DNA of 58,906 nucleotides from Kiloniellaceae bacterium (lineage in GTDB: Bacteria; Pseudomonadota; Alphaproteobacteria; Kiloniellales; J153): contig JAJFGL010000069.1 of the NCBI GenBank assembly GCA_021776135.1, positions 1 through 58,906 of the forward strand, written 5' to 3'. Positions 1 to 58,906 of the stretch are shown piece after piece. The notes beneath the pieces were generated by a model. It worked only from the letters and a program-made list of their open reading frames with translations, did not search any database and was not told the origin of the DNA. The position numbers and the translations under genes are program-made. How positions within the stretch are numbered: the stretch's first letter is position 1; every line of letters begins with the position of its first letter.

Positions 1-36
1 GCGTCATTCTGGCCCAATCCCTCTGGGACGGGTCGT

Positions 37-116
37 ATTATCCCACCCGCCGCGTCGCGAACGGCTTGTGGGGGGCCTGCCACACGGCGCCGCCCGCTCC
101 TAACGGGTGGGATAAT
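37..116. repeat. 13-bp inverted repeat near the left edge
   Basis: ATTATCCCACCCG at 37-49 is the exact reverse complement of CGGGTGGGATAAT at 104-116. The arms are 54 bp apart and lie just upstream of the halogenase gene. They could be a paired operator or a long-loop hairpin. The gene to the left is outside the window, so the role is unknown. Confidence 0.6.
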
Positions 117-172
117 CCGATCCCGCCTCGGCGGCATCCTAAGTGTCCGCAGGCCCCAGGAGCGGAACCGGC

Positions 173-1846
173 ATGTCTAACCAAATTCGCCACATTACGG
201 TGGTCGGCGGCGGCACCGCCGGCTGGATGTCGGCCCTGTACCTGGCGACCCGCTTCGCGCCCCGGCCCGGCGGCCAGGGTGTGAAAGTGACCCTGATCGA
301 ATCCCCGAACGTGCCCACGGTCGGGGTCGGCGAGGCCACGGTGCCGGTCATGACCAAATGGCTGGACCTCATGGGCATCGACGAGAGCGATTTTTTCCTG
401 CGCTGCAATGCCTCCTTCAAGCTCGGCGTGCGTTTCGTGAATTGGGACCAGCACCCGGACGGCAGCCCTTGCGACTACGTCCACCCCTTTCAGGCTGTCA
501 CCGGCGAGCTTCGCGACCTGAGCACCGGCTACTATTTCCATAAGTTCGCCAACAAAGACGGCCGCGCGGACGCCTCTGACGCCCTGACCCCCTGCCGGGC
601 GGTCATGGACGCCCGCCGCGCCCCGCGCGCCCTGGAGCCCAATCCGGACAGCGATATGCGTTACGCCTATCACCTGGACGCCGGGCTGTTCGCCGGGTAC
701 CTGAAGGAGATCGCCCTGGAGCGCGGGGTCGAACACATCCTCGACGATGTGGACGAGGTGATACGCGGCGAAAAGGGCTTCATCGACGCCCTGACATTAC
801 GCGAACGCGGGCGCTGGCCGGTCGAACTGGTCATAGATTGCACCGGCTTCAAGGGCTTGATCCTGCAGCAGGCCCTGGGCGAGCCCTTTGAATCCTACGG
901 CAAGTACCTGCTGTGCGACCGTGCCTTGGCGGTTCAGCTTCCTCACCAAGACGTGACCAAGCTGGACCCCTACACCCAATCGACCGCCCTGGGGGCGGGA
1001 TGGTCCTGGCGCGTGCCGCTCTATTCGCGCATCGGCACCGGTTACGTTTTCTCAAGCGCGTTCCGCAGCGACGATGAGGCCATGGACGAATTCATGGCCC
1101 ACCTGGGCCCGGCGGGCAAAGACGCGAACCCACGGGCGCTGTCCATGCGGGTCGGGCGCTCCCGGCGCACCTGGGTCGGGAATTGCATCGCCATCGGCCT
1201 ATCCAGCGGTTTTATCGAGCCGCTCGAATCGACCGCCATCTATCTTATTCAGCGCTCGCTATCCTTGCTGGCCGCCTACTTTCCCGACCGCACCTTCGAT
1301 CCGCGCCTGGCGCGGCGGTTCAATGGCTTGATCGAGTCCGCCTATTCGGAAATCCGCGATTTCATCGTGCTGCACTACCGCGCCTCGAACCGCACGGATA
1401 CGCCGTTTTGGGACGCGGCGCGGAGCGGCATCGAAGTCCCGGACTCCCTGCAAGAAAACCTGGAGCTTTGGCGCCGCATCCTGCCGGGCGCGAACGATAT
1501 CGAACACAGTCACCTCTTCAATCACCTCAGTTACATTTATGTGCTGTTCGGAAAGCGGTACTTCGACGGCGTATCGTTCCCCGTCGAGGACATGCTGTCG
1601 CCGGCGGACTGGAACGGTTTCGCGCAAGCCATGGACGGCTTGAAGTCGCGCCTGCTTACCCGGCTGCCGGATCACTACGATCTGGTCAGCCAACTGCGCG
1701 CGCGGGCCGAGGCGCGCGGCGGCCAAGCATCGCCGCCCCCCCGCTTGCCGGTCGCCGCACCCGCGACCGTGCCCCTGCCGGGGGAATTATTGCGCCCCCA
1801 AATCCGTTTCAGCCCCGGCGCATTGTCGGAAGCGCATATTCTTTAA
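173..1846 (+). CDS. flavin-dependent tryptophan halogenase family protein
   Basis: A 557-residue protein of the FADH2-dependent halogenase family, which chlorinates or brominates aromatic rings using reduced flavin, halide and oxygen. The N-terminus carries the FAD-binding motif GGGTAGW at about residues 12-18. A lysine in ASFKLG at about residue 83 sits where the family's catalytic lysine lies. The halogenase signature WxWxIP is present as WSWRVP at about residues 278-283, and the later GFIEPLEST holds the conserved glutamate. Length is normal (about 500-560). I chose the ATG at 173 because an upstream GTG at 143 adds only ten unconserved residues. There is no biosynthetic cluster or flavin reductase beside it. 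Many alphaproteobacterial homologues accompany TonB-dependent receptors, and the DNA to the left is not visible. Substrate unknown. Confidence 0.88.
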   Translation: MSNQIRHITVVGGGTAGWMSALYLATRFAPRPGGQGVKVTLIESPNVPTVGVGEATVPVMTKWLDLMGIDESDFFLRCNASFKLGVRFVNWDQHPDGSPCDYVHPFQAVTGELRDLSTGYYFHKFANKDGRADASDALTPCRAVMDARRAPRALEPNPDSDMRYAYHLDAGLFAGYLKEIALERGVEHILDDVDEVIRGEKGFIDALTLRERGRWPVELVIDCTGFKGLILQQALGEPFESYGKYLLCDRALAVQLPHQDVTKLDPYTQSTALGAGWSWRVPLYSRIGTGYVFSSAFRSDDEAMDEFMAHLGPAGKDANPRALSMRVGRSRRTWVGNCIAIGLSSGFIEPLESTAIYLIQRSLSLLAAYFPDRTFDPRLARRFNGLIESAYSEIRDFIVLHYRASNRTDTPFWDAARSGIEVPDSLQENLELWRRILPGANDIEHSHLFNHLSYIYVLFGKRYFDGVSFPVEDMLSPADWNGFAQAMDGLKSRLLTRLPDHYDLVSQLRARAEARGGQASPPPRLPVAAPATVPLPGELLRPQIRFSPGALSEAHIL

Positions 1847-1894
1847 GTCACGCTAATTTGAATCGGCCTGTGCATAAGTAAGTTTACGAATCGC

Positions 1895-1917
1895 TTGACA
1901 TGTCATAAATGTGTCAA
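1895..1917. promoter_or_regulatory. nested palindrome, possible operator or promoter
   Basis: TTGACA at 1895-1900 and TGTCAA at 1912-1917 form a 6-bp inverted repeat. Inside the left arm lies a perfect 10-bp palindrome, TGACATGTCA at 1896-1905. TTGACA also matches a sigma-70 -35 element, but no convincing -10 follows at 16-18 bp. It lies about 80 bp upstream of the 45-codon ORF at 1998 and could control it. Confidence 0.35.
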
Positions 1918-1997
1918 ACGCGGCGTTAGAGGTCAAAGCGCGGCGAATCCAGGTATGGTGAGGAAATCGACCTGAATCTCACGGACGGATTTTCCCC

Positions 1998-2135
1998 ATG
2001 AGAAGAACCTACGAAACACGCGCTTACGATACGCCGGCCATGGAAACGCGGGCGTTCCAAGCCATCGTGTTCTGGACCGCCATGAGCAGCATAGTTTGGG
2101 CCGCGGTCGGACTGTCTGTACTCTTACTGATTTAG
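1998..2135 (+). CDS. small single-pass membrane protein, 45 aa
   Basis: A short open frame from ATG to TAG. The first 19 residues are polar and charged (MRRTYETRAYDTPAMETRA). They are followed by about 25 hydrophobic residues rich in Ile, Val, Trp and Leu running to the C-terminus, so it reads as a single transmembrane segment with a short cytoplasmic N-terminal tail. It fills the gap between the halogenase and valS. The ribosome-binding site is weak. I recognise no family. A spurious frame is possible, but the ordered polar-then-hydrophobic layout argues for a real small membrane protein. Confidence 0.45.
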   Translation: MRRTYETRAYDTPAMETRAFQAIVFWTAMSSIVWAAVGLSVLLLI

Positions 2136-2163
2136 CGGATCTTCACGGCGGCGGACGCCGGGT

Positions 2164-4824
<2,661 letters not shown>

Positions 4825-4894
4825 GGCTGGCGCTATCCTTTTTCTTCGGGCCGGAGCGTATCGGGTCTAGCCGAGGTCATTCCACCCGCACAAT

Positions 4895-4967
4895 GTCATA
4901 CGCGGACTTGATCCGCGTATCCATAGCTGACGCAACAATGGATGCGCGGGCTAAACCCGCGAATGAC
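4895..4967. repeat. palindromic intergenic repeat between popZ and valS
   Basis: Nested inverted repeats: ATACGCGGA (4898-4906) pairs with TCCGCGTAT (4912-4920). CGCGGG (4945-4950) pairs with CCCGCG (4956-4961). ATCCAT (4919-4924) pairs with ATGGAT (4938-4943), and outer GTCAT pairs with ATGAC (4963-4967). The layout matches the dispersed, cloverleaf-like intergenic palindromes common in alphaproteobacteria. It could act in the popZ-valS transcript as a processing or attenuation structure. Confidence 0.65.
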
Positions 4968-5017
4968 GTAAAATGTAACTTGAGGGCCTCAAGAAACCCA
5001 GGAACGAAAGCTTCGGC

Positions 5018-5776
5018 TTACTGATCCTCGGCGCGGCGGACCAACCTCTTGATTTCCTCGCGAACGATCTGTTCTACCAAGGCGTTTAGGTTGGTATCAA
5101 GCCAGGCTTTCAACTCCGGCTTCAGGGCTTCGCGGACAATCTGTTCGAGGGTCCGTCCATCGCCGATCTGGATCATGGAATCGATCCGGCTGGCGTCCAT
5201 CGCGCGGGCCAGTTCCTTGAACGACCCGGTGGCGGCGGCGGCCACGGGGGCCGCGACCAGACCCTCGCCATCGCTCTCGGCATCCTGCGCCGGAGGCGCC
5301 GGTTCCGCCTCGGCTTCTGGGGCGGGCGTATCGGGAAACGCATCGGCCAGAACGTCGGCGTCGGTGGCGGCTTCTTCCTCGGGCGCTTCCTCCGGCGCGG
5401 GCGTATCGGGAAAAGCATCGGCCAGAACATCGGCGTCGGTGGCGGCTTCTTCCTCGGGCTCGGGGGCGGGCGTATCGGGAAAAGCATCGGCCAGAACGTC
5501 GGCGTCGGAGGCGGCTTCTTCCTCGGGCGTTTCGTTCAAGTCCGTGATCGAACCGTCTTCATTGACCTTCTGGGTTAATTCGAGGACCTCGCCATTGGAC
5601 TCGGGCTCGGGTTCGGGCGCCGGCTCGGGTTCGGGCGCCGGCTCGGGCGCGGCCTCGGGCGCGGCCTCGGTTTTCGGCGCGCCGCCCTCCTCGGTATCAT
5701 CTTCGGAAATAATCCGCCTGATGGAGGCAAGAATTTCCTCCATTGAGGGTTCTGCTTGGGCGGTGGCGTCACTCAT
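5018..5776 (-). CDS. popZ: DUF2497 / PopZ-like polar organizing protein
   Basis: A 252-residue acidic protein with the PopZ layout. An N-terminal helix (EPSMEEILASIRRIISEDD, residues 9-27) is followed by a long Pro/Glu/Ala-rich disordered middle. The C-terminal helical module, about 75 residues ending in IKRLVRRAEDQ, is the oligomerisation part. In Caulobacter, PopZ forms polar condensates that anchor ParB-parS and recruit polarity factors. Family identity rests on both conserved ends; the polar role here is inferred. The disordered linker contains three 62-bp tandem repeat units (see 5322-5527), each encoding DADVLADAFPDTPAPE. It lies just downstream of tolC, the usual alphaproteobacterial order. 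Confidence 0.9.
   Translation of the reverse strand: MSDATAQAEPSMEEILASIRRIISEDDTEEGGAPKTEAAPEAAPEPAPEPEPAPEPEPESNGEVLELTQKVNEDGSITDLNETPEEEAASDADVLADAFPDTPAPEPEEEAATDADVLADAFPDTPAPEEAPEEEAATDADVLADAFPDTPAPEAEAEPAPPAQDAESDGEGLVAAPVAAAATGSFKELARAMDASRIDSMIQIGDGRTLEQIVREALKPELKAWLDTNLNALVEQIVREEIKRLVRRAEDQ
5322..5527. repeat. three near-identical 62-bp repeats inside popZ
   Basis: Units lie at 5322-5383, 5397-5458 and 5466-5527. They differ at only a few positions, with short variable spacers of 13 and 7 bp. All keep the reading frame and encode an EEAATDADVLADAFPDTPAPE-like segment of the PopZ linker. The high nucleotide identity points to recent slippage or unequal crossing-over. Confidence 0.9.
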
Positions 5777-5811
5777 CGGTCAAAATATCCAGATTTCCGC
5801 GGTGCACTAAC

Positions 5812-7224
5812 TTATTCCGCACTGGGCGCAGCCAGCCCAAACCAACGGTTCCGAACTTTCCGGTAGTCCGTCTCCGGATCGTAAACCGCGACCGCCAAGC
5901 CCAAGTCGGGGGCGGTCAAGCGCCCGATGGCCGCCATGACCTGAAATGAGGTCACGACCTCGTCCCGTTGCGAGCGGACCAGGTTGACCTGGGAGTCGAG
6001 CAGCTCTTGTTCGGCATCCAGGATATCGAGAATGGTCCGCGCGCCGACCAGGTTCTCCTGGGTCACGCCTTCGAGGGCGATTTCCGCGGAACTGACGCCG
6101 GATTCGAACGAAACGATCTGCGCCCGCGCGGTCTGCAGGTTTTCCCAGGCGCTGATGGCTTCCTGTTCCGCCTGGCGGCGGCGTTCCTCGATCTCGACCC
6201 GGCGCTGGCTGGTGATTTGCTTGGCTTGGCGCACCCGGCTGGAGACCGCGCCTTGCTGGTAGAGGGGAATCCTTACCTCCGCCAAAATCGAGGCCTGCTT
6301 GATGGTCGAATCCCGCTGTGACGTGTCGTCGTTCCGGCTCGCCTGGGCGCTCAGTTGAACGTCGGGCAAGAACTCCCCAACGACTTCCCGGATTCGATTG
6401 CGGGCCGCTTTCTCGGCATAGGTCGCGGCCAGGACGCCGGGATTGCGGGCCGTGGCCAAGGCGACGGCGTCCTCAAGACTGGCGGGCAGTTTGGCGGTCA
6501 AACGCGGGGCGCTCAACTCACTGGGCTGAAGCCCCGTGACTTCCTGAAAAACCGCCTTGTTGCTGGCCAGGATGCCTTCCGAGGCGATGCGCTGCGCCGT
6601 GGCCGTGGCCAAGCGGGTGTTCGCCTGCGCCACGTCGGTGCGGGTTACCTCGCCGACGGTGAAACGGTCCTGTGTCGCCTCCAATTGCCGGCGGATCACG
6701 CGCTCGTTGTTGGTATTCAGATTCACGACCGACTGGTCGCGCCAGACGTCCATATAAGCCTGGATCCCGTTTAGCAGCACGGTCTGCTCAACCGATATCA
6801 GATCCAGGCGTTGGGACCGGACATCGTTTTCGGCGGCCATGGTCTCGGCGATCGTGCGTCCGCCCCGGTAGATCGGCTGGGTCACGGTCAGCGAGCCCCG
6901 GGTCGGCGTGGAGCTTTCCTTGTTGGTGAAGAAGGCTTGCGTCTGGTCCGTATGCTGCTTGCCGACCGAGCCGGCGACGGTCACCTCGGGACGCCAGTTC
7001 GACAGAGCTTGGGGGACGCCCTCGTTCACGCCGCGCAAACCGGCGCGGGCCGCCCGCAGGGTGGGATTGGTCGTGTAAGCGTTGGCCAGGGCCTCGCCGA
7101 GGGTCTGGGCCTTGGCCGGCGCGCCGGCGCCAAGGCCGAACGACACCAGAATGCCCAGCGCCGCGGCGCCAGCCAAGTGAAGCCGCCCGGGCGCGCAAAC
7201 TCTATATATTAGCCGATTAATCAT
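5812..7224 (-). CDS. tolC: TolC family outer-membrane efflux/secretion protein
   Basis: A 470-residue TolC-type outer membrane factor, the trimeric exit duct of type I secretion and RND efflux systems. A signal peptide (Leu/Ala-rich, ending near APAKAQ) precedes the first family repeat, TLGEALANAYTTNPTLRAAR. The duplicated long-helix pattern includes QPIYRGGRTIAE and VRIPLYQQGAVSSRVRQAK, the two beta-strand regions of the barrel. I preferred the ATG at 7224, which has AGGA five bases upstream, over a GTG seven codons earlier. The genes order pcm-tolC-popZ-valS on the same strand. Its inner-membrane partners are not in the window, so the transport substrate is unknown. Confidence 0.93.
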   Translation of the reverse strand: MINRLIYRVCAPGRLHLAGAAALGILVSFGLGAGAPAKAQTLGEALANAYTTNPTLRAARAGLRGVNEGVPQALSNWRPEVTVAGSVGKQHTDQTQAFFTNKESSTPTRGSLTVTQPIYRGGRTIAETMAAENDVRSQRLDLISVEQTVLLNGIQAYMDVWRDQSVVNLNTNNERVIRRQLEATQDRFTVGEVTRTDVAQANTRLATATAQRIASEGILASNKAVFQEVTGLQPSELSAPRLTAKLPASLEDAVALATARNPGVLAATYAEKAARNRIREVVGEFLPDVQLSAQASRNDDTSQRDSTIKQASILAEVRIPLYQQGAVSSRVRQAKQITSQRRVEIEERRRQAEQEAISAWENLQTARAQIVSFESGVSSAEIALEGVTQENLVGARTILDILDAEQELLDSQVNLVRSQRDEVVTSFQVMAAIGRLTAPDLGLAVAVYDPETDYRKVRNRWFGLAAPSAE

Positions 7225-7348
7225 CGATTCCTGCACCGCCCCCACCAGCCGATCAAGCCGGTTTTCTTAGCAAGTGTAACAAGTTCCGCCAAGTAAGCAC
7301 AAATAAGGTTAACAGGTCAGTAACGCCCCGGCCAATAAGGGATGGAAA

Positions 7349-8005
7349 TTAAAAGGCGAAGCCCGGCGCCGGCTCGAATTCCGGCAGTTGGGGCACCGCC
7401 GCGTCGAACAGTACCCGTGGGGAGGTCAGGCCGCCCCGCCGCTCGATCAGGCTGGCGCGGCCAATACCGTCGCCGCCCCGCACGACCGCCACCAAACGGC
7501 CGCCTTCGGCGAGCTGGTCCTGGATCGCAGCGGGCACCCGCGACACCGTGCCGCCGAGTATAATGACATCGTAAGGCGCCTGTTTCGGATAGCCCTGGGT
7601 GATATCGCCGTTAACGACCACGGCATTGTCCAGGCCGAGCTTCGACAGGGCCAGGGACGCGGTTTCCACGGCGGAATCGTCCGATTCCACCGCCACCACG
7701 GTTGCCACCAGGCGCGCCAGAAGCGCCGCCGCGTAGCCGGTGCCGCAAGCTATATCGAGCGCGATATCGCCGGCTTCGGGCCGCGCCGCCTGAAGCAGAC
7801 GGGCAAGAACCATGGGCTCCATCATGCAGCGCCCGGCGCCCAGGGGGATATCCTCGTCCAGGTAGGCGACGCCGCGCAGCGCCTCGGGCAGAAACAATTC
7901 GCGCGGAATGGCCGCGAAGGCATCCAGAACGGCCTCGCTCGTCACCTTGTTGGTGCGCAGCTGCGATCCGACCATGTTGCGGCGGGCGGTGGCGAAATCA
8001 GTCAT
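7349..8005 (-). CDS. pcm: protein-L-isoaspartate O-methyltransferase family protein
   Basis: A 218-residue SAM-dependent methyltransferase of the PIMT family, which repairs isoaspartyl residues in damaged proteins. It has the N-terminal FATARRNMVGSQLRTNKV and the family signature region PRELFLPEALRGVAYLDEDIP. It also has the SAM-binding loop DIACGTGYAAALLARL at about residues 87-102 and VVVAVESDD as motif II. Length fits the family. Alphaproteobacterial homologues directly upstream of tolC are often divergent PIMT paralogues, so true isoaspartyl activity is likely but not certain. Confidence 0.9.
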   Translation of the reverse strand: MTDFATARRNMVGSQLRTNKVTSEAVLDAFAAIPRELFLPEALRGVAYLDEDIPLGAGRCMMEPMVLARLLQAARPEAGDIALDIACGTGYAAALLARLVATVVAVESDDSAVETASLALSKLGLDNAVVVNGDITQGYPKQAPYDVIILGGTVSRVPAAIQDQLAEGGRLVAVVRGGDGIGRASLIERRGGLTSPRVLFDAAVPQLPEFEPAPGFAF

Positions 8006-8198
8006 GGCGACCCCAACTATGATGGCAGGACAATCGAAATCCGCTTCCCGGTCTTATAAGTCTCGCGCGATGGCAACACAATCGCACAGACCCTAGGCTC
8101 CTGGGCGCTTTGAGGGCCCTTGTCCGCGCTTGACCGGCCTGGGGACCGTCCGTAGTCTCCGGCTCCCGCCGATCGCGCCTATGCGGTCGCCCGCCTCC

Positions 8199-8272
8199 GG
8201 CCCGGTGGCAGAGTGGTTATGCAGAGGCCTGCAAAGCCTCGTACGTCGGTTCGATTCCGGCCCGGGCCTCCA
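8199..8272 (+). tRNA. tRNA-Cys (GCA)
   Basis: The acceptor stem GGCCCGG (8199-8205) pairs with CCGGGCC (8262-8268), followed by U and an encoded CCA (8270-8272). The anticodon arm GAGGC-CTGCAAA-GCCTC gives anticodon GCA. The T arm is GTCGG-TTCGATT-CCGGC with one G-U pair. Length is 74 nt. All arms fold, so the call is firm. Confidence 0.97.
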
Positions 8273-8300
8273 AGCGGCGCCAAGCGCATTGATCGCGTCC

Positions 8301-8314
8301 TTGATGCAGATCAA
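8301..8314. promoter_or_regulatory. FNR/Anr/FixK-type binding site
   Basis: TTGATGCAGATCAA is an exact match to the TTGAT-N4-ATCAA consensus for FNR/FixK-family regulators. Its centre, 8307.5, lies about 40 bp before a plausible start point that would follow the -10-like TATTCA at 8335-8340. That is the class II activating position. A ribosome-binding site (GGGAG, 8363-8367) and the ATG of a 37-residue ORF at 8374 follow. It predicts induction at low oxygen. Confidence 0.75.
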
Positions 8315-8373
8315 GGACCGGAGCGGCTGCCCTGTATTCAGTCTTATCCACATTAACTTTGTGGGAGTCTGGC

Positions 8374-8487
8374 ATGACCGAGGCTGAATTGCTTTATCTC
8401 ATGACGGTAATCGGCGCGTTCGTGGCGTTTGTCGGGGTTCTGGCCTGGGCCACGCTCACCTCCGGCGGAGCGCCGGAGACCCGCTGA
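8374..8487 (+). CDS. 37-aa membrane protein downstream of an FNR-type box
   Basis: The frame runs from an ATG with a good Shine-Dalgarno (GGGAG, six bases upstream) to TGA. After an acidic start (MTEAELLYL) come about 20 hydrophobic residues (VIGAFVAFVGVLAWATL) and a short polar tail ending in APETR. It is therefore a single-pass membrane peptide. The upstream DNA carries a perfect FNR/FixK half-site pair at the activating distance and a -10-like box. Small proteins of this kind are known as accessory subunits of terminal oxidases (CydX and CcoQ types), but I see no specific match. Function unknown; low-oxygen induction is inferred from the site. It ends 1 bp from the converging metallopeptidase gene. 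Confidence 0.7.
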   Translation: MTEAELLYLMTVIGAFVAFVGVLAWATLTSGGAPETR

Positions 8488-8488
8488 A

Positions 8489-9520
8489 CTAGCCGGACGG
8501 GCCTTCGCCGCCGCCGCCGCCGGCCGGCAAAATCGCGAGATCGGCCGCGCGCAGCAAGCCATCGATGCGGGCCGCGATACGGCGGGAAACCTGCCCGGCG
8601 TAAAACCCGTCCGTGAGCGCGGGGCCTTGGGTTTCGGCGAGGAAATTACCGCCGCCCAGGGCCGCGATGCCGGTCAGGAAATCGGCGCGCAGTTTCTTAC
8701 GCGGCGGCACCAAGCCGGTCCGGTCGTGGGAGATGCGGCGCAAGTGTTCGGCGGTCATGCGGTCATAGACGTCACGCCGCCAGCCGGCCGTGAACCAATA
8801 ATCGAAGGCGGCCCTGGTCGCCGCCTGAAGCCCGCGCGCGCTGGCGTCGCCCTCGGCGGCATAGTGGAAGGCCCGGACCACGTCGGCATAGGGGCCCGCC
8901 CCCTTCTCGATCCAGGCCGCCGGATACCCGGCTTCGCGCAGTTCCCAAGCGATCCGGGTTGAAATGGCCTCGGCGCTGGCCTCCCTGATACGCCGCAGCA
9001 GGAGTAAATCCCCGGGCGGAAAATAGCGGTTGTCGGAATAACGCGGATGCTGGGGCACATGGCTGAGTTCATGGGCCAGGAAGGCGACCCGGCCGCCCTC
9101 CGACAATTCCGTGCTGAGCCCGATGACCCCAGTGCTGGAAAAATAATAGGCCAGCAGCGGGGTTTTCTTGTCCAGGCAAACCTGGACCCGGCGGCCCCGG
9201 ACGCGCCGCAGAACGGCCCGCGCGGTGGCGCTCCGCGCCAGGGTTTCCAAGACCCGGGAGATCGCGCCTCGCGGCGCACCGGCGCCGCCCGGCGCCCCGG
9301 TTTGGATCAAAGGCGCGCAAGCTTCGGCGTGCCTGGCGGGCGAGAATGGAGCGTGGCGCGCCCCCCCGTCCGCCTTGGCCGCGACTATCAGCGGCGGGAC
9401 CATGCCGGCCAAGACCGATAAAAAGAGCCAGGCCCGGAAAGGCCCCAGCCGTGGCCCAAAACCGGCCCTGGCCTTGGGCGCCGCTAAGCTCGGCATGAAA
9501 TTTTCGCTAATTCCGGGCAT
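8489..9520 (-). CDS. putative membrane-anchored/exported zinc metallopeptidase
   Basis: A protein of about 343 residues. It has an N-terminal hydrophobic segment (FRAWLFLSVLAGMVPPLIVAA) that is a signal peptide or anchor. In the middle lies a zincin-type motif, VAFLAHELSHVPQ, giving HELSH (HExxH), followed about 35 residues on by a glutamate-rich ASAEAISTRIAWEL that could supply the third zinc ligand. It resembles the putative metallopeptidase families of unknown function (such as DUF6782), but I cannot name the family with certainty. The start is uncertain: ATG at 9520 was chosen, with 9496 as an alternative and 9586 as the longest frame. It lies downstream of a toxin-antitoxin pair on the same strand. 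Confidence 0.6.
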   Translation of the reverse strand: MPGISENFMPSLAAPKARAGFGPRLGPFRAWLFLSVLAGMVPPLIVAAKADGGARHAPFSPARHAEACAPLIQTGAPGGAGAPRGAISRVLETLARSATARAVLRRVRGRRVQVCLDKKTPLLAYYFSSTGVIGLSTELSEGGRVAFLAHELSHVPQHPRYSDNRYFPPGDLLLLRRIREASAEAISTRIAWELREAGYPAAWIEKGAGPYADVVRAFHYAAEGDASARGLQAATRAAFDYWFTAGWRRDVYDRMTAEHLRRISHDRTGLVPPRKKLRADFLTGIAALGGGNFLAETQGPALTDGFYAGQVSRRIAARIDGLLRAADLAILPAGGGGGEGPSG

Positions 9521-9586
9521 GACCCGACGATGGCCCCTTTGGTTTAACGGCCCCCTAAGACCCAAGCTTTCAGGCGCGGCCGTCAC

Positions 9587-10036
9587 TTACCCACTAGCGG
9601 AAACCGCGGCCGCTGCCTCGGGCAAGGACAGCACCCTGCCGGAGAACTCTTTGGTTGGATCTTCCCGCACTTTGCGTTGAAAGCGTAAATCCGCGGTCGC
9701 GACTTGCCAATCCCGCTCTATCGCCAGCGCCAAGTAGATGCAGTCATAGGCGGGATGATCGAGCTCGATGGCGAGGCTGAGCGCCGAAGCAAGCAAATGC
9801 CGGGTGGGAAGAACCTCAACGTCCGCCTGTTCTAGAAGGCGGGCGGCGATCAGGGCCTCGTCTTCGATGAGTTCACCCCGCCGCACCTTTTTCCAAAGAA
9901 TATTGGCGCACTCCGCGACCAGAAGATCTGGCGAAGATAACTCGGCTTTTTCGAGTAAAGTGAGTGCTTCAAGGGTACCGTCTTCTTCGACAAGCCATTT
10001 GATCGCGACGCTGGCATCGATAACGAAACGGCTCAA
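9587..10036 (-). CDS. PIN-domain toxin ribonuclease (VapC/FitB type)
   Basis: A 149-residue PIN-domain protein. The acidic metal-binding residues are visible: Asp in VIDASVAIKW (residue 7), Glu in LLVAECANILWK, Asp in DHPAYDCIYLALA and Asp in ATADLRF. These form the Mg/Mn active site of VapC-type endoribonucleases, which usually cut initiator tRNA or rRNA. Its start overlaps the end of the antitoxin gene by 4 bp (ATGA-type), so translation is coupled. Length (about 140) and gene order are typical of a type II toxin-antitoxin pair. Confidence 0.88.
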   Translation of the reverse strand: MSRFVIDASVAIKWLVEEDGTLEALTLLEKAELSSPDLLVAECANILWKKVRRGELIEDEALIAARLLEQADVEVLPTRHLLASALSLAIELDHPAYDCIYLALAIERDWQVATADLRFQRKVREDPTKEFSGRVLSLPEAAAAVSASG

Positions 10037-10272
10037 CGTTCGCCCCGCCCTTCGCGCATGAGCTCTTCCGAGGGCGTGTGCTTGCGCGCCTTGGTCAAGT
10101 GACGAAGTTTAGCCGCAAGTTCTGCGAATGCAGGTTCCACTTCGGCGGAAAGGGCCTGCCGCAGAATTTCTCTATGTTCAGCCTCCGCCGAGCGCCCGTG
10201 CTGCGCCGCGCGCCGTTTCAGGCGGATTATCAGCTCATCTTCAAGATTTCGAACATGTAAATTTCCGGACAT
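10033..10272 (-). CDS. FitA-like ribbon-helix-helix antitoxin
   Basis: A 79-residue antitoxin partner for the PIN protein. The N-terminus GNLHVRNLEDELIIRLKRRA followed by GRSAEAEHREILRQAL is the Arc/MetJ ribbon-helix-helix arrangement typical of FitA. The C-terminal half is charged and would wrap around the toxin. Such proteins bind their own promoter; a perfect palindrome, ATGATATCAT, lies 31 bp upstream of the start and is a good operator candidate. Confidence 0.85.
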   Translation of the reverse strand: MSGNLHVRNLEDELIIRLKRRAAQHGRSAEAEHREILRQALSAEVEPAFAELAAKLRHLTKARKHTPSEELMREGRGER

Positions 10273-10302
10273 GATACGCCTGTATGTATATATTTGATCT
10301 CA

Positions 10303-10312
10303 ATGATATCAT
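10303..10312. promoter_or_regulatory. palindromic operator candidate of the toxin-antitoxin operon
   Basis: ATGATATCAT is a perfect 10-bp palindrome in an AT-rich stretch (10281-10320) upstream of the FitA-like gene, which reads leftwards. RHH antitoxins usually autoregulate through such sites. The assignment is inferred from position and symmetry only. Confidence 0.45.
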
Positions 10313-10483
10313 GATTTCTTGTCCTTTTCAATTGTTTTGCGTGGTTTCCGATGACCCCGTCTTTTACCGTGTCAAGCGATTGCCGATCCGCGTGCAACCA
10401 GCCTTTCCTTCAGCCATCGTTCGTGCCATGCTGAATGAAAGGTTACGATGCATAAGACATACGTTCTTTCATGGAGTTAGGAT

Positions 10484-10858
10484 ATGTTGTTCAGACGAAT
10501 TCAAGGGCTGGCCGGGGCGGCTTTGGCGGCTGTTTTCCTGCTCACGGCGGCGCCGGCTGTAGGCGCGGCGGAAACCGGGACCGTCACCGTCCACCGGGGC
10601 GCCACGGCGGCCAAGCTAAGCTTTCCCACCACCGGCCCCGTGCAGGTCCAGCGCGGCCCGGCCATCGAGACGCTGGCTTACAAACCCCGCGCCGCCATGG
10701 CGCCCAAGGTCTTGGCCGGCGAGCGGCTATGGTTCGTCGATGGCGGGTCTGGCCGGCTCACCGCCTGTACCCTGAGGAAAACGACCCAGGTTGGGGGCAA
10801 GCGTATTCGTTGCTATTCGCGCAACTTGACGCCGCCGCTATGGTTCTGGGTGGATTGA
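10484..10858 (+). CDS. small exported protein of unknown function
   Basis: A 124-residue protein with a clear Sec signal peptide (basic start MLFRRIQG, hydrophobic core, cleavage near VGAAE). The mature part begins TGTVTVHRGATAAKLSF and contains the paired cysteines of TACTL and IRCYS near the C-terminus, which may form a disulphide. I recognise no domain. An AGGAT just before the ATG could serve in initiation. It is followed on the same strand by another exported protein of the IalB type, so both may serve the envelope. Confidence 0.65.
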   Translation: MLFRRIQGLAGAALAAVFLLTAAPAVGAAETGTVTVHRGATAAKLSFPTTGPVQVQRGPAIETLAYKPRAAMAPKVLAGERLWFVDGGSGRLTACTLRKTTQVGGKRIRCYSRNLTPPLWFWVD

Positions 10859-10909
10859 CCCGGCATTCCAGGGCGGTACACTCGCGGCCTTCGCTCCTTG
10901 GCGTAAAGG

Positions 10910-11395
10910 ATGCCGATGCCGATACCGATGCGTACCTGGCTTGCCGCGACAAGCGCCCTGATCTTGACCTTCGTGTGGACAGCGCCTTCCGCCGCCGAGG
11001 AAGCCGCCGAGACCTGGCAATACCAGTGTCTTGGCGATCCGGCGGTCGGCAGCCGGATCTGCACCACGGAACTGGCGACCTTTCAAAAAGGCGAGGAATT
11101 TATCGTCTATTTCGTTCACGTCGATAAGGGTAAGCCGCCGCTGGTGGTTTCCGGCGAAACCGAAAGCATCTCGCGGGCATCGGTCGCGGTCGATAAGAAT
11201 GAGCCTCTGGCGGCCGGCGATTGCGACGAGGGCGCCTGTTTCTTCAGCGCCACGGACTCGGCCATGCTCATGAAGCAATTCCGCAAGGGATTCCGGGCCA
11301 AGATCACCGTCGAAACCGCGACCGGCCAGGTCTTGTTCGACCGGGTCTTATCTTTGCGCGGCTTTACCAACGCCCTGATCGCGCCGCGCGGCTAA
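10910..11395 (+). CDS. invasion-associated locus B (IalB)-like exported protein
   Basis: A protein of about 161 residues with a signal peptide (WLAATSALILTFVWTAPSAA). Its mature sequence follows the IalB pattern: two cysteines near the start (YQCLGDPAVGSRICTT), a WRVC-like beta-rich core, a second pair around AAGDCDEGACFFSA, and a hydrophobic C-terminal LSLRGFTNALI. IalB-family proteins are periplasmic and widespread in alphaproteobacteria; outside Bartonella they have no proven function. Three in-frame ATGs (10910, 10916, 10928) follow an AAAGG. The second or third gives better spacing, so the exact start is open. Confidence 0.75.
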   Translation: MPMPIPMRTWLAATSALILTFVWTAPSAAEEAAETWQYQCLGDPAVGSRICTTELATFQKGEEFIVYFVHVDKGKPPLVVSGETESISRASVAVDKNEPLAAGDCDEGACFFSATDSAMLMKQFRKGFRAKITVETATGQVLFDRVLSLRGFTNALIAPRG

Positions 11396-11398
11396 ACC

Positions 11399-12292
11399 TT
11401 AGCTCTTATTGACGCCCCGGCGCTCCAGACGCAGGAGGGCATCGCTCACGGCTTCGCGGACCCCTGGGTCGTTGTCGGAGCTGGCCTCCATCAGGGCCCA
11501 GAAGGCCGATTCGGTGCTCATGCGCCCCAGCCCCGCCGCCGCCATGGTGCGCACCCGCGGCGCCGGATCCTCCAGGAGAACCCGGCTCAGGCTGGTAACC
11601 GATTCCTCGCCGCCCAGGCGGATCAGTCCTTGAACGCCGCGCTGGCGAGCCACGGTGTCCGGATCCGATAAAGCCGCGTTCAGCGCCGCGCGGCCCGTGT
11701 CCGGGCGTCCCTTGACGGCACGCGGAGCGCTGCTATGCCGGTTCGCCGCAGGAAGGGCGGCGACGGCGCGTCCCTCCGGCGCCGCCGCGCCGGAAGCCGG
11801 CTGCAAGCCAGCGGCCGAGGCCATTTGAAGATGCGTCGGCGTCCCGGCGTCCGGTAATTCGAAACGCGCGTCGCGGCGTTCGACCAAGGGCATATCGTCG
11901 TCGCCGCCGCGCAATACCCGCACCTCGGTCAGAAGCCGCCCGCCGCCATCGCCTGCCGGCGCATAGAGTGCGACCGAGGAAACACGGGCCAGAAGGCGCG
12001 TCACCGCTTCATCGACCGGCACGTCATGGAAACTCCAGGTCACCGGCGCGCGCAGGTCCTTTTTCATGACCAGGCGGAACCCGGCTTTCTTGGACATATC
12101 CCTCAACACATCCCCAAGAGGCACGGCAAGCGAGTCCATGGTAACGAAACCATTGCGCACCGTTAGGTCCAGGGTGCCGGCGGTGGCGGCACTCCACGCC
12201 AGAATCGCGGCGGCGATGAGACCGGCTTGGGCGGCCAAGCGTATCCGCTGGCGGCGCCGGGCCGATTTTCTACGGCTATAGATGTATCTCAT
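11399..12292 (-). CDS. exported/membrane-anchored protein with secretin-like N-domain and HEAT repeats
   Basis: About 297 residues. After a very basic N-terminus (RRKSARRRQRIRL) comes one hydrophobic segment (AGLIAAAILAWSAAT). A domain of about 65 residues follows, with the pattern SLAVPLGDVLRDMSKKAGF and VDEAVTRLLA. This resembles the STN/secretin N-terminal fold found in secretins and TonB receptors. An Ala/Pro-rich linker leads to a C-terminal pair of HEAT/armadillo-like repeats (ARQRGVQGLIRLGGEESV, then APRVRTMAAAGLGRM). The ATG at 12292 has GGGAG eight bases upstream. It is followed on the same strand by nothing obvious and preceded by the beta-helix protein gene. Function unknown. Confidence 0.6.
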   Translation of the reverse strand: MRYIYSRRKSARRRQRIRLAAQAGLIAAAILAWSAATAGTLDLTVRNGFVTMDSLAVPLGDVLRDMSKKAGFRLVMKKDLRAPVTWSFHDVPVDEAVTRLLARVSSVALYAPAGDGGGRLLTEVRVLRGGDDDMPLVERRDARFELPDAGTPTHLQMASAAGLQPASGAAAPEGRAVAALPAANRHSSAPRAVKGRPDTGRAALNAALSDPDTVARQRGVQGLIRLGGEESVTSLSRVLLEDPAPRVRTMAAAGLGRMSTESAFWALMEASSDNDPGVREAVSDALLRLERRGVNKS

Positions 12293-12352
12293 ATCGATTG
12301 CTCCCACTTAGAAACGAAGGCGTGCGAGAAAGGCAAGAAAGCGGTCCCGTAA

Positions 12353-13900
12353 CTACCGCCGGCTTAGACGTGCGTTATTGGGCACGGCGGCGTTGTCGGC
12401 GACGCGAACGGAGCTGCCCAGGCGCACATTGGATCCAATCAGCGCATCCGCACCGATCCGCGCGCGGTTTCCAATGCGGGTGTTCTCGCCAATGACCGTG
12501 CCTTGCAAGACCTCGACCCGGCTGCCGATCCTGGTGTTCTCGCCGACTACGACGTTCTCGCCAAGGAAGCTGCGGCTGCCAATCCGCGCGTTCTCCCCGA
12601 CGGTGACATTCACGCCGGTTTGCACTCGCGAGGCGATCCGCGCGTTCTCGCCAACCCGCGTGCCGGCGCCGATGACCGCGCCTTGGCGAATGATCGCGTT
12701 ATCTTCGATCACCGCCCCGGCTTCGATAACGGCGCCGGACGAGATACGCACGTTGTCGCCGATCACAACCCCTGCGCCGATGGTGACATTACGTCCGATG
12801 CGAACATTGCTGCCGACGATGACATCGTTGTCCAGGGTACTGGAACGGCCAAGGCGCACCCGGCCGCCAAGCTCGACATTGTCGCCGAGGACGACGTTCC
12901 GCTCGATCCGGCTGCGGTCGCCGACGACGAGGTTGTCGCCAGCCTGCGTGTTGCGTTCAATCCGGACCCGGTTGCCGATGTCGGCGGAGTCGCCGATGAC
13001 GACGTCCTGACGGATTCTCGTTCTATCGCCAACCACGGAACCCTGACCCAAGCTCGCGTTCGAGGACAAGCTGTTCGGAGGTACACAGGCATCGCCGTGG
13101 CCGTCGCCGTCGCTGTCCTCTTGAAGGGGATTGGGGACGGATACGCAATTATCTCTGGTATCGATGATGCCGTCACCGTCCTGGTCAGGCGGCACGATAT
13201 TGAATCTCATGGCCAAGGCCGGGGCCGTCATGTTGTCCGCGACCGTGGCATTGGCGCCATCGAAGCCTTGGGCGCTGATCGCCGACATTGCCGAAGAATC
13301 GGCGACCGCATCGAACAGGATGCCGGTCTCACCGCTGACCCGTATGTCCATGAGGAGGTTGTCTTGGCCGTTGTAATGAAACCGGTTGTCGAGATCCAAC
13401 TCGACGTCGAACTCAAGCGGGCAATCCTGATCCGGGACCGACGAGATCGGTTCGCTAACAATATCGAAGGGGCCCGCATCGCGGACCATGACTTGATCGG
13501 CGCCCATATTTTCGTCGAAGACGGGGCTTAGGCCGCCCGGCGCCGCGGCGCTATGGGAAAGGTGAATCTGAAGCGCCGGACCTTGTTCACCGTCTATAAG
13601 AAGAATACCGGGGCAATCCTGCCGGAGTGTAATGCTGCCGATAATGCCCGTTTGGCCACGAAACAGCGCCGCGTCGAAGACCTGTTGAAAACGGGCGGTG
13701 TCCCCGGCCGGTAAACATGCGTCGCCAAAAGGCCCGCAGTTGGCCGCGTCGCCTTCCTGGAATTCAATCCCATCGGGCACCGGAATCAGGTTCTGGGCGG
13801 CACTTTCGCCCGGGAGTCCAAGAATTATCCCGAACGATACGATAGCGCTGAAAAGCGCATACGCCGGGTACGCGCGATCGTTTCCACTCATGGCATTCAC
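12353..13900 (-). CDS. exported protein with thrombospondin type 3 repeats and a long hexapeptide beta-helix
   Basis: A 515-residue secreted protein. A signal peptide lies in the first 35 residues ([17 protein letters not shown]). Residues of about 36-245 look like a beta-sandwich domain with few motifs. Then come Asp-rich calcium-binding repeats of thrombospondin type 3 kind ([26 protein letters not shown]). The C-terminal 240 residues are a nearly uninterrupted series of six-residue repeats (such as [20 protein letters not shown]) that predict a left-handed parallel beta-helix of about 13 turns. Acyltransferases with this fold carry catalytic histidines and a coenzyme A site, which I do not see, so a structural, fibre-like or surface role is more likely. 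It is monocistronic or precedes the HEAT protein gene. Confidence 0.75.
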
Positions 13901-13913
13901 CCTTGTCCGCTAA

Positions 13914-14212
13914 TCCGTAAAGCAACGCATTATTATTTTGACAGAGTAGATACCGCCGGTATTAATATAATAATAATAATCGCAAAGCATTATTCTAAAA
14001 TGACTTGACTAATATTTGTTATTTATTACATTTTAATAAATTTATACGGAAAATACTCCCCATTGGATTGCTCTTCGTTCATGGAGTGCAATCATAAGTG
14101 GTATGCTCGAAGTCAAATACGTCTTTAACTCAGGGGTTTTTAATCTTTCCCGGCTACTTTTCATGACGCGGAGGCCGGTTTAGACCGGCCGAATAAACCT
14201 GGAGAATCGCCC
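13914..14212. promoter_or_regulatory. AT-rich divergent intergenic region with a hairpin before cheZ
   Basis: About 300 bp without a gene, strikingly AT-rich between 13930 and 14050. TTGACT at about 14004 with TACATT 16 bp later could be a promoter for cheZ. GGCCGGT (14173-14179) and ACCGGCC (14184-14190) form a perfect 7-bp stem with a 4-nt loop, 22 bp before the cheZ start in the presumed leader. The divergent start of the beta-helix gene lies at the left end. Confidence 0.4.
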
Positions 14213-14938
14213 ATGCAGGCCCAAAGGCAGGTCAAGGAATTCAGCGTTGAGCGCCACCTTAGAAAACAGCGCACGCAGCGCCCGGACGGGACCACCAACG
14301 GCGATGTTTTGGATGCCATCGACACCCTCAGACGGCTGATCGAGTCAAGCGGCGCCGCCTTGGGAGGGACCGCGCCCTCCGCGCCCGAGGCGAAGAGTGA
14401 CGATAACAGCATAAACGAGGCGGCGGCGGCCCGGGTCGAGATCGCGGCCATGGTCCGCATGATCAGCCAGGCCAAAAGCGAGATCGCCGCCATCAGGCAC
14501 CCGGAGGCCGAGGATGACCGCATGGAGGAGGCTACCAACGAGCTCGACGCCATCGTCAAAGCCACGGAAACCTCGACCGAGGACATACTAGCCGCCAGCG
14601 AGCAGATCGAGCTGCTGGTCCGGCAAATGAGCGGCCAGTACCCGGAGGACGAGGTAACCGCCGCCCTGGCCGAACGGGTGGCGAGTGAGGTCATCAAGAT
14701 ATTCGAAGCCTGCAACTTCCAAGACATAACGGGACAACGCATTACCAAGGTCGTGCGCACGATCCGCTTCATTGAAGAGAAGATCCTGGCGATGATCGAT
14801 ATTTGGGGGGTCGAGGCCTTTACCGACCTGCCCGTGCACCAGGACCCGAATGCGGACGGGGACCAGGCCCTCATGAACGGGCCGCAGCTAGGCTCCCAGG
14901 CCATCTCTCAGGACGACATCAACGCCCTGTTCGACTAA
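14213..14938 (+). CDS. cheZ: CheZ-family protein phosphatase
   Basis: A 241-residue helical protein of the CheZ family, which dephosphorylates CheY-P in chemotaxis. The signature FQDITGQRITKVVRTIRFIE (about residues 168-187) contains the conserved Asp and Gln that act on CheY-P. Long amphipathic helices on both sides match the CheZ four-helix bundle. The C-terminus ends in ISQDDINALFD, resembling the CheY-binding tail of CheZ and the N-terminal peptide of FliM/FliN. No other che or fla gene is in the window. It is bounded by an exported protein gene whose end overlaps it by 4 bp on the other strand. Confidence 0.85.
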   Translation: MQAQRQVKEFSVERHLRKQRTQRPDGTTNGDVLDAIDTLRRLIESSGAALGGTAPSAPEAKSDDNSINEAAAARVEIAAMVRMISQAKSEIAAIRHPEAEDDRMEEATNELDAIVKATETSTEDILAASEQIELLVRQMSGQYPEDEVTAALAERVASEVIKIFEACNFQDITGQRITKVVRTIRFIEEKILAMIDIWGVEAFTDLPVHQDPNADGDQALMNGPQLGSQAISQDDINALFD

Positions 14939-15372
14939 CCGTCCAGGCCGCAGGCTCGGGCCACATAGGCCTCCATGGCCGGCAAGACGGGGGTGGATGG
15001 CGCGATATGGCTGAGCCCGAACTTGATCCGGTCCGCGGCGCCTTGGACCTGGGCCAAACCATCTACATAGTTGGCGCTACCGCGATAATAGACCCGCGCG
15101 TCAAGCGGCATCGCGACTATCGGAGCCTTGGACTCATCGATCCGGCCGCTCGCGCGGTCGAGCACCCGTAAGGTCACGGAACCGCCGGGTATCCAGTCCA
15201 CGGGGCCATCGGTAACCAGTAAGAGTTCCTGGCTTTTGTAGGTTCCGGTCTGGGCGTCGATCCAGTATCCCCAGCCCTGCCAGCATTCAACCGCTGACGC
15301 GGGGGGCGCGGCCAGCACGGCAAAAAAGCCGGCGACGGCCAGCCGCAGCAGATATTTCCTCGGGCTCATCAT
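14935..15372 (-). CDS. small exported protein of unknown function
   Basis: 145 residues with a Sec signal peptide (RKYLLRLAVAGFFAVLAAPPASA) and a mature domain that begins VECWQGWGYWID. It has one cysteine near each end (ECWQ and RACGLDG), which could pair. No known domain is recognised. It follows the solute-binding protein gene on the same strand with only 3 bp between them, so they are probably co-transcribed and the protein may act in the same periplasmic process. Confidence 0.65.
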   Translation of the reverse strand: MMSPRKYLLRLAVAGFFAVLAAPPASAVECWQGWGYWIDAQTGTYKSQELLLVTDGPVDWIPGGSVTLRVLDRASGRIDESKAPIVAMPLDARVYYRGSANYVDGLAQVQGAADRIKFGLSHIAPSTPVLPAMEAYVARACGLDG

Positions 15373-15375
15373 GCC

Positions 15376-17085
15376 CTAGGATAGCCAGACCTCGTTAAAC
15401 TGATGATAAAGGGTCGGATGAAGCCGGTAGCCTCTTACCTTGGCGCCGGTGGCGGAAAAAACCGCGCGCCACAAGGGCTGAAGTATCACGGCGTCGTCTT
15501 GCAGCATGGCTTGTACTCTTGCCATCTTTTTGCGCCGCTCATTGACGTCGAGGGTCGCGCTCGCCTCGTCCAGCGCAAGGTCGAAGGCCGGATTGCTGTA
15601 ATGGCTCTCATTCCACGGCACGCCCGTGCGGTAAGCGAGATTGAGAACCATGACGCCGAGCGGGCGATGGGTCCATGACGTGAAGCCGAAGGGCGTCTTA
15701 TTCCAGATCTCCGCGTAGCGCGCGCTGGACACGACCTTCACCGTCAAGTCGATACCGGCGGGCCTGCACTGTTCCTTGAAGGCGCGCATGGCATCCTGCT
15801 CCCAATCGCCGGTGGTATTGCCAAGCTCGATGGTGATTTTTATGCCGTTTCGATAGCCGGCCTCGAACAACAACCTCTTGGCCTTGCCATGATCCGGTTT
15901 TTGCGGTTCCAGGCGCGCGTATTCCGGGTGGATCGGGGAGACATGGTGATCCTCGCCCGGCGCCCCCTTGCCCCCATAGGCAAGCTTGAGCAGTTCCCGG
16001 TGGTCCATACAGGCCTGGAGGGCCTGGCGGACACGCTTATCGGTAAACGGCGCCTTATCCACCTGCATCCGGGCGACGCCGGTTTGCGCCGTGGTCGCCG
16101 TGTGCACCTCGACGCCGGAAAGTTTCTCCGCCATCTCGAGCTGATTGACGCTGAACTCGTAAATGCCATCGACTTGTCCGGCGGCCAGGGCCGCCAGCCA
16201 GGCCGCTTGGTCACCGCCCAGGTCGCTATAAACGATCTCGTCAAGAAACGGCCGCGGGCCCCAGTAACCGTCGCGGCGGCGCAGCACCGCCTTGTCGCGC
16301 AAACGGTACTCGGCCAGGGCGAAGGCGCCCGTGCCGACCGGATTCTTGGATAGATCGCCGCCTTCCTCCTCGAAGCGGCGGTGAACGATGGCGGCCGGGT
16401 AGTTGTAGAGGTTCTCGGGCATGGACAGAACGGGGGTGTTCAGATTCAAGCGGACCGTATGCGCGTCGATTTTTTCGGCCGCCCCCTCGGTCATGCGGGT
16501 GGCCATGACCGGGTTGCCTTGATCGTCCTTCTTGCCGGTCTTGGTTTCCTCGGTCATGGCGGAAAAGAGACCGATATTCGACGACCCGGTTTTCGGGTTG
16601 AGCCAGCGCTTGAAATTGAAAATCACGTCGTCGGCGCCGAAATCGTCGCCGTTGGACCATTTCACCCCCCGGCGCAGCTTGAAGGTCCAGGTTTTCAGAT
16701 CGTCGGACGCCTCCCAGCCTTCGGCCAAGTAGGGACGGGTGATGTTATCGGGTCCGGTGTGGCAGAGGTATTCGACCAGATGGCGCGTGACATTGGACTT
16801 TGGGGTCCAGTCGAAACGGGCCGGGTCGTCCGCCTCCTGCACCTCCATGGCCCAGCGCAAGCTGCCGCCCCGCTTCGGCGTTTCGGCGGCGCGCGCCGGC
16901 TTTACCGCCGGGCCGCCCAAAATTTTGCCGGCCATGCCGTAGGCCGCGGCTGCCGACACGCCAAGCAAGGTGACGGTGCGCAGGAATTCCCGCCGGTCCA
17001 GGCCGCCCTTGCGCAGCTGTTCGCAAAGCTCCGGCACGCAGGCATGAACCCGGCGGCCGTTATGGTCCTCGATCTTTTTCTTCAT
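15376..17085 (-). CDS. Tat-exported family 5 ABC transporter substrate-binding protein
   Basis: A 569-residue periplasmic binding protein of the oligopeptide/dipeptide (DppA/OppA, SBP family 5) type. A twin-arginine signal, LDRREFLRTVTLLGVS, starts at about residue 29, after an unusual polar extension containing two cysteines. The family core follows: WTFKLRRGVKWSNGDDFGADDVIFNFKRW-like sequence, then PVGTGAFALAEYR, and DLALDEASATLD near the end. Length is slightly above average because of the extension. No permease or ATPase genes adjoin it, so it either pairs with a distant transporter or is an orphan receptor. The following small exported protein lies 3 bp downstream. Confidence 0.9.
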   Translation of the reverse strand: MKKKIEDHNGRRVHACVPELCEQLRKGGLDRREFLRTVTLLGVSAAAAYGMAGKILGGPAVKPARAAETPKRGGSLRWAMEVQEADDPARFDWTPKSNVTRHLVEYLCHTGPDNITRPYLAEGWEASDDLKTWTFKLRRGVKWSNGDDFGADDVIFNFKRWLNPKTGSSNIGLFSAMTEETKTGKKDDQGNPVMATRMTEGAAEKIDAHTVRLNLNTPVLSMPENLYNYPAAIVHRRFEEEGGDLSKNPVGTGAFALAEYRLRDKAVLRRRDGYWGPRPFLDEIVYSDLGGDQAAWLAALAAGQVDGIYEFSVNQLEMAEKLSGVEVHTATTAQTGVARMQVDKAPFTDKRVRQALQACMDHRELLKLAYGGKGAPGEDHHVSPIHPEYARLEPQKPDHGKAKRLLFEAGYRNGIKITIELGNTTGDWEQDAMRAFKEQCRPAGIDLTVKVVSSARYAEIWNKTPFGFTSWTHRPLGVMVLNLAYRTGVPWNESHYSNPAFDLALDEASATLDVNERRKKMARVQAMLQDDAVILQPLWRAVFSATGAKVRGYRLHPTLYHQFNEVWLS

Positions 17086-17180
17086 GGGTCATCGCGGTTT
17101 CTAATGGGTTTGGGTCCAAGCACGCCCCTTGGTCATAGCAACCCCTAGACGCGCCGTCCTAGTACTCTTTTTGCGGGCGC

Positions 17181-18401
17181 TCAGCTTTGCGTCGTCTCGA
17201 TCACGACCTCGCCGGTCAGGCTCCGGTGAACCGGGCATTTGTCGGCAATCTCAAGCAGCTTGGCGCGTTGTTCCCCGGACAAGTCTCCCTCCAGGGTCAG
17301 CTTTCGGGTAATCCGGTCGAGCTTACCTGCCACGGTCTCGCAATCGGCACAGTCTTGCGCGTGAATTTTGTCGTGTTTAAGGCGCAGCGAAACCCGTTCC
17401 AGGGGCCAGCCCTTGCGCGCCGCGTACAGGCGCAGAGTCATGGCGGTGCAGGCCCCCAGGCCCGCCAGCAGTAAGTCGTAGGGGCCCGGCCCGGTATCGT
17501 CGCCGCCCACGTCGAGAGGCTCATCGGCGCGCAAGGCATGGGGCCCGGCGGCAATCTCCTGCATGAATTTCCCTTCGCCGGTTTCCCGGACCAACACGGC
17601 GCCGGCTTCACCCTTCAAGGGCGTTGCTTGCGGCATGACCCCCAGGTAGCGCCCGGCCCAGGCCGCCAGCACTTCGGCGGTATAGATCGCATCGGCCTTA
17701 CGGCTAAGCAGATGGTCGGCGTCGTCCAGGGAAACGAAACTCTTCGGGTGTTTGGCGGCGGCGAAAATATGGCCCGCGTTCTCGATCCCGACGGTTTGGT
17801 CTTGCGGCGCGTGAAAGACGATCAGCGCCTTGCGCAATTCGGCGACCGCGTGCGCCAGCTTCTGTTCCGCAATGTCGTCGAGGAATTGTTTCTTGATGGT
17901 GAAGGGGCGCCCGGCGAGCAGGACTTCCGCCTCGCCCTTGGCTTCGATCTCGGCGCGCGAGGACTGAAAGGTGTGCGCGACATGGGCGGGATCGGCGGGC
18001 GCGCCGATGGTCGCCACGGCAACCGCCTCCGGCACCCGCGCCGCGGCCGCCAGGACGGCGGCGCCGCCGAGGCTGTGGCCGATTAGGATTTTCGGGGCTT
18101 CGTGGGCTTCGCGCAGAAAGTCGGCGGCCTTGACCAGGTCCGCCACATTCGATGAGAAGTTGGTGTTCGCGAACTCGCCATCGCTGTGGCCCAGGCCGGT
18201 GAAATCGAAGCGCAGGACCGCGATCCCCGCTTCCGCCAAGGCTTGGGCAATTCGGGCGGCGGCGAATATATCCTTGGTGCAGGTAAAGCAGTGGGCGAAC
18301 AAGGCGAAGGCGCGGGGCCTTCCCGCCGGCAAGTCCAAACGCGCCGCCAGAATCCCGCCATCGGCGCCTGGAAAACTCAATTTCTCGCTACGAACCGCCA
18401 T
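17181..18401 (-). CDS. alpha/beta hydrolase fused to an OsmC/Ohr domain
   Basis: A 406-residue two-domain protein. Residues of about 1-260 are an alpha/beta hydrolase: HCFTCTKD near the oxyanion region, the nucleophile elbow GHSLGG at about residue 107, and a late DDADHLLSRKAD supplying Asp/His. Residues of about 265-406 are an OsmC-like domain. It carries the conserved thiols seen in DCADCETVAGK and in DKCPVHRSL, used in peroxide reduction by the OsmC superfamily. This fusion is known in many proteobacteria, though its substrate is not established. It is a single gene, diverging from the AraC remnant and the NUDIX gene. Confidence 0.9.
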   Translation of the reverse strand: MAVRSEKLSFPGADGGILAARLDLPAGRPRAFALFAHCFTCTKDIFAAARIAQALAEAGIAVLRFDFTGLGHSDGEFANTNFSSNVADLVKAADFLREAHEAPKILIGHSLGGAAVLAAAARVPEAVAVATIGAPADPAHVAHTFQSSRAEIEAKGEAEVLLAGRPFTIKKQFLDDIAEQKLAHAVAELRKALIVFHAPQDQTVGIENAGHIFAAAKHPKSFVSLDDADHLLSRKADAIYTAEVLAAWAGRYLGVMPQATPLKGEAGAVLVRETGEGKFMQEIAAGPHALRADEPLDVGGDDTGPGPYDLLLAGLGACTAMTLRLYAARKGWPLERVSLRLKHDKIHAQDCADCETVAGKLDRITRKLTLEGDLSGEQRAKLLEIADKCPVHRSLTGEVVIETTQS

Positions 18402-18458
18402 GACGACCCCCTAAGTTCATAAGAGGCCCATGGCAGCACGGCGGCGCCCGGGCGGCAA

Positions 18459-18596
18459 GCAAGACCGCGCGGACAAGCCTTGCCTTTGGAGCGGGTGGCG
18501 CGGCAGGTTGGCTAGGAGTCGGTCATCTCCTTCATCCGCGCCTTCAAGCGGGAATTCAAGGTCAGCCCCGGCCAGTACCGGCGCGGCATGCTCTAA
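18459..18596 (+). pseudogene. remnant of an AraC-family transcriptional regulator (C-terminal end)
   Basis: One frame reads LPLERVARQVG, a TAG stop at 18513-18515, then ESVISFIRAFKREFKVSPGQ and ending YRRGML before TAA. This is the second helix-turn-helix of AraC/XylS proteins, where an aromatic residue normally stands at the stop position. No matching upstream domain exists: the preceding sequence is out of frame and runs into the diverging hydrolase gene. It is therefore a decayed 3' end of a regulator gene, sitting directly upstream of the NUDIX gene. Confidence 0.75.
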
Positions 18597-18607
18597 GGAA
18601 ACAATCC

Positions 18608-19216
18608 ATGGCAAAGCAGGATCCGCGCGTCGAGGTGCGCGAAAAAACCGTGTCCTTTCGCGGTTACTTTCAGGTCGATCTTTATAACCTTCGGCACCGG
18701 CGCTTCGATGGCGCCTGGAGCGAGGTCATGTCCCGGGAGGTCTTCGAGCGCGGCCATGCCGCCGCCGTCCTGCCCTACGATCCGATGCGCGATGCCGTGG
18801 TCTTGATCGAGCAGTTCCGGGTCGGCGCCCTGGCCGCCGGCATGGAGCCCTGGCTGACCGAGATCGTCGCGGGCATCATCGAACCCGGCGAAGACCCGGC
18901 GGACGTGGTGCGCCGCGAGGCGGTCGAGGAAGCGGGCTGCGAAATACAAAACCTGGAATCCATCGGCAAGATACTCATGAGCCCCGGCGGTTGCTCCGAA
19001 ACCTTGACGCTATACTGCGGGCGCGTTGACGCCGGCGATGTGGGCGGGCTCCACGGCCTGGCCCATGAACACGAAGATATCCGCGCCTTCGCCATAGCCG
19101 CCGAAGAGGCTTTGGCCAAGCTGGCGGCCGGCGATTACGTCAACGCCGCCCTGGTCATGGCGCTCCAATGGCTGGCTCTGAACCGGGAGACCCTGCGAAG
19201 GAAATGGCGGGAATAG
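18608..19216 (+). CDS. nudF: NUDIX hydrolase, ADP-ribose pyrophosphatase type
   Basis: A 202-residue NUDIX protein. The box GX5EX7REUXEEXGU is complete as GIIEPGEDPADVVRREAVEEAGC (seen in two parts, GIIEPGE and REAVEEAGC). Downstream, SPGGCSETLTLYCGRVD matches the NudF/TrgB branch that splits ADP-ribose into AMP and ribose-5-phosphate. Length is normal. The start ATG follows CTAAGGAAACAATCC, a good ribosome-binding site. The last 103 bp of coding sequence (19106-19208) occur again at 22341-22443, downstream of a three-gene cassette, so the gene end has served as an insertion or recombination point. Confidence 0.9.
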   Translation: MAKQDPRVEVREKTVSFRGYFQVDLYNLRHRRFDGAWSEVMSREVFERGHAAAVLPYDPMRDAVVLIEQFRVGALAAGMEPWLTEIVAGIIEPGEDPADVVRREAVEEAGCEIQNLESIGKILMSPGGCSETLTLYCGRVDAGDVGGLHGLAHEHEDIRAFAIAAEEALAKLAAGDYVNAALVMALQWLALNRETLRRKWRE

Positions 19217-19342
19217 CTACGCTTCCGATGCATGATCTATTATGTTAACGTATTCGACGGATGGCTGGTGCCATCTGGAAAATATCGGCTGAAACATGCC
19301 GGAACCAGGGCGCAAAATGCCCGGAAAAACAGAGGGAAAATC

Positions 19343-20590
19343 ATGAAATTGCGTCTCCTGCTCTGTGCGGCCGCCTTGTTCGGCTATGTCGGACCCGCCG
19401 CAGCCGATACGACCGATACGAAGTGGCAGAATCAGATCGTCATCGCCAAGCAGGGCGGCCATTGCGTCGACGATCCGCAATGCTTCAACCGCTATCACCC
19501 GGACATCCCCACGGTCGCGCGCGCCAAGCCCGGCGACATGATCGTGTTCCATACGCGCGACGCGCTGGATTCCGACCTGAGCTTCGATTCCGTTGCCGAC
19601 GACGTGACCGCCGTCGATCTCAATCTCGTGCATCCCATGACCGGGCCGGTCCATATCGAGGGGGCCAAGCGCGGCGACGTGCTCGCGATCACGCTGGTCG
19701 ATATCGCGCCGGATGAATACGGCTACACCGTCATCGTTCCCGGCTTCGGCTTCCTGCGCGATATCTACACCGAGCCTTACCTGGTCAATTGGCGGCTGAC
19801 GCGCACCCACGCCGAATCCGATCAGATGCCGGGCATCAAGGTGCCCTACGAGGCCTTCATGGGTTCGGTCGGGGTCCTGCCCGGCCTGCCTGAGGTCGAC
19901 ACCTGGCTGGCGCGCGAGAACGCGCTCAGCGCGGCCGGCGGCATCGCCCTGCCGCCGCAGCCGGTCGGCGCGCAACCGAGCGCGGTTTGCGGACCGCAAG
20001 GGAGCGCCAAGGACAAGTGCCTGCGCACCATCCCGCCGCGCGAGAACGGCGGCAACATGGACGTGCAGCAAATGCAGGTGGGGACGACCCTTCTCCTGCC
20101 CTGCTTCGTCGACGGCTGCAGCCTGTTCGTCGGCGACGTGCATTACGCGCAGGGCGACGGCGAGGTTTCCGGGACCGCGATCGAGACGGGCGCCGTGGTC
20201 ACGGTGACGACGGAAATCCGCAAGGGCCAGGGGGCCTTCATCAAGGGCCCCGAGGTCGAAGGCGGATCCCAGATCAAGAATATGGAACCGTCGAAGTTCT
20301 ATCAGACCATCGGCCTGCCCTTGAAGACGGCGGGCGAGGTGCCGGCTCCGCATACCTACCTGGAGAGCGAGAAGATCAAGAACCTGAGCAACCTGTCCGA
20401 GGATCTGACTCTGGCCGCGCGGGACGCCCTGATCAAGATGATCGCCTACATCCAGCGCGAACACGGCCTCGACGCGGAGCAGGCCTACATCCTGGCGAGC
20501 GTCGCGGTCGATCTGCGGGTCGGGCAGGTGGTCGATGTGCCGAACTATGTCGTGACCGCGGTGCTGAACGAGGACGTTTTCGCGGAGTGA
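19343..20590 (+). CDS. exported acetamidase/formamidase family protein
   Basis: A 415-residue protein of the acetamidase/formamidase (FmdA/AmdA) family, metal-dependent hydrolases that release ammonia from short amides. An unusual feature is a clear Sec signal peptide (MKLRLLLCAAALFGYVGPAA), so it should work in the periplasm. Family-like segments include IPPRENGGNMDVQQMQVGTT, GCSLFVGDVHYAQGDGEV and the C-terminal AYILASVAVDLRVGQVVD. I used the ATG at 19343, which has AGAGGG eight bases upstream and starts the signal peptide. The longer frame from 19232 is unsupported. The next gene starts at a GTG overlapping its stop codon. It belongs to the cassette framed by the NUDIX 3'-end repeat. Confidence 0.88.
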   Translation: MKLRLLLCAAALFGYVGPAAADTTDTKWQNQIVIAKQGGHCVDDPQCFNRYHPDIPTVARAKPGDMIVFHTRDALDSDLSFDSVADDVTAVDLNLVHPMTGPVHIEGAKRGDVLAITLVDIAPDEYGYTVIVPGFGFLRDIYTEPYLVNWRLTRTHAESDQMPGIKVPYEAFMGSVGVLPGLPEVDTWLARENALSAAGGIALPPQPVGAQPSAVCGPQGSAKDKCLRTIPPRENGGNMDVQQMQVGTTLLLPCFVDGCSLFVGDVHYAQGDGEVSGTAIETGAVVTVTTEIRKGQGAFIKGPEVEGGSQIKNMEPSKFYQTIGLPLKTAGEVPAPHTYLESEKIKNLSNLSEDLTLAARDALIKMIAYIQREHGLDAEQAYILASVAVDLRVGQVVDVPNYVVTAVLNEDVFAE

Positions 20591-21129
20591 ACCGGCGCCA
20601 CGCCCTGCGGCTGTCCGCCGGGGCGGCCGCGGGGCTGCTGCTGAGCGGCCATACCCCCTATGGGCAGTGGGTCGTCTATCGCAAGAAGCATCTCCTGATC
20701 GGCTGCCACAAGACCGATCCCGTGACCTACGACCTGGCCAAGCAGGTGGTGGCGCTGCTCGCCGAGCACCTGCCGGCGGCCAAATCGCGGGCCGCCCGCG
20801 CCCCGGACGCCGAGCGGCTGGCCAGCCTTCTCGGAACCGCGCAGATGGCGGTCGCGATCCTGAACGCCCCGGACGCCGCCACCATGATGCGGGGGAGCGG
20901 GCGCTTCGCGGCCTACGGCGCCATCGAGCTTCGGGTCCTGACGCCGGTCGATGACCGGCTTCTAGTCGCCCGAGCGGACTTTCCCGCGCGCCATGCTTGG
21001 CTGGTCACCGGTGTCCTGGCCGGAACCGGCTTGGCGCCAAAGCCGCGACCCACGGGCGATTTCGGCATCCCCTGGCATCCTGGCAGCCGCGCGTTCCTGG
21101 AAGGACGGCCTGAACCGGGCGATGATTAA
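20587..21129 (+). CDS. short exported protein, possible TAXI/binding-protein-like
   Basis: About 180 residues starting at GTG 20587, coupled to the amidase stop by a GTGA overlap. The N-terminus NRRHALRLSAGAAAGLLLSG is a twin-arginine-like export signal. The mature sequence (HLLIGCHKTDPVTYDLAKQV, later AIELRVLTPVDDRLLVARAD) looks like part of a periplasmic binding fold similar to TAXI or phosphonate-type receptors, but it is shorter than those. I am not sure of the family. Its place between an exported amidase and a HupE/UreJ-like membrane protein suggests a helper in the same uptake or breakdown pathway. Confidence 0.6.
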   Translation: MNRRHALRLSAGAAAGLLLSGHTPYGQWVVYRKKHLLIGCHKTDPVTYDLAKQVVALLAEHLPAAKSRAARAPDAERLASLLGTAQMAVAILNAPDAATMMRGSGRFAAYGAIELRVLTPVDDRLLVARADFPARHAWLVTGVLAGTGLAPKPRPTGDFGIPWHPGSRAFLEGRPEPGDD

Positions 21130-22198
21130 GCGCCTGCTGTGGGCGCTGCCGGTGCTGTTCGTCCTCGGCGCGCCGGCGCGGGGCCACGATCCGGGCATGA
21201 CCGTCGCGACCGTGATCGCCGAGGAACGCGAAACCCTGGTCGAGATCTCGATCAAGGGCAGCGATCTGGCGCGGGCCGCCGGCGTCGACCTGCTCGATTC
21301 CGAAGGCCAAGTCGATCCCGAGCGGCTCGCCGGCGCGGCGGCGGCGGTCCGGACCCACTTGCGCGCCACCACGGCCCTTAAAGCGGACTCGGCCGCCTGT
21401 CCCTTTGAGATCGTGGAACTGGCGGCGGTCGAGGACGGCGTCCTCGCGGTCCTCAAGGCGCCTTGCGGCACCGCCAACGCCGGCCTGTCGTACCGCAGCA
21501 CCCTCCTGCATGAGATCAATCCGGCGACCATCCAGCACGCCGTGCTGCTCAAAGGCGACGACGCCATCCCCTCCGCGCTCACCCAGGAGCGGAATAGCCT
21601 GGAAATTCAGGCTCCGCTTGCCTTGAGCGAGGCCGCCGCCCGCTATCTCGTATCCGGCGCCGAACACATCTTCGCCGGCTACGATCACGTCGCCTTCCTG
21701 CTCGCCCTGCTACTCTGGGCGCGGGGCGTCTGGGCCGTGGTCAAGGTGGTCACCGCCTTCACCCTATCCCACTCGGTCGCGCTCTCGCTGGCGGCGCTCG
21801 ATCTGGTCAGCCTGCCCGGCGGCCTGGTCGAGCCGCTGATCGCCGCGAGCGTCGTCGCGGTCGCCGTGGAGAACTTCTTCAACCGGCGGATCGAGGGGCG
21901 TTGGCGGGTCGCCTTCATCCTCGGCTTCATCCATGGCTTCGGGTTCGCCGGCGCGCTTCGTGACATCGGGCTGCCGCAGGACGCGCTCATCATCGCCCTC
22001 GCCTTTTTCAACATCGGGGTCGAGATCGGGCAGGTTGCTATCGTTGCTATCGTCGTGCCGCTGCTTCTGGGCATCGACCGCCTGAGCGCGCGCTCACCCG
22101 CTGCACCGGCGCGCAGGCCGGCTCTGGTCTACGGCGTCTCCGCGGTAATCTCCGGGCTCGGCGGCTACTGGTTCATCGAACGGACGCTACTCGCGTAA
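21122..22198 (+). CDS. HupE/UreJ-family membrane protein with a periplasmic N-domain
   Basis: 358 residues. A signal peptide (RLLWALPVLFVLGAPARG) leads to an extracytoplasmic domain of about 165 residues with a paired-cysteine feature (SAACPFEI, KAPCGTANA). A bundle of six or more membrane helices follows, containing the HupE/UreJ signature GAEHIFAGYDHVAFLLALLL and later HGFGFAGALRDIGLP. HupE and UreJ are linked to nickel or cobalt uptake for hydrogenase and urease; this longer subfamily is common but uncharacterised. It overlaps the preceding gene by 8 bp, so the three genes form one operon. Metal supply to the metal-dependent amidase is a plausible inference. Confidence 0.8.
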   Translation: MIKRLLWALPVLFVLGAPARGHDPGMTVATVIAEERETLVEISIKGSDLARAAGVDLLDSEGQVDPERLAGAAAAVRTHLRATTALKADSAACPFEIVELAAVEDGVLAVLKAPCGTANAGLSYRSTLLHEINPATIQHAVLLKGDDAIPSALTQERNSLEIQAPLALSEAAARYLVSGAEHIFAGYDHVAFLLALLLWARGVWAVVKVVTAFTLSHSVALSLAALDLVSLPGGLVEPLIAASVVAVAVENFFNRRIEGRWRVAFILGFIHGFGFAGALRDIGLPQDALIIALAFFNIGVEIGQVAIVAIVVPLLLGIDRLSARSPAAPARRPALVYGVSAVISGLGGYWFIERTLLA

Positions 22199-22278
22199 AG
22201 CCACGCTGATGCGGCCGTTATATCCGGCGTCTCCTGGTATTGGTGCCCAGGTCAACAAATTCCGGGCATGTCTATAAA

Positions 22279-22338
22279 CGGACCTTAGCCAAACTGACCC
22301 ACTATCGAAATTTTAGCCAGCTTGAACCGGACCCGCCG
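22279..22338. repeat. 60-bp repeat R, copy 1 (likely IS21-like end remnant)
   Basis: This 60-bp stretch, containing GACCCACTATCGAAATTTTA, is 59/60 identical to 25101-25160 in the same orientation. The two copies bracket the NUDIX tail copy, the Sco1/cytochrome genes and a MITE-like element. A TGACCC motif here, and GGGTCA / TGACCC at 22479-22484 and 22505-22510, recall the reiterated end sequences of IS21-family elements. The element name is inferred. No transposase is left. Confidence 0.75.
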
Positions 22339-22340
22339 GC

Positions 22341-22443
22341 GAGGCTTTGGCCAAGCTGGCGGCCGGCGATTACGTCAATGCCGCCCTGGTCATGGCGCTC
22401 CAATGGCTGGCTCTGAACCGGGAGACCCTGCGAAGGAAGTGGC
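22341..22443 (+). pseudogene. 3'-end fragment of the NUDIX gene
   Basis: It repeats the last 34 codons of the NUDIX hydrolase ending at 19216, with two mismatches, but lacks the start, the NUDIX box and the stop. It begins two bases after repeat R copy 1. It marks one boundary of the inserted amidase cassette. The region 22444-22523 beyond it holds only GGGTCA/TGACCC repeats. Confidence 0.8.
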
Positions 22444-22523
22444 CGACCTAAGGAACATTGTACCGAGACTTTGGCAGCGGGTCAGTTTGAAGAAGGCCCG
22501 CTTTTGACCCATTTCGGAAGAAC

Positions 22524-23168
22524 TTAATGATAGTCATTAGTCAGCGCGTTGACATGAACAATTAGGTTAGTCGGATTGAATTTCAGCCCGTGATAGCGGG
22601 CGCGCAGATTGCCGCTCTTGTCTATCAAGTGAGTGACAAGACCATGCATTTGGTATCCGTCTTCCACGGGCGTGAACTTCAACCCATATTTCTCCGCGAG
22701 TTCACGAGTAGCAGAGAGTTCTTCCGGCCCACTCGTCAACATGGTCCAGTTGATCGGATCAAGTCCATGCTTGGGCCCATAATCCCGCATTAGCTCCGGC
22801 GTGTCGTGTTCTGGATCAGTCGTGATCGTGATGAATTGAACCAACTCACGCATCGGAGTTCGGTTTACCTGTTTTTGGATCGAAGCAAGCGCCCCGCTGT
22901 GGAGCGGACAAACATCCGGGCATCTTGCGTAGACAAACCATAGGATTACCACCTTACCCCGAAGATCAGCCAAGCTCACGGGTTCGCCCTTCCCACTCGT
23001 CAACGTGAAGCTTGGCGCTGGACGGTTCACGATCTGCGCATACTTTTCTCTGCCTTTTAGATTCTCCTCAAGGTCCTCCAGAGAATGAGCAAGCGTCGGC
23101 AGTGTGTGCCCGACCAGGACCACGAGCCCAATAAGGAAGTGGCACGATAGGTGGCTCAATCTCGACAT
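22524..23168 (-). CDS. SCO1/SenC family copper-binding protein
   Basis: A 214-residue thioredoxin-fold protein of the Sco family. Sco proteins carry copper to the CuA site of cytochrome oxidase or act as periplasmic thiol-disulphide oxidoreductases. It has an N-terminal signal/anchor (FLIGLVVLVGHTLPTLA). The metal-binding motif CPDVC lies in WFVYARCPDVCPLHSG, and the third ligand is probably the His in MHGLVTHLIDKSG. The start at 23168 has GGAGG upstream; a start five codons earlier is possible. It is the last gene of a minus-strand group with two cytochromes c and a Cys-rich protein, so a role in copper or haem-protein maturation is likely. Base composition is lower in GC than in neighbouring core genes. 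Confidence 0.88.
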   Translation of the reverse strand: MSRLSHLSCHFLIGLVVLVGHTLPTLAHSLEDLEENLKGREKYAQIVNRPAPSFTLTSGKGEPVSLADLRGKVVILWFVYARCPDVCPLHSGALASIQKQVNRTPMRELVQFITITTDPEHDTPELMRDYGPKHGLDPINWTMLTSGPEELSATRELAEKYGLKFTPVEDGYQMHGLVTHLIDKSGNLRARYHGLKFNPTNLIVHVNALTNDYH

Positions 23169-23210
23169 GGTTTTTCCTCCCATGAACTCACGGCACTTGA
23201 TATCTGCGGG

Positions 23211-23690
23211 TCATTGTTTTTCGGCTTGCTTCCTATACGTTTGGTCGATCCGCTCCTGATAGGCTCGTGATTTCTCCGACCATGTGCTCTTAATGAAGGA
23301 CAGAACCGCCCAGATTTCCTCATCCACAAGAACACCGTCGAATGACGGCATGTCGCTCTCGTAGCCTTCAGGAGCGAGCGGCGGCTTCACCCCGCCCTTG
23401 GTAATGCGGAATAATTGTTCATCGGCGTGATGCCATGTATGTCCGGTGTCATCGTGAGGGGGTGCGGGAAGTCTCCCGTCCGGTTTACGTTCGCGCCATT
23501 TCGGTTGACCCTGAAAACTTTTACCGTGGCAGGCTCCACAGTGCTCAGCGTAGACGACCCTACCCCGCGCGACGTGATCAGCGTTTTCGAAATCGGCTCG
23601 ATCTAGCACCGATTCGCCGCGCGAGAGTGCCAGCGCACCTAATGCGAGCACTACAAGCCCACCGGCCACCAACAGAACGAACAGCTTCAT
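23211..23690 (-). CDS. membrane-anchored monohaem cytochrome c
   Basis: 159 residues: an uncleaved or cleaved hydrophobic N-terminus (KLFVLLVAGGLVVLALGALA), then a class I cytochrome c domain. The haem motif CGACH lies in VYAEHCGACHGKSFQGQP, and the distal Met is probably in ESDMPSFDGVL. The C-terminal tail is charged (YQERIDQTYRKQAEKQ). I placed the start at 23690, where its ATG overlaps the stop of the upstream cytochrome gene by 4 bp, so the two are translationally coupled. Electron donor or acceptor unknown. Confidence 0.85.
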   Translation of the reverse strand: MKLFVLLVAGGLVVLALGALALSRGESVLDRADFENADHVARGRVVYAEHCGACHGKSFQGQPKWRERKPDGRLPAPPHDDTGHTWHHADEQLFRITKGGVKPPLAPEGYESDMPSFDGVLVDEEIWAVLSFIKSTWSEKSRAYQERIDQTYRKQAEKQ

Positions 23691-24403
23691 TGTGGACACT
23701 CTGACTTGATGAAGGCGCTGATTTCGGTCGGAGCGGCAAAGATAATGAAGACGCGGTCGCCCCTCATACTGGCCGGAATTATCACCGGATGACCTGCCAC
23801 AGGGCCGTCTTCGCTGCCATCGGTCTTGAAACGGAGGTTGAACTCCCAAAATTCGTATGCTTCCTCCGTTTGAACCGTCACTGTGTAGGTGTCGCCACAA
23901 TGACTGATCGAGGTGATTCGGTTGTTGGCTTCAAGTGCCTTCAGATTGAGCATCCGCCCTTGGCTCATCATCCCTTCGGACATGCCTTCTGCTTGCTGGT
24001 CTGACGACGGGCCTTGTTCTTGAGAGACACTTCGTAGATAGGCTATAAGATCGTGCCTCTGGGCCTTGTCTTGAAGCCCCCGGAATGTCATGCGGTTGTT
24101 CGGAATGAAGGTTTTGGGATTTTCGAGCCATGCATCCAGAGAGTGCTCGTTCCAAATGATATCGGCTTGCTTGAATGCCTTCGAATAGCGCGTGAAGCCC
24201 TCTACGGTACCGGCCTTGCGGCCCCAAATCCCGGCAAGACTTGGGCCGGTCATATGCCGTCCAGGCGAAAGTGAATGACAGGCCACACAAGCTCGAAATA
24301 TATCCTGCCCCTTGGCGGGATCACCGTTTTCTGAGGCGAAGCCACTCGCACCCCAAAACCCAGTACAGAATACAAGAACGCCGATTGCAGCGCGAAACCA
24401 CAT
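23687..24403 (-). CDS. two-domain cytochrome c
   Basis: 238 residues with a signal peptide (FRAAIGVLVFCTGFWGASG). Residues of about 25-130 form a class I cytochrome c of the mitochondrial type: haem motif CVACH, then GPSLAGIWGRKAGTVEGF, and the distal Met in PNNRMTFRGLQ. A Gln/Ser/Met-rich linker follows. The last 85 residues (from about LEANNRITSISHCGDTYTV) are a beta-rich domain with two cysteines (SHCGD, SECPQ) that I do not recognise. It is coupled to the next cytochrome gene by ATGA overlap and lies downstream of a Cys-rich exported protein. A role in sulphur, methanol or nitrogen-oxide chemistry cannot be told apart by sequence alone. Confidence 0.85.
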   Translation of the reverse strand: MWFRAAIGVLVFCTGFWGASGFASENGDPAKGQDIFRACVACHSLSPGRHMTGPSLAGIWGRKAGTVEGFTRYSKAFKQADIIWNEHSLDAWLENPKTFIPNNRMTFRGLQDKAQRHDLIAYLRSVSQEQGPSSDQQAEGMSEGMMSQGRMLNLKALEANNRITSISHCGDTYTVTVQTEEAYEFWEFNLRFKTDGSEDGPVAGHPVIIPASMRGDRVFIIFAAPTEISAFIKSECPQ

Positions 24404-24508
24404 GATCTACCTCCAAACCTGGCGTGTGATGTGAAATAGACGCTGAGGAGGGTCAGCCGACCGACGCCCGACCGGACTGACAGGCTCCCCCGCTATCGCG
24501 AAAGCGAT

Positions 24509-24859
24509 TTAGATGATAACAGCCGCTTTGGGAGGGTGGGGATCAGGTGGGATAACCCGGCAAGCCCAACAATTGGCTCCCGTTAGTAAGGAGCTTCCGA
24601 CCGCCGGAGCCACGGTACTCACCGAGGAAACAGCTAGACCAGAATGGCTCACACAGAGCAATGAGCAAACACCTAGCATCGCCAGATCGTCACAGTCTAC
24701 GCAGCACGCGCAGCAGGGTTCCGATGCAGTGGCGGAATCACATAATGACAGCATCGAATTGTCGGACGTGGGCATGGCCGCATCCATCGCCTCCGCCATC
24801 AATGGGTTGAGGGCGACGAGCAAAACCAGAATAAGTCCATGGAGCCAACTAGCCTTCAT
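24509..24859 (-). CDS. Cys-rich exported or membrane protein of unknown function
   Basis: A protein of about 116 residues beginning MKASWLHGLILVLLVALNPL, a signal peptide or anchor. Ten cysteines follow, six of them clustered around SEPCCACCVDCDD. A WAC pair and a proline/histidine tail (PPDPHPP) close it. The pattern suggests metal (copper) binding or a disulphide-rich fold. It resembles small Cys-rich proteins found near copper genes, but no family is certain. It is first in the minus-strand group that continues with two cytochromes c and Sco1. No clear ribosome-binding site precedes this ATG, so the start is uncertain. Confidence 0.5.
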   Translation of the reverse strand: MKASWLHGLILVLLVALNPLMAEAMDAAMPTSDNSMLSLCDSATASEPCCACCVDCDDLAMLGVCSLLCVSHSGLAVSSVSTVAPAVGSSLLTGANCWACRVIPPDPHPPKAAVII

Positions 24860-24944
24860 GGAGGAAAGATCCGATAATCTACGATAAACCGCAATAGGCA
24901 AAATACCCAGACTGAATAGACTCCCGATATGTCCGAGTTTGGCT

Positions 24945-25091
24945 GAGGCTGTTGAAAAAGTCCCGAGGACCAAAATTCTTGAAACAATGATTCAAAATCT
25001 TGGATGATGTTGAATCGATATTACTTCAGGCTCAGCTTACGGGAACGATAGTTTCAAAAAATCTGACGGCTCCGACTTCTTCAACAGCCTC
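24945..25091. mobile_element. 147-bp MITE-like element with terminal inverted repeats
   Basis: GAGGCTGTTGAAAAAGTC (24945-24962) and GACTTCTTCAACAGCCTC (25074-25091) are inverted repeats matching at 17 of 18 positions. The element is flanked by the 4-bp direct repeat GGCT (24941-24944 and 25092-25095), a likely target-site duplication. The inside has no ORF. The ends resemble IS ends that begin GGCTGTTGAAAAAG, so a full-length element may move it in trans. It lies between the cytochrome block and repeat R copy 2. Confidence 0.75.
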
Positions 25092-25100
25092 GGCTATACC

Positions 25101-25160
25101 CGGACCTTAGCCAAGCTGACCCACTATCGAAATTTTAGCCAGCTTGAACCGGACCCGCCG
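25101..25160. repeat. 60-bp repeat R, copy 2
   Basis: It is 59/60 identical to 22279-22338 and in the same orientation. It starts 5 bp after the MITE-like element's flanking GGCT and ends 57 bp before cysK. Together with copy 1 it brackets about 2.8 kb containing the cytochrome c / Sco1 genes, consistent with gain through recombination between two insertion-sequence remnants. Confidence 0.8.
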
Positions 25161-25217
25161 TGGCGGTTAATCTCCCCGCTTTGGGGGCCGCGGCCCGAAG
25201 CCAGGGAAGTAACGAAC

Positions 25218-26237
25218 ATGGATATCAGGGACGGATTCGTCGGCGCCATAGGCCACACGCCCTTGATCCGCCTGCGCCGCCTGTCGGAGCAGACCGGCTG
25301 CGAGATTCTGGGCAAGGCCGAATTCCTGAATCCCGGATCTTCGGTCAAGGACCGCGCCGCCTGGGCCATAATCAAGGACGCCGAGGAACAGGGGCTCTTG
25401 CGTCCCGGCGGCGTCATTGTCGAGGGAACGGCGGGGAACACCGGCATCGGCCTGGCCTTGGTGGGGCGGGCGCGCGGCTACCGCACGGTGATCGTGATTC
25501 CCGAAACCCAGTCCCAGGAAAAGAAGGACATGCTGCGCCTCTGCGGGGCCGAGCTGCGCGAGGTGCCGGCGGTGCCCTTCAAGAACCCGGACAACTACGT
25601 CCACGTCGCCCGGCGCCTGGGCGAGGACTTGGCGAAAAGCGAGCCGAACGGCGCCATTTTCGCCAATCAGTTCGATAATGTGGCGAACCGCCGGGGCCAC
25701 TTCGAGACCACGGGCCCGGAGATTTGGGATCAGACCGGCGGCAAGCTCCATGGCTTCATCTGCGCGGTCGGGACCGGCGGCACCCTGGCCGGCACCGGCA
25801 TGGCCTTGAAGGAACGCAACAAGGACATAACCATCGGCCTGGCCGACCCGCCCGGCGCGGCGCTGTACAACTACTACAAGCACGGAGAGTTGAAATCCGA
25901 GGGCAGTTCCATCACCGAAGGCATCGGCCAGGGCCGGATCACCGCCAACCTGGAAGGGGCGCCGATCGACGAGGCCTTTCAAATCCCGGACGCGGAAGCG
26001 GTAAGCCTGGTCTTCGATGTCCTGGAACACGAGGGGCTATGTTTAGGCCCTTCCAGCGGCGTCAATCTGGCCGGTGCGGTACGCTTAGCCGAACAGCACG
26101 GCCCCGGCCACACCATCGTCACCATCCTGGCCGATTACGGCACCCGCTATCAAAGCCGCCTGTTCAATCCGGGGTTCCTGCGCGGGAAGGATTTGCCGGT
26201 GCCGGAATGGCTGGACCGTTCCGGCTTGGGAGGATGA
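25218..26237 (+). CDS. cysK: cysteine synthase family PLP enzyme
   Basis: A 339-residue fold type II PLP enzyme that makes cysteine from O-acetylserine and sulphide, or a close relative. The PLP lysine lies in NPGSSVKDRAA (about residue 44), the substrate loop is EGTAGNTGIGLAL, and the PLP-phosphate loop is AVGTGGTLAGTG. The Thr/Ala substitution in EGTAGNTG, versus the usual TSGNTG, marks a CysK subgroup seen in alphaproteobacteria. alaX follows after 1 bp and then a sulfurtransferase, so the three likely form a sulphur/amino-acid quality-control operon. The start ATG at 25218 follows GGGAAGTAACGAAC. Confidence 0.92.
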   Translation: MDIRDGFVGAIGHTPLIRLRRLSEQTGCEILGKAEFLNPGSSVKDRAAWAIIKDAEEQGLLRPGGVIVEGTAGNTGIGLALVGRARGYRTVIVIPETQSQEKKDMLRLCGAELREVPAVPFKNPDNYVHVARRLGEDLAKSEPNGAIFANQFDNVANRRGHFETTGPEIWDQTGGKLHGFICAVGTGGTLAGTGMALKERNKDITIGLADPPGAALYNYYKHGELKSEGSSITEGIGQGRITANLEGAPIDEAFQIPDAEAVSLVFDVLEHEGLCLGPSSGVNLAGAVRLAEQHGPGHTIVTILADYGTRYQSRLFNPGFLRGKDLPVPEWLDRSGLGG

Positions 26238-26238
26238 T

Positions 26239-26952
26239 ATGACGACTGAAGCGCTATTCCGCGACGATGCCTATGCCAAGACCTGCGAGGCCAGGGTGCT
26301 GAGCGCGGACGAGGCCGGTATCCGCCTCGACCGGACGGTCTTCTATCCCATGAGCGGCGGCCAGGCGGGCGATACCGGAACCCTGCGCCTGAACGGCGGC
26401 GGCGAAATCGCCATCGCCGATACCCGCAAGGGCCAAGCGCCCGGCGAGATTTCGCACATCCCCGCAAGCGGCGAGGCCCTGCCCGCCCCCGGTACGAAGG
26501 TCACGGCGGAGATCGACTGGACGCGGCGTCACCGGCTGATGCGTATGCACACTTGTCTGCATCTTTTGTGTTCCGTGATCGAAGGCGACGTGACCGGCGG
26601 CTCCATTAGCGACGGCAAGGGCCGGCTCGACTTCAACCTGCCGGACACGGCCCTGGACAAGGAAGAAATCACGGCGGCCCTGAACCGCTTGATCGAGGCC
26701 GACCATCCTATCGGCACGCGCTGGATCACGGACGAGGAAATGGCGGCGAACCCGCAACTGGTGCGCACCATGTCGGTCAAGCCGCCCATGGACAGCGGCC
26801 GGGTGCGGCTGCTGGACATCGAGGGGGTCGATCTGCAACCTTGCGGCGGCACCCATGTGCGGCGCACCGGCGAGATCGGTCCGGTCCGGGTTGGCAAGAT
26901 CGAAAACAAGGGCCGTCAGAACCGGCGCATCAACATTCTTTTCGCCGAGTAG
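26239..26952 (+). CDS. alaX: AlaX-type alanyl-tRNA editing protein
   Basis: A 237-residue free-standing editing protein homologous to the AlaRS second domain; it hydrolyses mischarged Ser- or Gly-tRNA-Ala. The zinc-binding HxxxH is HTCLH in RLMRMHTCLHLLC, and the C-terminal pair is in CGGTHVRRTGEIG. The N-terminal GxxFYPMSGGQAGDTG-like segment (FYPMSGGQAGDTG) matches the AlaX-M domain. It sits 1 bp after cysK with GGGAGG upstream, so it is co-transcribed. Confidence 0.93.
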   Translation: MTTEALFRDDAYAKTCEARVLSADEAGIRLDRTVFYPMSGGQAGDTGTLRLNGGGEIAIADTRKGQAPGEISHIPASGEALPAPGTKVTAEIDWTRRHRLMRMHTCLHLLCSVIEGDVTGGSISDGKGRLDFNLPDTALDKEEITAALNRLIEADHPIGTRWITDEEMAANPQLVRTMSVKPPMDSGRVRLLDIEGVDLQPCGGTHVRRTGEIGPVRVGKIENKGRQNRRINILFAE

Positions 26953-26978
26953 CGGCTAAGCAATAGGACACCCCTGAC

Positions 26979-27836
26979 ATGCCGGCATCCGATCCCAGCG
27001 TTCTGGTCAGCACCGCCTGGCTCGCCGATCATATATCCGCGCCCGACGTGCGGGTGGTTGACGCGAGTTACTACCTGCCGGGCGAGGGCCTGGACCCGCG
27101 CGCCGAGTTCGAGTTGCAGCGCATACCCGGCGCCGTCTTCTTCGATATCGACGAGATCGCGGATACCTCGAGCCCCCTGCCCCACATGCTGCCGGCGCCG
27201 GAAAAATTTTCCTCGCGGGTGCGCAAGCTCGGCCTGGGCGACGGTGTGCGTATCGTGGTCTACGATCAACGCGGTATCTTCAGCGCCCCGCGCGTGTGGT
27301 GGAGCTTTCACCTGTTCGGCCATGAGGACGTGGCGGTTCTGGACGGCGGCTTGCCCAAGTGGATGGCCGAGGGGCGCAAGGTCGAGGACGGCCCCGGACG
27401 CGCCGTCGAGCGTAACTTCACGGCGCGCATGGACACCACGATGGTGCGCGACAAGGCCCAGATGCTGGCCAATCTCAAAACCGGGCGCGAACAGGTGGTG
27501 GACGCGCGCTCGCGCGGCCGCTTCGAGGGCCGCGATCCCGAACCGCGCCCGGAGTTGCGCGGCGGCCACATACCCGGCAGCTTGAACCTGCCCTTTACCG
27601 ATCTCATGGAGATGGAATCCCAGACCATGAAGCCGCGCGCGGAGATCGCCGCTTGCCTGGCCGCCGCCGGTATCGATCCCAGACGGCCTGTAACGACAAC
27701 CTGCGGCTCCGGCATTACCGCGGCCGTACTGGCGCTCGGCCTGCACATGACCGGGCACCGCGGCGTCGCCGTTTACGACGGCTCCTGGTGCGACTGGGGC
27801 GCGGGCGAAGACACCCCGGTCGAAACCGGCGCGTGA
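26979..27836 (+). CDS. sseA: 3-mercaptopyruvate / thiosulfate sulfurtransferase
   Basis: 285 residues in two rhodanese domains. The N-terminal inactive domain contains VVYDQRGIFSAPRVWWSFHL and VAVLDGGLPKW. The C-terminal active domain has the loop CGSGITA in TTCGSGITAAVLALGLHM. The CG[S/T]G[V/I]TA form is typical of 3-mercaptopyruvate sulfurtransferases rather than thiosulfate enzymes. The stop codon overlaps the GTG start of the next gene. It forms part of the cysK-alaX-sseA operon, which points to cysteine catabolism and sulphane sulphur transfer. Confidence 0.92.
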   Translation: MPASDPSVLVSTAWLADHISAPDVRVVDASYYLPGEGLDPRAEFELQRIPGAVFFDIDEIADTSSPLPHMLPAPEKFSSRVRKLGLGDGVRIVVYDQRGIFSAPRVWWSFHLFGHEDVAVLDGGLPKWMAEGRKVEDGPGRAVERNFTARMDTTMVRDKAQMLANLKTGREQVVDARSRGRFEGRDPEPRPELRGGHIPGSLNLPFTDLMEMESQTMKPRAEIAACLAAAGIDPRRPVTTTCGSGITAAVLALGLHMTGHRGVAVYDGSWCDWGAGEDTPVETGA

Positions 27837-28822
27837 GCGAGCTTTTCATCCGCCCCTACGCGCCGGCCGACTACGACGATCTGGTGGCGCTGTGGACGCG
27901 GTGCGGCCTGCGGGTTTCCTACAACGACCCGGATCGCGACATCGCCTTGTGGCGCGCCACGCCCAACGCCGAGATTTTCGTCGGCGAGGCCAGCGGTAAA
28001 ATCGCCGCCTCGGTGTGCATCGGCCACGACGGTCATCGCGGCTACCCCTATTACGTCGCCGTCGATCCGGACGCGCGCGGCCAGGACCATGGCCGTGAGA
28101 TCATGCGCCATGCCGAGGCCTGGCTGACCAAGCGCGGGGTCCCCAAGATCAACATCATGGTCCGGGAATCCAACGGCAGCGTGCGCGATTTCTACCGCGC
28201 CATAGGCTACGAGGACACGCCGCGCCATGTCTTGGCCCGCTGGCTGACCCCCGACGGCAAGGAACCCAGCGGGCCGGTTCAAGCCACCGGCACGCTCTCC
28301 GTTTCCGTGACCTATCTGGAAATGACGGCGCGGCCCAGCCATACGCCAGTGCCCATGCCGGCGCGCCGGAAGATCGCGCTTCTCCGCGCCCTGGAACCGG
28401 GGGTGGCTTTTTACCGCTATCTCTACGGCCGGGTGGGCGAGGGGATTATTTGGTATGAACGCCGGGCCCTGGACGACGAGAGCTTGCGCGCCATCGTCAA
28501 CGATCCGCTGGTCGAGATTTACGTGCTGTATGCCGGCGGCGTGCCCGCCGGATATGTCGAGCTCGACCGGCGCGCATCGCCCGATATCGAGCTGGCCTAT
28601 TTCGGCTTACTGCCCGAATTCATCGGCCAGGGCCTGGGCTCCTATTTACTTGGCTCCGCCATCGACATTGCCTGGACCTACGAACCCAGACGCCTGTGGC
28701 TGCACACCTGCAGCTTGGACCATCCCCAAGCCTTGCCCCTCTATCAGAAATTCGGCTTCGTCCCCTACAAGCGCGAGAACCTGGTCATCCCCGACCCGCA
28801 CCTGCACGGCCTGATCCCTTAG
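27833..28822 (+). CDS. tandem GNAT acetyltransferase (YpeA-like plus second GNAT domain)
   Basis: 329 residues starting at a GTG that overlaps the sseA stop. The first about 150 residues resemble YpeA: acetyl-CoA loop YYVAVDPDARGQDHGREIM and then NIMVRESNGSVRDFYRAIGY. The second half is another GNAT domain: LAYFGLLPEFIGQGLGSYLL and HPQALPLYQKFGFVPYKRE. The Q/RxxGxG/A motifs are visible as RGQDHG and GQGLGS. It is a natural fusion of two acetyltransferases that are usually separate. Substrates are unknown. The coupled start puts it under the sulphur operon promoter. Confidence 0.85.
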   Translation: MSELFIRPYAPADYDDLVALWTRCGLRVSYNDPDRDIALWRATPNAEIFVGEASGKIAASVCIGHDGHRGYPYYVAVDPDARGQDHGREIMRHAEAWLTKRGVPKINIMVRESNGSVRDFYRAIGYEDTPRHVLARWLTPDGKEPSGPVQATGTLSVSVTYLEMTARPSHTPVPMPARRKIALLRALEPGVAFYRYLYGRVGEGIIWYERRALDDESLRAIVNDPLVEIYVLYAGGVPAGYVELDRRASPDIELAYFGLLPEFIGQGLGSYLLGSAIDIAWTYEPRRLWLHTCSLDHPQALPLYQKFGFVPYKRENLVIPDPHLHGLIP

Positions 28823-28857
28823 GGGAATGTTAGCCGCAAGGCCCTAGAAAACCTGGA

Positions 28858-30531
28858 ATGCCCCGGCAAGCGGGGCGTATCGCCGCAAACCAGGAAACGA
28901 GGGCCAGACCCATCGCGAGCCCAGGACATACATCGCCGGCCGAGGCGATTTCACCCGGCGCGGACTCCACTTGGACGGGGCATGGCCTTGAGGCAATCCG
29001 CCGCCTGCTGCTCAAGGACGCCGTCGCCTACGGGGCGCCGATCGCGCTCTTCGCGGCCGGTTTGGCGGCGCAGCTTATGTCGATGCTCCACCACGATCCG
29101 TCCTGGTATCTGATCGCGGGGGCGCAATATCTCGAGGGTGGCATACTTTACCGGGACGTCTTCGTCGATGTGAACCCGCCGCTCGGCCTGTTCCTGACTC
29201 TGCCGCCGGTCATCCTGGCCCGTTTCCTGGACGTCTTCCCGGTCCCGGTCTTCGTCGTCTATGTGTACCTGCTGATCGCCTTGTCCTTGGCGGCGGCCTG
29301 GCGCCTGCTGGACGGTCCGCCGGTCTTGCGCCGGGGGCTGTTTATCGCCGCCGCCGCGGTCCTGATTTTGAGTCCGGCGGGCGACTTCGGTCAGCGCGAA
29401 CACTTCCTGACGATTCTGATCCTGCCCTATTTGTTTCTGTCTGCCTTGGACCCGGCGCGCAAGCGGATACCTTGGATGGCGGCGCTGATCCTCGGCCTGG
29501 CCGCCGGCGCCGGTTTCGCGCTCAAGCCGCACTACCTCCTGATTCCCCTGGCTTTGGAGGTTTACCGCCTGACAAGCGTCCGCCGCTTGGCAAGCCTTTG
29601 GCGGCCCGAGGTCTTGGGCCTCGGCCTCGCGCTCCTCGGTTATGGTGGGGTTTTGATTTTCGTTACGCCGGACTATCTGACCCGGATCGTTCCCTACGCC
29701 ATGGAAGTCTATAACCAAGCCTACGCCAATCCGCTTTACATTAATCTATTTCGGCTGGAAACTTTTTTACTGCCGCTTGGCTGCGCGATCCAGATCGCTA
29801 CCCGGCGGCGCCAAGCCGCGCCGCGTTACGGCGACGTTTTCCTGATCGCCTCGGCCTGTTTATTCGTGGCCTATTTGGTTCAGGGGAAAGGCTGGGACTA
29901 CCATCTTTACCCGGCCTCCGCTTGCCTGGTGCTGGGTTACGTATCGATTTGCCTGAATGCCATGCAACGGCAAAACGGCGCGGCATCGCCAAGCGGAAAG
30001 GGTGGCCTTTCCCATGGCGCGGCCTTGGCGGCCCTGGCGGTGGCCGCCGTTCTCGTCGGCCATGACGTCACGAAGTTCGGCTACAAGAACCGTTTCACGG
30101 AGATCATGACGCCCTATGCCGCGCGCTATGCCGGCGGCGGATCGATCGCCGTCATGAGCGCGAACCTCTGGGCGGGCTTTCCCCTCGTCAACAACAGCCG
30201 CCTAGGCTGGTCGTCGCGTTTCGCGGCGTTATGGCTGCTGCCCGGCGCCCAGCAAAGGCGTCACGCGGACGACGGCGCGGACCTGGCCCTGCTGGACGAG
30301 ATGGAAGCCTTCACCCGCGATGCCGTGGTGGCCGATTTCACGGCCGCCATGCCGGATTTGGTTTTCGTCGATGACCGGGATATGAAACCCTACTTTGGGG
30401 GTCTAAGTTTCGATTACCTGGAATTCTTCGGCCAAGACCGGCGTTTCGCCCGCATCTGGCCGGACTATGTCTGGGTCGAGAAGGTCGTCGGCTTCGACAT
30501 CTACCGCCGCCGCTGCGCGCCCGGTTGCTAG
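28858..30531 (+). CDS. polytopic membrane protein, GT-C/ArnT-like glycosyltransferase candidate
   Basis: 557 residues with about 10-12 predicted membrane helices, preceded by a polar tail of about 55 residues. After the first helix comes a long periplasmic loop, DPSWYLIAGAQYLEGGILYR, followed by DVFVDVNPPL. This Asp-containing pattern is what GT-C glycosyltransferases using polyprenyl-phosphate sugars show in their first loop. The C-terminal 130 residues are outside the membrane. The N-terminal start is uncertain. It stands alone and overlaps the converging oxidoreductase gene by 4 bp. Family membership is inferred from the topology and loop motif. Confidence 0.65.
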   Translation: MPRQAGRIAANQETRARPIASPGHTSPAEAISPGADSTWTGHGLEAIRRLLLKDAVAYGAPIALFAAGLAAQLMSMLHHDPSWYLIAGAQYLEGGILYRDVFVDVNPPLGLFLTLPPVILARFLDVFPVPVFVVYVYLLIALSLAAAWRLLDGPPVLRRGLFIAAAAVLILSPAGDFGQREHFLTILILPYLFLSALDPARKRIPWMAALILGLAAGAGFALKPHYLLIPLALEVYRLTSVRRLASLWRPEVLGLGLALLGYGGVLIFVTPDYLTRIVPYAMEVYNQAYANPLYINLFRLETFLLPLGCAIQIATRRRQAAPRYGDVFLIASACLFVAYLVQGKGWDYHLYPASACLVLGYVSICLNAMQRQNGAASPSGKGGLSHGAALAALAVAAVLVGHDVTKFGYKNRFTEIMTPYAARYAGGGSIAVMSANLWAGFPLVNNSRLGWSSRFAALWLLPGAQQRRHADDGADLALLDEMEAFTRDAVVADFTAAMPDLVFVDDRDMKPYFGGLSFDYLEFFGQDRRFARIWPDYVWVEKVVGFDIYRRRCAPGC

Positions 30532-32513
30532 AGCGACAACGCCAACTTACGGCCCTCATGGAAGGCCATGTTGGCCAAGCGCGGGGCCACGCAATCGCCG
30601 ATGCCATGGACCTCGAGACCGCCGCCGGCGAGTTCGTCCGCGAGCCAGGTCTGTGAAGTATTCAGGGTCGCCAGGATCAAGCTGTCGGCGTCCAGGCGCC
30701 GTTCCGACCCATCGCGCAGGTCCATGACGCTGGCGCCGTCGCCGTGCCAGGCGGATAGGGCGGCGTCGCAAATCACCTCGACACCCAGGCGCTTGAAGCG
30801 CTGCCGCAGGGGCCAGTCGGCGGCCGTGCGTTGCAATTCCCATCCGGCCATGGGGTGCGGCGTCACCAAGGTGACGTCATGGCCTTGCTCGGCCAGGTGC
30901 CAGGCCGTGCCGCAACCGTGCCAATGGCCCATGTCGTCGAGCACGATGACCCGCTGACCGGGGCGCGCGGCGCGGCCCATGACATCCTCGACCGGCCAGA
31001 CCTGGCCAAGCTCCAAACCCGGTAAACTATCCACATGGGGCAAGGCGCGCTGGAACCCATCGCCGGCCGGTTGCGACCCGGTCGCCAGGACCACGACTTC
31101 GGCGCCGGATGCGGCGGCCTCATCGCCGTCCATGGGGGTATTGAGGCGCAGGGTGACTTGCAGTTTCTCCAACTGCCCTTCGTACCAGGCGATCAGGTCC
31201 AGGATCTGCGCCCGGCGCGGTTGCAGCCCGGCCAGGCGGAAGCGCCCGCCCAGCTGCGGCCCGGCCTCCGCCAGAGTCACCCGGTGGCCCCGCTCGGCCG
31301 CGGCCCGCGCCGCTTCCAGCCCCGCCGGGCCGCCGCCGATCACCAGGATGTCGCGCGGCCGTTCCGCCGGCGTGAAGCGGTCGCCGCCCCATTCGAACTC
31401 GCGCCCGGCGGAAGGGTTGACCAGGCAGGATATCCAATAGTCGCGGGAGCGCCGGCCCCAGCACATCTGATTGCAGGATATGCAGCCGCGGATATCCGCC
31501 GGGCGGTCTTCTTGGGCCTTGTTGGCCAGGTGCGGGTCGGCGATCTGGCCGCGCACGATGCTGACCATGTCGGCCTGGCCGGCGCCGATCACGGTGTTGG
31601 CGTTCTCCGGCGTGCGGATGTGGCTTTCGGCCTGGACCTTGGCGTGGGTGACGACCTGCTTCAGCGCCTCGGCCAGACCGGCGCCGAGCTTTTCCTCGTA
31701 GAGAAAGGTCGGCATGAGATCGTAGAAATGAAAATAACTGCCGGTGCCGCAGGTCACGTAATCCAGCAGGCCGCGCGTGTCGTGATAGGCGATAATCTCC
31801 TGCAAGTCTTCTTGGGAGAGGGCGACCTTGGCGTGGCGTTCCAGGCTGACCGCGAAACCGATAATGAAATCCTCGCCCACCAGCTTGCGGATACGCTCCA
31901 CGATTGCCCGCGAAAAGCGCACGCGGTTTTCCAAAACGCCGCCCCAGCGGTCGTCCCGGCGGTTCGACCAAGGGGTCCAGAACTGGTCGATCAGGGCATG
32001 GTAGGCGGCGAAGAGTTCAACCCCGTCGAAACCCGCCGCCTGGGCCCGGCGCGCGGCCTGGGCGAAGGCTTCTATGATCTCTTCGATCTCCGCCTCGGAC
32101 ATGGCGTGGCTGCCGGCGGAATCGTGATAGGAGCCGAGGCCGGAGGGCGACCAGTTGGCGGTGAAGGAGTTATCGGGGTCGCCGTGCTGACCGACATGAT
32201 ACAACTGCTGGATCATGACCGTGCCGTGGTCGTGGCAGGCATCGGTTATGCGCCGGAAGTGCGGCACGACCGCATCGTCCTGGTGAAGAAAATTGCCGCG
32301 CGTGAGGACCGCCGTAGCGTGAACCGGCACCGGCTCGACCACGATCATGGCCGCGCCGCCCAGGGAACGTTCAAGATAATAGCCGAGATGGCGTTCGCCC
32401 GGCAGGCCCGCTTCGGCCATGTTCGCGGTGTGAGCGCCGAAGTTAAGCCGGTGCTTCAGCGTCTTGTGGCGCAGATCCAGCGGTTGAAAGAGGTGCGGGA
32501 AGAGCCGCGACAC
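30528..32513 (-). CDS. OYE-type FMN / Fe-S / FAD oxidoreductase (trimethylamine dehydrogenase-like)
   Basis: A 661-residue three-part flavoprotein. Residues 1-340 form an old-yellow-enzyme TIM barrel (LFQPLDLRHKTLKHRLNFGA, WGGVLENRVRFSRAIVERI, SIVRGQIADPHLANKA). A 4Fe-4S motif follows: C-x2-C-x3-C-x11-C, from CISCNQMCWG to WISC. The C-terminal part is an FAD/NAD(P)-binding module (ILVIGGGPAGLEAARAAAERG). Members include trimethylamine/dimethylamine dehydrogenases, 2,4-dienoyl-CoA reductase and demethylases of N-methylproline-type betaines. The specific substrate cannot be told. It converges on the membrane protein gene with a 4-bp overlap, and a small helical protein lies upstream. Confidence 0.9.
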   Translation of the reverse strand: MSRLFPHLFQPLDLRHKTLKHRLNFGAHTANMAEAGLPGERHLGYYLERSLGGAAMIVVEPVPVHATAVLTRGNFLHQDDAVVPHFRRITDACHDHGTVMIQQLYHVGQHGDPDNSFTANWSPSGLGSYHDSAGSHAMSEAEIEEIIEAFAQAARRAQAAGFDGVELFAAYHALIDQFWTPWSNRRDDRWGGVLENRVRFSRAIVERIRKLVGEDFIIGFAVSLERHAKVALSQEDLQEIIAYHDTRGLLDYVTCGTGSYFHFYDLMPTFLYEEKLGAGLAEALKQVVTHAKVQAESHIRTPENANTVIGAGQADMVSIVRGQIADPHLANKAQEDRPADIRGCISCNQMCWGRRSRDYWISCLVNPSAGREFEWGGDRFTPAERPRDILVIGGGPAGLEAARAAAERGHRVTLAEAGPQLGGRFRLAGLQPRRAQILDLIAWYEGQLEKLQVTLRLNTPMDGDEAAASGAEVVVLATGSQPAGDGFQRALPHVDSLPGLELGQVWPVEDVMGRAARPGQRVIVLDDMGHWHGCGTAWHLAEQGHDVTLVTPHPMAGWELQRTAADWPLRQRFKRLGVEVICDAALSAWHGDGASVMDLRDGSERRLDADSLILATLNTSQTWLADELAGGGLEVHGIGDCVAPRLANMAFHEGRKLALSL

Positions 32514-32524
32514 GGGTAAAACGG

Positions 32525-32782
32525 CTAACGCAAGGCGGATAGATTGGCGATCAGGGCGGTGGTGGCGCGGCGCATTTCCTCGGAAATCTTGTGGGCCTTA
32601 TCCTGATCCGCTTCGCAACACGCCACCGCCACGCGGGTATTGCGCTCCGTGCAATCGCGGTAAGAGCTAATCAGCGCCTTCTCGATGATCTTGGCGATTC
32701 CCTCGCGTTGCTCCGGCCCCGCCTCGCCTAGCAAATCGACGACGGCGTCCGTTACTTCTTCGCTGCGATCTTTTAGCGACAT
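32525..32782 (-). CDS. small helical protein of unknown function
   Basis: 85 residues, largely alpha-helical by composition (SEEVTDAVVDLLGEAGPEQR, ISEEMRRATTALIANLSAL). One cysteine lies in RDCTERN and a pair in AVACCEAD. The ATG at 32782 follows GGGAAGGGATCTCCACC, a strong ribosome-binding site. The longer frame from 32848 is not needed. It lies directly upstream of the oxidoreductase gene on the same strand (11 bp apart), so they may be co-expressed. No family recognised. Confidence 0.65.
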   Translation of the reverse strand: MSLKDRSEEVTDAVVDLLGEAGPEQREGIAKIIEKALISSYRDCTERNTRVAVACCEADQDKAHKISEEMRRATTALIANLSALR

Positions 32783-32917
32783 GGTGGAGATCCCTTCCCT
32801 GTGGCAAACGGCCTGATAGATTGTTCCCCCTGCGCGCCTTGGAGGCAAGGGCAGCTTAATTAAGCATCGAGGGGCGGTTTCACACTCACCAAAAAACCAG
32901 TGCGAAAGCTTCGGCTA

Positions 32918-32931
32918 TACAGTTTACTGTA
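32918..32931. promoter_or_regulatory. short inverted repeat upstream of the OLD-like gene
   Basis: TACAGT and ACTGTA around a TT centre form a 14-bp near-palindrome about 90 bp upstream of the OLD-like ATPase start. It lies in a transition zone where GC content drops. It may be the operator of the acquired gene; this is inferred from symmetry and position only. Confidence 0.3.
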
Positions 32932-33016
32932 ACGAGGATACACCTCACTCGGTCCCGTTGATACACGCGTTACGGCAGAGTAGACTCAATTGTATGACAT
33001 TTTTTAGAAGCTCAGA

Positions 33017-34858
33017 ATGAGAATTTGTTCGTTCCAAATTGAAAATTACAAGAGCTATAGGAAAACTGAAAAGATCGACCTATCGCCTGGATTTAATATC
33101 GTCGTTGCACCAAACAATGTTGGAAAAACGGCATTATTGGAGATCTTATCCACGCGTTTTTCTGATAAGCCGCACCGAAGTATCAAAATTGCCCGGTCGC
33201 GGGAATTACCGCCAAAATCCTCAATTCATGTTGCACTCGCAATATCTGGAAAAGAATTCAAAGACTTTGCTCTGAACAAGAGCCGCGTTATCCTTCCAAT
33301 ACCACCAAAATTTCAGAATGATCAGAAGCGCTGCGCCGAGCTGTTCCGAGATATAGCAAATTCACCAGGCGTGATTATCGAATGTGAATACAGCCCACAA
33401 ACAGGTCCTGTTCTGCATAAAATCCAAACTGACAATTTTGCGCTCGCATTTTCTGATGAGGCGCCCCTTGCAGCCCTTTTTGACTCTAATCAGTTGAACG
33501 ATGATTTTGATTTCAAAACTATAAGTACAACTAATAAGCACAATCTATTATTCCAGGAGATGGCAGTAGAGTTTCAAAAAAATACCTACAATTTTCTTGC
33601 AGAACGGTTAAATATAGGAACTTGCGCTTTTGGGTCGAATACGACTCTTAGACCGGATGCGTCAAATCTTGCTGAAGTATTAGATAATTTACAATCTAAT
33701 CTCGCGCGGTTTGAAAGGTTCAACGCTCACATATCAGATATTTTTGAGAACGTTCGTGGGGTCGTCTCACGACCGTCGATCCAAGAGAAGAACAATGTCG
33801 AAATTGTTGTTTGGACCGTTGATCCGAGATCGGAGAGAGACGATCTAGCAACGGAGCTTAAAGAAAGCGGTACAGGCATTGGACAGGTACTAGCGATGAT
33901 TTACGTCGTGATGACGTCGGAAGAACCAAGAGTCATCATCATCGATGAACCCAATACATTTCTACATCCCGGTGCCGCCAAAAAACTCATTCAAATCCTG
34001 AGTCAATACCCACAGCATCAATATATATTCGCTACTCACTCACCCGAAATCATTCGCGTCAGCGAACCGGGAACTGTCATAGCCATCCGCTGGGAAGATG
34101 GTGAAAGCAAGCTCGTTCCCATCGATGCGGAAAAAATCGAAGACCTTCAATCAGTTCTGATGGATGTTGGCGTCAAGCTCTCCGATGTGTTCGGTGCTGA
34201 TACGGTCTTGTGGGTCGAGGGATTCACCGAGGAAGCTTGCTTCGACTTGATACTTCGCCGCCTTGGGAAACGACCCTACCTTGGCGTGTCAATATTGGCG
34301 GTGCGTAGCACCGGTGAATTTGAGAGCAAGCGGGCGGATGCTGATGCAATATGGGAAATCTACGAAAAGCTGTCTACATCGCGAGCTTTAATGCCCCCGG
34401 CAATCGCCTTCGTTTTCGATCGCGAGGGGCGAACCGAACGTCAAATGGAGGATTTATCGCGCCGATCCAGCAATCGAGTGCGTTTTATTCCTCGCCGGAC
34501 CTATGAAAATTATTTAATTCATCCATCTGCAATCACCGCCCTTATGAACACACTTCCGACTTTTTCTGAAACTGCAATCACCGAAGCGCTTGTACGCGGT
34601 TGGTTACTAGAGAATGGAGACAAGAACGAGTACTGCGCCGAGAACTTAGGCATTTCTGATTTGGTAAATCCAAATTGGCTAGAAAAAGTCCACGGAGCCA
34701 AATTGCTGGCACACCTATTCAAAGACCTCTCGGAAGAAAAAGAAGAGTTCCGTAAGCGATCACATTCCCTCCAATTAACGGAATGGTTGATTGAGAACGA
34801 TCCAGACTGCCTGAAGGAACTTGTAGATTTCTTGTCTGAACTCCTCCCGCAGGAATAA
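33017..34858 (+). CDS. OLD-family ATPase with TOPRIM nuclease domain (candidate defence protein)
   Basis: A 613-residue protein. The N-terminal half is an SMC/RecF-like ABC ATPase: MRICSFQIENYKSYRKTEKI, Walker A as APNNVGKT (residues 31-38, with Ala in place of the usual Gly), a signature region ELKESGTGIGQVLAMIY, Walker B VIIIDEPNTFLHPGA (about 306-320) and the His switch ATHSPEII. The C-terminal half has TOPRIM features: VLWVEGFTEEACFDLI (about 396) and AFVFDREGR (about 463). This is the OLD/GajA/AriA architecture, whose members cut DNA or tRNA in phage defence. No UvrD-like GajB follows. The gene is much more AT-rich than its surroundings and lies immediately upstream of tRNA-Pro. Confidence 0.85.
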   Translation: MRICSFQIENYKSYRKTEKIDLSPGFNIVVAPNNVGKTALLEILSTRFSDKPHRSIKIARSRELPPKSSIHVALAISGKEFKDFALNKSRVILPIPPKFQNDQKRCAELFRDIANSPGVIIECEYSPQTGPVLHKIQTDNFALAFSDEAPLAALFDSNQLNDDFDFKTISTTNKHNLLFQEMAVEFQKNTYNFLAERLNIGTCAFGSNTTLRPDASNLAEVLDNLQSNLARFERFNAHISDIFENVRGVVSRPSIQEKNNVEIVVWTVDPRSERDDLATELKESGTGIGQVLAMIYVVMTSEEPRVIIIDEPNTFLHPGAAKKLIQILSQYPQHQYIFATHSPEIIRVSEPGTVIAIRWEDGESKLVPIDAEKIEDLQSVLMDVGVKLSDVFGADTVLWVEGFTEEACFDLILRRLGKRPYLGVSILAVRSTGEFESKRADADAIWEIYEKLSTSRALMPPAIAFVFDREGRTERQMEDLSRRSSNRVRFIPRRTYENYLIHPSAITALMNTLPTFSETAITEALVRGWLLENGDKNEYCAENLGISDLVNPNWLEKVHGAKLLAHLFKDLSEEKEEFRKRSHSLQLTEWLIENDPDCLKELVDFLSELLPQE

Positions 34859-34929
34859 TGAGTTCTCTCCCGTAGCCATTGAAACTCCCCCGAAAAGCCC
34901 CTAGTTTCCGGCCCGCTGGTAACCTGCAT

Positions 34930-35006
34930 CGGGGCGTAGCTCAGCCTGGTAGAGTGCCTGCTTTGGGAGCAGGAAGCCGGAGGTTCGAATCCTCTCGCCC
35001 CGACCA
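34930..35006 (+). tRNA. tRNA-Pro (TGG)
   Basis: The acceptor stem CGGGGCG (34930-34936) pairs with CGCCCCG (34996-35002), followed by A and encoded CCA. The anticodon arm CCTGC-TTTGGGA-GCAGG gives anticodon TGG. The T arm GGAGG-TTCGAAT-CCTCT folds with one G-U pair. Length is 77 nt. Confidence 0.97.
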
Positions 35007-35089
35007 AGGCACCAGCCTTGGGCTTCGGTTGAATCTTAGCCCCTGTGCTGGTATCAGAGCCATATCAATCCCCTTGAGGCCCTCTTCCC

Positions 35090-35401
35090 ATGACCGTCCA
35101 TGTCCGTATCTACCGCGAGGCCAAGACCGCGACCCAGTCGGGCCTGGCCAATACCCGGCGTTGGGTCGTTGAGTTCGAGCCCGAGACCCCGCGCGAGGTC
35201 GAGCCGCTCATGGGCTGGACCTCCTCCTCCGACACCAAGGGCCAGCTGCGCCTGCGCTTCGACAGCGAGGCGGAAGCAGTGGCCTACGCCCAAAAGCACG
35301 GTTTCATGTATAGTCTGGAAAGACCGCGCGAGCGGAAAATCCGGCCCAAGGCCTACGCCGATAATTTCAAGTACAACCGCCTACTGCGCTGGACGCACTA
35401 G
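35090..35401 (+). CDS. NDUFS4-like complex I accessory subunit
   Basis: 103 residues homologous to the ETC complex I subunit family (NDUFS4, the 18-kDa subunit). The core TKGQLRLRFDSEAEAVAYAQ and the basic tail IRPKAYADNFKYNR are characteristic. In alphaproteobacteria this accessory subunit stabilises NADH:ubiquinone oxidoreductase and, as here, is often encoded apart from the nuo operon. It lies between tRNA-Pro and tRNA-Arg, and its high GC matches the core genome, which shows that the AT-rich genes on both sides are the intruders. Confidence 0.9.
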   Translation: MTVHVRIYREAKTATQSGLANTRRWVVEFEPETPREVEPLMGWTSSSDTKGQLRLRFDSEAEAVAYAQKHGFMYSLERPRERKIRPKAYADNFKYNRLLRWTH

Positions 35402-35430
35402 GCGGGGCCGGAACCGGCCTAAACCGGAAC

Positions 35431-35507
35431 GCGCCCGTAGCTCAGTTGGATAGAGCACGAGCCTTCTAAGCTTGGGGCCGCAGGTTCGAATCCTGCCGGG
35501 CGCACCA
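35431..35507 (+). tRNA. tRNA-Arg (TCT)
   Basis: The acceptor stem GCGCCCG (35431-35437) pairs with CGGGCGC, followed by A and encoded CCA (35505-35507). The anticodon loop CTTCTAA gives anticodon TCT. The T arm GCAGG-TTCGAAT-CCTGC is perfect. Length is 77 nt. Its last 24 nt recur at 37415-37438, on the far side of an inserted AT-rich gene. Confidence 0.97.
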
Positions 35508-35597
35508 GTTTCTCTATTTGGAACGGACTGCTTTACGCCAGGGCAGCATGAAACCCATGAGCCCGAGAACGATGCCGGTGACCGAGGCCGCGCCGGC
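35484..35597. repeat. left direct repeat of a tRNA-Arg-associated insertion (attL-like)
   Basis: The last 24 nt of tRNA-Arg (35484-35507, starting GTTCGAATCC) plus the next 90 bp match 37415-37537. The tRNA part is exact. The next part is diverged and includes a 9-bp length difference. The final 44 bp (35554-35597) are exact again. Homology stops at GCCGGC, where the inserted DNA begins. Confidence 0.85.
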
Positions 35598-35600
35598 TTT
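35514..35600 (-). pseudogene. C-terminal fragment of a small membrane protein gene
   Basis: On the minus strand this stretch encodes AGAASVTGIVLGLMGFMLPW followed by RKAVRSK and a stop. It is a diverged copy of the end of the intact 76-residue protein at 37445-37675 (which has GLMGLMLPWRKAIRAGISK). The upstream part was lost at the insertion point, so the fragment has no start of its own. Confidence 0.75.
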
Positions 35601-35661
35601 CTGGCAGATCAATCTGAGATACCGAGCTAGGAAAACCCCTAGCGTCTGAAGGAACCAACAC

Positions 35662-37191
35662 GTGAAAAAGCGGAAGAAAAAAACACACATAAAACACGCA
35701 GATTTCGAAGGTTTGAATATTTCTGCATTAGAAGACCACAAGAGAAAGGGTGGGCGGTTATCTCCACCTTTGTCACAGATTGCGAACACAACTCTCACGT
35801 CTTGGCGTGATCATGGGATCAACGAAGTTCTATGGGCAATAGTGCTGCGCGGGAATCTGAGACAGAATGTATGCCTGACGATATTTAGAAAAATTATTGC
35901 TCAGGCGCGAGAAAATGACCCAAATTATAAAGACACTTTCATATCGCACTCTGCTTTGTCAGTCTTGGATGATGATCAATTTGACACGATAATGTCGCCA
36001 GTTCTGAGCGATGAATGCGCAAAAAATATTTTGCGCAGCCTACTGTATCTTGAATGTTTGCCGGACTTGAAACATTGGTTAAGGCATCTTCAAGAACCAG
36101 AATCCAATAGCCATCTAGAATATTTGATGAAAGGAGTGGCTAGCTCTCTTGATCATCAGTCTCAGGAGTCAACTGATATTCGATGGTTAAAGATAATGTA
36201 CTGCGCAATTGTACAAGGGCGAATAAAATTTCCACAAACGATGGGAGATATGCTGGAGGGGTTTCGCCTATACCCTGATTATGGAGATCAAAGATCTGTC
36301 CGCCCTCAAATCAGAGCACTGGAAATAACGCTTAGAAGTACAATTGAAAACAATGGTCACCCATATGAAATGACCGCAAGTTTATGCGAAAAAGCTCCGC
36401 CGCAATGGAGCAGAGAATTTTGGAAAGAATGCTTAGATAAATCGTCTTGTTTCACAGGAGAGTTTAAAAAGCCGGACCATGCAGAGAATGATTGGTATTT
36501 TGATCAATTCTTTCAGGTTTATCAAGTGGTATCGGAGCACTTCTTAGAGAAAATTGAAAGTACGGATATTGATCCCAAAAGAGATGCAGTGTATGGGTTG
36601 ATTCTCTATAATCTATACATCGCGCTAACTATCGGGCATTCTGGCTTACACCGACGACTCGAAGGACGTATATTGCTGCGAACTATGGTAGAAAATTTCA
36701 TTACATTGAAATATCTTGCGCATAATGACAACAAAGCTATTTGGCAACAATTTCGATCCTATGGAACAGGACAGGCTAAATTAGCATTTCTAAAGAACTT
36801 GCAAGAAGAAACTGTTCCGAGTTTTGTAAATTTGAACGACTTGTTTGATTATGCGAACGAGGATCTTTGGCAAGAATTCGGAGACATTAATATCAAACCA
36901 TGGTCTGAAAAGAATCTGCGAAAAATGGCCCAAGAGTCTGGTGTAAAAGAATTCTACGACAAATATTATGATTGGGCATCGGGATACGTTCATGGAAACT
37001 GGGCTGCGATCCGAGATTCAGTATTCACTGTTTGCTTAAATCCATTGCACCGCTATCACAGAATTCCCCTTATTCCCAAATTAGATATGCCGTCAGTCCA
37101 AATGGACGCCGCAAAAATAGTGAATTCGATGCTCGATATATTGAATCAGTTTTACCCACAGTTCAAAGAACGCGTCAAACACCCGAGTTGA
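35662..37191 (+). CDS. 509-aa protein with DUF5677-like C-terminal domain, AT-rich cargo gene
   Basis: A GTG start preceded by GAAGGAA. The N-terminal 300 residues are helical with no motif I recognise, after a very basic start (KKRKKKTHIKH). Residues of about 330-460 fit DUF5677: RILLRTMVENFITLKYLAHN, then IWQQFRSY, a middle helix, and YDWASGYVHGNW (about 435-446). The Glu/Arg helix and the YVHG histidine resemble HEPN-like RNase-type proteins, but no catalytic activity is proven. Codon use is AT-rich, unlike the flanking NDUFS4-like and mod genes. It is the only gene inside a tRNA-Arg-flanked repeat pair, so it is a mobile cargo gene. A defence or stress role is inferred. Confidence 0.75.
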   Translation: MKKRKKKTHIKHADFEGLNISALEDHKRKGGRLSPPLSQIANTTLTSWRDHGINEVLWAIVLRGNLRQNVCLTIFRKIIAQARENDPNYKDTFISHSALSVLDDDQFDTIMSPVLSDECAKNILRSLLYLECLPDLKHWLRHLQEPESNSHLEYLMKGVASSLDHQSQESTDIRWLKIMYCAIVQGRIKFPQTMGDMLEGFRLYPDYGDQRSVRPQIRALEITLRSTIENNGHPYEMTASLCEKAPPQWSREFWKECLDKSSCFTGEFKKPDHAENDWYFDQFFQVYQVVSEHFLEKIESTDIDPKRDAVYGLILYNLYIALTIGHSGLHRRLEGRILLRTMVENFITLKYLAHNDNKAIWQQFRSYGTGQAKLAFLKNLQEETVPSFVNLNDLFDYANEDLWQEFGDINIKPWSEKNLRKMAQESGVKEFYDKYYDWASGYVHGNWAAIRDSVFTVCLNPLHRYHRIPLIPKLDMPSVQMDAAKIVNSMLDILNQFYPQFKERVKHPS

Positions 37192-37414
37192 AAGCGCCTC
37201 TAGATGGGGGATGCAACGAGAGCGCGAAGGGCCCTTTTGCAAAGAGGGCGCTGTATTACAGTACACATTTTGCGGAGCGCCTTAATTCCGCCGGTCTCAC
37301 ACTCCCGCTTACCAAATGGGTTGTCACCAATCTTCGTTTAAAGATTATGTGAACTGTCTCGTCGTGCAGGGCGCTCTGAATAGCTTCCCAATCGCTCAAT
37401 GTCTTTAACAGGGT
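37192..37414. other. non-coding right part of the insertion
   Basis: About 220 bp between the 509-aa gene and the tRNA-Arg fragment. It holds a GGGCCCTTTTGCAAAGAGGGCG segment (read as GGGCCCTTTT then GAGGGCGC) that could form a weak terminator hairpin, and no credible gene or integrase trace. Confidence 0.3.
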
Positions 37415-37537
37415 GTTCGAATCCTGCCGGGCGCACCACTCTCTCTATTTGGAAATTCCTGCTCGGATCGCCTTGCGCCAGGGTAGCATCAGGCCCATGA
37501 GCCCGAGAACGATGCCGGTGACCGAGGCCGCGCCGGC
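37415..37537. repeat. right direct repeat of the tRNA-Arg-associated insertion (attR-like)
   Basis: 37415-37438 is an exact 24-nt copy of the tRNA-Arg 3' end including CCA, without the rest of the tRNA. It is followed by DNA homologous to 35508-35597, which here is the 3' end of an intact small membrane protein gene. It marks the right boundary of the inserted segment. Confidence 0.85.
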
Positions 37538-37675
37538 GGCGGTTTCCAGGGAGGCATTCAGGGGCATGGCGACGGCCGCGACAGCCAAGCCGCCAAGAAT
37601 CGCCCCTAAATAGCCGTAAATTATCGATCGAACCAAAGTCACGGCGTTTCGCCTCTCCTGTTTTTTTGGCCGCAC
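37445..37675 (-). CDS. 76-aa membrane protein of unknown function
   Basis: Two hydrophobic segments (YGYLGAILGGLAVAAVAM and AASVTGIVLGLMGLMLPW) joined by a short polar loop, with a basic N-terminus (RPKKQERRN) and basic C-terminus. It reads as a two-helix membrane protein with both ends in the cytoplasm. No family recognised. A diverged 3' fragment of the same gene lies next to tRNA-Arg at 35514-35600, showing that the tRNA plus this gene were the ancestral neighbours. Confidence 0.7.
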   Translation of the reverse strand: MRPKKQERRNAVTLVRSIIYGYLGAILGGLAVAAVAMPLNASLETAAGAASVTGIVLGLMGLMLPWRKAIRAGISK

Positions 37676-37785
37676 CTACCTGGTGCGTGCCAATTGCAAT
37701 AAATTTAATGTAATATTTTCATTTTGTCAATATATTATTCATTTTTATTTAATTACATTAACTATATAATTATTCTTTACTATAT

Positions 37786-38907
37786 TTATTGACCGGTAGC
37801 TAGGAAACGCCCGGACCCGGCATCGCGGCCGAGGCTGGTGCGGTCGATGGCCACCGCCTTGATGAGGGCGAAAACGGGGGTTCCGGGAGCCAGCTCAAGC
37901 TTAGTCACGGAATGGCGGGTGATGCGGGCCCAAAGCGCCGCCCCGCCGGCATCGAGACGCAGATCGACCTGGGGCCCCGCCTCCGCGCTCATGGCCTCGA
38001 CCCGGCATGGCACGATATTGAGGATGCTTGAGGCTCGCGGTTCTTCCCGCGCCAAGGCGACATCCCGGGCGCGGATGCGCAGGCGTATCTCGGCGCCGAC
38101 CGGGGCCTCGACCCTTGGCACCCGCAAGATGCCGCCGGCGAAACGCAGGTGGGATAGTTCGAAGGCGTCGTCGTGGCGCACGACCGCCGCGCGGATCACC
38201 GCGCCGGCCTCGTAACGCCCGGTCAGGGGCCGCAGGTCGAGCCGGCTGGTCAAATCCTCGAGCGCGCCGGCGGCCTCGACCCGGCCGTTGGACATCAAGA
38301 CCAGGGTATCGGCAAGGCGCACGATCTCGGTCATGGAATGGCTGACGTAAACCATGGGAATGCCCAAGCTGTCGCGCAACAGCTCGATAAAGGGCAGAAC
38401 CTCCTCCTTGCGCGCTTGATCGAGGCCCGCGAGCGGTTCGTCCAACAACAGCAGGCGCGGGTTGGCGAGCAGGGCCCGGCCCAGGGCCACGCGCTGCTTC
38501 TCGCCCCCCGAAAGGCCGCCCGGGCGGCGGTCCAGATAGGATTCGAGGCCGAGCAGCGCCACCACCCGGCCGAAATCGATTCGGGGCGCACGTCCGGCGC
38601 GTTTGTAGCCGTAGTTCAGATTCTTGCGCACGGTCATGTGCGGGAACAGGCGCCCCTCTTGAAAGACATAGCCGAGGCGCCGGGCTTCCGGCGGCAAATC
38701 GACGCCGCGTTCTGAATCGAACAGGACCTCGCCATTGACGGCGATGCGCCCGCGTTCCGGCCGCGCCAAACCGGCGAGCATATTGACCAGGCTGGTTTTG
38801 CCGGCGCCCGAGCGGCCGAACAAGGCGACGATGCCCGTGGTCGCGCAGGACAGCTTCGCTTCGAGCTTAAAGTCGCCAAAGCGCGCGGCGACATCCATTT
38901 CCAGCAT
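37786..38907 (-). CDS. modC: molybdate ABC transporter ATP-binding protein
   Basis: A 373-residue ABC ATPase. Walker A is GRSGAGKT, the signature is LSGGEKQRVALGRALL, Walker B is LLLLDEPLAGLD and the switch His is in VYVSHSMTE. The C-terminal 130 residues form a TOBE/MOP-type domain (IRLRIRARDVALAREEPRAS) that senses molybdate. The gene is last in modABC, starting 3 bp after the modB stop. Length is normal. It energises import of molybdate for molybdopterin enzymes. Confidence 0.95.
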   Translation of the reverse strand: MLEMDVAARFGDFKLEAKLSCATTGIVALFGRSGAGKTSLVNMLAGLARPERGRIAVNGEVLFDSERGVDLPPEARRLGYVFQEGRLFPHMTVRKNLNYGYKRAGRAPRIDFGRVVALLGLESYLDRRPGGLSGGEKQRVALGRALLANPRLLLLDEPLAGLDQARKEEVLPFIELLRDSLGIPMVYVSHSMTEIVRLADTLVLMSNGRVEAAGALEDLTSRLDLRPLTGRYEAGAVIRAAVVRHDDAFELSHLRFAGGILRVPRVEAPVGAEIRLRIRARDVALAREEPRASSILNIVPCRVEAMSAEAGPQVDLRLDAGGAALWARITRHSVTKLELAPGTPVFALIKAVAIDRTSLGRDAGSGRFLATGQ

Positions 38908-38910
38908 GAT

Positions 38911-39612
38911 TTAAGCCAGGAGCCGGGCGCGCAGCCGGCGCGCCAGGGCCTCGGACACGGCAAGCGCGCCGAGGGAAATCAAGACCGATATGACCGCCAG
39001 GCGCATGGCCGGACCCTCGCCGCCTGGGGTTTGGATCATACTGTAAAGCGCCAGGGGCAGGGTCCGGGTCTCGCCCGGAATATTGGCGGCGAAGGTTATG
39101 GTCGCGCCGAACTCGCCCAGGGCGCGGGCGAAGGCCAGGATGACCCCGGCCAGAATCCCGGGCGCCATGAGCGGCAGGGTCACGGTGAGGAAGACCGCCG
39201 CCGGGCCGGCGCCCAGGGTCCGCGCCGCCGCCTCCAAGCGCCGGTCGACGGCTTCCAGGGACAAGCGCATGGCGCGCACCATCAAGGGAAAGGCCATGAC
39301 CCCGGCGGCCAGGGCCGCGCCATGCCAGGTGAAGGGCAAGGTGACGCCGAACCACTCGAACAGCGCCCGGCCCAGGGGCCCTTGCCGGCCGAGAAGCACG
39401 AGCAGCATATAACCGACCACCACCGGCGGCAGGACCAGGGGTAAATGCACCACGCCGTTCAAGAGACCGTGGCCGGGAAACCGGGTCCGGGCCAGAATCC
39501 AGGCGGTGAACAAACCAAGCGGCAGACTCAAGGTCACGCTCCACACCGCGACCCGGAGGCTGAGGCGCAGGGCCTCCGCCTCCAGGGGACTTATGGGAAG
39601 CAGCTCGCTCAA
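38911..39612 (-). CDS. modB: molybdate ABC transporter permease
   Basis: A 233-residue inner-membrane permease with about five helices. The EAA loop is LEAAARTLGAGPAAVFLTVT, which docks on ModC. Sequences such as SLPLGLFTAWILARTRFPG and ALGEFGATITFAANIPGETR are typical of ModB. Its start overlaps the modA stop by 4 bp, giving coupled translation within modABC. Confidence 0.95.
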   Translation of the reverse strand: MSELLPISPLEAEALRLSLRVAVWSVTLSLPLGLFTAWILARTRFPGHGLLNGVVHLPLVLPPVVVGYMLLVLLGRQGPLGRALFEWFGVTLPFTWHGAALAAGVMAFPLMVRAMRLSLEAVDRRLEAAARTLGAGPAAVFLTVTLPLMAPGILAGVILAFARALGEFGATITFAANIPGETRTLPLALYSMIQTPGGEGPAMRLAVISVLISLGALAVSEALARRLRARLLA

Positions 39613-40403
39613 GTGCCCGCCGCCGGATGGGTAAAGCCATGGGCGCGGAACACGGCGCCGGCCGCCGCGCCTTGCAGGTAACGGTAAAAGGCGCCGGCGG
39701 CGGCCGACCGCCCCCGCACCATGGCCAGGGGATAGACGATGGGCCGGCGCGGTTCCGGCGGAAAAGCGGCGACTAGGCGCACCCCGGACCCGGCCCTGGC
39801 ATCGCTGGCGTAGACGATGCCCGCCGCGGCGTCGCCCCGTTCGACCAAGGCCAAGGCGGCCCGCGCATCGTTCGCGAAGGCCAGCTTGGCGCTAAGGGAA
39901 TCCCAGACCCCCAGGCGTTTCAAGGCCGCCTTGGCGTACATCCCCGCCGGAACATGGTTCGGATCGCCCATGGCCAAGCGGCCCCCGCCCAGGGCCTTGG
40001 CGAGCGCGAAACCGGGCGCGATCGATATCTCGAACGCCCGGTCGAGGGGCGCGATCAAAACCAAGCTGTTGCCAAGAAGATCGACCCGGCTGCCCGCCTG
40101 CAGATGATTCTTGGCTTCTAGCTCATCCATCCAGGCGCTATTGGCGGAGAGGTAAATATCCGCCGGCGCCCCTTGCGCTATTTGCCGCGCCAGGATCGAG
40201 GAAGCCGCGAAGACGCCGCGAACCGTTTCCTTCGCCGATATTTCAAATTCCTTCGCCACGGCCGCGACCGCGCCGGCGGTGCTGGCGGCGGCGAAGACGG
40301 TCACCGGCGCCTGGGCGCGGACGCCGCCGACGCCAAGGCCGTCCAGGGAAAACCCGGCGGCCAGTCCCAAGGAACGCGCGAGAAAGGTCCGGCGGGATGC
40401 CAT
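39609..40403 (-). CDS. modA: molybdate ABC transporter substrate-binding protein
   Basis: A 264-residue periplasmic molybdate-binding protein. It begins with a twin-arginine-like signal (MASRRTFLARSLGLAAGFSL), followed by VTVFAAASTAGAVAAVAKEF, the usual ModA start. AIGDPNHVPAG-like sequence (MGDPNHVPAGMYAKAALKRL) and GIVYASDARAGSGV are family markers. A palindromic Mo-box lies 28 bp upstream of the start, so molybdate repression by ModE is expected. Confidence 0.95.
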   Translation of the reverse strand: MASRRTFLARSLGLAAGFSLDGLGVGGVRAQAPVTVFAAASTAGAVAAVAKEFEISAKETVRGVFAASSILARQIAQGAPADIYLSANSAWMDELEAKNHLQAGSRVDLLGNSLVLIAPLDRAFEISIAPGFALAKALGGGRLAMGDPNHVPAGMYAKAALKRLGVWDSLSAKLAFANDARAALALVERGDAAAGIVYASDARAGSGVRLVAAFPPEPRRPIVYPLAMVRGRSAAAGAFYRYLQGAAAGAVFRAHGFTHPAAGT

Positions 40404-40430
40404 GGCTTTTCATTTCGCCCTAAAATAAAT

Positions 40431-40455
40431 CGGTTATATCCGTTTGAATATATCG
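40431..40455. promoter_or_regulatory. Mo-box, ModE operator of modABC
   Basis: On the minus strand, CGATATAT (40455-40448) and ATATAACCG (40439-40431) stand as an inverted repeat around an 8-bp spacer. This matches the ModE-binding palindrome of the ATATAACG type found upstream of proteobacterial mod operons. It lies between modE and modA, 28 bp before the modA start, where bound ModE would block transcription when molybdate is plentiful. Confidence 0.75.
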
Positions 40456-40559
40456 CTTGCCAAGGCACGGCTCCAGGGATTTTGACGCACCGTGCCAATC
40501 CAAACCAAGGGTCAGGCGCGGCATTCTCAATTTCAATGGCCTTGCGCGCGGGGGGCCAA

Positions 40560-40919
40560 TTAGTCGCCGCTTAGCGGGTTGAGCAGCTTACTGAACTGTT
40601 CCATGTCGCGGGCCAGGGTCTTCTGGGCCCTGGCTTCCATGGCCCGGTAGCGGCGCAAGGCTTCGCGCCCGGCGCCGGTCAAAGAGGTGCCGCCGCCGCG
40701 CCGGCCGCCCCGTTCGGCCTGTACCAGGGGCGTCTTGAAGCTGCGGTTCATGGTCTCGACCAGCAGCCAGGCGCGCCGGTACGACATGCCCATGCGGCGC
40801 GCGGCGCCGGATATGGAACCGGCCTCGCCGATGGCGTCCAGAAGATCCGCCTTGCCGGGCCCCATGGCGATGGACGAGCCTAAAAGAATCCGCAAACGCG
40901 GCTCGGCGTCCTGGGTCAC
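40560..40919 (-). CDS. modE: ModE-type molybdate-responsive regulator (N-terminal domain form)
   Basis: 119 residues starting at GTG 40919, one base before the hisI stop is completed, so the two genes overlap. The winged-helix ModE domain is clear: [20 protein letters not shown] and [20 protein letters not shown], then [20 protein letters not shown]. It lacks the C-terminal MOP (TOBE) domains of E. coli ModE, so it is a single-domain form that may need ModE partners or another molybdate sensor. It lies upstream of the Mo-box and modABC on the same strand. Confidence 0.9.
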
Positions 40920-41329
40920 GGCTTGCCGTAGAGGTCCTTGGGGTCCCGCTCGACCGGCAGGATATTCTCTACCCCCTCGCCGCGCCGGGCCCGGTAAAAG
41001 CAGCTTCGCCGTCCGGTGTGGCAGGCGACCCCGGTTTGCGCGACGCGCAACAAAAGCGTGTCGCCGTCGCAATCGATCCGCGCTTCCTTCAGGTCTTGAA
41101 ATTGCCCGGAAGTCTCGCCCTTGCGCCACAGCGCGCCGCGCGAGCGGGACCAGTAGCATACCCGGCCGCTACGCAGGGTTTCGCTCAGGGCTTCCCGGTT
41201 CATCCAGGCCATCATCAAGACCTCGCCGCTTTCATGATCCTGGGCGATCGCGGGCACCAAGCCCTGATCGTTGAAGGCCACCAATTTCAGAAAACCCCCG
41301 GCATCGGCGTCATCGGCGTAAGGACTCAT
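40916..41329 (-). CDS. hisI: phosphoribosyl-AMP cyclohydrolase
   Basis: A 137-residue enzyme for step three of histidine biosynthesis. The motifs [32 protein letters not shown] and the metal-binding [10 protein letters not shown] with [11 protein letters not shown] are all present. It is the stand-alone HisI form without the HisE domain. Its start overlaps the metC stop by 4 bp, and modE overlaps its end, forming a metC-hisI-modE string on the minus strand. Confidence 0.95.
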
Positions 41330-42519
41330 GAATCCACCGCCTTCATGCGCGCGAGACCGGCCTCCAAGTCGGCGATCAAATCCTGGGGATCTTCGAGTCC
41401 GGCGTGGAATCGCACCCTGGGCCCGGCGGTCTGCGAATCCGAGGTGCTGCGGACCGTGGACAGGCCGCTCGGCATGGCCAGGCTTTCATAGCCGCCCCAG
41501 CTTGCCCCCAGGCCGAAGAGGTCGAAGCCGTCGATCATGGCGACCAGGGCGGCCCGGGAACACGGCTTGAAGTCGACGCCGAAGAGGCCCGTGGAGCCGG
41601 TGAAATCCCGCCGCCAGATTTCGTGCCCCGGATCTTCGGGCAAGCCCGGATGCAAGACCTGTTCGACTTCGGGCCGCGCCTGAAACCACTTGGCCAGCAG
41701 TAACCCGGTCTCCTGGTGCTTGGCCAAGCGTACCGAGAGCGTGCGCAAGCCCCGCAAGGACAAATACACATCGTCGGGCGGCGCCGAGTATCCAAGCAGG
41801 GCGCAGGCGCGCCGGACCTGGACGTAATAGGGCTCGCTGGTCACGATCAGGCCCATCATGGCGTCGGAATGGCCGACGATATACTTGGTCGCGGCATGGA
41901 CGGAAATATCGACGCCCAGGGCGAAGGGTTTGAGGAACAAAGGCGTGGCCCAGGAATTATCTATGATCGAGACCGCCCCGCCCGCCCGCGCCGCCGCCGC
42001 GATGGCCGGCACGTCCTGAATTTCGAAGGTATGAGACCCCGGCGATTCCATGAACACCAGCTTGGTTTCGGGGCGCATCATGGACGCGATACCGGCGCCG
42101 ATCCTCGGGTCGTAAAATTCCGCCGCAACCCCCATCCGGGCGAGTAAGTCTTCGCAAAAAACCCGGGTCGGTTTGTAAACCGAATCGCTGACCAGAATAT
42201 GATCGCCCTGGCCGACGAAGGCGGTCACGGCGCCGACGATGGCGGCCAGGCCGCTTTGCAGCGCGATGGCGCCGTAACCGCCTTCCAAGCGCGCCACGGT
42301 TTCCTCGAAGGCGAATGTCGTCGGCGTTCCCGCGATGCCATAAAGGGAGCGGCCCTTGACGTAGGGATCCTTGCGCAGTTCCGTATAGGCCTCCAGAGAG
42401 TCGAACAGTATGGTGGAGGCATGATAGACGGGCGGATTTACAACCCCATGATTAGCCGCCGGATCGTTGCCCAGGTGCGCCAACAAGGTATCCGTTCTAT
42501 AAGTGTTCTTATCGAGCAT
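41326..42519 (-). CDS. metC: cystathionine beta-lyase
   Basis: A 397-residue Cys/Met metabolism PLP enzyme. The PLP lysine lies in [14 protein letters not shown] and the cofactor-binding Asp in [13 protein letters not shown]. The N-terminal Tyr/Arg in YGIAGTPTT and LQSGLAAI fit MetC rather than MetB. It converts cystathionine to homocysteine for methionine synthesis. It is first in the minus-strand group metC-hisI-modE and diverges from aapJ across a 250-bp gap (42520-42769) in which I see no riboswitch. Confidence 0.92.
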
Positions 42520-42769
42520 TTAGCGGCCCCGCCTCGGTTTTTTTTAAAAAGGAATGGCAGCATAATCCCTGATCGCGGGCCTGGCGAGTACAGGACGGCG
42601 CCGGGCCGGGTAATAATATTTCACGGTCACGATCGAGACCGGCCATTCCAGGGCGTCAAAAAGGCGTTTGACGCGAACCGGCGAACGGGTCAATATCCCG
42701 ACACTAAGGGGCGGCTTAACGTCCGGGCTGTATTGCCAAAATCTTTGATTTTTACAGGGAGCGACCACC

Positions 42770-43798
42770 ATGAAACCTTGGAACGTACCAAATGTATTGT
42801 CTGCAACCCTTGTGGTCGCGGCACTTGGCGTGACCGGCGCCGCATCGGCGAGCACGCTCGACGATGTCAAATCCAACGGCGTCCTGCGCTGCGTTGTCAG
42901 CACCGGCGTCCCCGGCTTTGCCTACCCGGACGCGAGCGGAACCTGGAAAGGCTTCGACATCGACTTCTGCCGCGCGACCGCGGCCGCTGTCCTGGGCGAT
43001 TCCAGCAAGATCAAGGCGGTCACCTCGACCGGCCAGACCCGCTTCACCCTGCTTAATTCCGGCGAGGGCGACGTGCTGTGGCGAAACACCACCGTCACCT
43101 TCTCACGCGACGTCGGCGTGAAACTGCGTTTCCACGGCATCAACTACTACGATGGCCAGGGCTTCTTGGTGAAAAAGAACCTCGGCATTCGCAGCGCCAA
43201 GGAACTAGACGGCGCCTCGGTCTGCATCCAGACCGGCACCACGACCGAACTCAACCTGGCCGATTACTTCCACGCCAATGGCATGAAGTACGAGGCCGTG
43301 ACTATCCAAACCAACGACGAGGGCCGGCAAAACTACGTTGAAGGACGCTGCGACGTTTACACCACCGACGCCTCGGGCCTGGCCGCGATTCGTTCGACCT
43401 TCTCGGAGCCGAATGATCACATCATCCTGCCCGAGATCATTTCGAAAGAGCCCCTGGGCCCGGCCACCCGTCAAGGCGACGATCAGTGGTCCGACATCGT
43501 TACCTGGGTCTTGAACGCGACGGTCACGGCCGAGGAAAAGGGCGTCACAAGCTCCAATGTGGATGAGATGATGAGCTCCAAGGATCCTGAAATTCTGCGT
43601 CTCCTGGGCGTGGAAGGCAGTCAGGGCGAGGAGTTGGGCCTCAACAAGAAATGGGCTTACAACATCATCAAGTCCGTCGGCAACTACGGTGAGATCTTCG
43701 AGCGCAATATTGGCACCAACACGCCAATCGGCCTCGAACGCGGCCTGAACGCCCTGTGGACAAATGGCGGCCTTCAGTACTCGCCGCCGTTCCGTTAA
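42770..43798 (+). CDS. aapJ: general L-amino acid ABC transporter, periplasmic binding protein
   Basis: 342 residues with a Sec signal peptide ending near ASASTLD. The mature protein is an SBP family 3 receptor: VKSNGVLRCVVSTGVPGFAY, FDIDFCRATAAAVLGD, then the AapJ-type tail GLERGLNALWTNGGLQYSPP. It has the two cysteines and SKEPLGPATRQGDDQW that mark the AapJ/BztA group. A strong ribosome-binding site (AGGGAG) precedes the ATG. A terminator-like hairpin follows the gene at 43821-43859, consistent with making more binding protein than permease. Confidence 0.95.
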   Translation: MKPWNVPNVLSATLVVAALGVTGAASASTLDDVKSNGVLRCVVSTGVPGFAYPDASGTWKGFDIDFCRATAAAVLGDSSKIKAVTSTGQTRFTLLNSGEGDVLWRNTTVTFSRDVGVKLRFHGINYYDGQGFLVKKNLGIRSAKELDGASVCIQTGTTTELNLADYFHANGMKYEAVTIQTNDEGRQNYVEGRCDVYTTDASGLAAIRSTFSEPNDHIILPEIISKEPLGPATRQGDDQWSDIVTWVLNATVTAEEKGVTSSNVDEMMSSKDPEILRLLGVEGSQGEELGLNKKWAYNIIKSVGNYGEIFERNIGTNTPIGLERGLNALWTNGGLQYSPPFR

Positions 43799-43820
43799 AG
43801 CCGGATCGACGATTGATTTA

Positions 43821-43859
43821 GAAGCGCGCCGGAACCTTAAAAGAGTGTCGGCGCGCTTC
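43821..43859 (+). terminator. hairpin after aapJ (partial terminator / mRNA stabiliser)
   Basis: GAAGCGCGCCG (43821-43831) pairs perfectly with CGGCGCGCTTC (43849-43859), with a 17-nt loop, and is followed by TTTAT. The strong 11-bp stem and short T-run fit a leaky terminator. It lies in the 149-bp gap between aapJ and aapQ, the position where many transporter operons raise the binding-protein to permease ratio. Confidence 0.8.
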
Positions 43860-43947
43860 TTTATCTCGCATATCCCGCGTATCCATGCCCGTTCTTGCGC
43901 GCTTGCCTGTTTTGCCCGGTAACCGCTAAAAAGGGACGCCGTCCGCC

Positions 43948-45147
43948 ATGGCAGCAATTTCCGAGACCGATACCGGCACCAGCAATCCACTTTTGCGTCT
44001 GTGGCGCGACAAGGAAACCCGGTCCGTCATCATCCAGATCGTCACGATGGTAGTCATTCTCACCGCCGTCGTGCTCCTCCTCCGCAACGTTGTTATTAAT
44101 CTCGAGGCGGTCGGCAAAACATTCAGTTTCGATTTTTTCTTTTACCCCGCCGGTTACGACATAACTTTCTCGCCGATTATCGAATACTCCTCGCGGGACA
44201 CGCATTTACGCGCCGCCGTCGTCGGCCTGCTTAATACCTTTTTGATCGCCATTTGCGGCATCGTTTTGTCGACCATCATGGGATTCACCATGGGCATCCT
44301 CAGGCTGTCCTCTAACTGGTTGGTGAATCGCTTGGTTTATTGCTTTCTGGAGTTCACCCGCAATATTCCCGTTCTTCTGCATATCCTGTTCATCCACGGC
44401 CTGGTGGTCACGCTTCTGCCCGTACCCAAGAATGCGTTGGTTTTTACCGATAGCTTCTTTCTCACCAACCGGGGTTTCTTCGTTCCCCTGCCGGTTTGGG
44501 GACCGACCGCCTGGATTGTCGCGTTGGGATTGGCGGCCGCCATAGTTTTCGTTTTCTTCTTCGCGCGCTGGGCGAAAAAGGTGCAGGACGAGACGGGCAA
44601 GATTTACCCCGTTTTCTTGATATCGCTCGGTGCGATTATCGGCGTGACCGGCCTCGCTTTCCTGGCCGCGGGCATGCCGCTTACCTGGTCTTATCCCGAG
44701 CTGAAGGGGTTCAATTTCAAGGGCGGGCTCGCGCTCAAGCCCGAGTTTATCGCGCTGTGGCTGGCGCTATCCTACTACACCTCCTGCTTCATCGCTGAGA
44801 TCGTCCGGGCCGGCATATTGGCGATTAGCCACGGACAGACCGAGGCCGCTTACGCCCTTGGCTTACGCCCCAACAGAACCTTGCAGCTCGTGATTATTCC
44901 GCAGGCCCTGCGCGTGATCGTGCCGCCGCTTACGAGCCAGTACTTGAATGTCACCAAGAATTCCTCCCTGGCGATCGCCATCGGCTACATGGACATTGTC
45001 GCGACGGTTGGCGGCATCACCCTGATGCAGACCGGCAAGGAAATGGAGACCATGATCGTCGTTCTCCTGGTCTATCTATCTATCTCCTTGGTGATCTCGG
45101 CATTCATGAACTGGTACAACAAGAGAATGGCGCTGGTGGAGAGATGA
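43948..45147 (+). CDS. aapQ: general L-amino acid ABC transporter permease
   Basis: A 399-residue membrane protein with about eight helices. It contains the periplasmic insert and long first loop typical of AapQ/BztB (YDITFSPIIEYSSRDTHLRA). The His/Glu-type permease core is RAGILAISHGQTEAAYALGL, the ABC-docking EAA loop, near the C-terminus. It follows aapJ after a hairpin and is 3 bp from aapM. Confidence 0.95.
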   Translation: MAAISETDTGTSNPLLRLWRDKETRSVIIQIVTMVVILTAVVLLLRNVVINLEAVGKTFSFDFFFYPAGYDITFSPIIEYSSRDTHLRAAVVGLLNTFLIAICGIVLSTIMGFTMGILRLSSNWLVNRLVYCFLEFTRNIPVLLHILFIHGLVVTLLPVPKNALVFTDSFFLTNRGFFVPLPVWGPTAWIVALGLAAAIVFVFFFARWAKKVQDETGKIYPVFLISLGAIIGVTGLAFLAAGMPLTWSYPELKGFNFKGGLALKPEFIALWLALSYYTSCFIAEIVRAGILAISHGQTEAAYALGLRPNRTLQLVIIPQALRVIVPPLTSQYLNVTKNSSLAIAIGYMDIVATVGGITLMQTGKEMETMIVVLLVYLSISLVISAFMNWYNKRMALVER

Positions 45148-45150
45148 ATC

Positions 45151-46272
45151 ATGACTGACGCCTCGCAAAACTACGAAACCGGTCAGCATCCCGATCTGCC
45201 GCCACCGCTCAGCGAAGTCGGTATCCTAGGTTGGCTCAAACACAACCTGTTCTCATCGCCGCTGAATACGGTGATGACGATTTTGGCCATCTGGTTCCTC
45301 TGGGCCTTCATCCCGCCGGTGCTGGACTGGATGCTGTTCGACGCGGTCTGGTCCGCGGACTCGCGAAAGGAATGCTGGGCCTTGATGGAGGAACCCGAGG
45401 GCGCCGCCTGCTGGGCCTTCATTAAAAGCCGGTTTAGCCTGTTCATATATGGCTTCTATCCCGAGGCATCGCGTTGGCGTGTGGACCTGTCGTTCGTGCT
45501 TCTGGTCCTGGCGGTCTTGCCGGTGCTTGTCGACAAGATGCCGGGGCGGAAGTTCGGGCTCATCTACGCCATCGCGTTTCCCTTCATCGCCGGTTGGCTC
45601 CTGGTCGGCGGGCTCGGCCTGGAACCCGTCGAAACCGATCAGTTCGGCGGCATCATGCTGACCATCATCATCGGCGTTACCGGCATCTCGTTTTCGCTTC
45701 CGCTCGGCATTTTGCTCGCCCTGGGACGCCGCTCGTCCATGCCGGTCCTCAAGATGCTAAGCATCATGTTCATCGAGTTCATTCGCGGTGTGCCCCTGAT
45801 CGCCCTGCTGTTTATCGCGTCCTCGATGCTGAACTTCTTCCTGCCGCCGGGCACGGTTTTCGATCTGCTTCTGCGGGTGCTGATCATGGTGACCCTGTTT
45901 TCGGCCGCCTATATCGCCGAGGTGATTCGCGGCGGTTTGCAGGCGATCCCAAGAGGCCAGTACGAAGCCGCCGATTCCCTGGGTTTGAATTTCGCCAAAG
46001 CCCAAATCCTGATTATCATGCCCCAGGCGTTGAAGATTTCCATCCCCGGCATCGTCAACTCGTTTATCGGGCTGTTCAAGGACACCACCCTGGTTCTGAT
46101 CATCGGGATGCTCGATCCCCTGGGCATCGGGCGGGCGTCCCTGGCGGATGCCGACTGGTCGGGTTTGGCGCGCGAGGTTTACCTCTTTATCGCCATGTTC
46201 TTCTTCATCTGCTGCTTCGGCATGGCGAGATATTCCCTGTACCTGGAGAAAAAACTCCATACCGGTCATTAG
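45151..46272 (+). CDS. aapM: general L-amino acid ABC transporter permease
   Basis: A 373-residue permease, partner of AapQ. It has the characteristic cysteine-containing insert (SRKECWALMEEPEGAACWAF), shared with AapM/BztC, and the EAA loop GLQAIPRGQYEAADSLGLNF. The start ATG lies 3 bp after the aapQ stop. About eight hydrophobic segments are visible. Confidence 0.95.
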   Translation: MTDASQNYETGQHPDLPPPLSEVGILGWLKHNLFSSPLNTVMTILAIWFLWAFIPPVLDWMLFDAVWSADSRKECWALMEEPEGAACWAFIKSRFSLFIYGFYPEASRWRVDLSFVLLVLAVLPVLVDKMPGRKFGLIYAIAFPFIAGWLLVGGLGLEPVETDQFGGIMLTIIIGVTGISFSLPLGILLALGRRSSMPVLKMLSIMFIEFIRGVPLIALLFIASSMLNFFLPPGTVFDLLLRVLIMVTLFSAAYIAEVIRGGLQAIPRGQYEAADSLGLNFAKAQILIIMPQALKISIPGIVNSFIGLFKDTTLVLIIGMLDPLGIGRASLADADWSGLAREVYLFIAMFFFICCFGMARYSLYLEKKLHTGH

Positions 46273-46320
46273 GTTTTTAACGCGGCCCGCCACGCGGGCC
46301 GCGATATTGAGGAGATTGAG

Positions 46321-47118
46321 ATGTCCGACGCCGTGCAAGAACATGAGGTGAGGGAACCGGCCACGCAGATGACCGTCGGCGACGAGGTCGCGGTCGAGAT
46401 GAACGCGGTCCACAAGTGGTACGGCCAGTTCCACGTCCTCAAGGACATCAACCTGACCGTTAATTCCGGTGAGCGTATCGTCATCTGCGGGCCCTCGGGT
46501 TCAGGCAAATCGACCCTGATCCGCTGCATCAACCGGCTCGAAGTGCATCAGAAGGGCGATATCATCGTCGATGGGGTCAAACTGACCAACGACCTCAAGA
46601 ACATCGAGCACGTCCGCCGCGAGGTCGGCATGGTGTTTCAGGCATTCAATTTGTTTCCTCACCTGACCGTCCTGGAAAACTGCGCCTTGGCGCCTATCTG
46701 GGTCCGCAATATGAGCAGGGATGAAGCCGAGGAAATCGCCATGCAATACCTGGAGCGGGTCAAGATTCCCGAACAGGCGCTCAAGTACCCGGGCCAACTC
46801 TCCGGTGGCCAGCAGCAGCGCGTGGCCATCGCCCGCTCCTTGTGCATGAGCCCCAAGATCATGCTGTTCGACGAGCCGACATCGGCGCTCGACCCCGAAA
46901 TGATTTCCGAGGTTCTGGACGTCATGGTCGGCCTGGCGGAATCCGGCATGACCATGTTGTGCGTGACCCATGAAATGGGCTTCGCGCGCCGGGTCGCCAA
47001 CCGGGTCATGTTCATGGACGGCGGCGAGATCATCGAGCAGAACGATCCGGAAAACTTCTTCAACAACCCGCAGTCCGACCGGACCAAGTTGTTCCTCAGT
47101 CAAATTCTGCACAACTAG
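46321..47118 (+). CDS. aapP: general L-amino acid ABC transporter ATP-binding protein
   Basis: A 265-residue polar amino-acid family ABC ATPase. Walker A is GPSGSGKST, the Q-loop is [18 protein letters not shown], the signature is [16 protein letters not shown], Walker B is [11 protein letters not shown], and the switch is [16 protein letters not shown] short acidic N-terminal extension is typical of AapP. It is preceded by TGAGGAGATTGAG, a good ribosome-binding site, and completes aapJQMP. Confidence 0.96.
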
Positions 47119-47142
47119 GCGCAAGCGGGTTCAGGAAGCATC

Positions 47143-47493
47143 ATGACCATCGAACGCAAGCACACCAGAGACCGCATGAGCCAGATCGTCATTCATGGCG
47201 ATACGGTCTATCTTGCCGGTCAGGTCGCCATGGACGCGGCCGGCCAGCCCGCCGGCGCCCAAATGCGCAACATACTCGAGATTATCGACGGTTTGCTGGA
47301 CGAGGCCGGAAGCGGTAATGCCAAGATCCTCTCGGCCACTATCTGGCTCAGCGATATTCGCGACTTCGACGCCATCAACGAGGCCTGGGATGCTTGGATT
47401 CCCCAAGGGCACGCCCCGGCGCGCGCCTGCGTCGAAGCCAAACTGGCCATGACCAAGTACACCGTGGAAGTCGGCATTATCGCCGCCCGATAG
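47143..47493 (+). CDS. RidA/YjgF family protein
   Basis: A 116-residue member of the RidA family, which hydrolyses reactive enamine/imine intermediates from PLP enzymes or acts on related small molecules. VYLAGQVAMDAAGQPAGAQM near the start and the signature ARACVEAKLAMTKYTVEVGI near the end are visible; the Arg in PARACVEA is the residue that binds the carboxylate. It lies 24 bp after aapP on the same strand and is probably co-transcribed, which links it to amino-acid use. It belongs to a distal RidA subgroup rather than RidA itself. Confidence 0.9.
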   Translation: MTIERKHTRDRMSQIVIHGDTVYLAGQVAMDAAGQPAGAQMRNILEIIDGLLDEAGSGNAKILSATIWLSDIRDFDAINEAWDAWIPQGHAPARACVEAKLAMTKYTVEVGIIAAR

Positions 47494-47503
47494 CCTTATA
47501 TAG

Positions 47504-48169
47504 ATGGCCGCGCGCTCCATTGAACTGACCGGCAGGCTTTACAAATACCTGCTCGACCATTCGCTGCGCGAGGCGCCTATTCTGGCGCGCCTGCGCGCGG
47601 AAACCGCCTCCATGGCCGAGGCGAACATGCAGATCGGGCCGGAACAGGGCCAGTTCATGGCCTTGCTGATTGAGTTGACCGGGGCCCGCCGGACCCTGGA
47701 GGTCGGCACCTTCACCGGCTATAGCACCCTGGCCGTGGCGCTGGCCCTGCCCGCCGGCGGCCGCATCGTCGCCTGCGATATCAGCGAAGTATTCACCGCC
47801 ATGGGCCGCCGCTACTGGGCCGAGGCCGGGGTCGCCGATAAGATCGACCTGCGCCTGGGCCCGGCAGTGGAGACCCTGGACGCGCTCTTAAACGAGGCGG
47901 GCGCGGCCGGCAGTTTCGATTTCGCCTTCATTGACGCGGATAAGAGCAACTACGGCCTCTATTACGAGCGTTGCCTGTCGCTTCTGCGGCCGGGCGGGCT
48001 GATCGCGGTCGATAATGTTTTGTGGAACGGATCGGTCGCCGACCCATCGAAAAACGACGAAGATACCCGCGCCATACGCGCCTTGAATGAAAAAATGCAC
48101 GGCGATACCCGCGTCGGCATCTCCCTGGTCCCCATCGGCGACGGCCTGATGCTGGCCCGCAAGCGGTAA
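47504..48169 (+). CDS. class I SAM-dependent O-methyltransferase (caffeoyl-CoA OMT-like)
   Basis: A 221-residue O-methyltransferase family 3 protein. The SAM-binding loop is LEVGTFTGYSTLAVALALP, motif II is ACDISEVFTAMGRRYWAEAG, and FIDADKSNYGLYYERCLSLL carries the metal-binding Asp pair with DNVLWNGSVADP. It resembles cation-dependent catechol OMTs; the substrate is unknown. It starts 10 bp after the RidA gene and likely belongs to the same transcript. Confidence 0.92.
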   Translation: MAARSIELTGRLYKYLLDHSLREAPILARLRAETASMAEANMQIGPEQGQFMALLIELTGARRTLEVGTFTGYSTLAVALALPAGGRIVACDISEVFTAMGRRYWAEAGVADKIDLRLGPAVETLDALLNEAGAAGSFDFAFIDADKSNYGLYYERCLSLLRPGGLIAVDNVLWNGSVADPSKNDEDTRAIRALNEKMHGDTRVGISLVPIGDGLMLARKR

Positions 48170-48305
48170 ATCGCGAGCTTTTCCGCGCTCCGCCATGGTT
48201 AACCTTCCCGTTAGACTTATTTAAATATATCTTCACGCTGCCTTGTAAGACTTAGATGCCGGTCGAAACAGTTTTGACCGTAACTAGGGATCCGCGAGGC
48301 TCAAG

Positions 48306-48614
48306 ATGTTGAAATCACTGGCGCTCATCGCTGGCTTAGCCCTCTTCGCCACCGCCGCGGCCGCGCAGACGTCGCAAGGACGGCCTCAGTGCAACAACCG
48401 CGACGAGGTGCTCAATCTTTTGGCGCAGAAATACAAGGAAGCGCCGGTCGCTTCGGGGGTCACCAACAACGGCGGCTTGGTCGAGGTTCTGACCGATGCC
48501 AAGGGCGGCACCTGGACCATCATCGTGACCACGCCCCAGGGCGTGAGCTGCCTGGTCGCCGCCGGCGAGGGCTGGCGCAAGATGGAGCAGATCGCCCTCG
48601 ATCCGGAAGCCTAG
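48306..48614 (+). CDS. small exported protein of unknown function
   Basis: 102 residues with a signal peptide (LKSLALIAGLALFATAAAAQ). The mature 80 residues include two cysteines (RPQCNNRDEV, GVSCLVAAGEGW) that could pair, and a beta-rich TWTIIVTTPQGV. The pattern matches small periplasmic proteins common in Rhodospirillaceae but has no named family that I recognise. A GAGGCTCAAG lies just before the ATG. It converges on the DUF192 gene. Confidence 0.7.
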   Translation: MLKSLALIAGLALFATAAAAQTSQGRPQCNNRDEVLNLLAQKYKEAPVASGVTNNGGLVEVLTDAKGGTWTIIVTTPQGVSCLVAAGEGWRKMEQIALDPEA

Positions 48615-48630
48615 GACGGCCCTTCCAAGG

Positions 48631-49119
48631 TCAGCCGCCAAGCGCCGGGTGAAGCACCCGGTCCCCAATCGCGATGCCCAGCCGCGCAGCGGTTCCGCCA
48701 TTTAATTCCAACACCGCCGCCGCATCCCCACCCGACGATATGGTCGCCAAGGATCCGGGCACGGCACGCTCGAAAACCCGCACGACGCGCCCGTCGCGGG
48801 CGAGGAACAGCATGTCGAGCGGGATCAGCGTGTTCTTCATCCACATGCTAACCGGCCGGTCGCGGGCATAGATAAATAACATGCCCGCGTCCCCGGCGAG
48901 ATCGCGGCGGAACATCAGACCCTGTGCCTGCTGCCCTGGGGTCAAGGCCAACTCGACCTCGAATTCGTGACGCGCGCCCGACGCGGTTTCTATGGCCAGG
49001 CGGCCGCTCTCGAAGGTCTCGAACTTGGTTTGCGCCTGCCCCGGAAACACGCTTGCCAGGACGATAGCGAGAACGATCGAAAATCGCGCCAGCAAAGGGT
49101 GTATCAATCCTCGACTCAT
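48631..49119 (-). CDS. DUF192 family exported protein
   Basis: 162 residues with a signal peptide (FSIVLAIVLASVFPGQAQ). The DUF192 core is clear: ELALTPGQQAQGLMFRRDL, GMLFIYARDRPVSMWMKNTL, then LDMLFLARDGRVV and the C-terminal LELNGGTAARLGIAIGD. The family is widespread and of unknown function. Its ATG overlaps the stop of the degraded agmatine deiminase gene by an ATGA, a sign that the two were once coupled. Confidence 0.93.
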   Translation of the reverse strand: MSRGLIHPLLARFSIVLAIVLASVFPGQAQTKFETFESGRLAIETASGARHEFEVELALTPGQQAQGLMFRRDLAGDAGMLFIYARDRPVSMWMKNTLIPLDMLFLARDGRVVRVFERAVPGSLATISSGGDAAAVLELNGGTAARLGIAIGDRVLHPALGG

Positions 49120-49350
49120 AGCGCCGGTTCCTGTTGCGTCACACAGTGGATGCCGCCGCCATTTTCATAAATGCGGTCAAGTTCCAAACTAACGATCCGG
49201 CGGCGGGGGTAAAGCCGCGCGAAGCTTGAGTCCGCGTGGGCATCGGCGCGGCGGCCAGCACATCCAGGTCCGGGCGTGGGGCGAGTCTTCAGCCGGCGCG
49301 AAATAGCCCTGGTCCGGCGGCGGCGATTCCATTGCGGGGGCTCGGGTCAT
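49116..49350 (-). pseudogene. aguA: agmatine deiminase gene (aguA) reduced by internal deletion
   Basis: The N-terminal frame from ATG 49350 reads FAPAEDSPHARTWMCWP, matching the start of agmatine deiminase (PAEWxxHxxTWMAWP). After about 30 codons the frame is lost. A second frame then reads SSFARLYPRRRIVSLELDR and YENGGGIHCVTQQEPAL, which is the protein's C-terminal end with the active-site Cys region GGGGIHCITQQ. The central 260 or so residues of the usual 340-370 are missing, and the two parts are in different frames. The stop overlaps the DUF192 start. Confidence 0.85.
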
Positions 49351-49443
49351 CATCTAGATAAGGTAGCTTGCGTGAACTCATTGTCATATATAGCGTGGAT
49401 TTAAATACCAAGGGAAGAGGCCGCTATGGCGGTCTCGCCTGTG

Positions 49444-49537
49444 CGTCCTTCGGCAGGCTCAGGATGAGGAAAATGGTGCGTGGCATAAAGAAAAGCCTTC
49501 ATCCTGAACCTCCTCATCCTGAGTTTGTCGAAGGACG
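49444..49537. repeat. dispersed inverted repeat (REP/BIME-like)
   Basis: 49444-49469 (starting CGTCCTTCGGCAGGCTC) and 49512-49537 (ending TTTGTCGAAGGACG) are imperfect reverse complements over 26 bp. A third, partial copy lies at 58753-58775. This TCCTTCGACAGGCTCAGGATGAGG-type unit (here seen with its usual variants) is a common intergenic repeat in alphaproteobacteria. It lies downstream of the aguA remnant start and upstream of an exported protein gene. The ORF that spans it is not a gene. Confidence 0.8.
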
Positions 49538-49671
49538 AGGACGTAACCGCGCCAGTCCAAGCCTTATGGGATTGCCCTCGGGGGCCGCTAAATTACCGGC
49601 TTCCCGGACACCTTCAACAACACCAAGATACAATTATTACATATCAATACTTTAAGAGAGAATTCTAAAGC

Positions 49672-50115
49672 ATGTTCAAAGGCGCGCATTGGGCCTGGGC
49701 TCTAGCCCTTACGGTCTTCCTGGCATTCGCCGGGCAATCGGTATCCGTTGCTTTAGCCGGCCCCCAGCTTTCGATCGAGTTGAACAAGGCCGAAGACAAC
49801 GATCTGAAATCCTGCGTCGCCGCCTTTGTTTTGCGTAATGACCTGGGCGCGTCGCTCGACCGTTTCAGTCTCGATCTCTACATTTTCGATTCCGACGGCA
49901 TCATCGCGCGGCAAGTGGTTATCGATTTGGCCCCCTTGCGCGGCGATAAGACAACCGTGGTGCGCTTTCCCCTTTTGAACCAAGCTTGCGCCACTGTCGG
50001 GCGGGTCTTGGTGAACGATATTCCTTCCTGCCGTTCGGCGGCAACCGGCGAGGATATCGACTGCCTCGCGGCCTTGCGGGTCTCAAGCCGCGGCCGCATC
50101 GCCCTGACAAGGTAG
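49672..50115 (+). CDS. exported protein of unknown function
   Basis: 147 residues with a signal peptide (HWAWALALTVFLAFAGQSVS). The mature part, PQLSIELNKAEDNDLKSCVA then VLRNDLGASLDRFSLDLYIF, is beta-rich and looks like an Ig-like or FxLYD-type fold. Four cysteines are present (LKSCVAA, NQACATV, IPSCRSA, DIDCLAA). No family recognised with confidence. The ATG follows GAGAGAATTCTAAAGC. It lies 13 bp before an ABC ATPase gene and may share its transcript. Confidence 0.65.
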   Translation: MFKGAHWAWALALTVFLAFAGQSVSVALAGPQLSIELNKAEDNDLKSCVAAFVLRNDLGASLDRFSLDLYIFDSDGIIARQVVIDLAPLRGDKTTVVRFPLLNQACATVGRVLVNDIPSCRSAATGEDIDCLAALRVSSRGRIALTR

Positions 50116-50128
50116 CCGGGCACCCGTC

Positions 50129-50908
50129 ATGCCGCCTGGGAGCGCCCCCAGGGTAGAGTTGCACGCCGCCGGACTTCGCTACGGCGCCGCCACGATTTTC
50201 GAGGCCTTGGACCTGAGCCTGCCGGCGGGACGGACCACCTGCCTGCTGGGGCCCTCGGGAGCCGGTAAGACAAGCCTGTTGCGCCTCATCGCCGGCCTTG
50301 CCCATGGCGCCCAAGGCCGGGCCGAAGACGAGGCCGGGGACGGCCTGGATGGCCGCATCGCCTACCTGGCGCAACAAGACCTCCTGCTGCCCTGGTCCAA
50401 TGTTCTGAACAACGTCCTCCTGGGTCCCCGCCTGCGCAACGAGCCCGTGACCGGGGCGCTGGAACAACGGGCCCGCGATCTCATCGCCCAGGTCGGCCTG
50501 GCCGGGCGCGAGGCCGAGCGGCCGGGCCGGCTGTCCGGCGGCATGCGGCAAAGGGTGGCCCTGGCCCGGACCTTGATGGAGGACCGGCCGGTGGTCCTCA
50601 TGGACGAGCCGTTTTCCGCCCTCGACGCCATCACCCGCTACCGGCTTCAAGACCTGGCCGCCGAGTTACTGCGCGGCCGCACCGTGCTGCTGGTGACCCA
50701 CGACCCCCTGGAGGCCCTGCGGCTGGGCCATGGGGTGCGGATCATATCCGGGACCCCCGCCCGCCTCGACGCGCCGCTCGCGGCGCCGGGCGAGCCGCCG
50801 CGCGCCCTGGACGACCCCGAGGTTCTGCGGCTGCAAGCCGAGCTCTTGCGGCGCCTGGTTGTGGCCCAAACCAACCATGGCCAAGGGCGCGGGAGTACGG
50901 ATACGTGA
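50129..50908 (+). CDS. ABC transporter ATP-binding protein (ThiQ/SsuB/NrtD class)
   Basis: A 259-residue ABC ATPase. Walker A is GPSGAGKTSLLRL, the Q-loop is AYLAQQDLLLPWSNVLNN, the signature is LSGGMRQRVALARTLM, Walker B is VVLMDEPFSALDAITRYRLQ and the switch is VTHDPLEALRLG. This is the nitrate/sulphonate/taurine/hydroxymethylpyrimidine family. The GTG start of the permease gene overlaps its stop. A matching NMT1/THI5-like or SsuA binding protein is not in the window, so the substrate (pyrimidine thiamine precursor is the best guess) is open. Confidence 0.88.
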   Translation: MPPGSAPRVELHAAGLRYGAATIFEALDLSLPAGRTTCLLGPSGAGKTSLLRLIAGLAHGAQGRAEDEAGDGLDGRIAYLAQQDLLLPWSNVLNNVLLGPRLRNEPVTGALEQRARDLIAQVGLAGREAERPGRLSGGMRQRVALARTLMEDRPVVLMDEPFSALDAITRYRLQDLAAELLRGRTVLLVTHDPLEALRLGHGVRIISGTPARLDAPLAAPGEPPRALDDPEVLRLQAELLRRLVVAQTNHGQGRGSTDT

Positions 50909-51660
50909 AGCTGCTGCGTCCCCTGCTGGTCTTTTTAGGGCTGATTCTGGCATGGCAGGCGGCGGTCGTGGCGACCGGCGCCCCGCATTATATCCTGCCC
51001 GCCCCGGTCCGGGTCGCCGGCGCCTTGGCGGAACACTGGCGCGAGATACTCGGCCATGGCGCCGTGACCGCGGCGGAGATTCTCCTGGGGCTGCTTCTCG
51101 GAGTTCTGCTGGGCTGCACCACGGCCCTGATTATCGCCGGCGTGCGGCCGGCGCGCCGCTGGCTGCTGCCGGTTCTGGTTATCAGCCAGGCGATCCCGGT
51201 CTTCGCCCTGGCGCCGGTGCTGGTGCTCTGGCTCGGCTACGGCCTGGCCTCCAAGGTCGCCATGGCGACGCTGATTATCTATTTCCCGGTCACCGCGGCC
51301 TTCTACGACGGCCTGCGCCGGACCGAGCCGGGCTGGCTCGACCTGGCCCGGACCATGAACGGGACCGGGTTGAAAACCCTGTGGCGGATCAGAATCCCGG
51401 CGGCGCTGCCGGCCTTGAGCTCCGGCCTGCGGGTCGCCACCGCGGTCGCCCCCATCGGCGCCATCGTCGGGGAATGGGTCGGCTCCAGCGCCGGGCTCGG
51501 CTACATGATGCTGCAAGCCAACGCCCGCATGCAGATCGACCTGATGTTCGCGGCCCTTTTCGCGCTCGCCCTGCTCGCGGTCGGCCTCTACGCGGCGGTC
51601 GACGCCGCCCTCAAGCGCGCCCTGCCCTGGCAGGCCGAGGACGGCCGGGCGCTGGATTAA
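50905..51660 (+). CDS. ABC transporter permease (ThiX/SsuC-like)
   Basis: A 251-residue permease with about six helices, starting at GTG overlapping the ATPase stop. The EAA loop is LDLARTMNGTGLKTLWRIRI, and VAPIGAIVGEWVGSSAGLGY is typical of the BPD_transp_1 subgroup transporting pyrimidines, nitrate or sulphonates. The EWVGSS...GLGYMM segment is close to hydroxymethylpyrimidine transporter ThiX proteins. The 3' end overlaps the converging antiporter gene by 4 bp. Confidence 0.88.
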   Translation: MKLLRPLLVFLGLILAWQAAVVATGAPHYILPAPVRVAGALAEHWREILGHGAVTAAEILLGLLLGVLLGCTTALIIAGVRPARRWLLPVLVISQAIPVFALAPVLVLWLGYGLASKVAMATLIIYFPVTAAFYDGLRRTEPGWLDLARTMNGTGLKTLWRIRIPAALPALSSGLRVATAVAPIGAIVGEWVGSSAGLGYMMLQANARMQIDLMFAALFALALLAVGLYAAVDAALKRALPWQAEDGRALD

Positions 51661-52892
51661 GGCGCTATGTCCTTCGGCCGCTTCAGCCAGGTCAAGATCA
51701 TGGGCATCAGTAGGGTGTTGGTCATGGCCCCGATGACGAGCAGGGAGAACAACTGCCCGATCACCGGCGTGTCGCCCGGCGAAGACGCGAATAAACCGGC
51801 TTCGAGTACGACACTGAGCACGACCATCACCATCGCGCCTCGAGCCGACATGCCAACCCCGACCATGGCGGCCTCGCGGTAGTTCAGGCCGGCGAACAAG
51901 GCGGGAATTCCGGCGCCGATCGCTTTACCGGCGAAGCCCACAACGATCAGGACAAGAAGGAAAGCGGGGGCCGCGCCAATAGCCGTGAGGTCCACTTGAA
52001 GCCCGATCCAGACAAAAAACATGGGGCCCAGAAGGGCATTGGTCATGGCGGTCAAGATCAGGCGCAGATCTTCGTAGGCCAGGGCGCCAACCCGCGTTTC
52101 CTCGAAATACAGCCCAGCCATGAAAGCGCCCAGAACCCAGTGCATCCCTAAGAGCTCGGCCATCCAGCCATACGTCAAGGCGGCCAGAACCATGACGCTG
52201 AGCTCCAAGGTCGCGGCCTGCATCTCCTTTATGCCGTGGCTGATCTTTGGATAGAGATGGACGCCCAGCAGAATCGTAATGGCGAAGAAGACAACGACTT
52301 TCACGAGCAACCAAACCAGCGCGCCCGGATCCGGGAGTTGGCCGGTCTGGACCACAGCGACGATGACCGCGAGCAGAACCAACCCCAGAACGTCGTCGAT
52401 GACGGCGGCCGTGACCACCAATTCGCCGACCTTGGTGTGGAGCAAACCAAGTTCCGAGAAGACCTTGACTGTGATTGGAAGCGCGGTGATGGCCATGGAC
52501 GCGCCGATGACCCAGGCCAAGGTTTGGCTGTGCGGCGATTCCGGCAGGAACAGAAGGCCAAGGCCGACACCGCCGGCCAAGGGCAGAAGCATACCGCCCA
52601 GGGCGATGGCGGCCGCACCGGCGCCCGCCTGGGCAATTTCCGCCGGTTTCATCTCCACGGCGGCATGAAGAACCAAGAAAAACACCCCGGCCTGGGCGGC
52701 GGCGGCAAGCGCCGGGCTAGCGCTAAGGGCGCCCAGGACCGGGGTTTGGGTTCCCAGCCAGCCGGCCAGGGCCGCCAGGGCGACGCCGGAGAGAAGCTCG
52801 CCCACCGAGGGCGATTGACCCAGGCGCACGGCAATCTCGCCGCAGAAACGCGCCGCCAAGAGGACAATGAGGAACTGGATCAGGATTTCCAT
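51657..52892 (-). CDS. CPA2 family cation/proton antiporter (Kef-like)
   Basis: A 411-residue membrane protein with 11-13 helices. The opening LIQFLIVLLAARFCGEIAVR and LGQSPSVGELLSGVALAAL are typical of KefB/GerN-like transporters, and VVTAAVIDDVLGLVLLAVIV contains the paired acidic residues (DD) of the ion-binding site. There is no C-terminal RCK/TrkA domain, so it is a short antiporter rather than full KefB/C. I placed the start at ATG 52892; a frame of 20 more codons exists. Likely exchanges Na+ or K+ for protons. Confidence 0.9.
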   Translation of the reverse strand: MEILIQFLIVLLAARFCGEIAVRLGQSPSVGELLSGVALAALAGWLGTQTPVLGALSASPALAAAAQAGVFFLVLHAAVEMKPAEIAQAGAGAAAIALGGMLLPLAGGVGLGLLFLPESPHSQTLAWVIGASMAITALPITVKVFSELGLLHTKVGELVVTAAVIDDVLGLVLLAVIVAVVQTGQLPDPGALVWLLVKVVVFFAITILLGVHLYPKISHGIKEMQAATLELSVMVLAALTYGWMAELLGMHWVLGAFMAGLYFEETRVGALAYEDLRLILTAMTNALLGPMFFVWIGLQVDLTAIGAAPAFLLVLIVVGFAGKAIGAGIPALFAGLNYREAAMVGVGMSARGAMVMVVLSVVLEAGLFASSPGDTPVIGQLFSLLVIGAMTNTLLMPMILTWLKRPKDIAP

Positions 52893-53000
52893 GGGCCCGC
52901 CGCAACAACCATGATGACTAATACTCAAGGCCGGGATTCTGCCAAGCCCCATGGTGCCCGCCCCCCTCTAGCGGCAAAGATTTTTCGGCGTCAGACGCGG

Positions 53001-53014
53001 AAACCCTAGGGTTT
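53001..53014. promoter_or_regulatory. perfect 14-bp palindrome between the antiporter and liv genes
   Basis: AAACCCTAGGGTTT is an uninterrupted palindrome, so it is more likely a protein-binding operator than a hairpin. It lies 109 bp upstream of the antiporter start and 134 bp upstream of the branched-chain binding protein start, so it could control either divergent gene. Confidence 0.45.
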
Positions 53015-53147
53015 TTGCCAAGCCGCTTCAGCTTCGGGGCTTGCACCGGCGGTCAGTCTCGATATGATCCGGGTGAGATAAACGCCGGGCGCGGAACGAT
53101 CCTGGCGGGCACCGTAACTAATGACCTGAACTGGGAGGTTTATCTAC

Positions 53148-54389
53148 ATGTTTCAATTCAAACCGATACATGCGGCCGCCGCCGCGGCCGTGGCGCTCAG
53201 CCTCGGCTTGGCTGGCACCGCCGATGCGAAGGTGGAAGGCGATACCATTATTCTCGGCTCCGCCATCTCGCTGACCGGCAAGTACTCGACCAACGGCATT
53301 CATGCCCAGAACGGCTACGAGCTGGCGGTCAAGCGGATTAACGAAACCGGCGGCGTCACCGTCGGCGGCAAGTCCTATAAGCTCAAGGTCGTGTATTACG
53401 ACGATGAGTCGACCCCGGCGCGCGGCGCCCAGTTGGCGGAACGCCTGATCCAGCAGGACGGCGTCAAATTCATGCTTGGGCCGTATTCTTCCGGTCTGAC
53501 CAAGGCCATCGCGCCGGTCACCGAGAAGTACAAGATCCCCATGGTCGAGGCCGAAGGCGCTTCGCGCTCGCTCTTCACCCAGGGCTATAAGTACCTCTTC
53601 GCCGTGCTCTCGACCTCCGAGCAGTACCTGGCGAGTTCGATCGAACTTGCCGGGGAGATCGCGGTCAAGAACGGCAAGAAGGCCTCCGACGTGCGCATCG
53701 CCATGGCCTTCGAGAACGATCCCTTCTCGCAAGACGTGCGCGCCGGGGTGATGGAAGACGCCAAGAAGCTGGGCATGAAAATCGTCATCGACGACAAGCT
53801 GCCCCGCGACTTGAGCGATATGTCGGCGACCCTGACCAAGGTCAAGGCGCTCAAGCCCGATCTTCTGGTTGTTTCCGGTCATTCCAAGGGGGCCGCGACC
53901 GCCGCGCGCCAACTGCAGGAATTGCGCATCGATACCCCCATCGTCGCCATGACTCATTGCGAAGCGGCGCAGGTGACGGCCAAGTTCGAAGGCGCGTCCG
54001 AAGGTCTGTTGTGCCCGACCCAATGGGCCGAGAGCCTGAGTTATTCCGGCGCCGCCTTCGGCTCCGCAGGCGACTACGACAAGCTCTTCAAGGCTACCTT
54101 CTCGGGTTACAAGTCGGTGCCCTATCAGGCCGCGCAAGCCTCGGCGGCGGTCCTGGTTTGGAAGGACGCCCTGGAGCGGGCCAATTCCTTCGATACCCTG
54201 AAGGTCCGCAACGCCCTCTCGGCGACGGATATGAAAACCTTCTACGGCGGTATCAAATTCTCGGCCGCCGGTAACAACACCGCCAAGCCCATGGTCCTGC
54301 GTCAAATTCAAAGCGGCAAATACGCTGTCGTGGCGCCTGCCAAGTGGGCCTCCGAGAAAGTTGTGTATCCGCGCAACCCGAACTACTAA
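53148..54389 (+). CDS. livK: branched-chain amino acid ABC transporter, periplasmic binding protein
   Basis: 413 residues with a signal peptide (AAAAAVALSLGLAGTADA). The mature protein has the Leu/Ile/Val-binding fold: IILGSAISLTGKYSTNGIHA, VVYYDDESTPARGAQLAERL, then LGPYSSGLTKAIAPVTEKYK and VVSGHSKGAATAARQLQEL. A strong GGAGGT precedes the ATG. The natural ligand could be branched-chain or other amino acids or amides; this family is broad. A stable hairpin follows the gene. Confidence 0.93.
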   Translation: MFQFKPIHAAAAAAVALSLGLAGTADAKVEGDTIILGSAISLTGKYSTNGIHAQNGYELAVKRINETGGVTVGGKSYKLKVVYYDDESTPARGAQLAERLIQQDGVKFMLGPYSSGLTKAIAPVTEKYKIPMVEAEGASRSLFTQGYKYLFAVLSTSEQYLASSIELAGEIAVKNGKKASDVRIAMAFENDPFSQDVRAGVMEDAKKLGMKIVIDDKLPRDLSDMSATLTKVKALKPDLLVVSGHSKGAATAARQLQELRIDTPIVAMTHCEAAQVTAKFEGASEGLLCPTQWAESLSYSGAAFGSAGDYDKLFKATFSGYKSVPYQAAQASAAVLVWKDALERANSFDTLKVRNALSATDMKTFYGGIKFSAAGNNTAKPMVLRQIQSGKYAVVAPAKWASEKVVYPRNPNY

Positions 54390-54420
54390 ACCGCGCCTGG
54401 CATAAGCCAAGGAACGAAAA

Positions 54421-54452
54421 CGCCGCCTTCGCCCTAACAGGTGGAGGCGGCG
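54421..54452 (+). terminator. hairpin after the binding-protein gene
   Basis: CGCCGCCTTCGCC (54421-54433) pairs with GGTGGAGGCGGCG (54440-54452) over 13 bp, including two G-U pairs, with a 6-nt loop. No T-run follows, so it is more likely an mRNA stabiliser or processing site than a full terminator. It sits between the binding protein and the permease genes, as in the aap operon. Confidence 0.65.
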
Positions 54453-54503
54453 GATTCGCATTTCAAAGCGGTCACTCAAGCTCAATGTCTTTCGGGTCGA
54501 TGT

Positions 54504-55406
54504 ATGTGGGATAATATTTCTCTGCTCGTCATAGCGCCGCTGCTCAACGTTCAGCTTCTGATGGACGGTGTTTTGATCGGCGCTATTTTCGCCCTCGCCG
54601 CCTATGGCCTGGCCCTGGTCTGGGGCGTCACCAATGTCAAGAATCTGGCGCAGGGCGACTTTGTCATCATGGGCGGTTATATCGCCTATGTGTTCACCAC
54701 CCTGGGTATTCATCCCATTCTGGCGCTGCCGGTGGCCATGGTTTTGATGTTCGGTTTCGGCTGGATCATCTACCGTCTGATTATCGCCCATGTGATCGAG
54801 CGCGATCTCTTTACCTCCCTGCTGGCGACCTTCGGGCTCGCCCTGGTAATCCAACAAACGCTGAACCTTATTTTCGGCCCCGATGTGCAGATCGCCGAAT
54901 CCGGTTTCGATATCCTGTTTCTCTTTGGCGGTCAGGTGACCCTGGCCGAGATCAAGCTGGTGGCCCTGGTTCTGGCCGGGCTGCTCGCGGCCATGATCGT
55001 GATCTTCATGAAAACATCGCGCATGGGCCAGGCGATCCGCGCCACGGCCCAGAACGCCCGCGCGGCCAAGATCATGGGCATCGACACCGACCGGGTCTAT
55101 GCCTTCACCTTCGCCATGAACGCGGCCATTTGCGGCGCGGCGGGGGTGCTGATTTCCATGATCTGGGTGATCCAGCCCTTCTTCGGCATTAGTTATTCCA
55201 TCCGCTCCTTTGTCATCGTGACGGCGGCCGGCTTGGGCAACCTGCCCGGCGTGATTATCGCCGGCCTGGGCCTGGGCGCCGCCGAGCAGTTCTCCGGCTT
55301 CGTCCTGGGGGCGGAGTTTCAACAGGCGACAGTGGTCGGCCTGCTGGTGCTGGTCTTGATGTACCGGCAGATCCAAATGCGCCGGCAACGCAGGGTGGTG
55401 TCATGA
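54504..55406 (+). CDS. livH: branched-chain amino acid ABC transporter permease (LivH type)
   Basis: About 300 residues, eight helices. LLMDGVLIGAIFALAAYGLA and LVWGVTNVKNLAQGDFVIMG at the start, and QAIRATAQNARAAKIMGIDT (the EAA loop) later, are typical LivH. I placed the start at ATG 54504, giving MWDNISLLVIAPLLN, because the upstream 21 codons are unconserved. Its stop overlaps the LivM start by 4 bp. Confidence 0.93.
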   Translation: MWDNISLLVIAPLLNVQLLMDGVLIGAIFALAAYGLALVWGVTNVKNLAQGDFVIMGGYIAYVFTTLGIHPILALPVAMVLMFGFGWIIYRLIIAHVIERDLFTSLLATFGLALVIQQTLNLIFGPDVQIAESGFDILFLFGGQVTLAEIKLVALVLAGLLAAMIVIFMKTSRMGQAIRATAQNARAAKIMGIDTDRVYAFTFAMNAAICGAAGVLISMIWVIQPFFGISYSIRSFVIVTAAGLGNLPGVIIAGLGLGAAEQFSGFVLGAEFQQATVVGLLVLVLMYRQIQMRRQRRVVS

Positions 55407-56485
55407 CCGCCCTGGTGAAAAAGCGCGCGGGTCTGGGCAGCATCCTGGGACAGGCGGCTATTCTCGCGTTCGGCGTCGCCGCGCCCTTCCTGTTCCCCGC
55501 CTATACCTTCCAGATCGCCATGCTTTGGATCATGATCCTCTTTGCCTTGACCTGGGACATCATGGGCGGCCAGATGGGCTACAATTCGCTCGGCAATATC
55601 CTGTTCTTCGGCGCCGGCATGTACATCTCCGCCGTGGTTCAGATCGGCATCGTCTACGACGTCGCGGAATATACCGCGGCCTTCGGCGCCATCAAGATCG
55701 ACTTCACCGAGGCCCAGTATTACATCGGTTTCGCCCTCGGCATCGTCGCGGCGGCTGTGGGCTGCACGCTCTTCGCGGCTATATTCGGCTCCATGGTTTT
55801 CGGGCTGCGCGGCCCCTACTTCGCCATCGGCACCCTGGGCGTCGCCATCGCCGCGGGGGAGTTGGTCGGCGGTTGGGACTACGTCGGCGGCGGCAGCGGT
55901 ATCTCCATGCCGGTCTTTCCGGGGGATGTGGAACCCCGGGCCCTGTTTTTCTATTTCCTGTGCTTCATATCGGCGCTCGCGACCTTCGTGTTCCTGCGCT
56001 GGGTTTATTCGGGCCGCTTCAAGACCACCATCAACGCCATCCGCGACGACGAAGAAAAAGCCGAGGCCATGGGCATCCATACCACGCGCTACAAGATCGT
56101 CGCCTGGGGCATCGCCGCTTTCTTCCTGGGAATTTCCGGCGCCATCTTCGGCAACATGATCGGCTTTATCGAACCCTTGGAGGTCGCCTTTCCGACCGTG
56201 ACCTTGGGTATCTTCATGGTCGTCATGTCCCTGCTGGGCGGCAAGGGAACCCTGTGGGGGCCGGTTCTGGGCGCGACGCTGTTTCACCTGCTCAAGGAAG
56301 TCACCTGGATTTACCTGCTGGGCTGGCAATGGGTCGCGCTCGGCACGCTCATTATCGTCAACGTGGTGTTTTTTCAGCAGGGCATTCTCGGCTGGGCGCA
56401 AGACAAGTGGCCGCAATTCTTCGGTATCGTGGTCGATGAGAAGCTGAGCGCCCAAGGCGCCGCCGCGCGCGAGGCCGCCGAATGA
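55403..56485 (+). CDS. livM: branched-chain amino acid ABC transporter permease (LivM type)
   Basis: A 360-residue permease with ten or so helices. ILFALTWDIMGGQMGYNSLG near the start, FGLRGPYFAIGTLGVAIAAG in the middle, and the EAA loop TTINAIRDDEEKAEAMGIHT all fit LivM. It is coupled to livH by ATGA overlap and to livG likewise at its end. Confidence 0.94.
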   Translation: MTALVKKRAGLGSILGQAAILAFGVAAPFLFPAYTFQIAMLWIMILFALTWDIMGGQMGYNSLGNILFFGAGMYISAVVQIGIVYDVAEYTAAFGAIKIDFTEAQYYIGFALGIVAAAVGCTLFAAIFGSMVFGLRGPYFAIGTLGVAIAAGELVGGWDYVGGGSGISMPVFPGDVEPRALFFYFLCFISALATFVFLRWVYSGRFKTTINAIRDDEEKAEAMGIHTTRYKIVAWGIAAFFLGISGAIFGNMIGFIEPLEVAFPTVTLGIFMVVMSLLGGKGTLWGPVLGATLFHLLKEVTWIYLLGWQWVALGTLIIVNVVFFQQGILGWAQDKWPQFFGIVVDEKLSAQGAAAREAAE

Positions 56486-57225
56486 CCGACATGATCGAAG
56501 TTTCGGGGGTCTCGAAGCACTACGGCGGCGTGATCGCCAATAATCAAATCAGCTTGAACGTACCCAGCGGGCGTATCACCGGATTGATCGGCCCCAACGG
56601 CTCCGGAAAGACCACCCTGTTCAATTCCATCGTCGGCTTTCACCCCATCGACGAGGGTTCGATTACCTTCGAGGGCCAGGAAATCTCCAAGATGCGGGTG
56701 CCGCAGATCGCCCGCCTGGGCCTGCTGCGCACGTTTCAGCAGACCCGCATCTACGGCAAGATGAACTGCATGGATAACATGATGATATCCGTGCCCCAGC
56801 GGCACATGCCCTTGATGCGCATGTTCAAAAAATTTCCCGCCGAGACCCTGGAGCGCGCCGAATCGATTCTTGAGTTCGTCGGCCTCTATCAAAAACGCCT
56901 CCTGCCCGCCGGCAGCCTTTCCTTCGGCCAGCAGAAGCTGCTCGAATTCGCCATGGCCTTGATCAACGAACCCAAGATCCTCTTGCTCGACGAGCCCACC
57001 GCCGGCATCAACCCGACCCTTATCAACGGTCTCATCGACCGCCTGCGCCGCGCCAACGAGGATTTCGGCATCACGCTTTTCGTGATCGAACACAACATGA
57101 GGGTGATCATGAACCTGGCGGACAATATATATTGTCTCGCCCATGGCGAGATGCTGGCCCACGGCAAACCGGACGAAATTCAAAACGACAAGCGCGTCAT
57201 CGACGCCTACCTGGGAGCGCACTGA
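56482..57225 (+). CDS. livG: branched-chain amino acid ABC transporter ATP-binding protein (LivG type)
   Basis: A 247-residue ABC ATPase. Walker A is GPNGSGKTTLFN, the Q-loop is LRTFQQTRIYGKMNCMDN, the signature is LSFGQQKLLEFAMALI, Walker B is ILLLDEPTAGINPTLI, and the switch region is VIEHNMRVIMNL. Its start overlaps livM by 4 bp, and livF follows after 1 bp. Confidence 0.94.
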   Translation: MTDMIEVSGVSKHYGGVIANNQISLNVPSGRITGLIGPNGSGKTTLFNSIVGFHPIDEGSITFEGQEISKMRVPQIARLGLLRTFQQTRIYGKMNCMDNMMISVPQRHMPLMRMFKKFPAETLERAESILEFVGLYQKRLLPAGSLSFGQQKLLEFAMALINEPKILLLDEPTAGINPTLINGLIDRLRRANEDFGITLFVIEHNMRVIMNLADNIYCLAHGEMLAHGKPDEIQNDKRVIDAYLGAH

Positions 57226-57226
57226 C

Positions 57227-58108
57227 ATGGCCGCCGGGTCCGGGACCGGAAACGAAACCGCCAAGGGCGCGCGCGGCTATCACGCGGGCGGCGTGGATAC
57301 CGTCATTTCGGTCGAGGATGTGGAGCGCGAAGCGGACAAAATCGCCAAGGAAGGCCCCTCGCGCGAACGAATCGCCGAGTTGGCGAAGGGCGAGCCATTC
57401 CTGACGATCGAGGGATTGCGCGCCGGCTACGGTCAGATGGAGATCCTGCACGGCCTCGACCTCCAGGTCGCCAAGCGGCAATCGTTGTGCCTGATCGGCC
57501 CCAATGGCGCCGGCAAGTCCACGATCCTGCATTCGATCTTCGGCTTCACCAATATTTTCGGCGGGACCATCGCGGTCGATGGCGAGGACGTCACCCGCAT
57601 GACCCCCAAGGACAAGCTGCGCAAGGCCGGCATCGCCTATATCCTGCAAGACAATTCGGTGTTCCCCGACATGACGGTCGAGGAAAACCTCTGGATGGGG
57701 GGCTTCCTGCAAGCCAACACGGACAAGGCCAAGGAAGCCGCCGAACGGGTGTTCGAGAAGTATTCCCGCCTGGCGGAGCGGCGTTCCAAACCGGCGCGGG
57801 TTCTTTCCGGCGGCGAGCGGCGCTTGCTGGAGATCAGCCGCGCCCTGGTCATGGAGCCCGAAATCCTGCTTGTGGACGAACCCTCCATCGGCCTGGAGCC
57901 GCGCTTCATCGATATGGTGTTCGAAATCCTGCGCGATCTTCAGGTCGTCGAGGGCAAGACCATCGTCATGGTCGAGCAAAACGCGAAAAAGGGCCTGGAG
58001 TTTGCCGACATCGGCTATGTGCTTGTTTCCGGCCAGGTAGCCATGGCCGGCCCCGGCGACGAACTGCTTCAGGATCCGCAGGTCGGCCGCTTGTTCCTGG
58101 GAGGATAA
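57227..58108 (+). CDS. livF: branched-chain amino acid ABC transporter ATP-binding protein (LivF type) with N-terminal extension
   Basis: 293 residues. The ATPase core starts at about residue 62 (FLTIEGLRAGYGQMEILHGL) and has Walker A GPNGAGKSTILHS, signature LSGGERRLLEISRALV, Walker B EILLVDEPSIGLEPRFI and switch VEQNAKKGLEFA. Normal LivF proteins are about 235 residues. The extra 60 N-terminal residues are polar, glycine-rich then charged (EDVEREADKIAKEGPSRERI), and have no recognised domain. The frame is continuous and the ATG fits the gap after livG, so the extension is probably real. The next gene begins 4 bp downstream. Confidence 0.92.
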   Translation: MAAGSGTGNETAKGARGYHAGGVDTVISVEDVEREADKIAKEGPSRERIAELAKGEPFLTIEGLRAGYGQMEILHGLDLQVAKRQSLCLIGPNGAGKSTILHSIFGFTNIFGGTIAVDGEDVTRMTPKDKLRKAGIAYILQDNSVFPDMTVEENLWMGGFLQANTDKAKEAAERVFEKYSRLAERRSKPARVLSGGERRLLEISRALVMEPEILLVDEPSIGLEPRFIDMVFEILRDLQVVEGKTIVMVEQNAKKGLEFADIGYVLVSGQVAMAGPGDELLQDPQVGRLFLGG

Positions 58109-58112
58109 ATCC

Positions 58113-58685
58113 ATGGAAATGTCCGGCGAACACCGTATCGAAGCGCCCCGCCAGAAAGTGTGGGAGGCGCTCAACGATACCGAAGTCCTCAAGTTGGCGA
58201 TCCCCGGGTGCGAGGAAATCGAGAAAACCTCCGACACCGCGTTCACCGCCAAGGTGAAGATGAAAATCGGCCCGGTATCGGCCAAGTTCGCCGGCGCGGT
58301 CACCTTGTCCGATCTGGACCCGCCGAAAGCCTATACCATATCGGGCGAGGGCAAGGGCGGCGCCGCCGGTTTCGCCAAGGGCGGCGCCAAGGTGCGCCTG
58401 GAGGAAGACGGCGCGGCCACGATCCTGCGCTACGAGGTCCAGGCCCAGGTTGGCGGAAAACTGGCGCAAATCGGCTCCCGCCTGGTCGATGCCACGGCGA
58501 AAAAAATGGCCGGGGAGTTTTTTAGCCGGTTTTCCGATGCCATGGCGGCGGCGGAAGGCGGTGAATCCGCACCGGGAACCGCGGTGCAAGCCCCGGAACC
58601 GGCCGCTTCCGGTCTAAGCCCCATGGTCTGGATACTTGGCGTAATCGCGGCGGTCGCGGTATTGCTCCTGATTTTCGCGTTTTAG
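58113..58685 (+). CDS. CoxG-like SRPBCC protein with C-terminal membrane anchor
   Basis: 190 residues. The first 145 form a CoxG/SRPBCC lipid- or ligand-binding fold: MEMSGEHRIEAPRQKVWEAL, then LAIPGCEEIEKTSDTAFTAK and GKLAQIGSRLVDATAKKMAG, all typical. An Ala/Pro-rich linker and one hydrophobic segment (PMVWILGVIAAVAVLLLIFA) anchor it to the membrane. In CO dehydrogenase operons, CoxG recruits the enzyme to the membrane; no cox genes are here, so its partner is unknown. It is 4 bp after livF and is probably co-transcribed with the transporter. Confidence 0.88.
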   Translation: MEMSGEHRIEAPRQKVWEALNDTEVLKLAIPGCEEIEKTSDTAFTAKVKMKIGPVSAKFAGAVTLSDLDPPKAYTISGEGKGGAAGFAKGGAKVRLEEDGAATILRYEVQAQVGGKLAQIGSRLVDATAKKMAGEFFSRFSDAMAAAEGGESAPGTAVQAPEPAASGLSPMVWILGVIAAVAVLLLIFAF

Positions 58686-58752
58686 GAGCCTGGGCGTGTG
58701 CAATCGCATATGGCGGTATCGCGGCTAATGGAGAGCTAGGAGTAGCGCGGTG

Positions 58753-58775
58753 CGTCCTTCGACAGGCTCAGGATG
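58753..58775. repeat. partial copy of the dispersed intergenic repeat
   Basis: CGTCCTTCGACAGGCTCAGG and the next bases match the left arm of the inverted repeat at 49444-49469. Only a single arm is present. It lies in the gap between the CoxG-like gene and the ORF cut by the right edge. Confidence 0.7.
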
Positions 58776-58842
58776 GAGACCTTTGCACGAAGGGATAGAT
58801 AGTGATTCGATGATTTTGTTAGTTCATTGATTGGAGTGAAGC

Positions 58843-58906
58843 ATGACAGAGCGTCGAATTGGTCAGTTAGGCTGGTCTGATGGGGTTGTTATGAAGCGGG
58901 GTGCTG
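58843..58906 (+). CDS. partial ORF at the right edge, possible transposase N-terminus
   Basis: An ATG at 58843 preceded by GGAGTGAAGC opens MTERRIGQLGWSDGVVMKRG and runs off the end. The opening resembles the N-termini of some IS4/IS5-type transposases, which often read like xRRIGQLxxxDxVV. Too little is present for a firm call. The lower GC content of the preceding 60 bp also fits a mobile element boundary. Confidence 0.3.
   Translation, partial: MTERRIGQLGWSDGVVMKRGA

Follow-up and report, generated by a model that had tools for sequence, protein, structure and literature searches.

Gene content and layout of the NUDIX–cysK locus

The locus described here lies in a stretch of 58,906 nucleotides of contig JAJFGL010000069.1 (the window) from the draft genome of a Kiloniellaceae bacterium (GCA_021776135.1) and comprises two different blocks of genes set one behind the other between a NUDIX hydrolase gene and cysK (Table 1). 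Read from left to right, the intact NUDIX gene, whose tail we call A1, is followed by a cassette of an acetamidase/formamidase gene (below, amidase), ORF2 and a HupE/UreJ-like gene, then by a short sequence, B1, that abuts a second copy of the NUDIX tail, A2, and further by a SCO1/SenC gene, two cytochrome c genes, a MITE-like element and a sequence, B2, that is located just upstream of cysK. The final codons and the stop of the NUDIX gene fall at the junction with the cassette. When the seven main products of the two fillings were compared with Pfam, NCBIfam and PHROGs, none of the seven proved to be a recombinase, integrase or transposase, and we found no tRNA or tmRNA gene within the locus. 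In 500-base windows, the G+C content of the SCO1 block is 0.51-0.56 (22250 to 25249) and that of the remaining windows of 17000 to 26999 is 0.59-0.72.

Table 1. Features of the NUDIX–cysK locus (positions in the window)
Feature	Position	Strand	Evidence
NUDIX hydrolase gene (YffH/AdpP family), intact	18608..19216	+	Pfam PF00293; TIGR00052 above cut-off; cysK neighbour in relatives
A1, left NUDIX-tail copy	19098..19208	+	Ungapped alignment with A2
Amidase/ORF2/HupE cassette, as bounded by the copy in genome G004	19221..22217	+	88.5% identity over 19221-22178, plus 22170-22217 (83%)
Acetamidase/formamidase (FmdA/AmdA) gene	19343..20590	+	PF03069, E=6e-88
ORF2, 180 aa	20587..21129	+	No family match
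HupE/UreJ-like (HupE/UreJ_2) protein gene	21122..22198	+	PF13795, E=1.2e-43
B1, copy of the end of the NUDIX–cysK interval	22272..22338	+	64/67 identical to 25094-25160
Junction of B1 and A2, six bases common to both parents	22333..22338	+	Repeat alignments
A2, right NUDIX-tail copy	22333..22443	+	Ungapped alignment with A1
Native NUDIX last codons, stop and native intergenic start	22444..22478	+	Aligns with G001 and G003
SCO1/SenC gene, second filling	22524..23183	-	PF02630
Cytochrome c gene	23211..23690	-	PF00034
Cytochrome c gene	23687..24403	-	PF00034
MITE-like element	24931..25105	.	32-nt inverted ends, 84% complementary; copies in G003, G004
B2, right copy, overlapping the MITE end by 12 bp	25094..25160	+	64/67 identity with B1
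Putative cysK promoter TTGAAC-N18-TAATCT	25144..25173	+	Looser motif form in relatives' leaders
cysK, native right-hand neighbour	25218..26237	+	PF00291; NF007989 above cut-off

A preliminary description of this DNA had reported that 101 of 103 bp at the 3' end of the NUDIX gene recur after a three-gene operon, and we indeed confirmed both the repeat (19106-19208 vs 22341-22443, two differences) and the operon, whose amidase, ORF2 and HupE/UreJ_2 genes are all present. The full ungapped match is slightly longer (19098-19208 vs 22333-22443, four differences over 111 positions). A search of the bacterium's own genome (3.96 Mb in 70 contigs) with positions 22180-22540 recovered the left tail copy at E=1.2e-46 and no further copy of A or B better than E=0.0079; the other matches of this search all have E values of at least 0.0079. 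The tail repeat is real and not a chance similarity. The earlier picture was nonetheless incomplete, since it missed a second pair of repeats, B1 and B2 (22272-22338 vs 25094-25160; 64 of 67 positions identical, E=4.4e-24), and once this pair is counted, the feature runs on to the start of cysK at 25218. B1 opens with 12 bp from the MITE end, continues for about 36 bp and closes with the first part of the cysK leader. The six bases shared at the junction of B1 with A2 are CCGCCG, and the junction bases 22339-22340 fit neither parent. Repeats are limited to the unit ends A and B, with no comparable repeat in the fillings.

The NUDIX–cysK site in relatives

A search with the NUDIX protein in 116 genomes (own included) gave a match at an E value of 1e-20 or better in 78, of which the best 30 loci were kept; one is the window itself, leaving 29 relatives' loci. 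In 27 of these, cysK lies on the same strand 13 to 177 bp after the NUDIX gene, the empty site that the preliminary description had proposed to look for; these spacings use the NUDIX and cysK queries only, with the cysK start extrapolated from the match. The other two relatives have NUDIX–cysK spacings of 1,026 and 1,323 bp (loci L045:2085-3114 and L050:2061-3393), and going by these spacers, the site may tolerate inserts. No NUDIX match was obtained in G002, of the same genus, or in G005, of the same family, and identity here is no more than about 72-81% in the closest two genomes that have the locus. When G002 was compared with the own genome for core similarity, three queries gave no match or short ones only.

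Farther afield, we retained 80 loci out of 150 relatives from named genomes, whose titles are mostly gammaproteobacterial. cysK lies within 200 bp in four of these loci (two, L088 and L089, coincide with G003 and G036) and at 1,745 and 5,510 bp in two more; the other 74 lack a same-strand cysK match above 55% identity in the DNA covered. A repeated NUDIX tail was flagged once in 109 loci, as pieces of 25-30 bp in L127 that are unlike the present repeat; the 29 relatives' loci reach at most about 1.5 kb past the NUDIX gene, so that tail copies farther away would escape. Among the genomes searched, we found none with either single-filling allele, and the array occurs in one genome only.

The sequence 3' of A2 follows the NUDIX end and intergenic start of the relatives, and the sequence 3' of A1 does not; the last codons of the intact NUDIX gene, at the cassette junction, differ from the native ones. 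Positions 22349-22478 joined to 25142-25217 scored 169 against the NUDIX–cysK region of G001 and 146 against that of G003, compared with 62, 93 and 74 (G001) and 71, 88 and 51 (G003) for the unjoined A1, A2 and cysK stretches, the join point having been picked by eye after inspection of the relatives' alignment. At the level of these alignments, the intergenic region of the relatives is restored when the cysK leader is placed directly after the A2 tail. A2 thus carries the native NUDIX end, the leader after B2 is native as well, and it is the native intergenic region that houses the SCO1 block and its MITE; the cassette occupies another, partial copy of this region. The left gene is intact and the right copy only a tail, as first described, but it is at the right tail that the native NUDIX end and the bases downstream of it are found. 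A homology to the native NUDIX stop region was also considered for the approximately 36 bp that separate the MITE end from the cysK leader, and was dropped after shuffles, of which 1/500 (G001), 3/500 (A2 end) and 273/500 or 0.546 (G003) reached the score.

Upstream of cysK, we note a putative promoter whose looser form, TTGANN-N16-19-TA(A/G)NNT, precedes cysK in 15 of the 29 relatives against 0.11 expected from shuffles, a comparison in which the motif was picked after some of the sequences had been seen and the 29 include near-duplicates. The cysK motif was absent from the output of an automatic general promoter scan. The whole motif lies in B2 plus the bases following it and B1 stops inside the spacer, so that the duplicated leader is broken and cysK keeps the intact one. 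The site probably tolerates inserts because it is flanked by the NUDIX stop on one side and by the putative cysK promoter on the other.

The two fillings and the MITE-like element

The amidase/ORF2/HupE cassette is present in six of the nine family genomes searched (own included). In the G004 copy, the match to 22170-22217 lies beyond about 1.1 kb of other DNA, and the 54 bp at 22218-22271, to the right of the cassette, are not accounted for by this copy. The HupE end of G004 is split by these approximately 1.1 kb, which carry what by eye is a transposase-like ORF (L076:8723-9826). The G002 cassette is 94% identical over 19329-21153, and its HupE gene is deleted down to the last codons (L077:9180-9300). 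The cassettes of G001, G003 and G008 are about 74% identical, with only the first half matched in G003. As far as seen by eye, the neighbours of the cassette differ among relatives (L076, L077, L080, L081 and L082, with G008's left unnamed). Identity in the cysK region is 80-81% for G001 and G003 and 77% for G004; G001 and G003 are thus nearer than G004 at cysK, yet have the more distant cassettes, a pattern of sequence similarity contradicting kinship that suggests horizontal movement of the cassette.

For the SCO1 block (22480-24930), six other genomes of the 385 from the class (own included) gave partial matches of 67-72% identity, and no close source or donor was found among these 385 genomes or in plasmids. 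Some part of 18600-25300 is matched by 76 plasmid records, none of them across 80% of it; no plasmid matched B2, and no viral contig matched a 27-base junction pattern.

Relatives of the MITE-like element were found in G003 (94% and 92%) and, in several copies, in G004, and contig 2 of the own genome matches the two MITE ends only (156905-156933 and 157045-157083). The right end of the element was set at about 25105 from the copies in G003 and G004 and the ends on contig 2, so that B1 and B2 each begin with 12 bp of MITE end. Since B1 starts with this end, the MITE adjoined B before the two versions of the interval parted. Inside the MITE end, B1 and B2 show an adjacent AA/CC difference, and the B1 version resembles a MITE end of G004 (L060). 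A 14-bp MITE-end match upstream of the G002 cassette was treated as chance; in the own genome, the 14-bp pattern occurs once exactly and once with one mismatch, and a reversed control pattern has 10 matches.

Origin of the array

The preliminary description had offered two origins for the repeated tail, insertion at a gene's 3' end and tandem duplication followed by replacement. The second fits the locus: because the right tail is preceded by a copy of the sequence before cysK, the topology is that of a tandem duplication, and B1 before A2 is a junction from interval end to interval start. We therefore consider it likely that a tandem duplication with different fillings accounts for the array, in which the ends of the A-to-B interval are present twice, head to tail; this judgment covers both a fusion of alleles and a duplication in place with later replacement. 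As in a simple tandem duplication, the junction (22333-22338) leads from a unit end to a unit start over very short homology, the six shared bases. Duplication of the unit ends alone, and not of the contents, speaks against the explanation. The array works like a simple tandem duplication but is not one.

Within this explanation, we tentatively and slightly favour that one tolerant site had two alleles, each with its own filling, and that unequal exchange between related chromosomes fused them. Two versions of the interval, A1-amidase cassette-B1 and A2-SCO1/cytochrome block-MITE-B2, would have been brought together by recombination at very short identity (6 bp, CCGCCG) that linked one version, at its B end, to the start of A in the version that follows. 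It is the AA/CC difference in the MITE end that slightly favours two alleles. Recombination between A1 and A2 is predicted to leave the SCO1 block only, and recombination between B1 and B2 the cassette only. We saw no homology between the edges of the cassette and their targets, so that an additional event would be needed for its arrival. A search for Ku (PF02735) was negative in this genome and positive in 1 of 14 control genomes, and Ku-dependent end joining is therefore an unlikely route. A ComEC-type gene is present, as in 10 of 14 control genomes, and is no proof of competence.

The same explanation also contains a possible, if somewhat more doubtful, course of events in which A-SCO1 block-MITE-B was duplicated in place and the cassette then replaced the filling of the first copy. 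Such a duplication would give the same junction topology with no second strain necessary, and the last 12 bp of the MITE kept in B1 would be expected of a trimmed first filling; weakly against it, the AA/CC difference, with B1 like L060 of G004, looks like a standing allelic difference. A single assembly cannot separate the fusion of two alleles from a duplication with later replacement.

We find it unlikely that a single complex template-switching event ran from the NUDIX tail to the cassette, on to 67 bp of the B end and back to the tail. It would explain three junctions at once as well as the shortness of B1, and Ku not having been found is in its favour, but cassette DNA would have to be present in the cell just then, and all differences (2/103 and 3/67) would have to be later mutations. 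Still less probable is an assembly artefact that chained two strain versions of the interval in one contig: the genome is a draft of 70 contigs and the fillings behave like alternative alleles, but the 6 bp common to B1 and A2 should be far under usual assembler overlaps, and contamination is estimated at 0.17. An island-like event, in which the cassette entered the NUDIX 3' end by site-specific insertion and restored the end of the gene, thus accounting for a direct repeat of a gene tail with the intact gene on one side, is highly improbable, given that B1 would have to belong to the element yet matches the chromosome beside cysK, so that a target site alone leaves this copy of the opposite flank unexplained, that the seven main filling proteins tested include no recombinase, that the last codons on the A1 side are non-native and that cassette copies elsewhere adjoin other genes (by eye). 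An IS21-type transposon carrying the NUDIX tail, suggested by an inverted repeat (22276-22303 / 22476-22503) which we take to resemble IS21-type ends, was rejected since the left arm lies within the B repeat.

Comparison with known systems

SCC islands have orfX as their insertion site. Like the array, composite SCC islands consist of gene blocks in tandem, separated by direct repeats, and the blocks are thought to be excised by Ccr recombinases (PMC5964201); unlike SCC, the array has no recombinase among the products tested, and its repeat includes a copy of the right flank. Minimal mobile elements (PMC3082526) share with the locus a conserved gene pair with whole-gene blocks in between and no mobility genes (here, among the tested products). 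The flanking genes are adjacent without an insert in 27 of 29 relatives' loci. Minimal mobile elements carry different whole-gene cassettes from strain to strain, taken up through homologous recombination in the flanking genes; here, two fillings occur in one genome, and 2 of the 29 relatives have spacers of about 1.0 and 1.3 kb. Unlike in the minimal mobile elements of PMC3082526, two blocks stand in tandem on one chromosome here, with a duplicated gene tail and leader.

The merodiploids made by transformation in Streptococcus pneumoniae are tandem duplications of about 100 to 900 kb that form at repeats (incomplete IS copies; PMC3784515). They resemble our preferred reading, the fusion of two alleles, in that unequal exchange gives tandem interval copies differing in content (intact vs cassette-bearing); the unit here is about 3 kb, the junction 6 bp, and only the ends are alike. 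On short-homology duplication, PMC11111574 describes a laboratory construct in which GC-rich 9-bp microhomology borders served tandem duplication by illegitimate recombination, and states that in earlier work microhomology was not strictly necessary; that duplication was engineered and selected and had identical copies, whereas the contents of the copies differ here. We found no description of the present locus in the literature covered, outside of which most subscription papers fall.

Implications

Known processes suffice to explain the scar at this locus, which is ordinary genome wear and tear. A bolder reading, which we consider improbable, is that of a recombinase-free site for stackable cassettes at which alternative blocks are chained by unequal exchange, each ending in the same hinge. 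If this were true, the hinge would consist of the NUDIX tail preceded by part of the cysK leader, the chain could be resolved to either block by homologous recombination at A or B, and one population would keep both blocks at a reversible two-state locus. The array is in any case a well-preserved record, at a single locus, of two accessory blocks at one site without a recognisable mobility gene. It also illustrates that a gene-tail repeat, usually taken as the footprint of integration, can prove to be a duplication scar when the opposite flank is examined as well.
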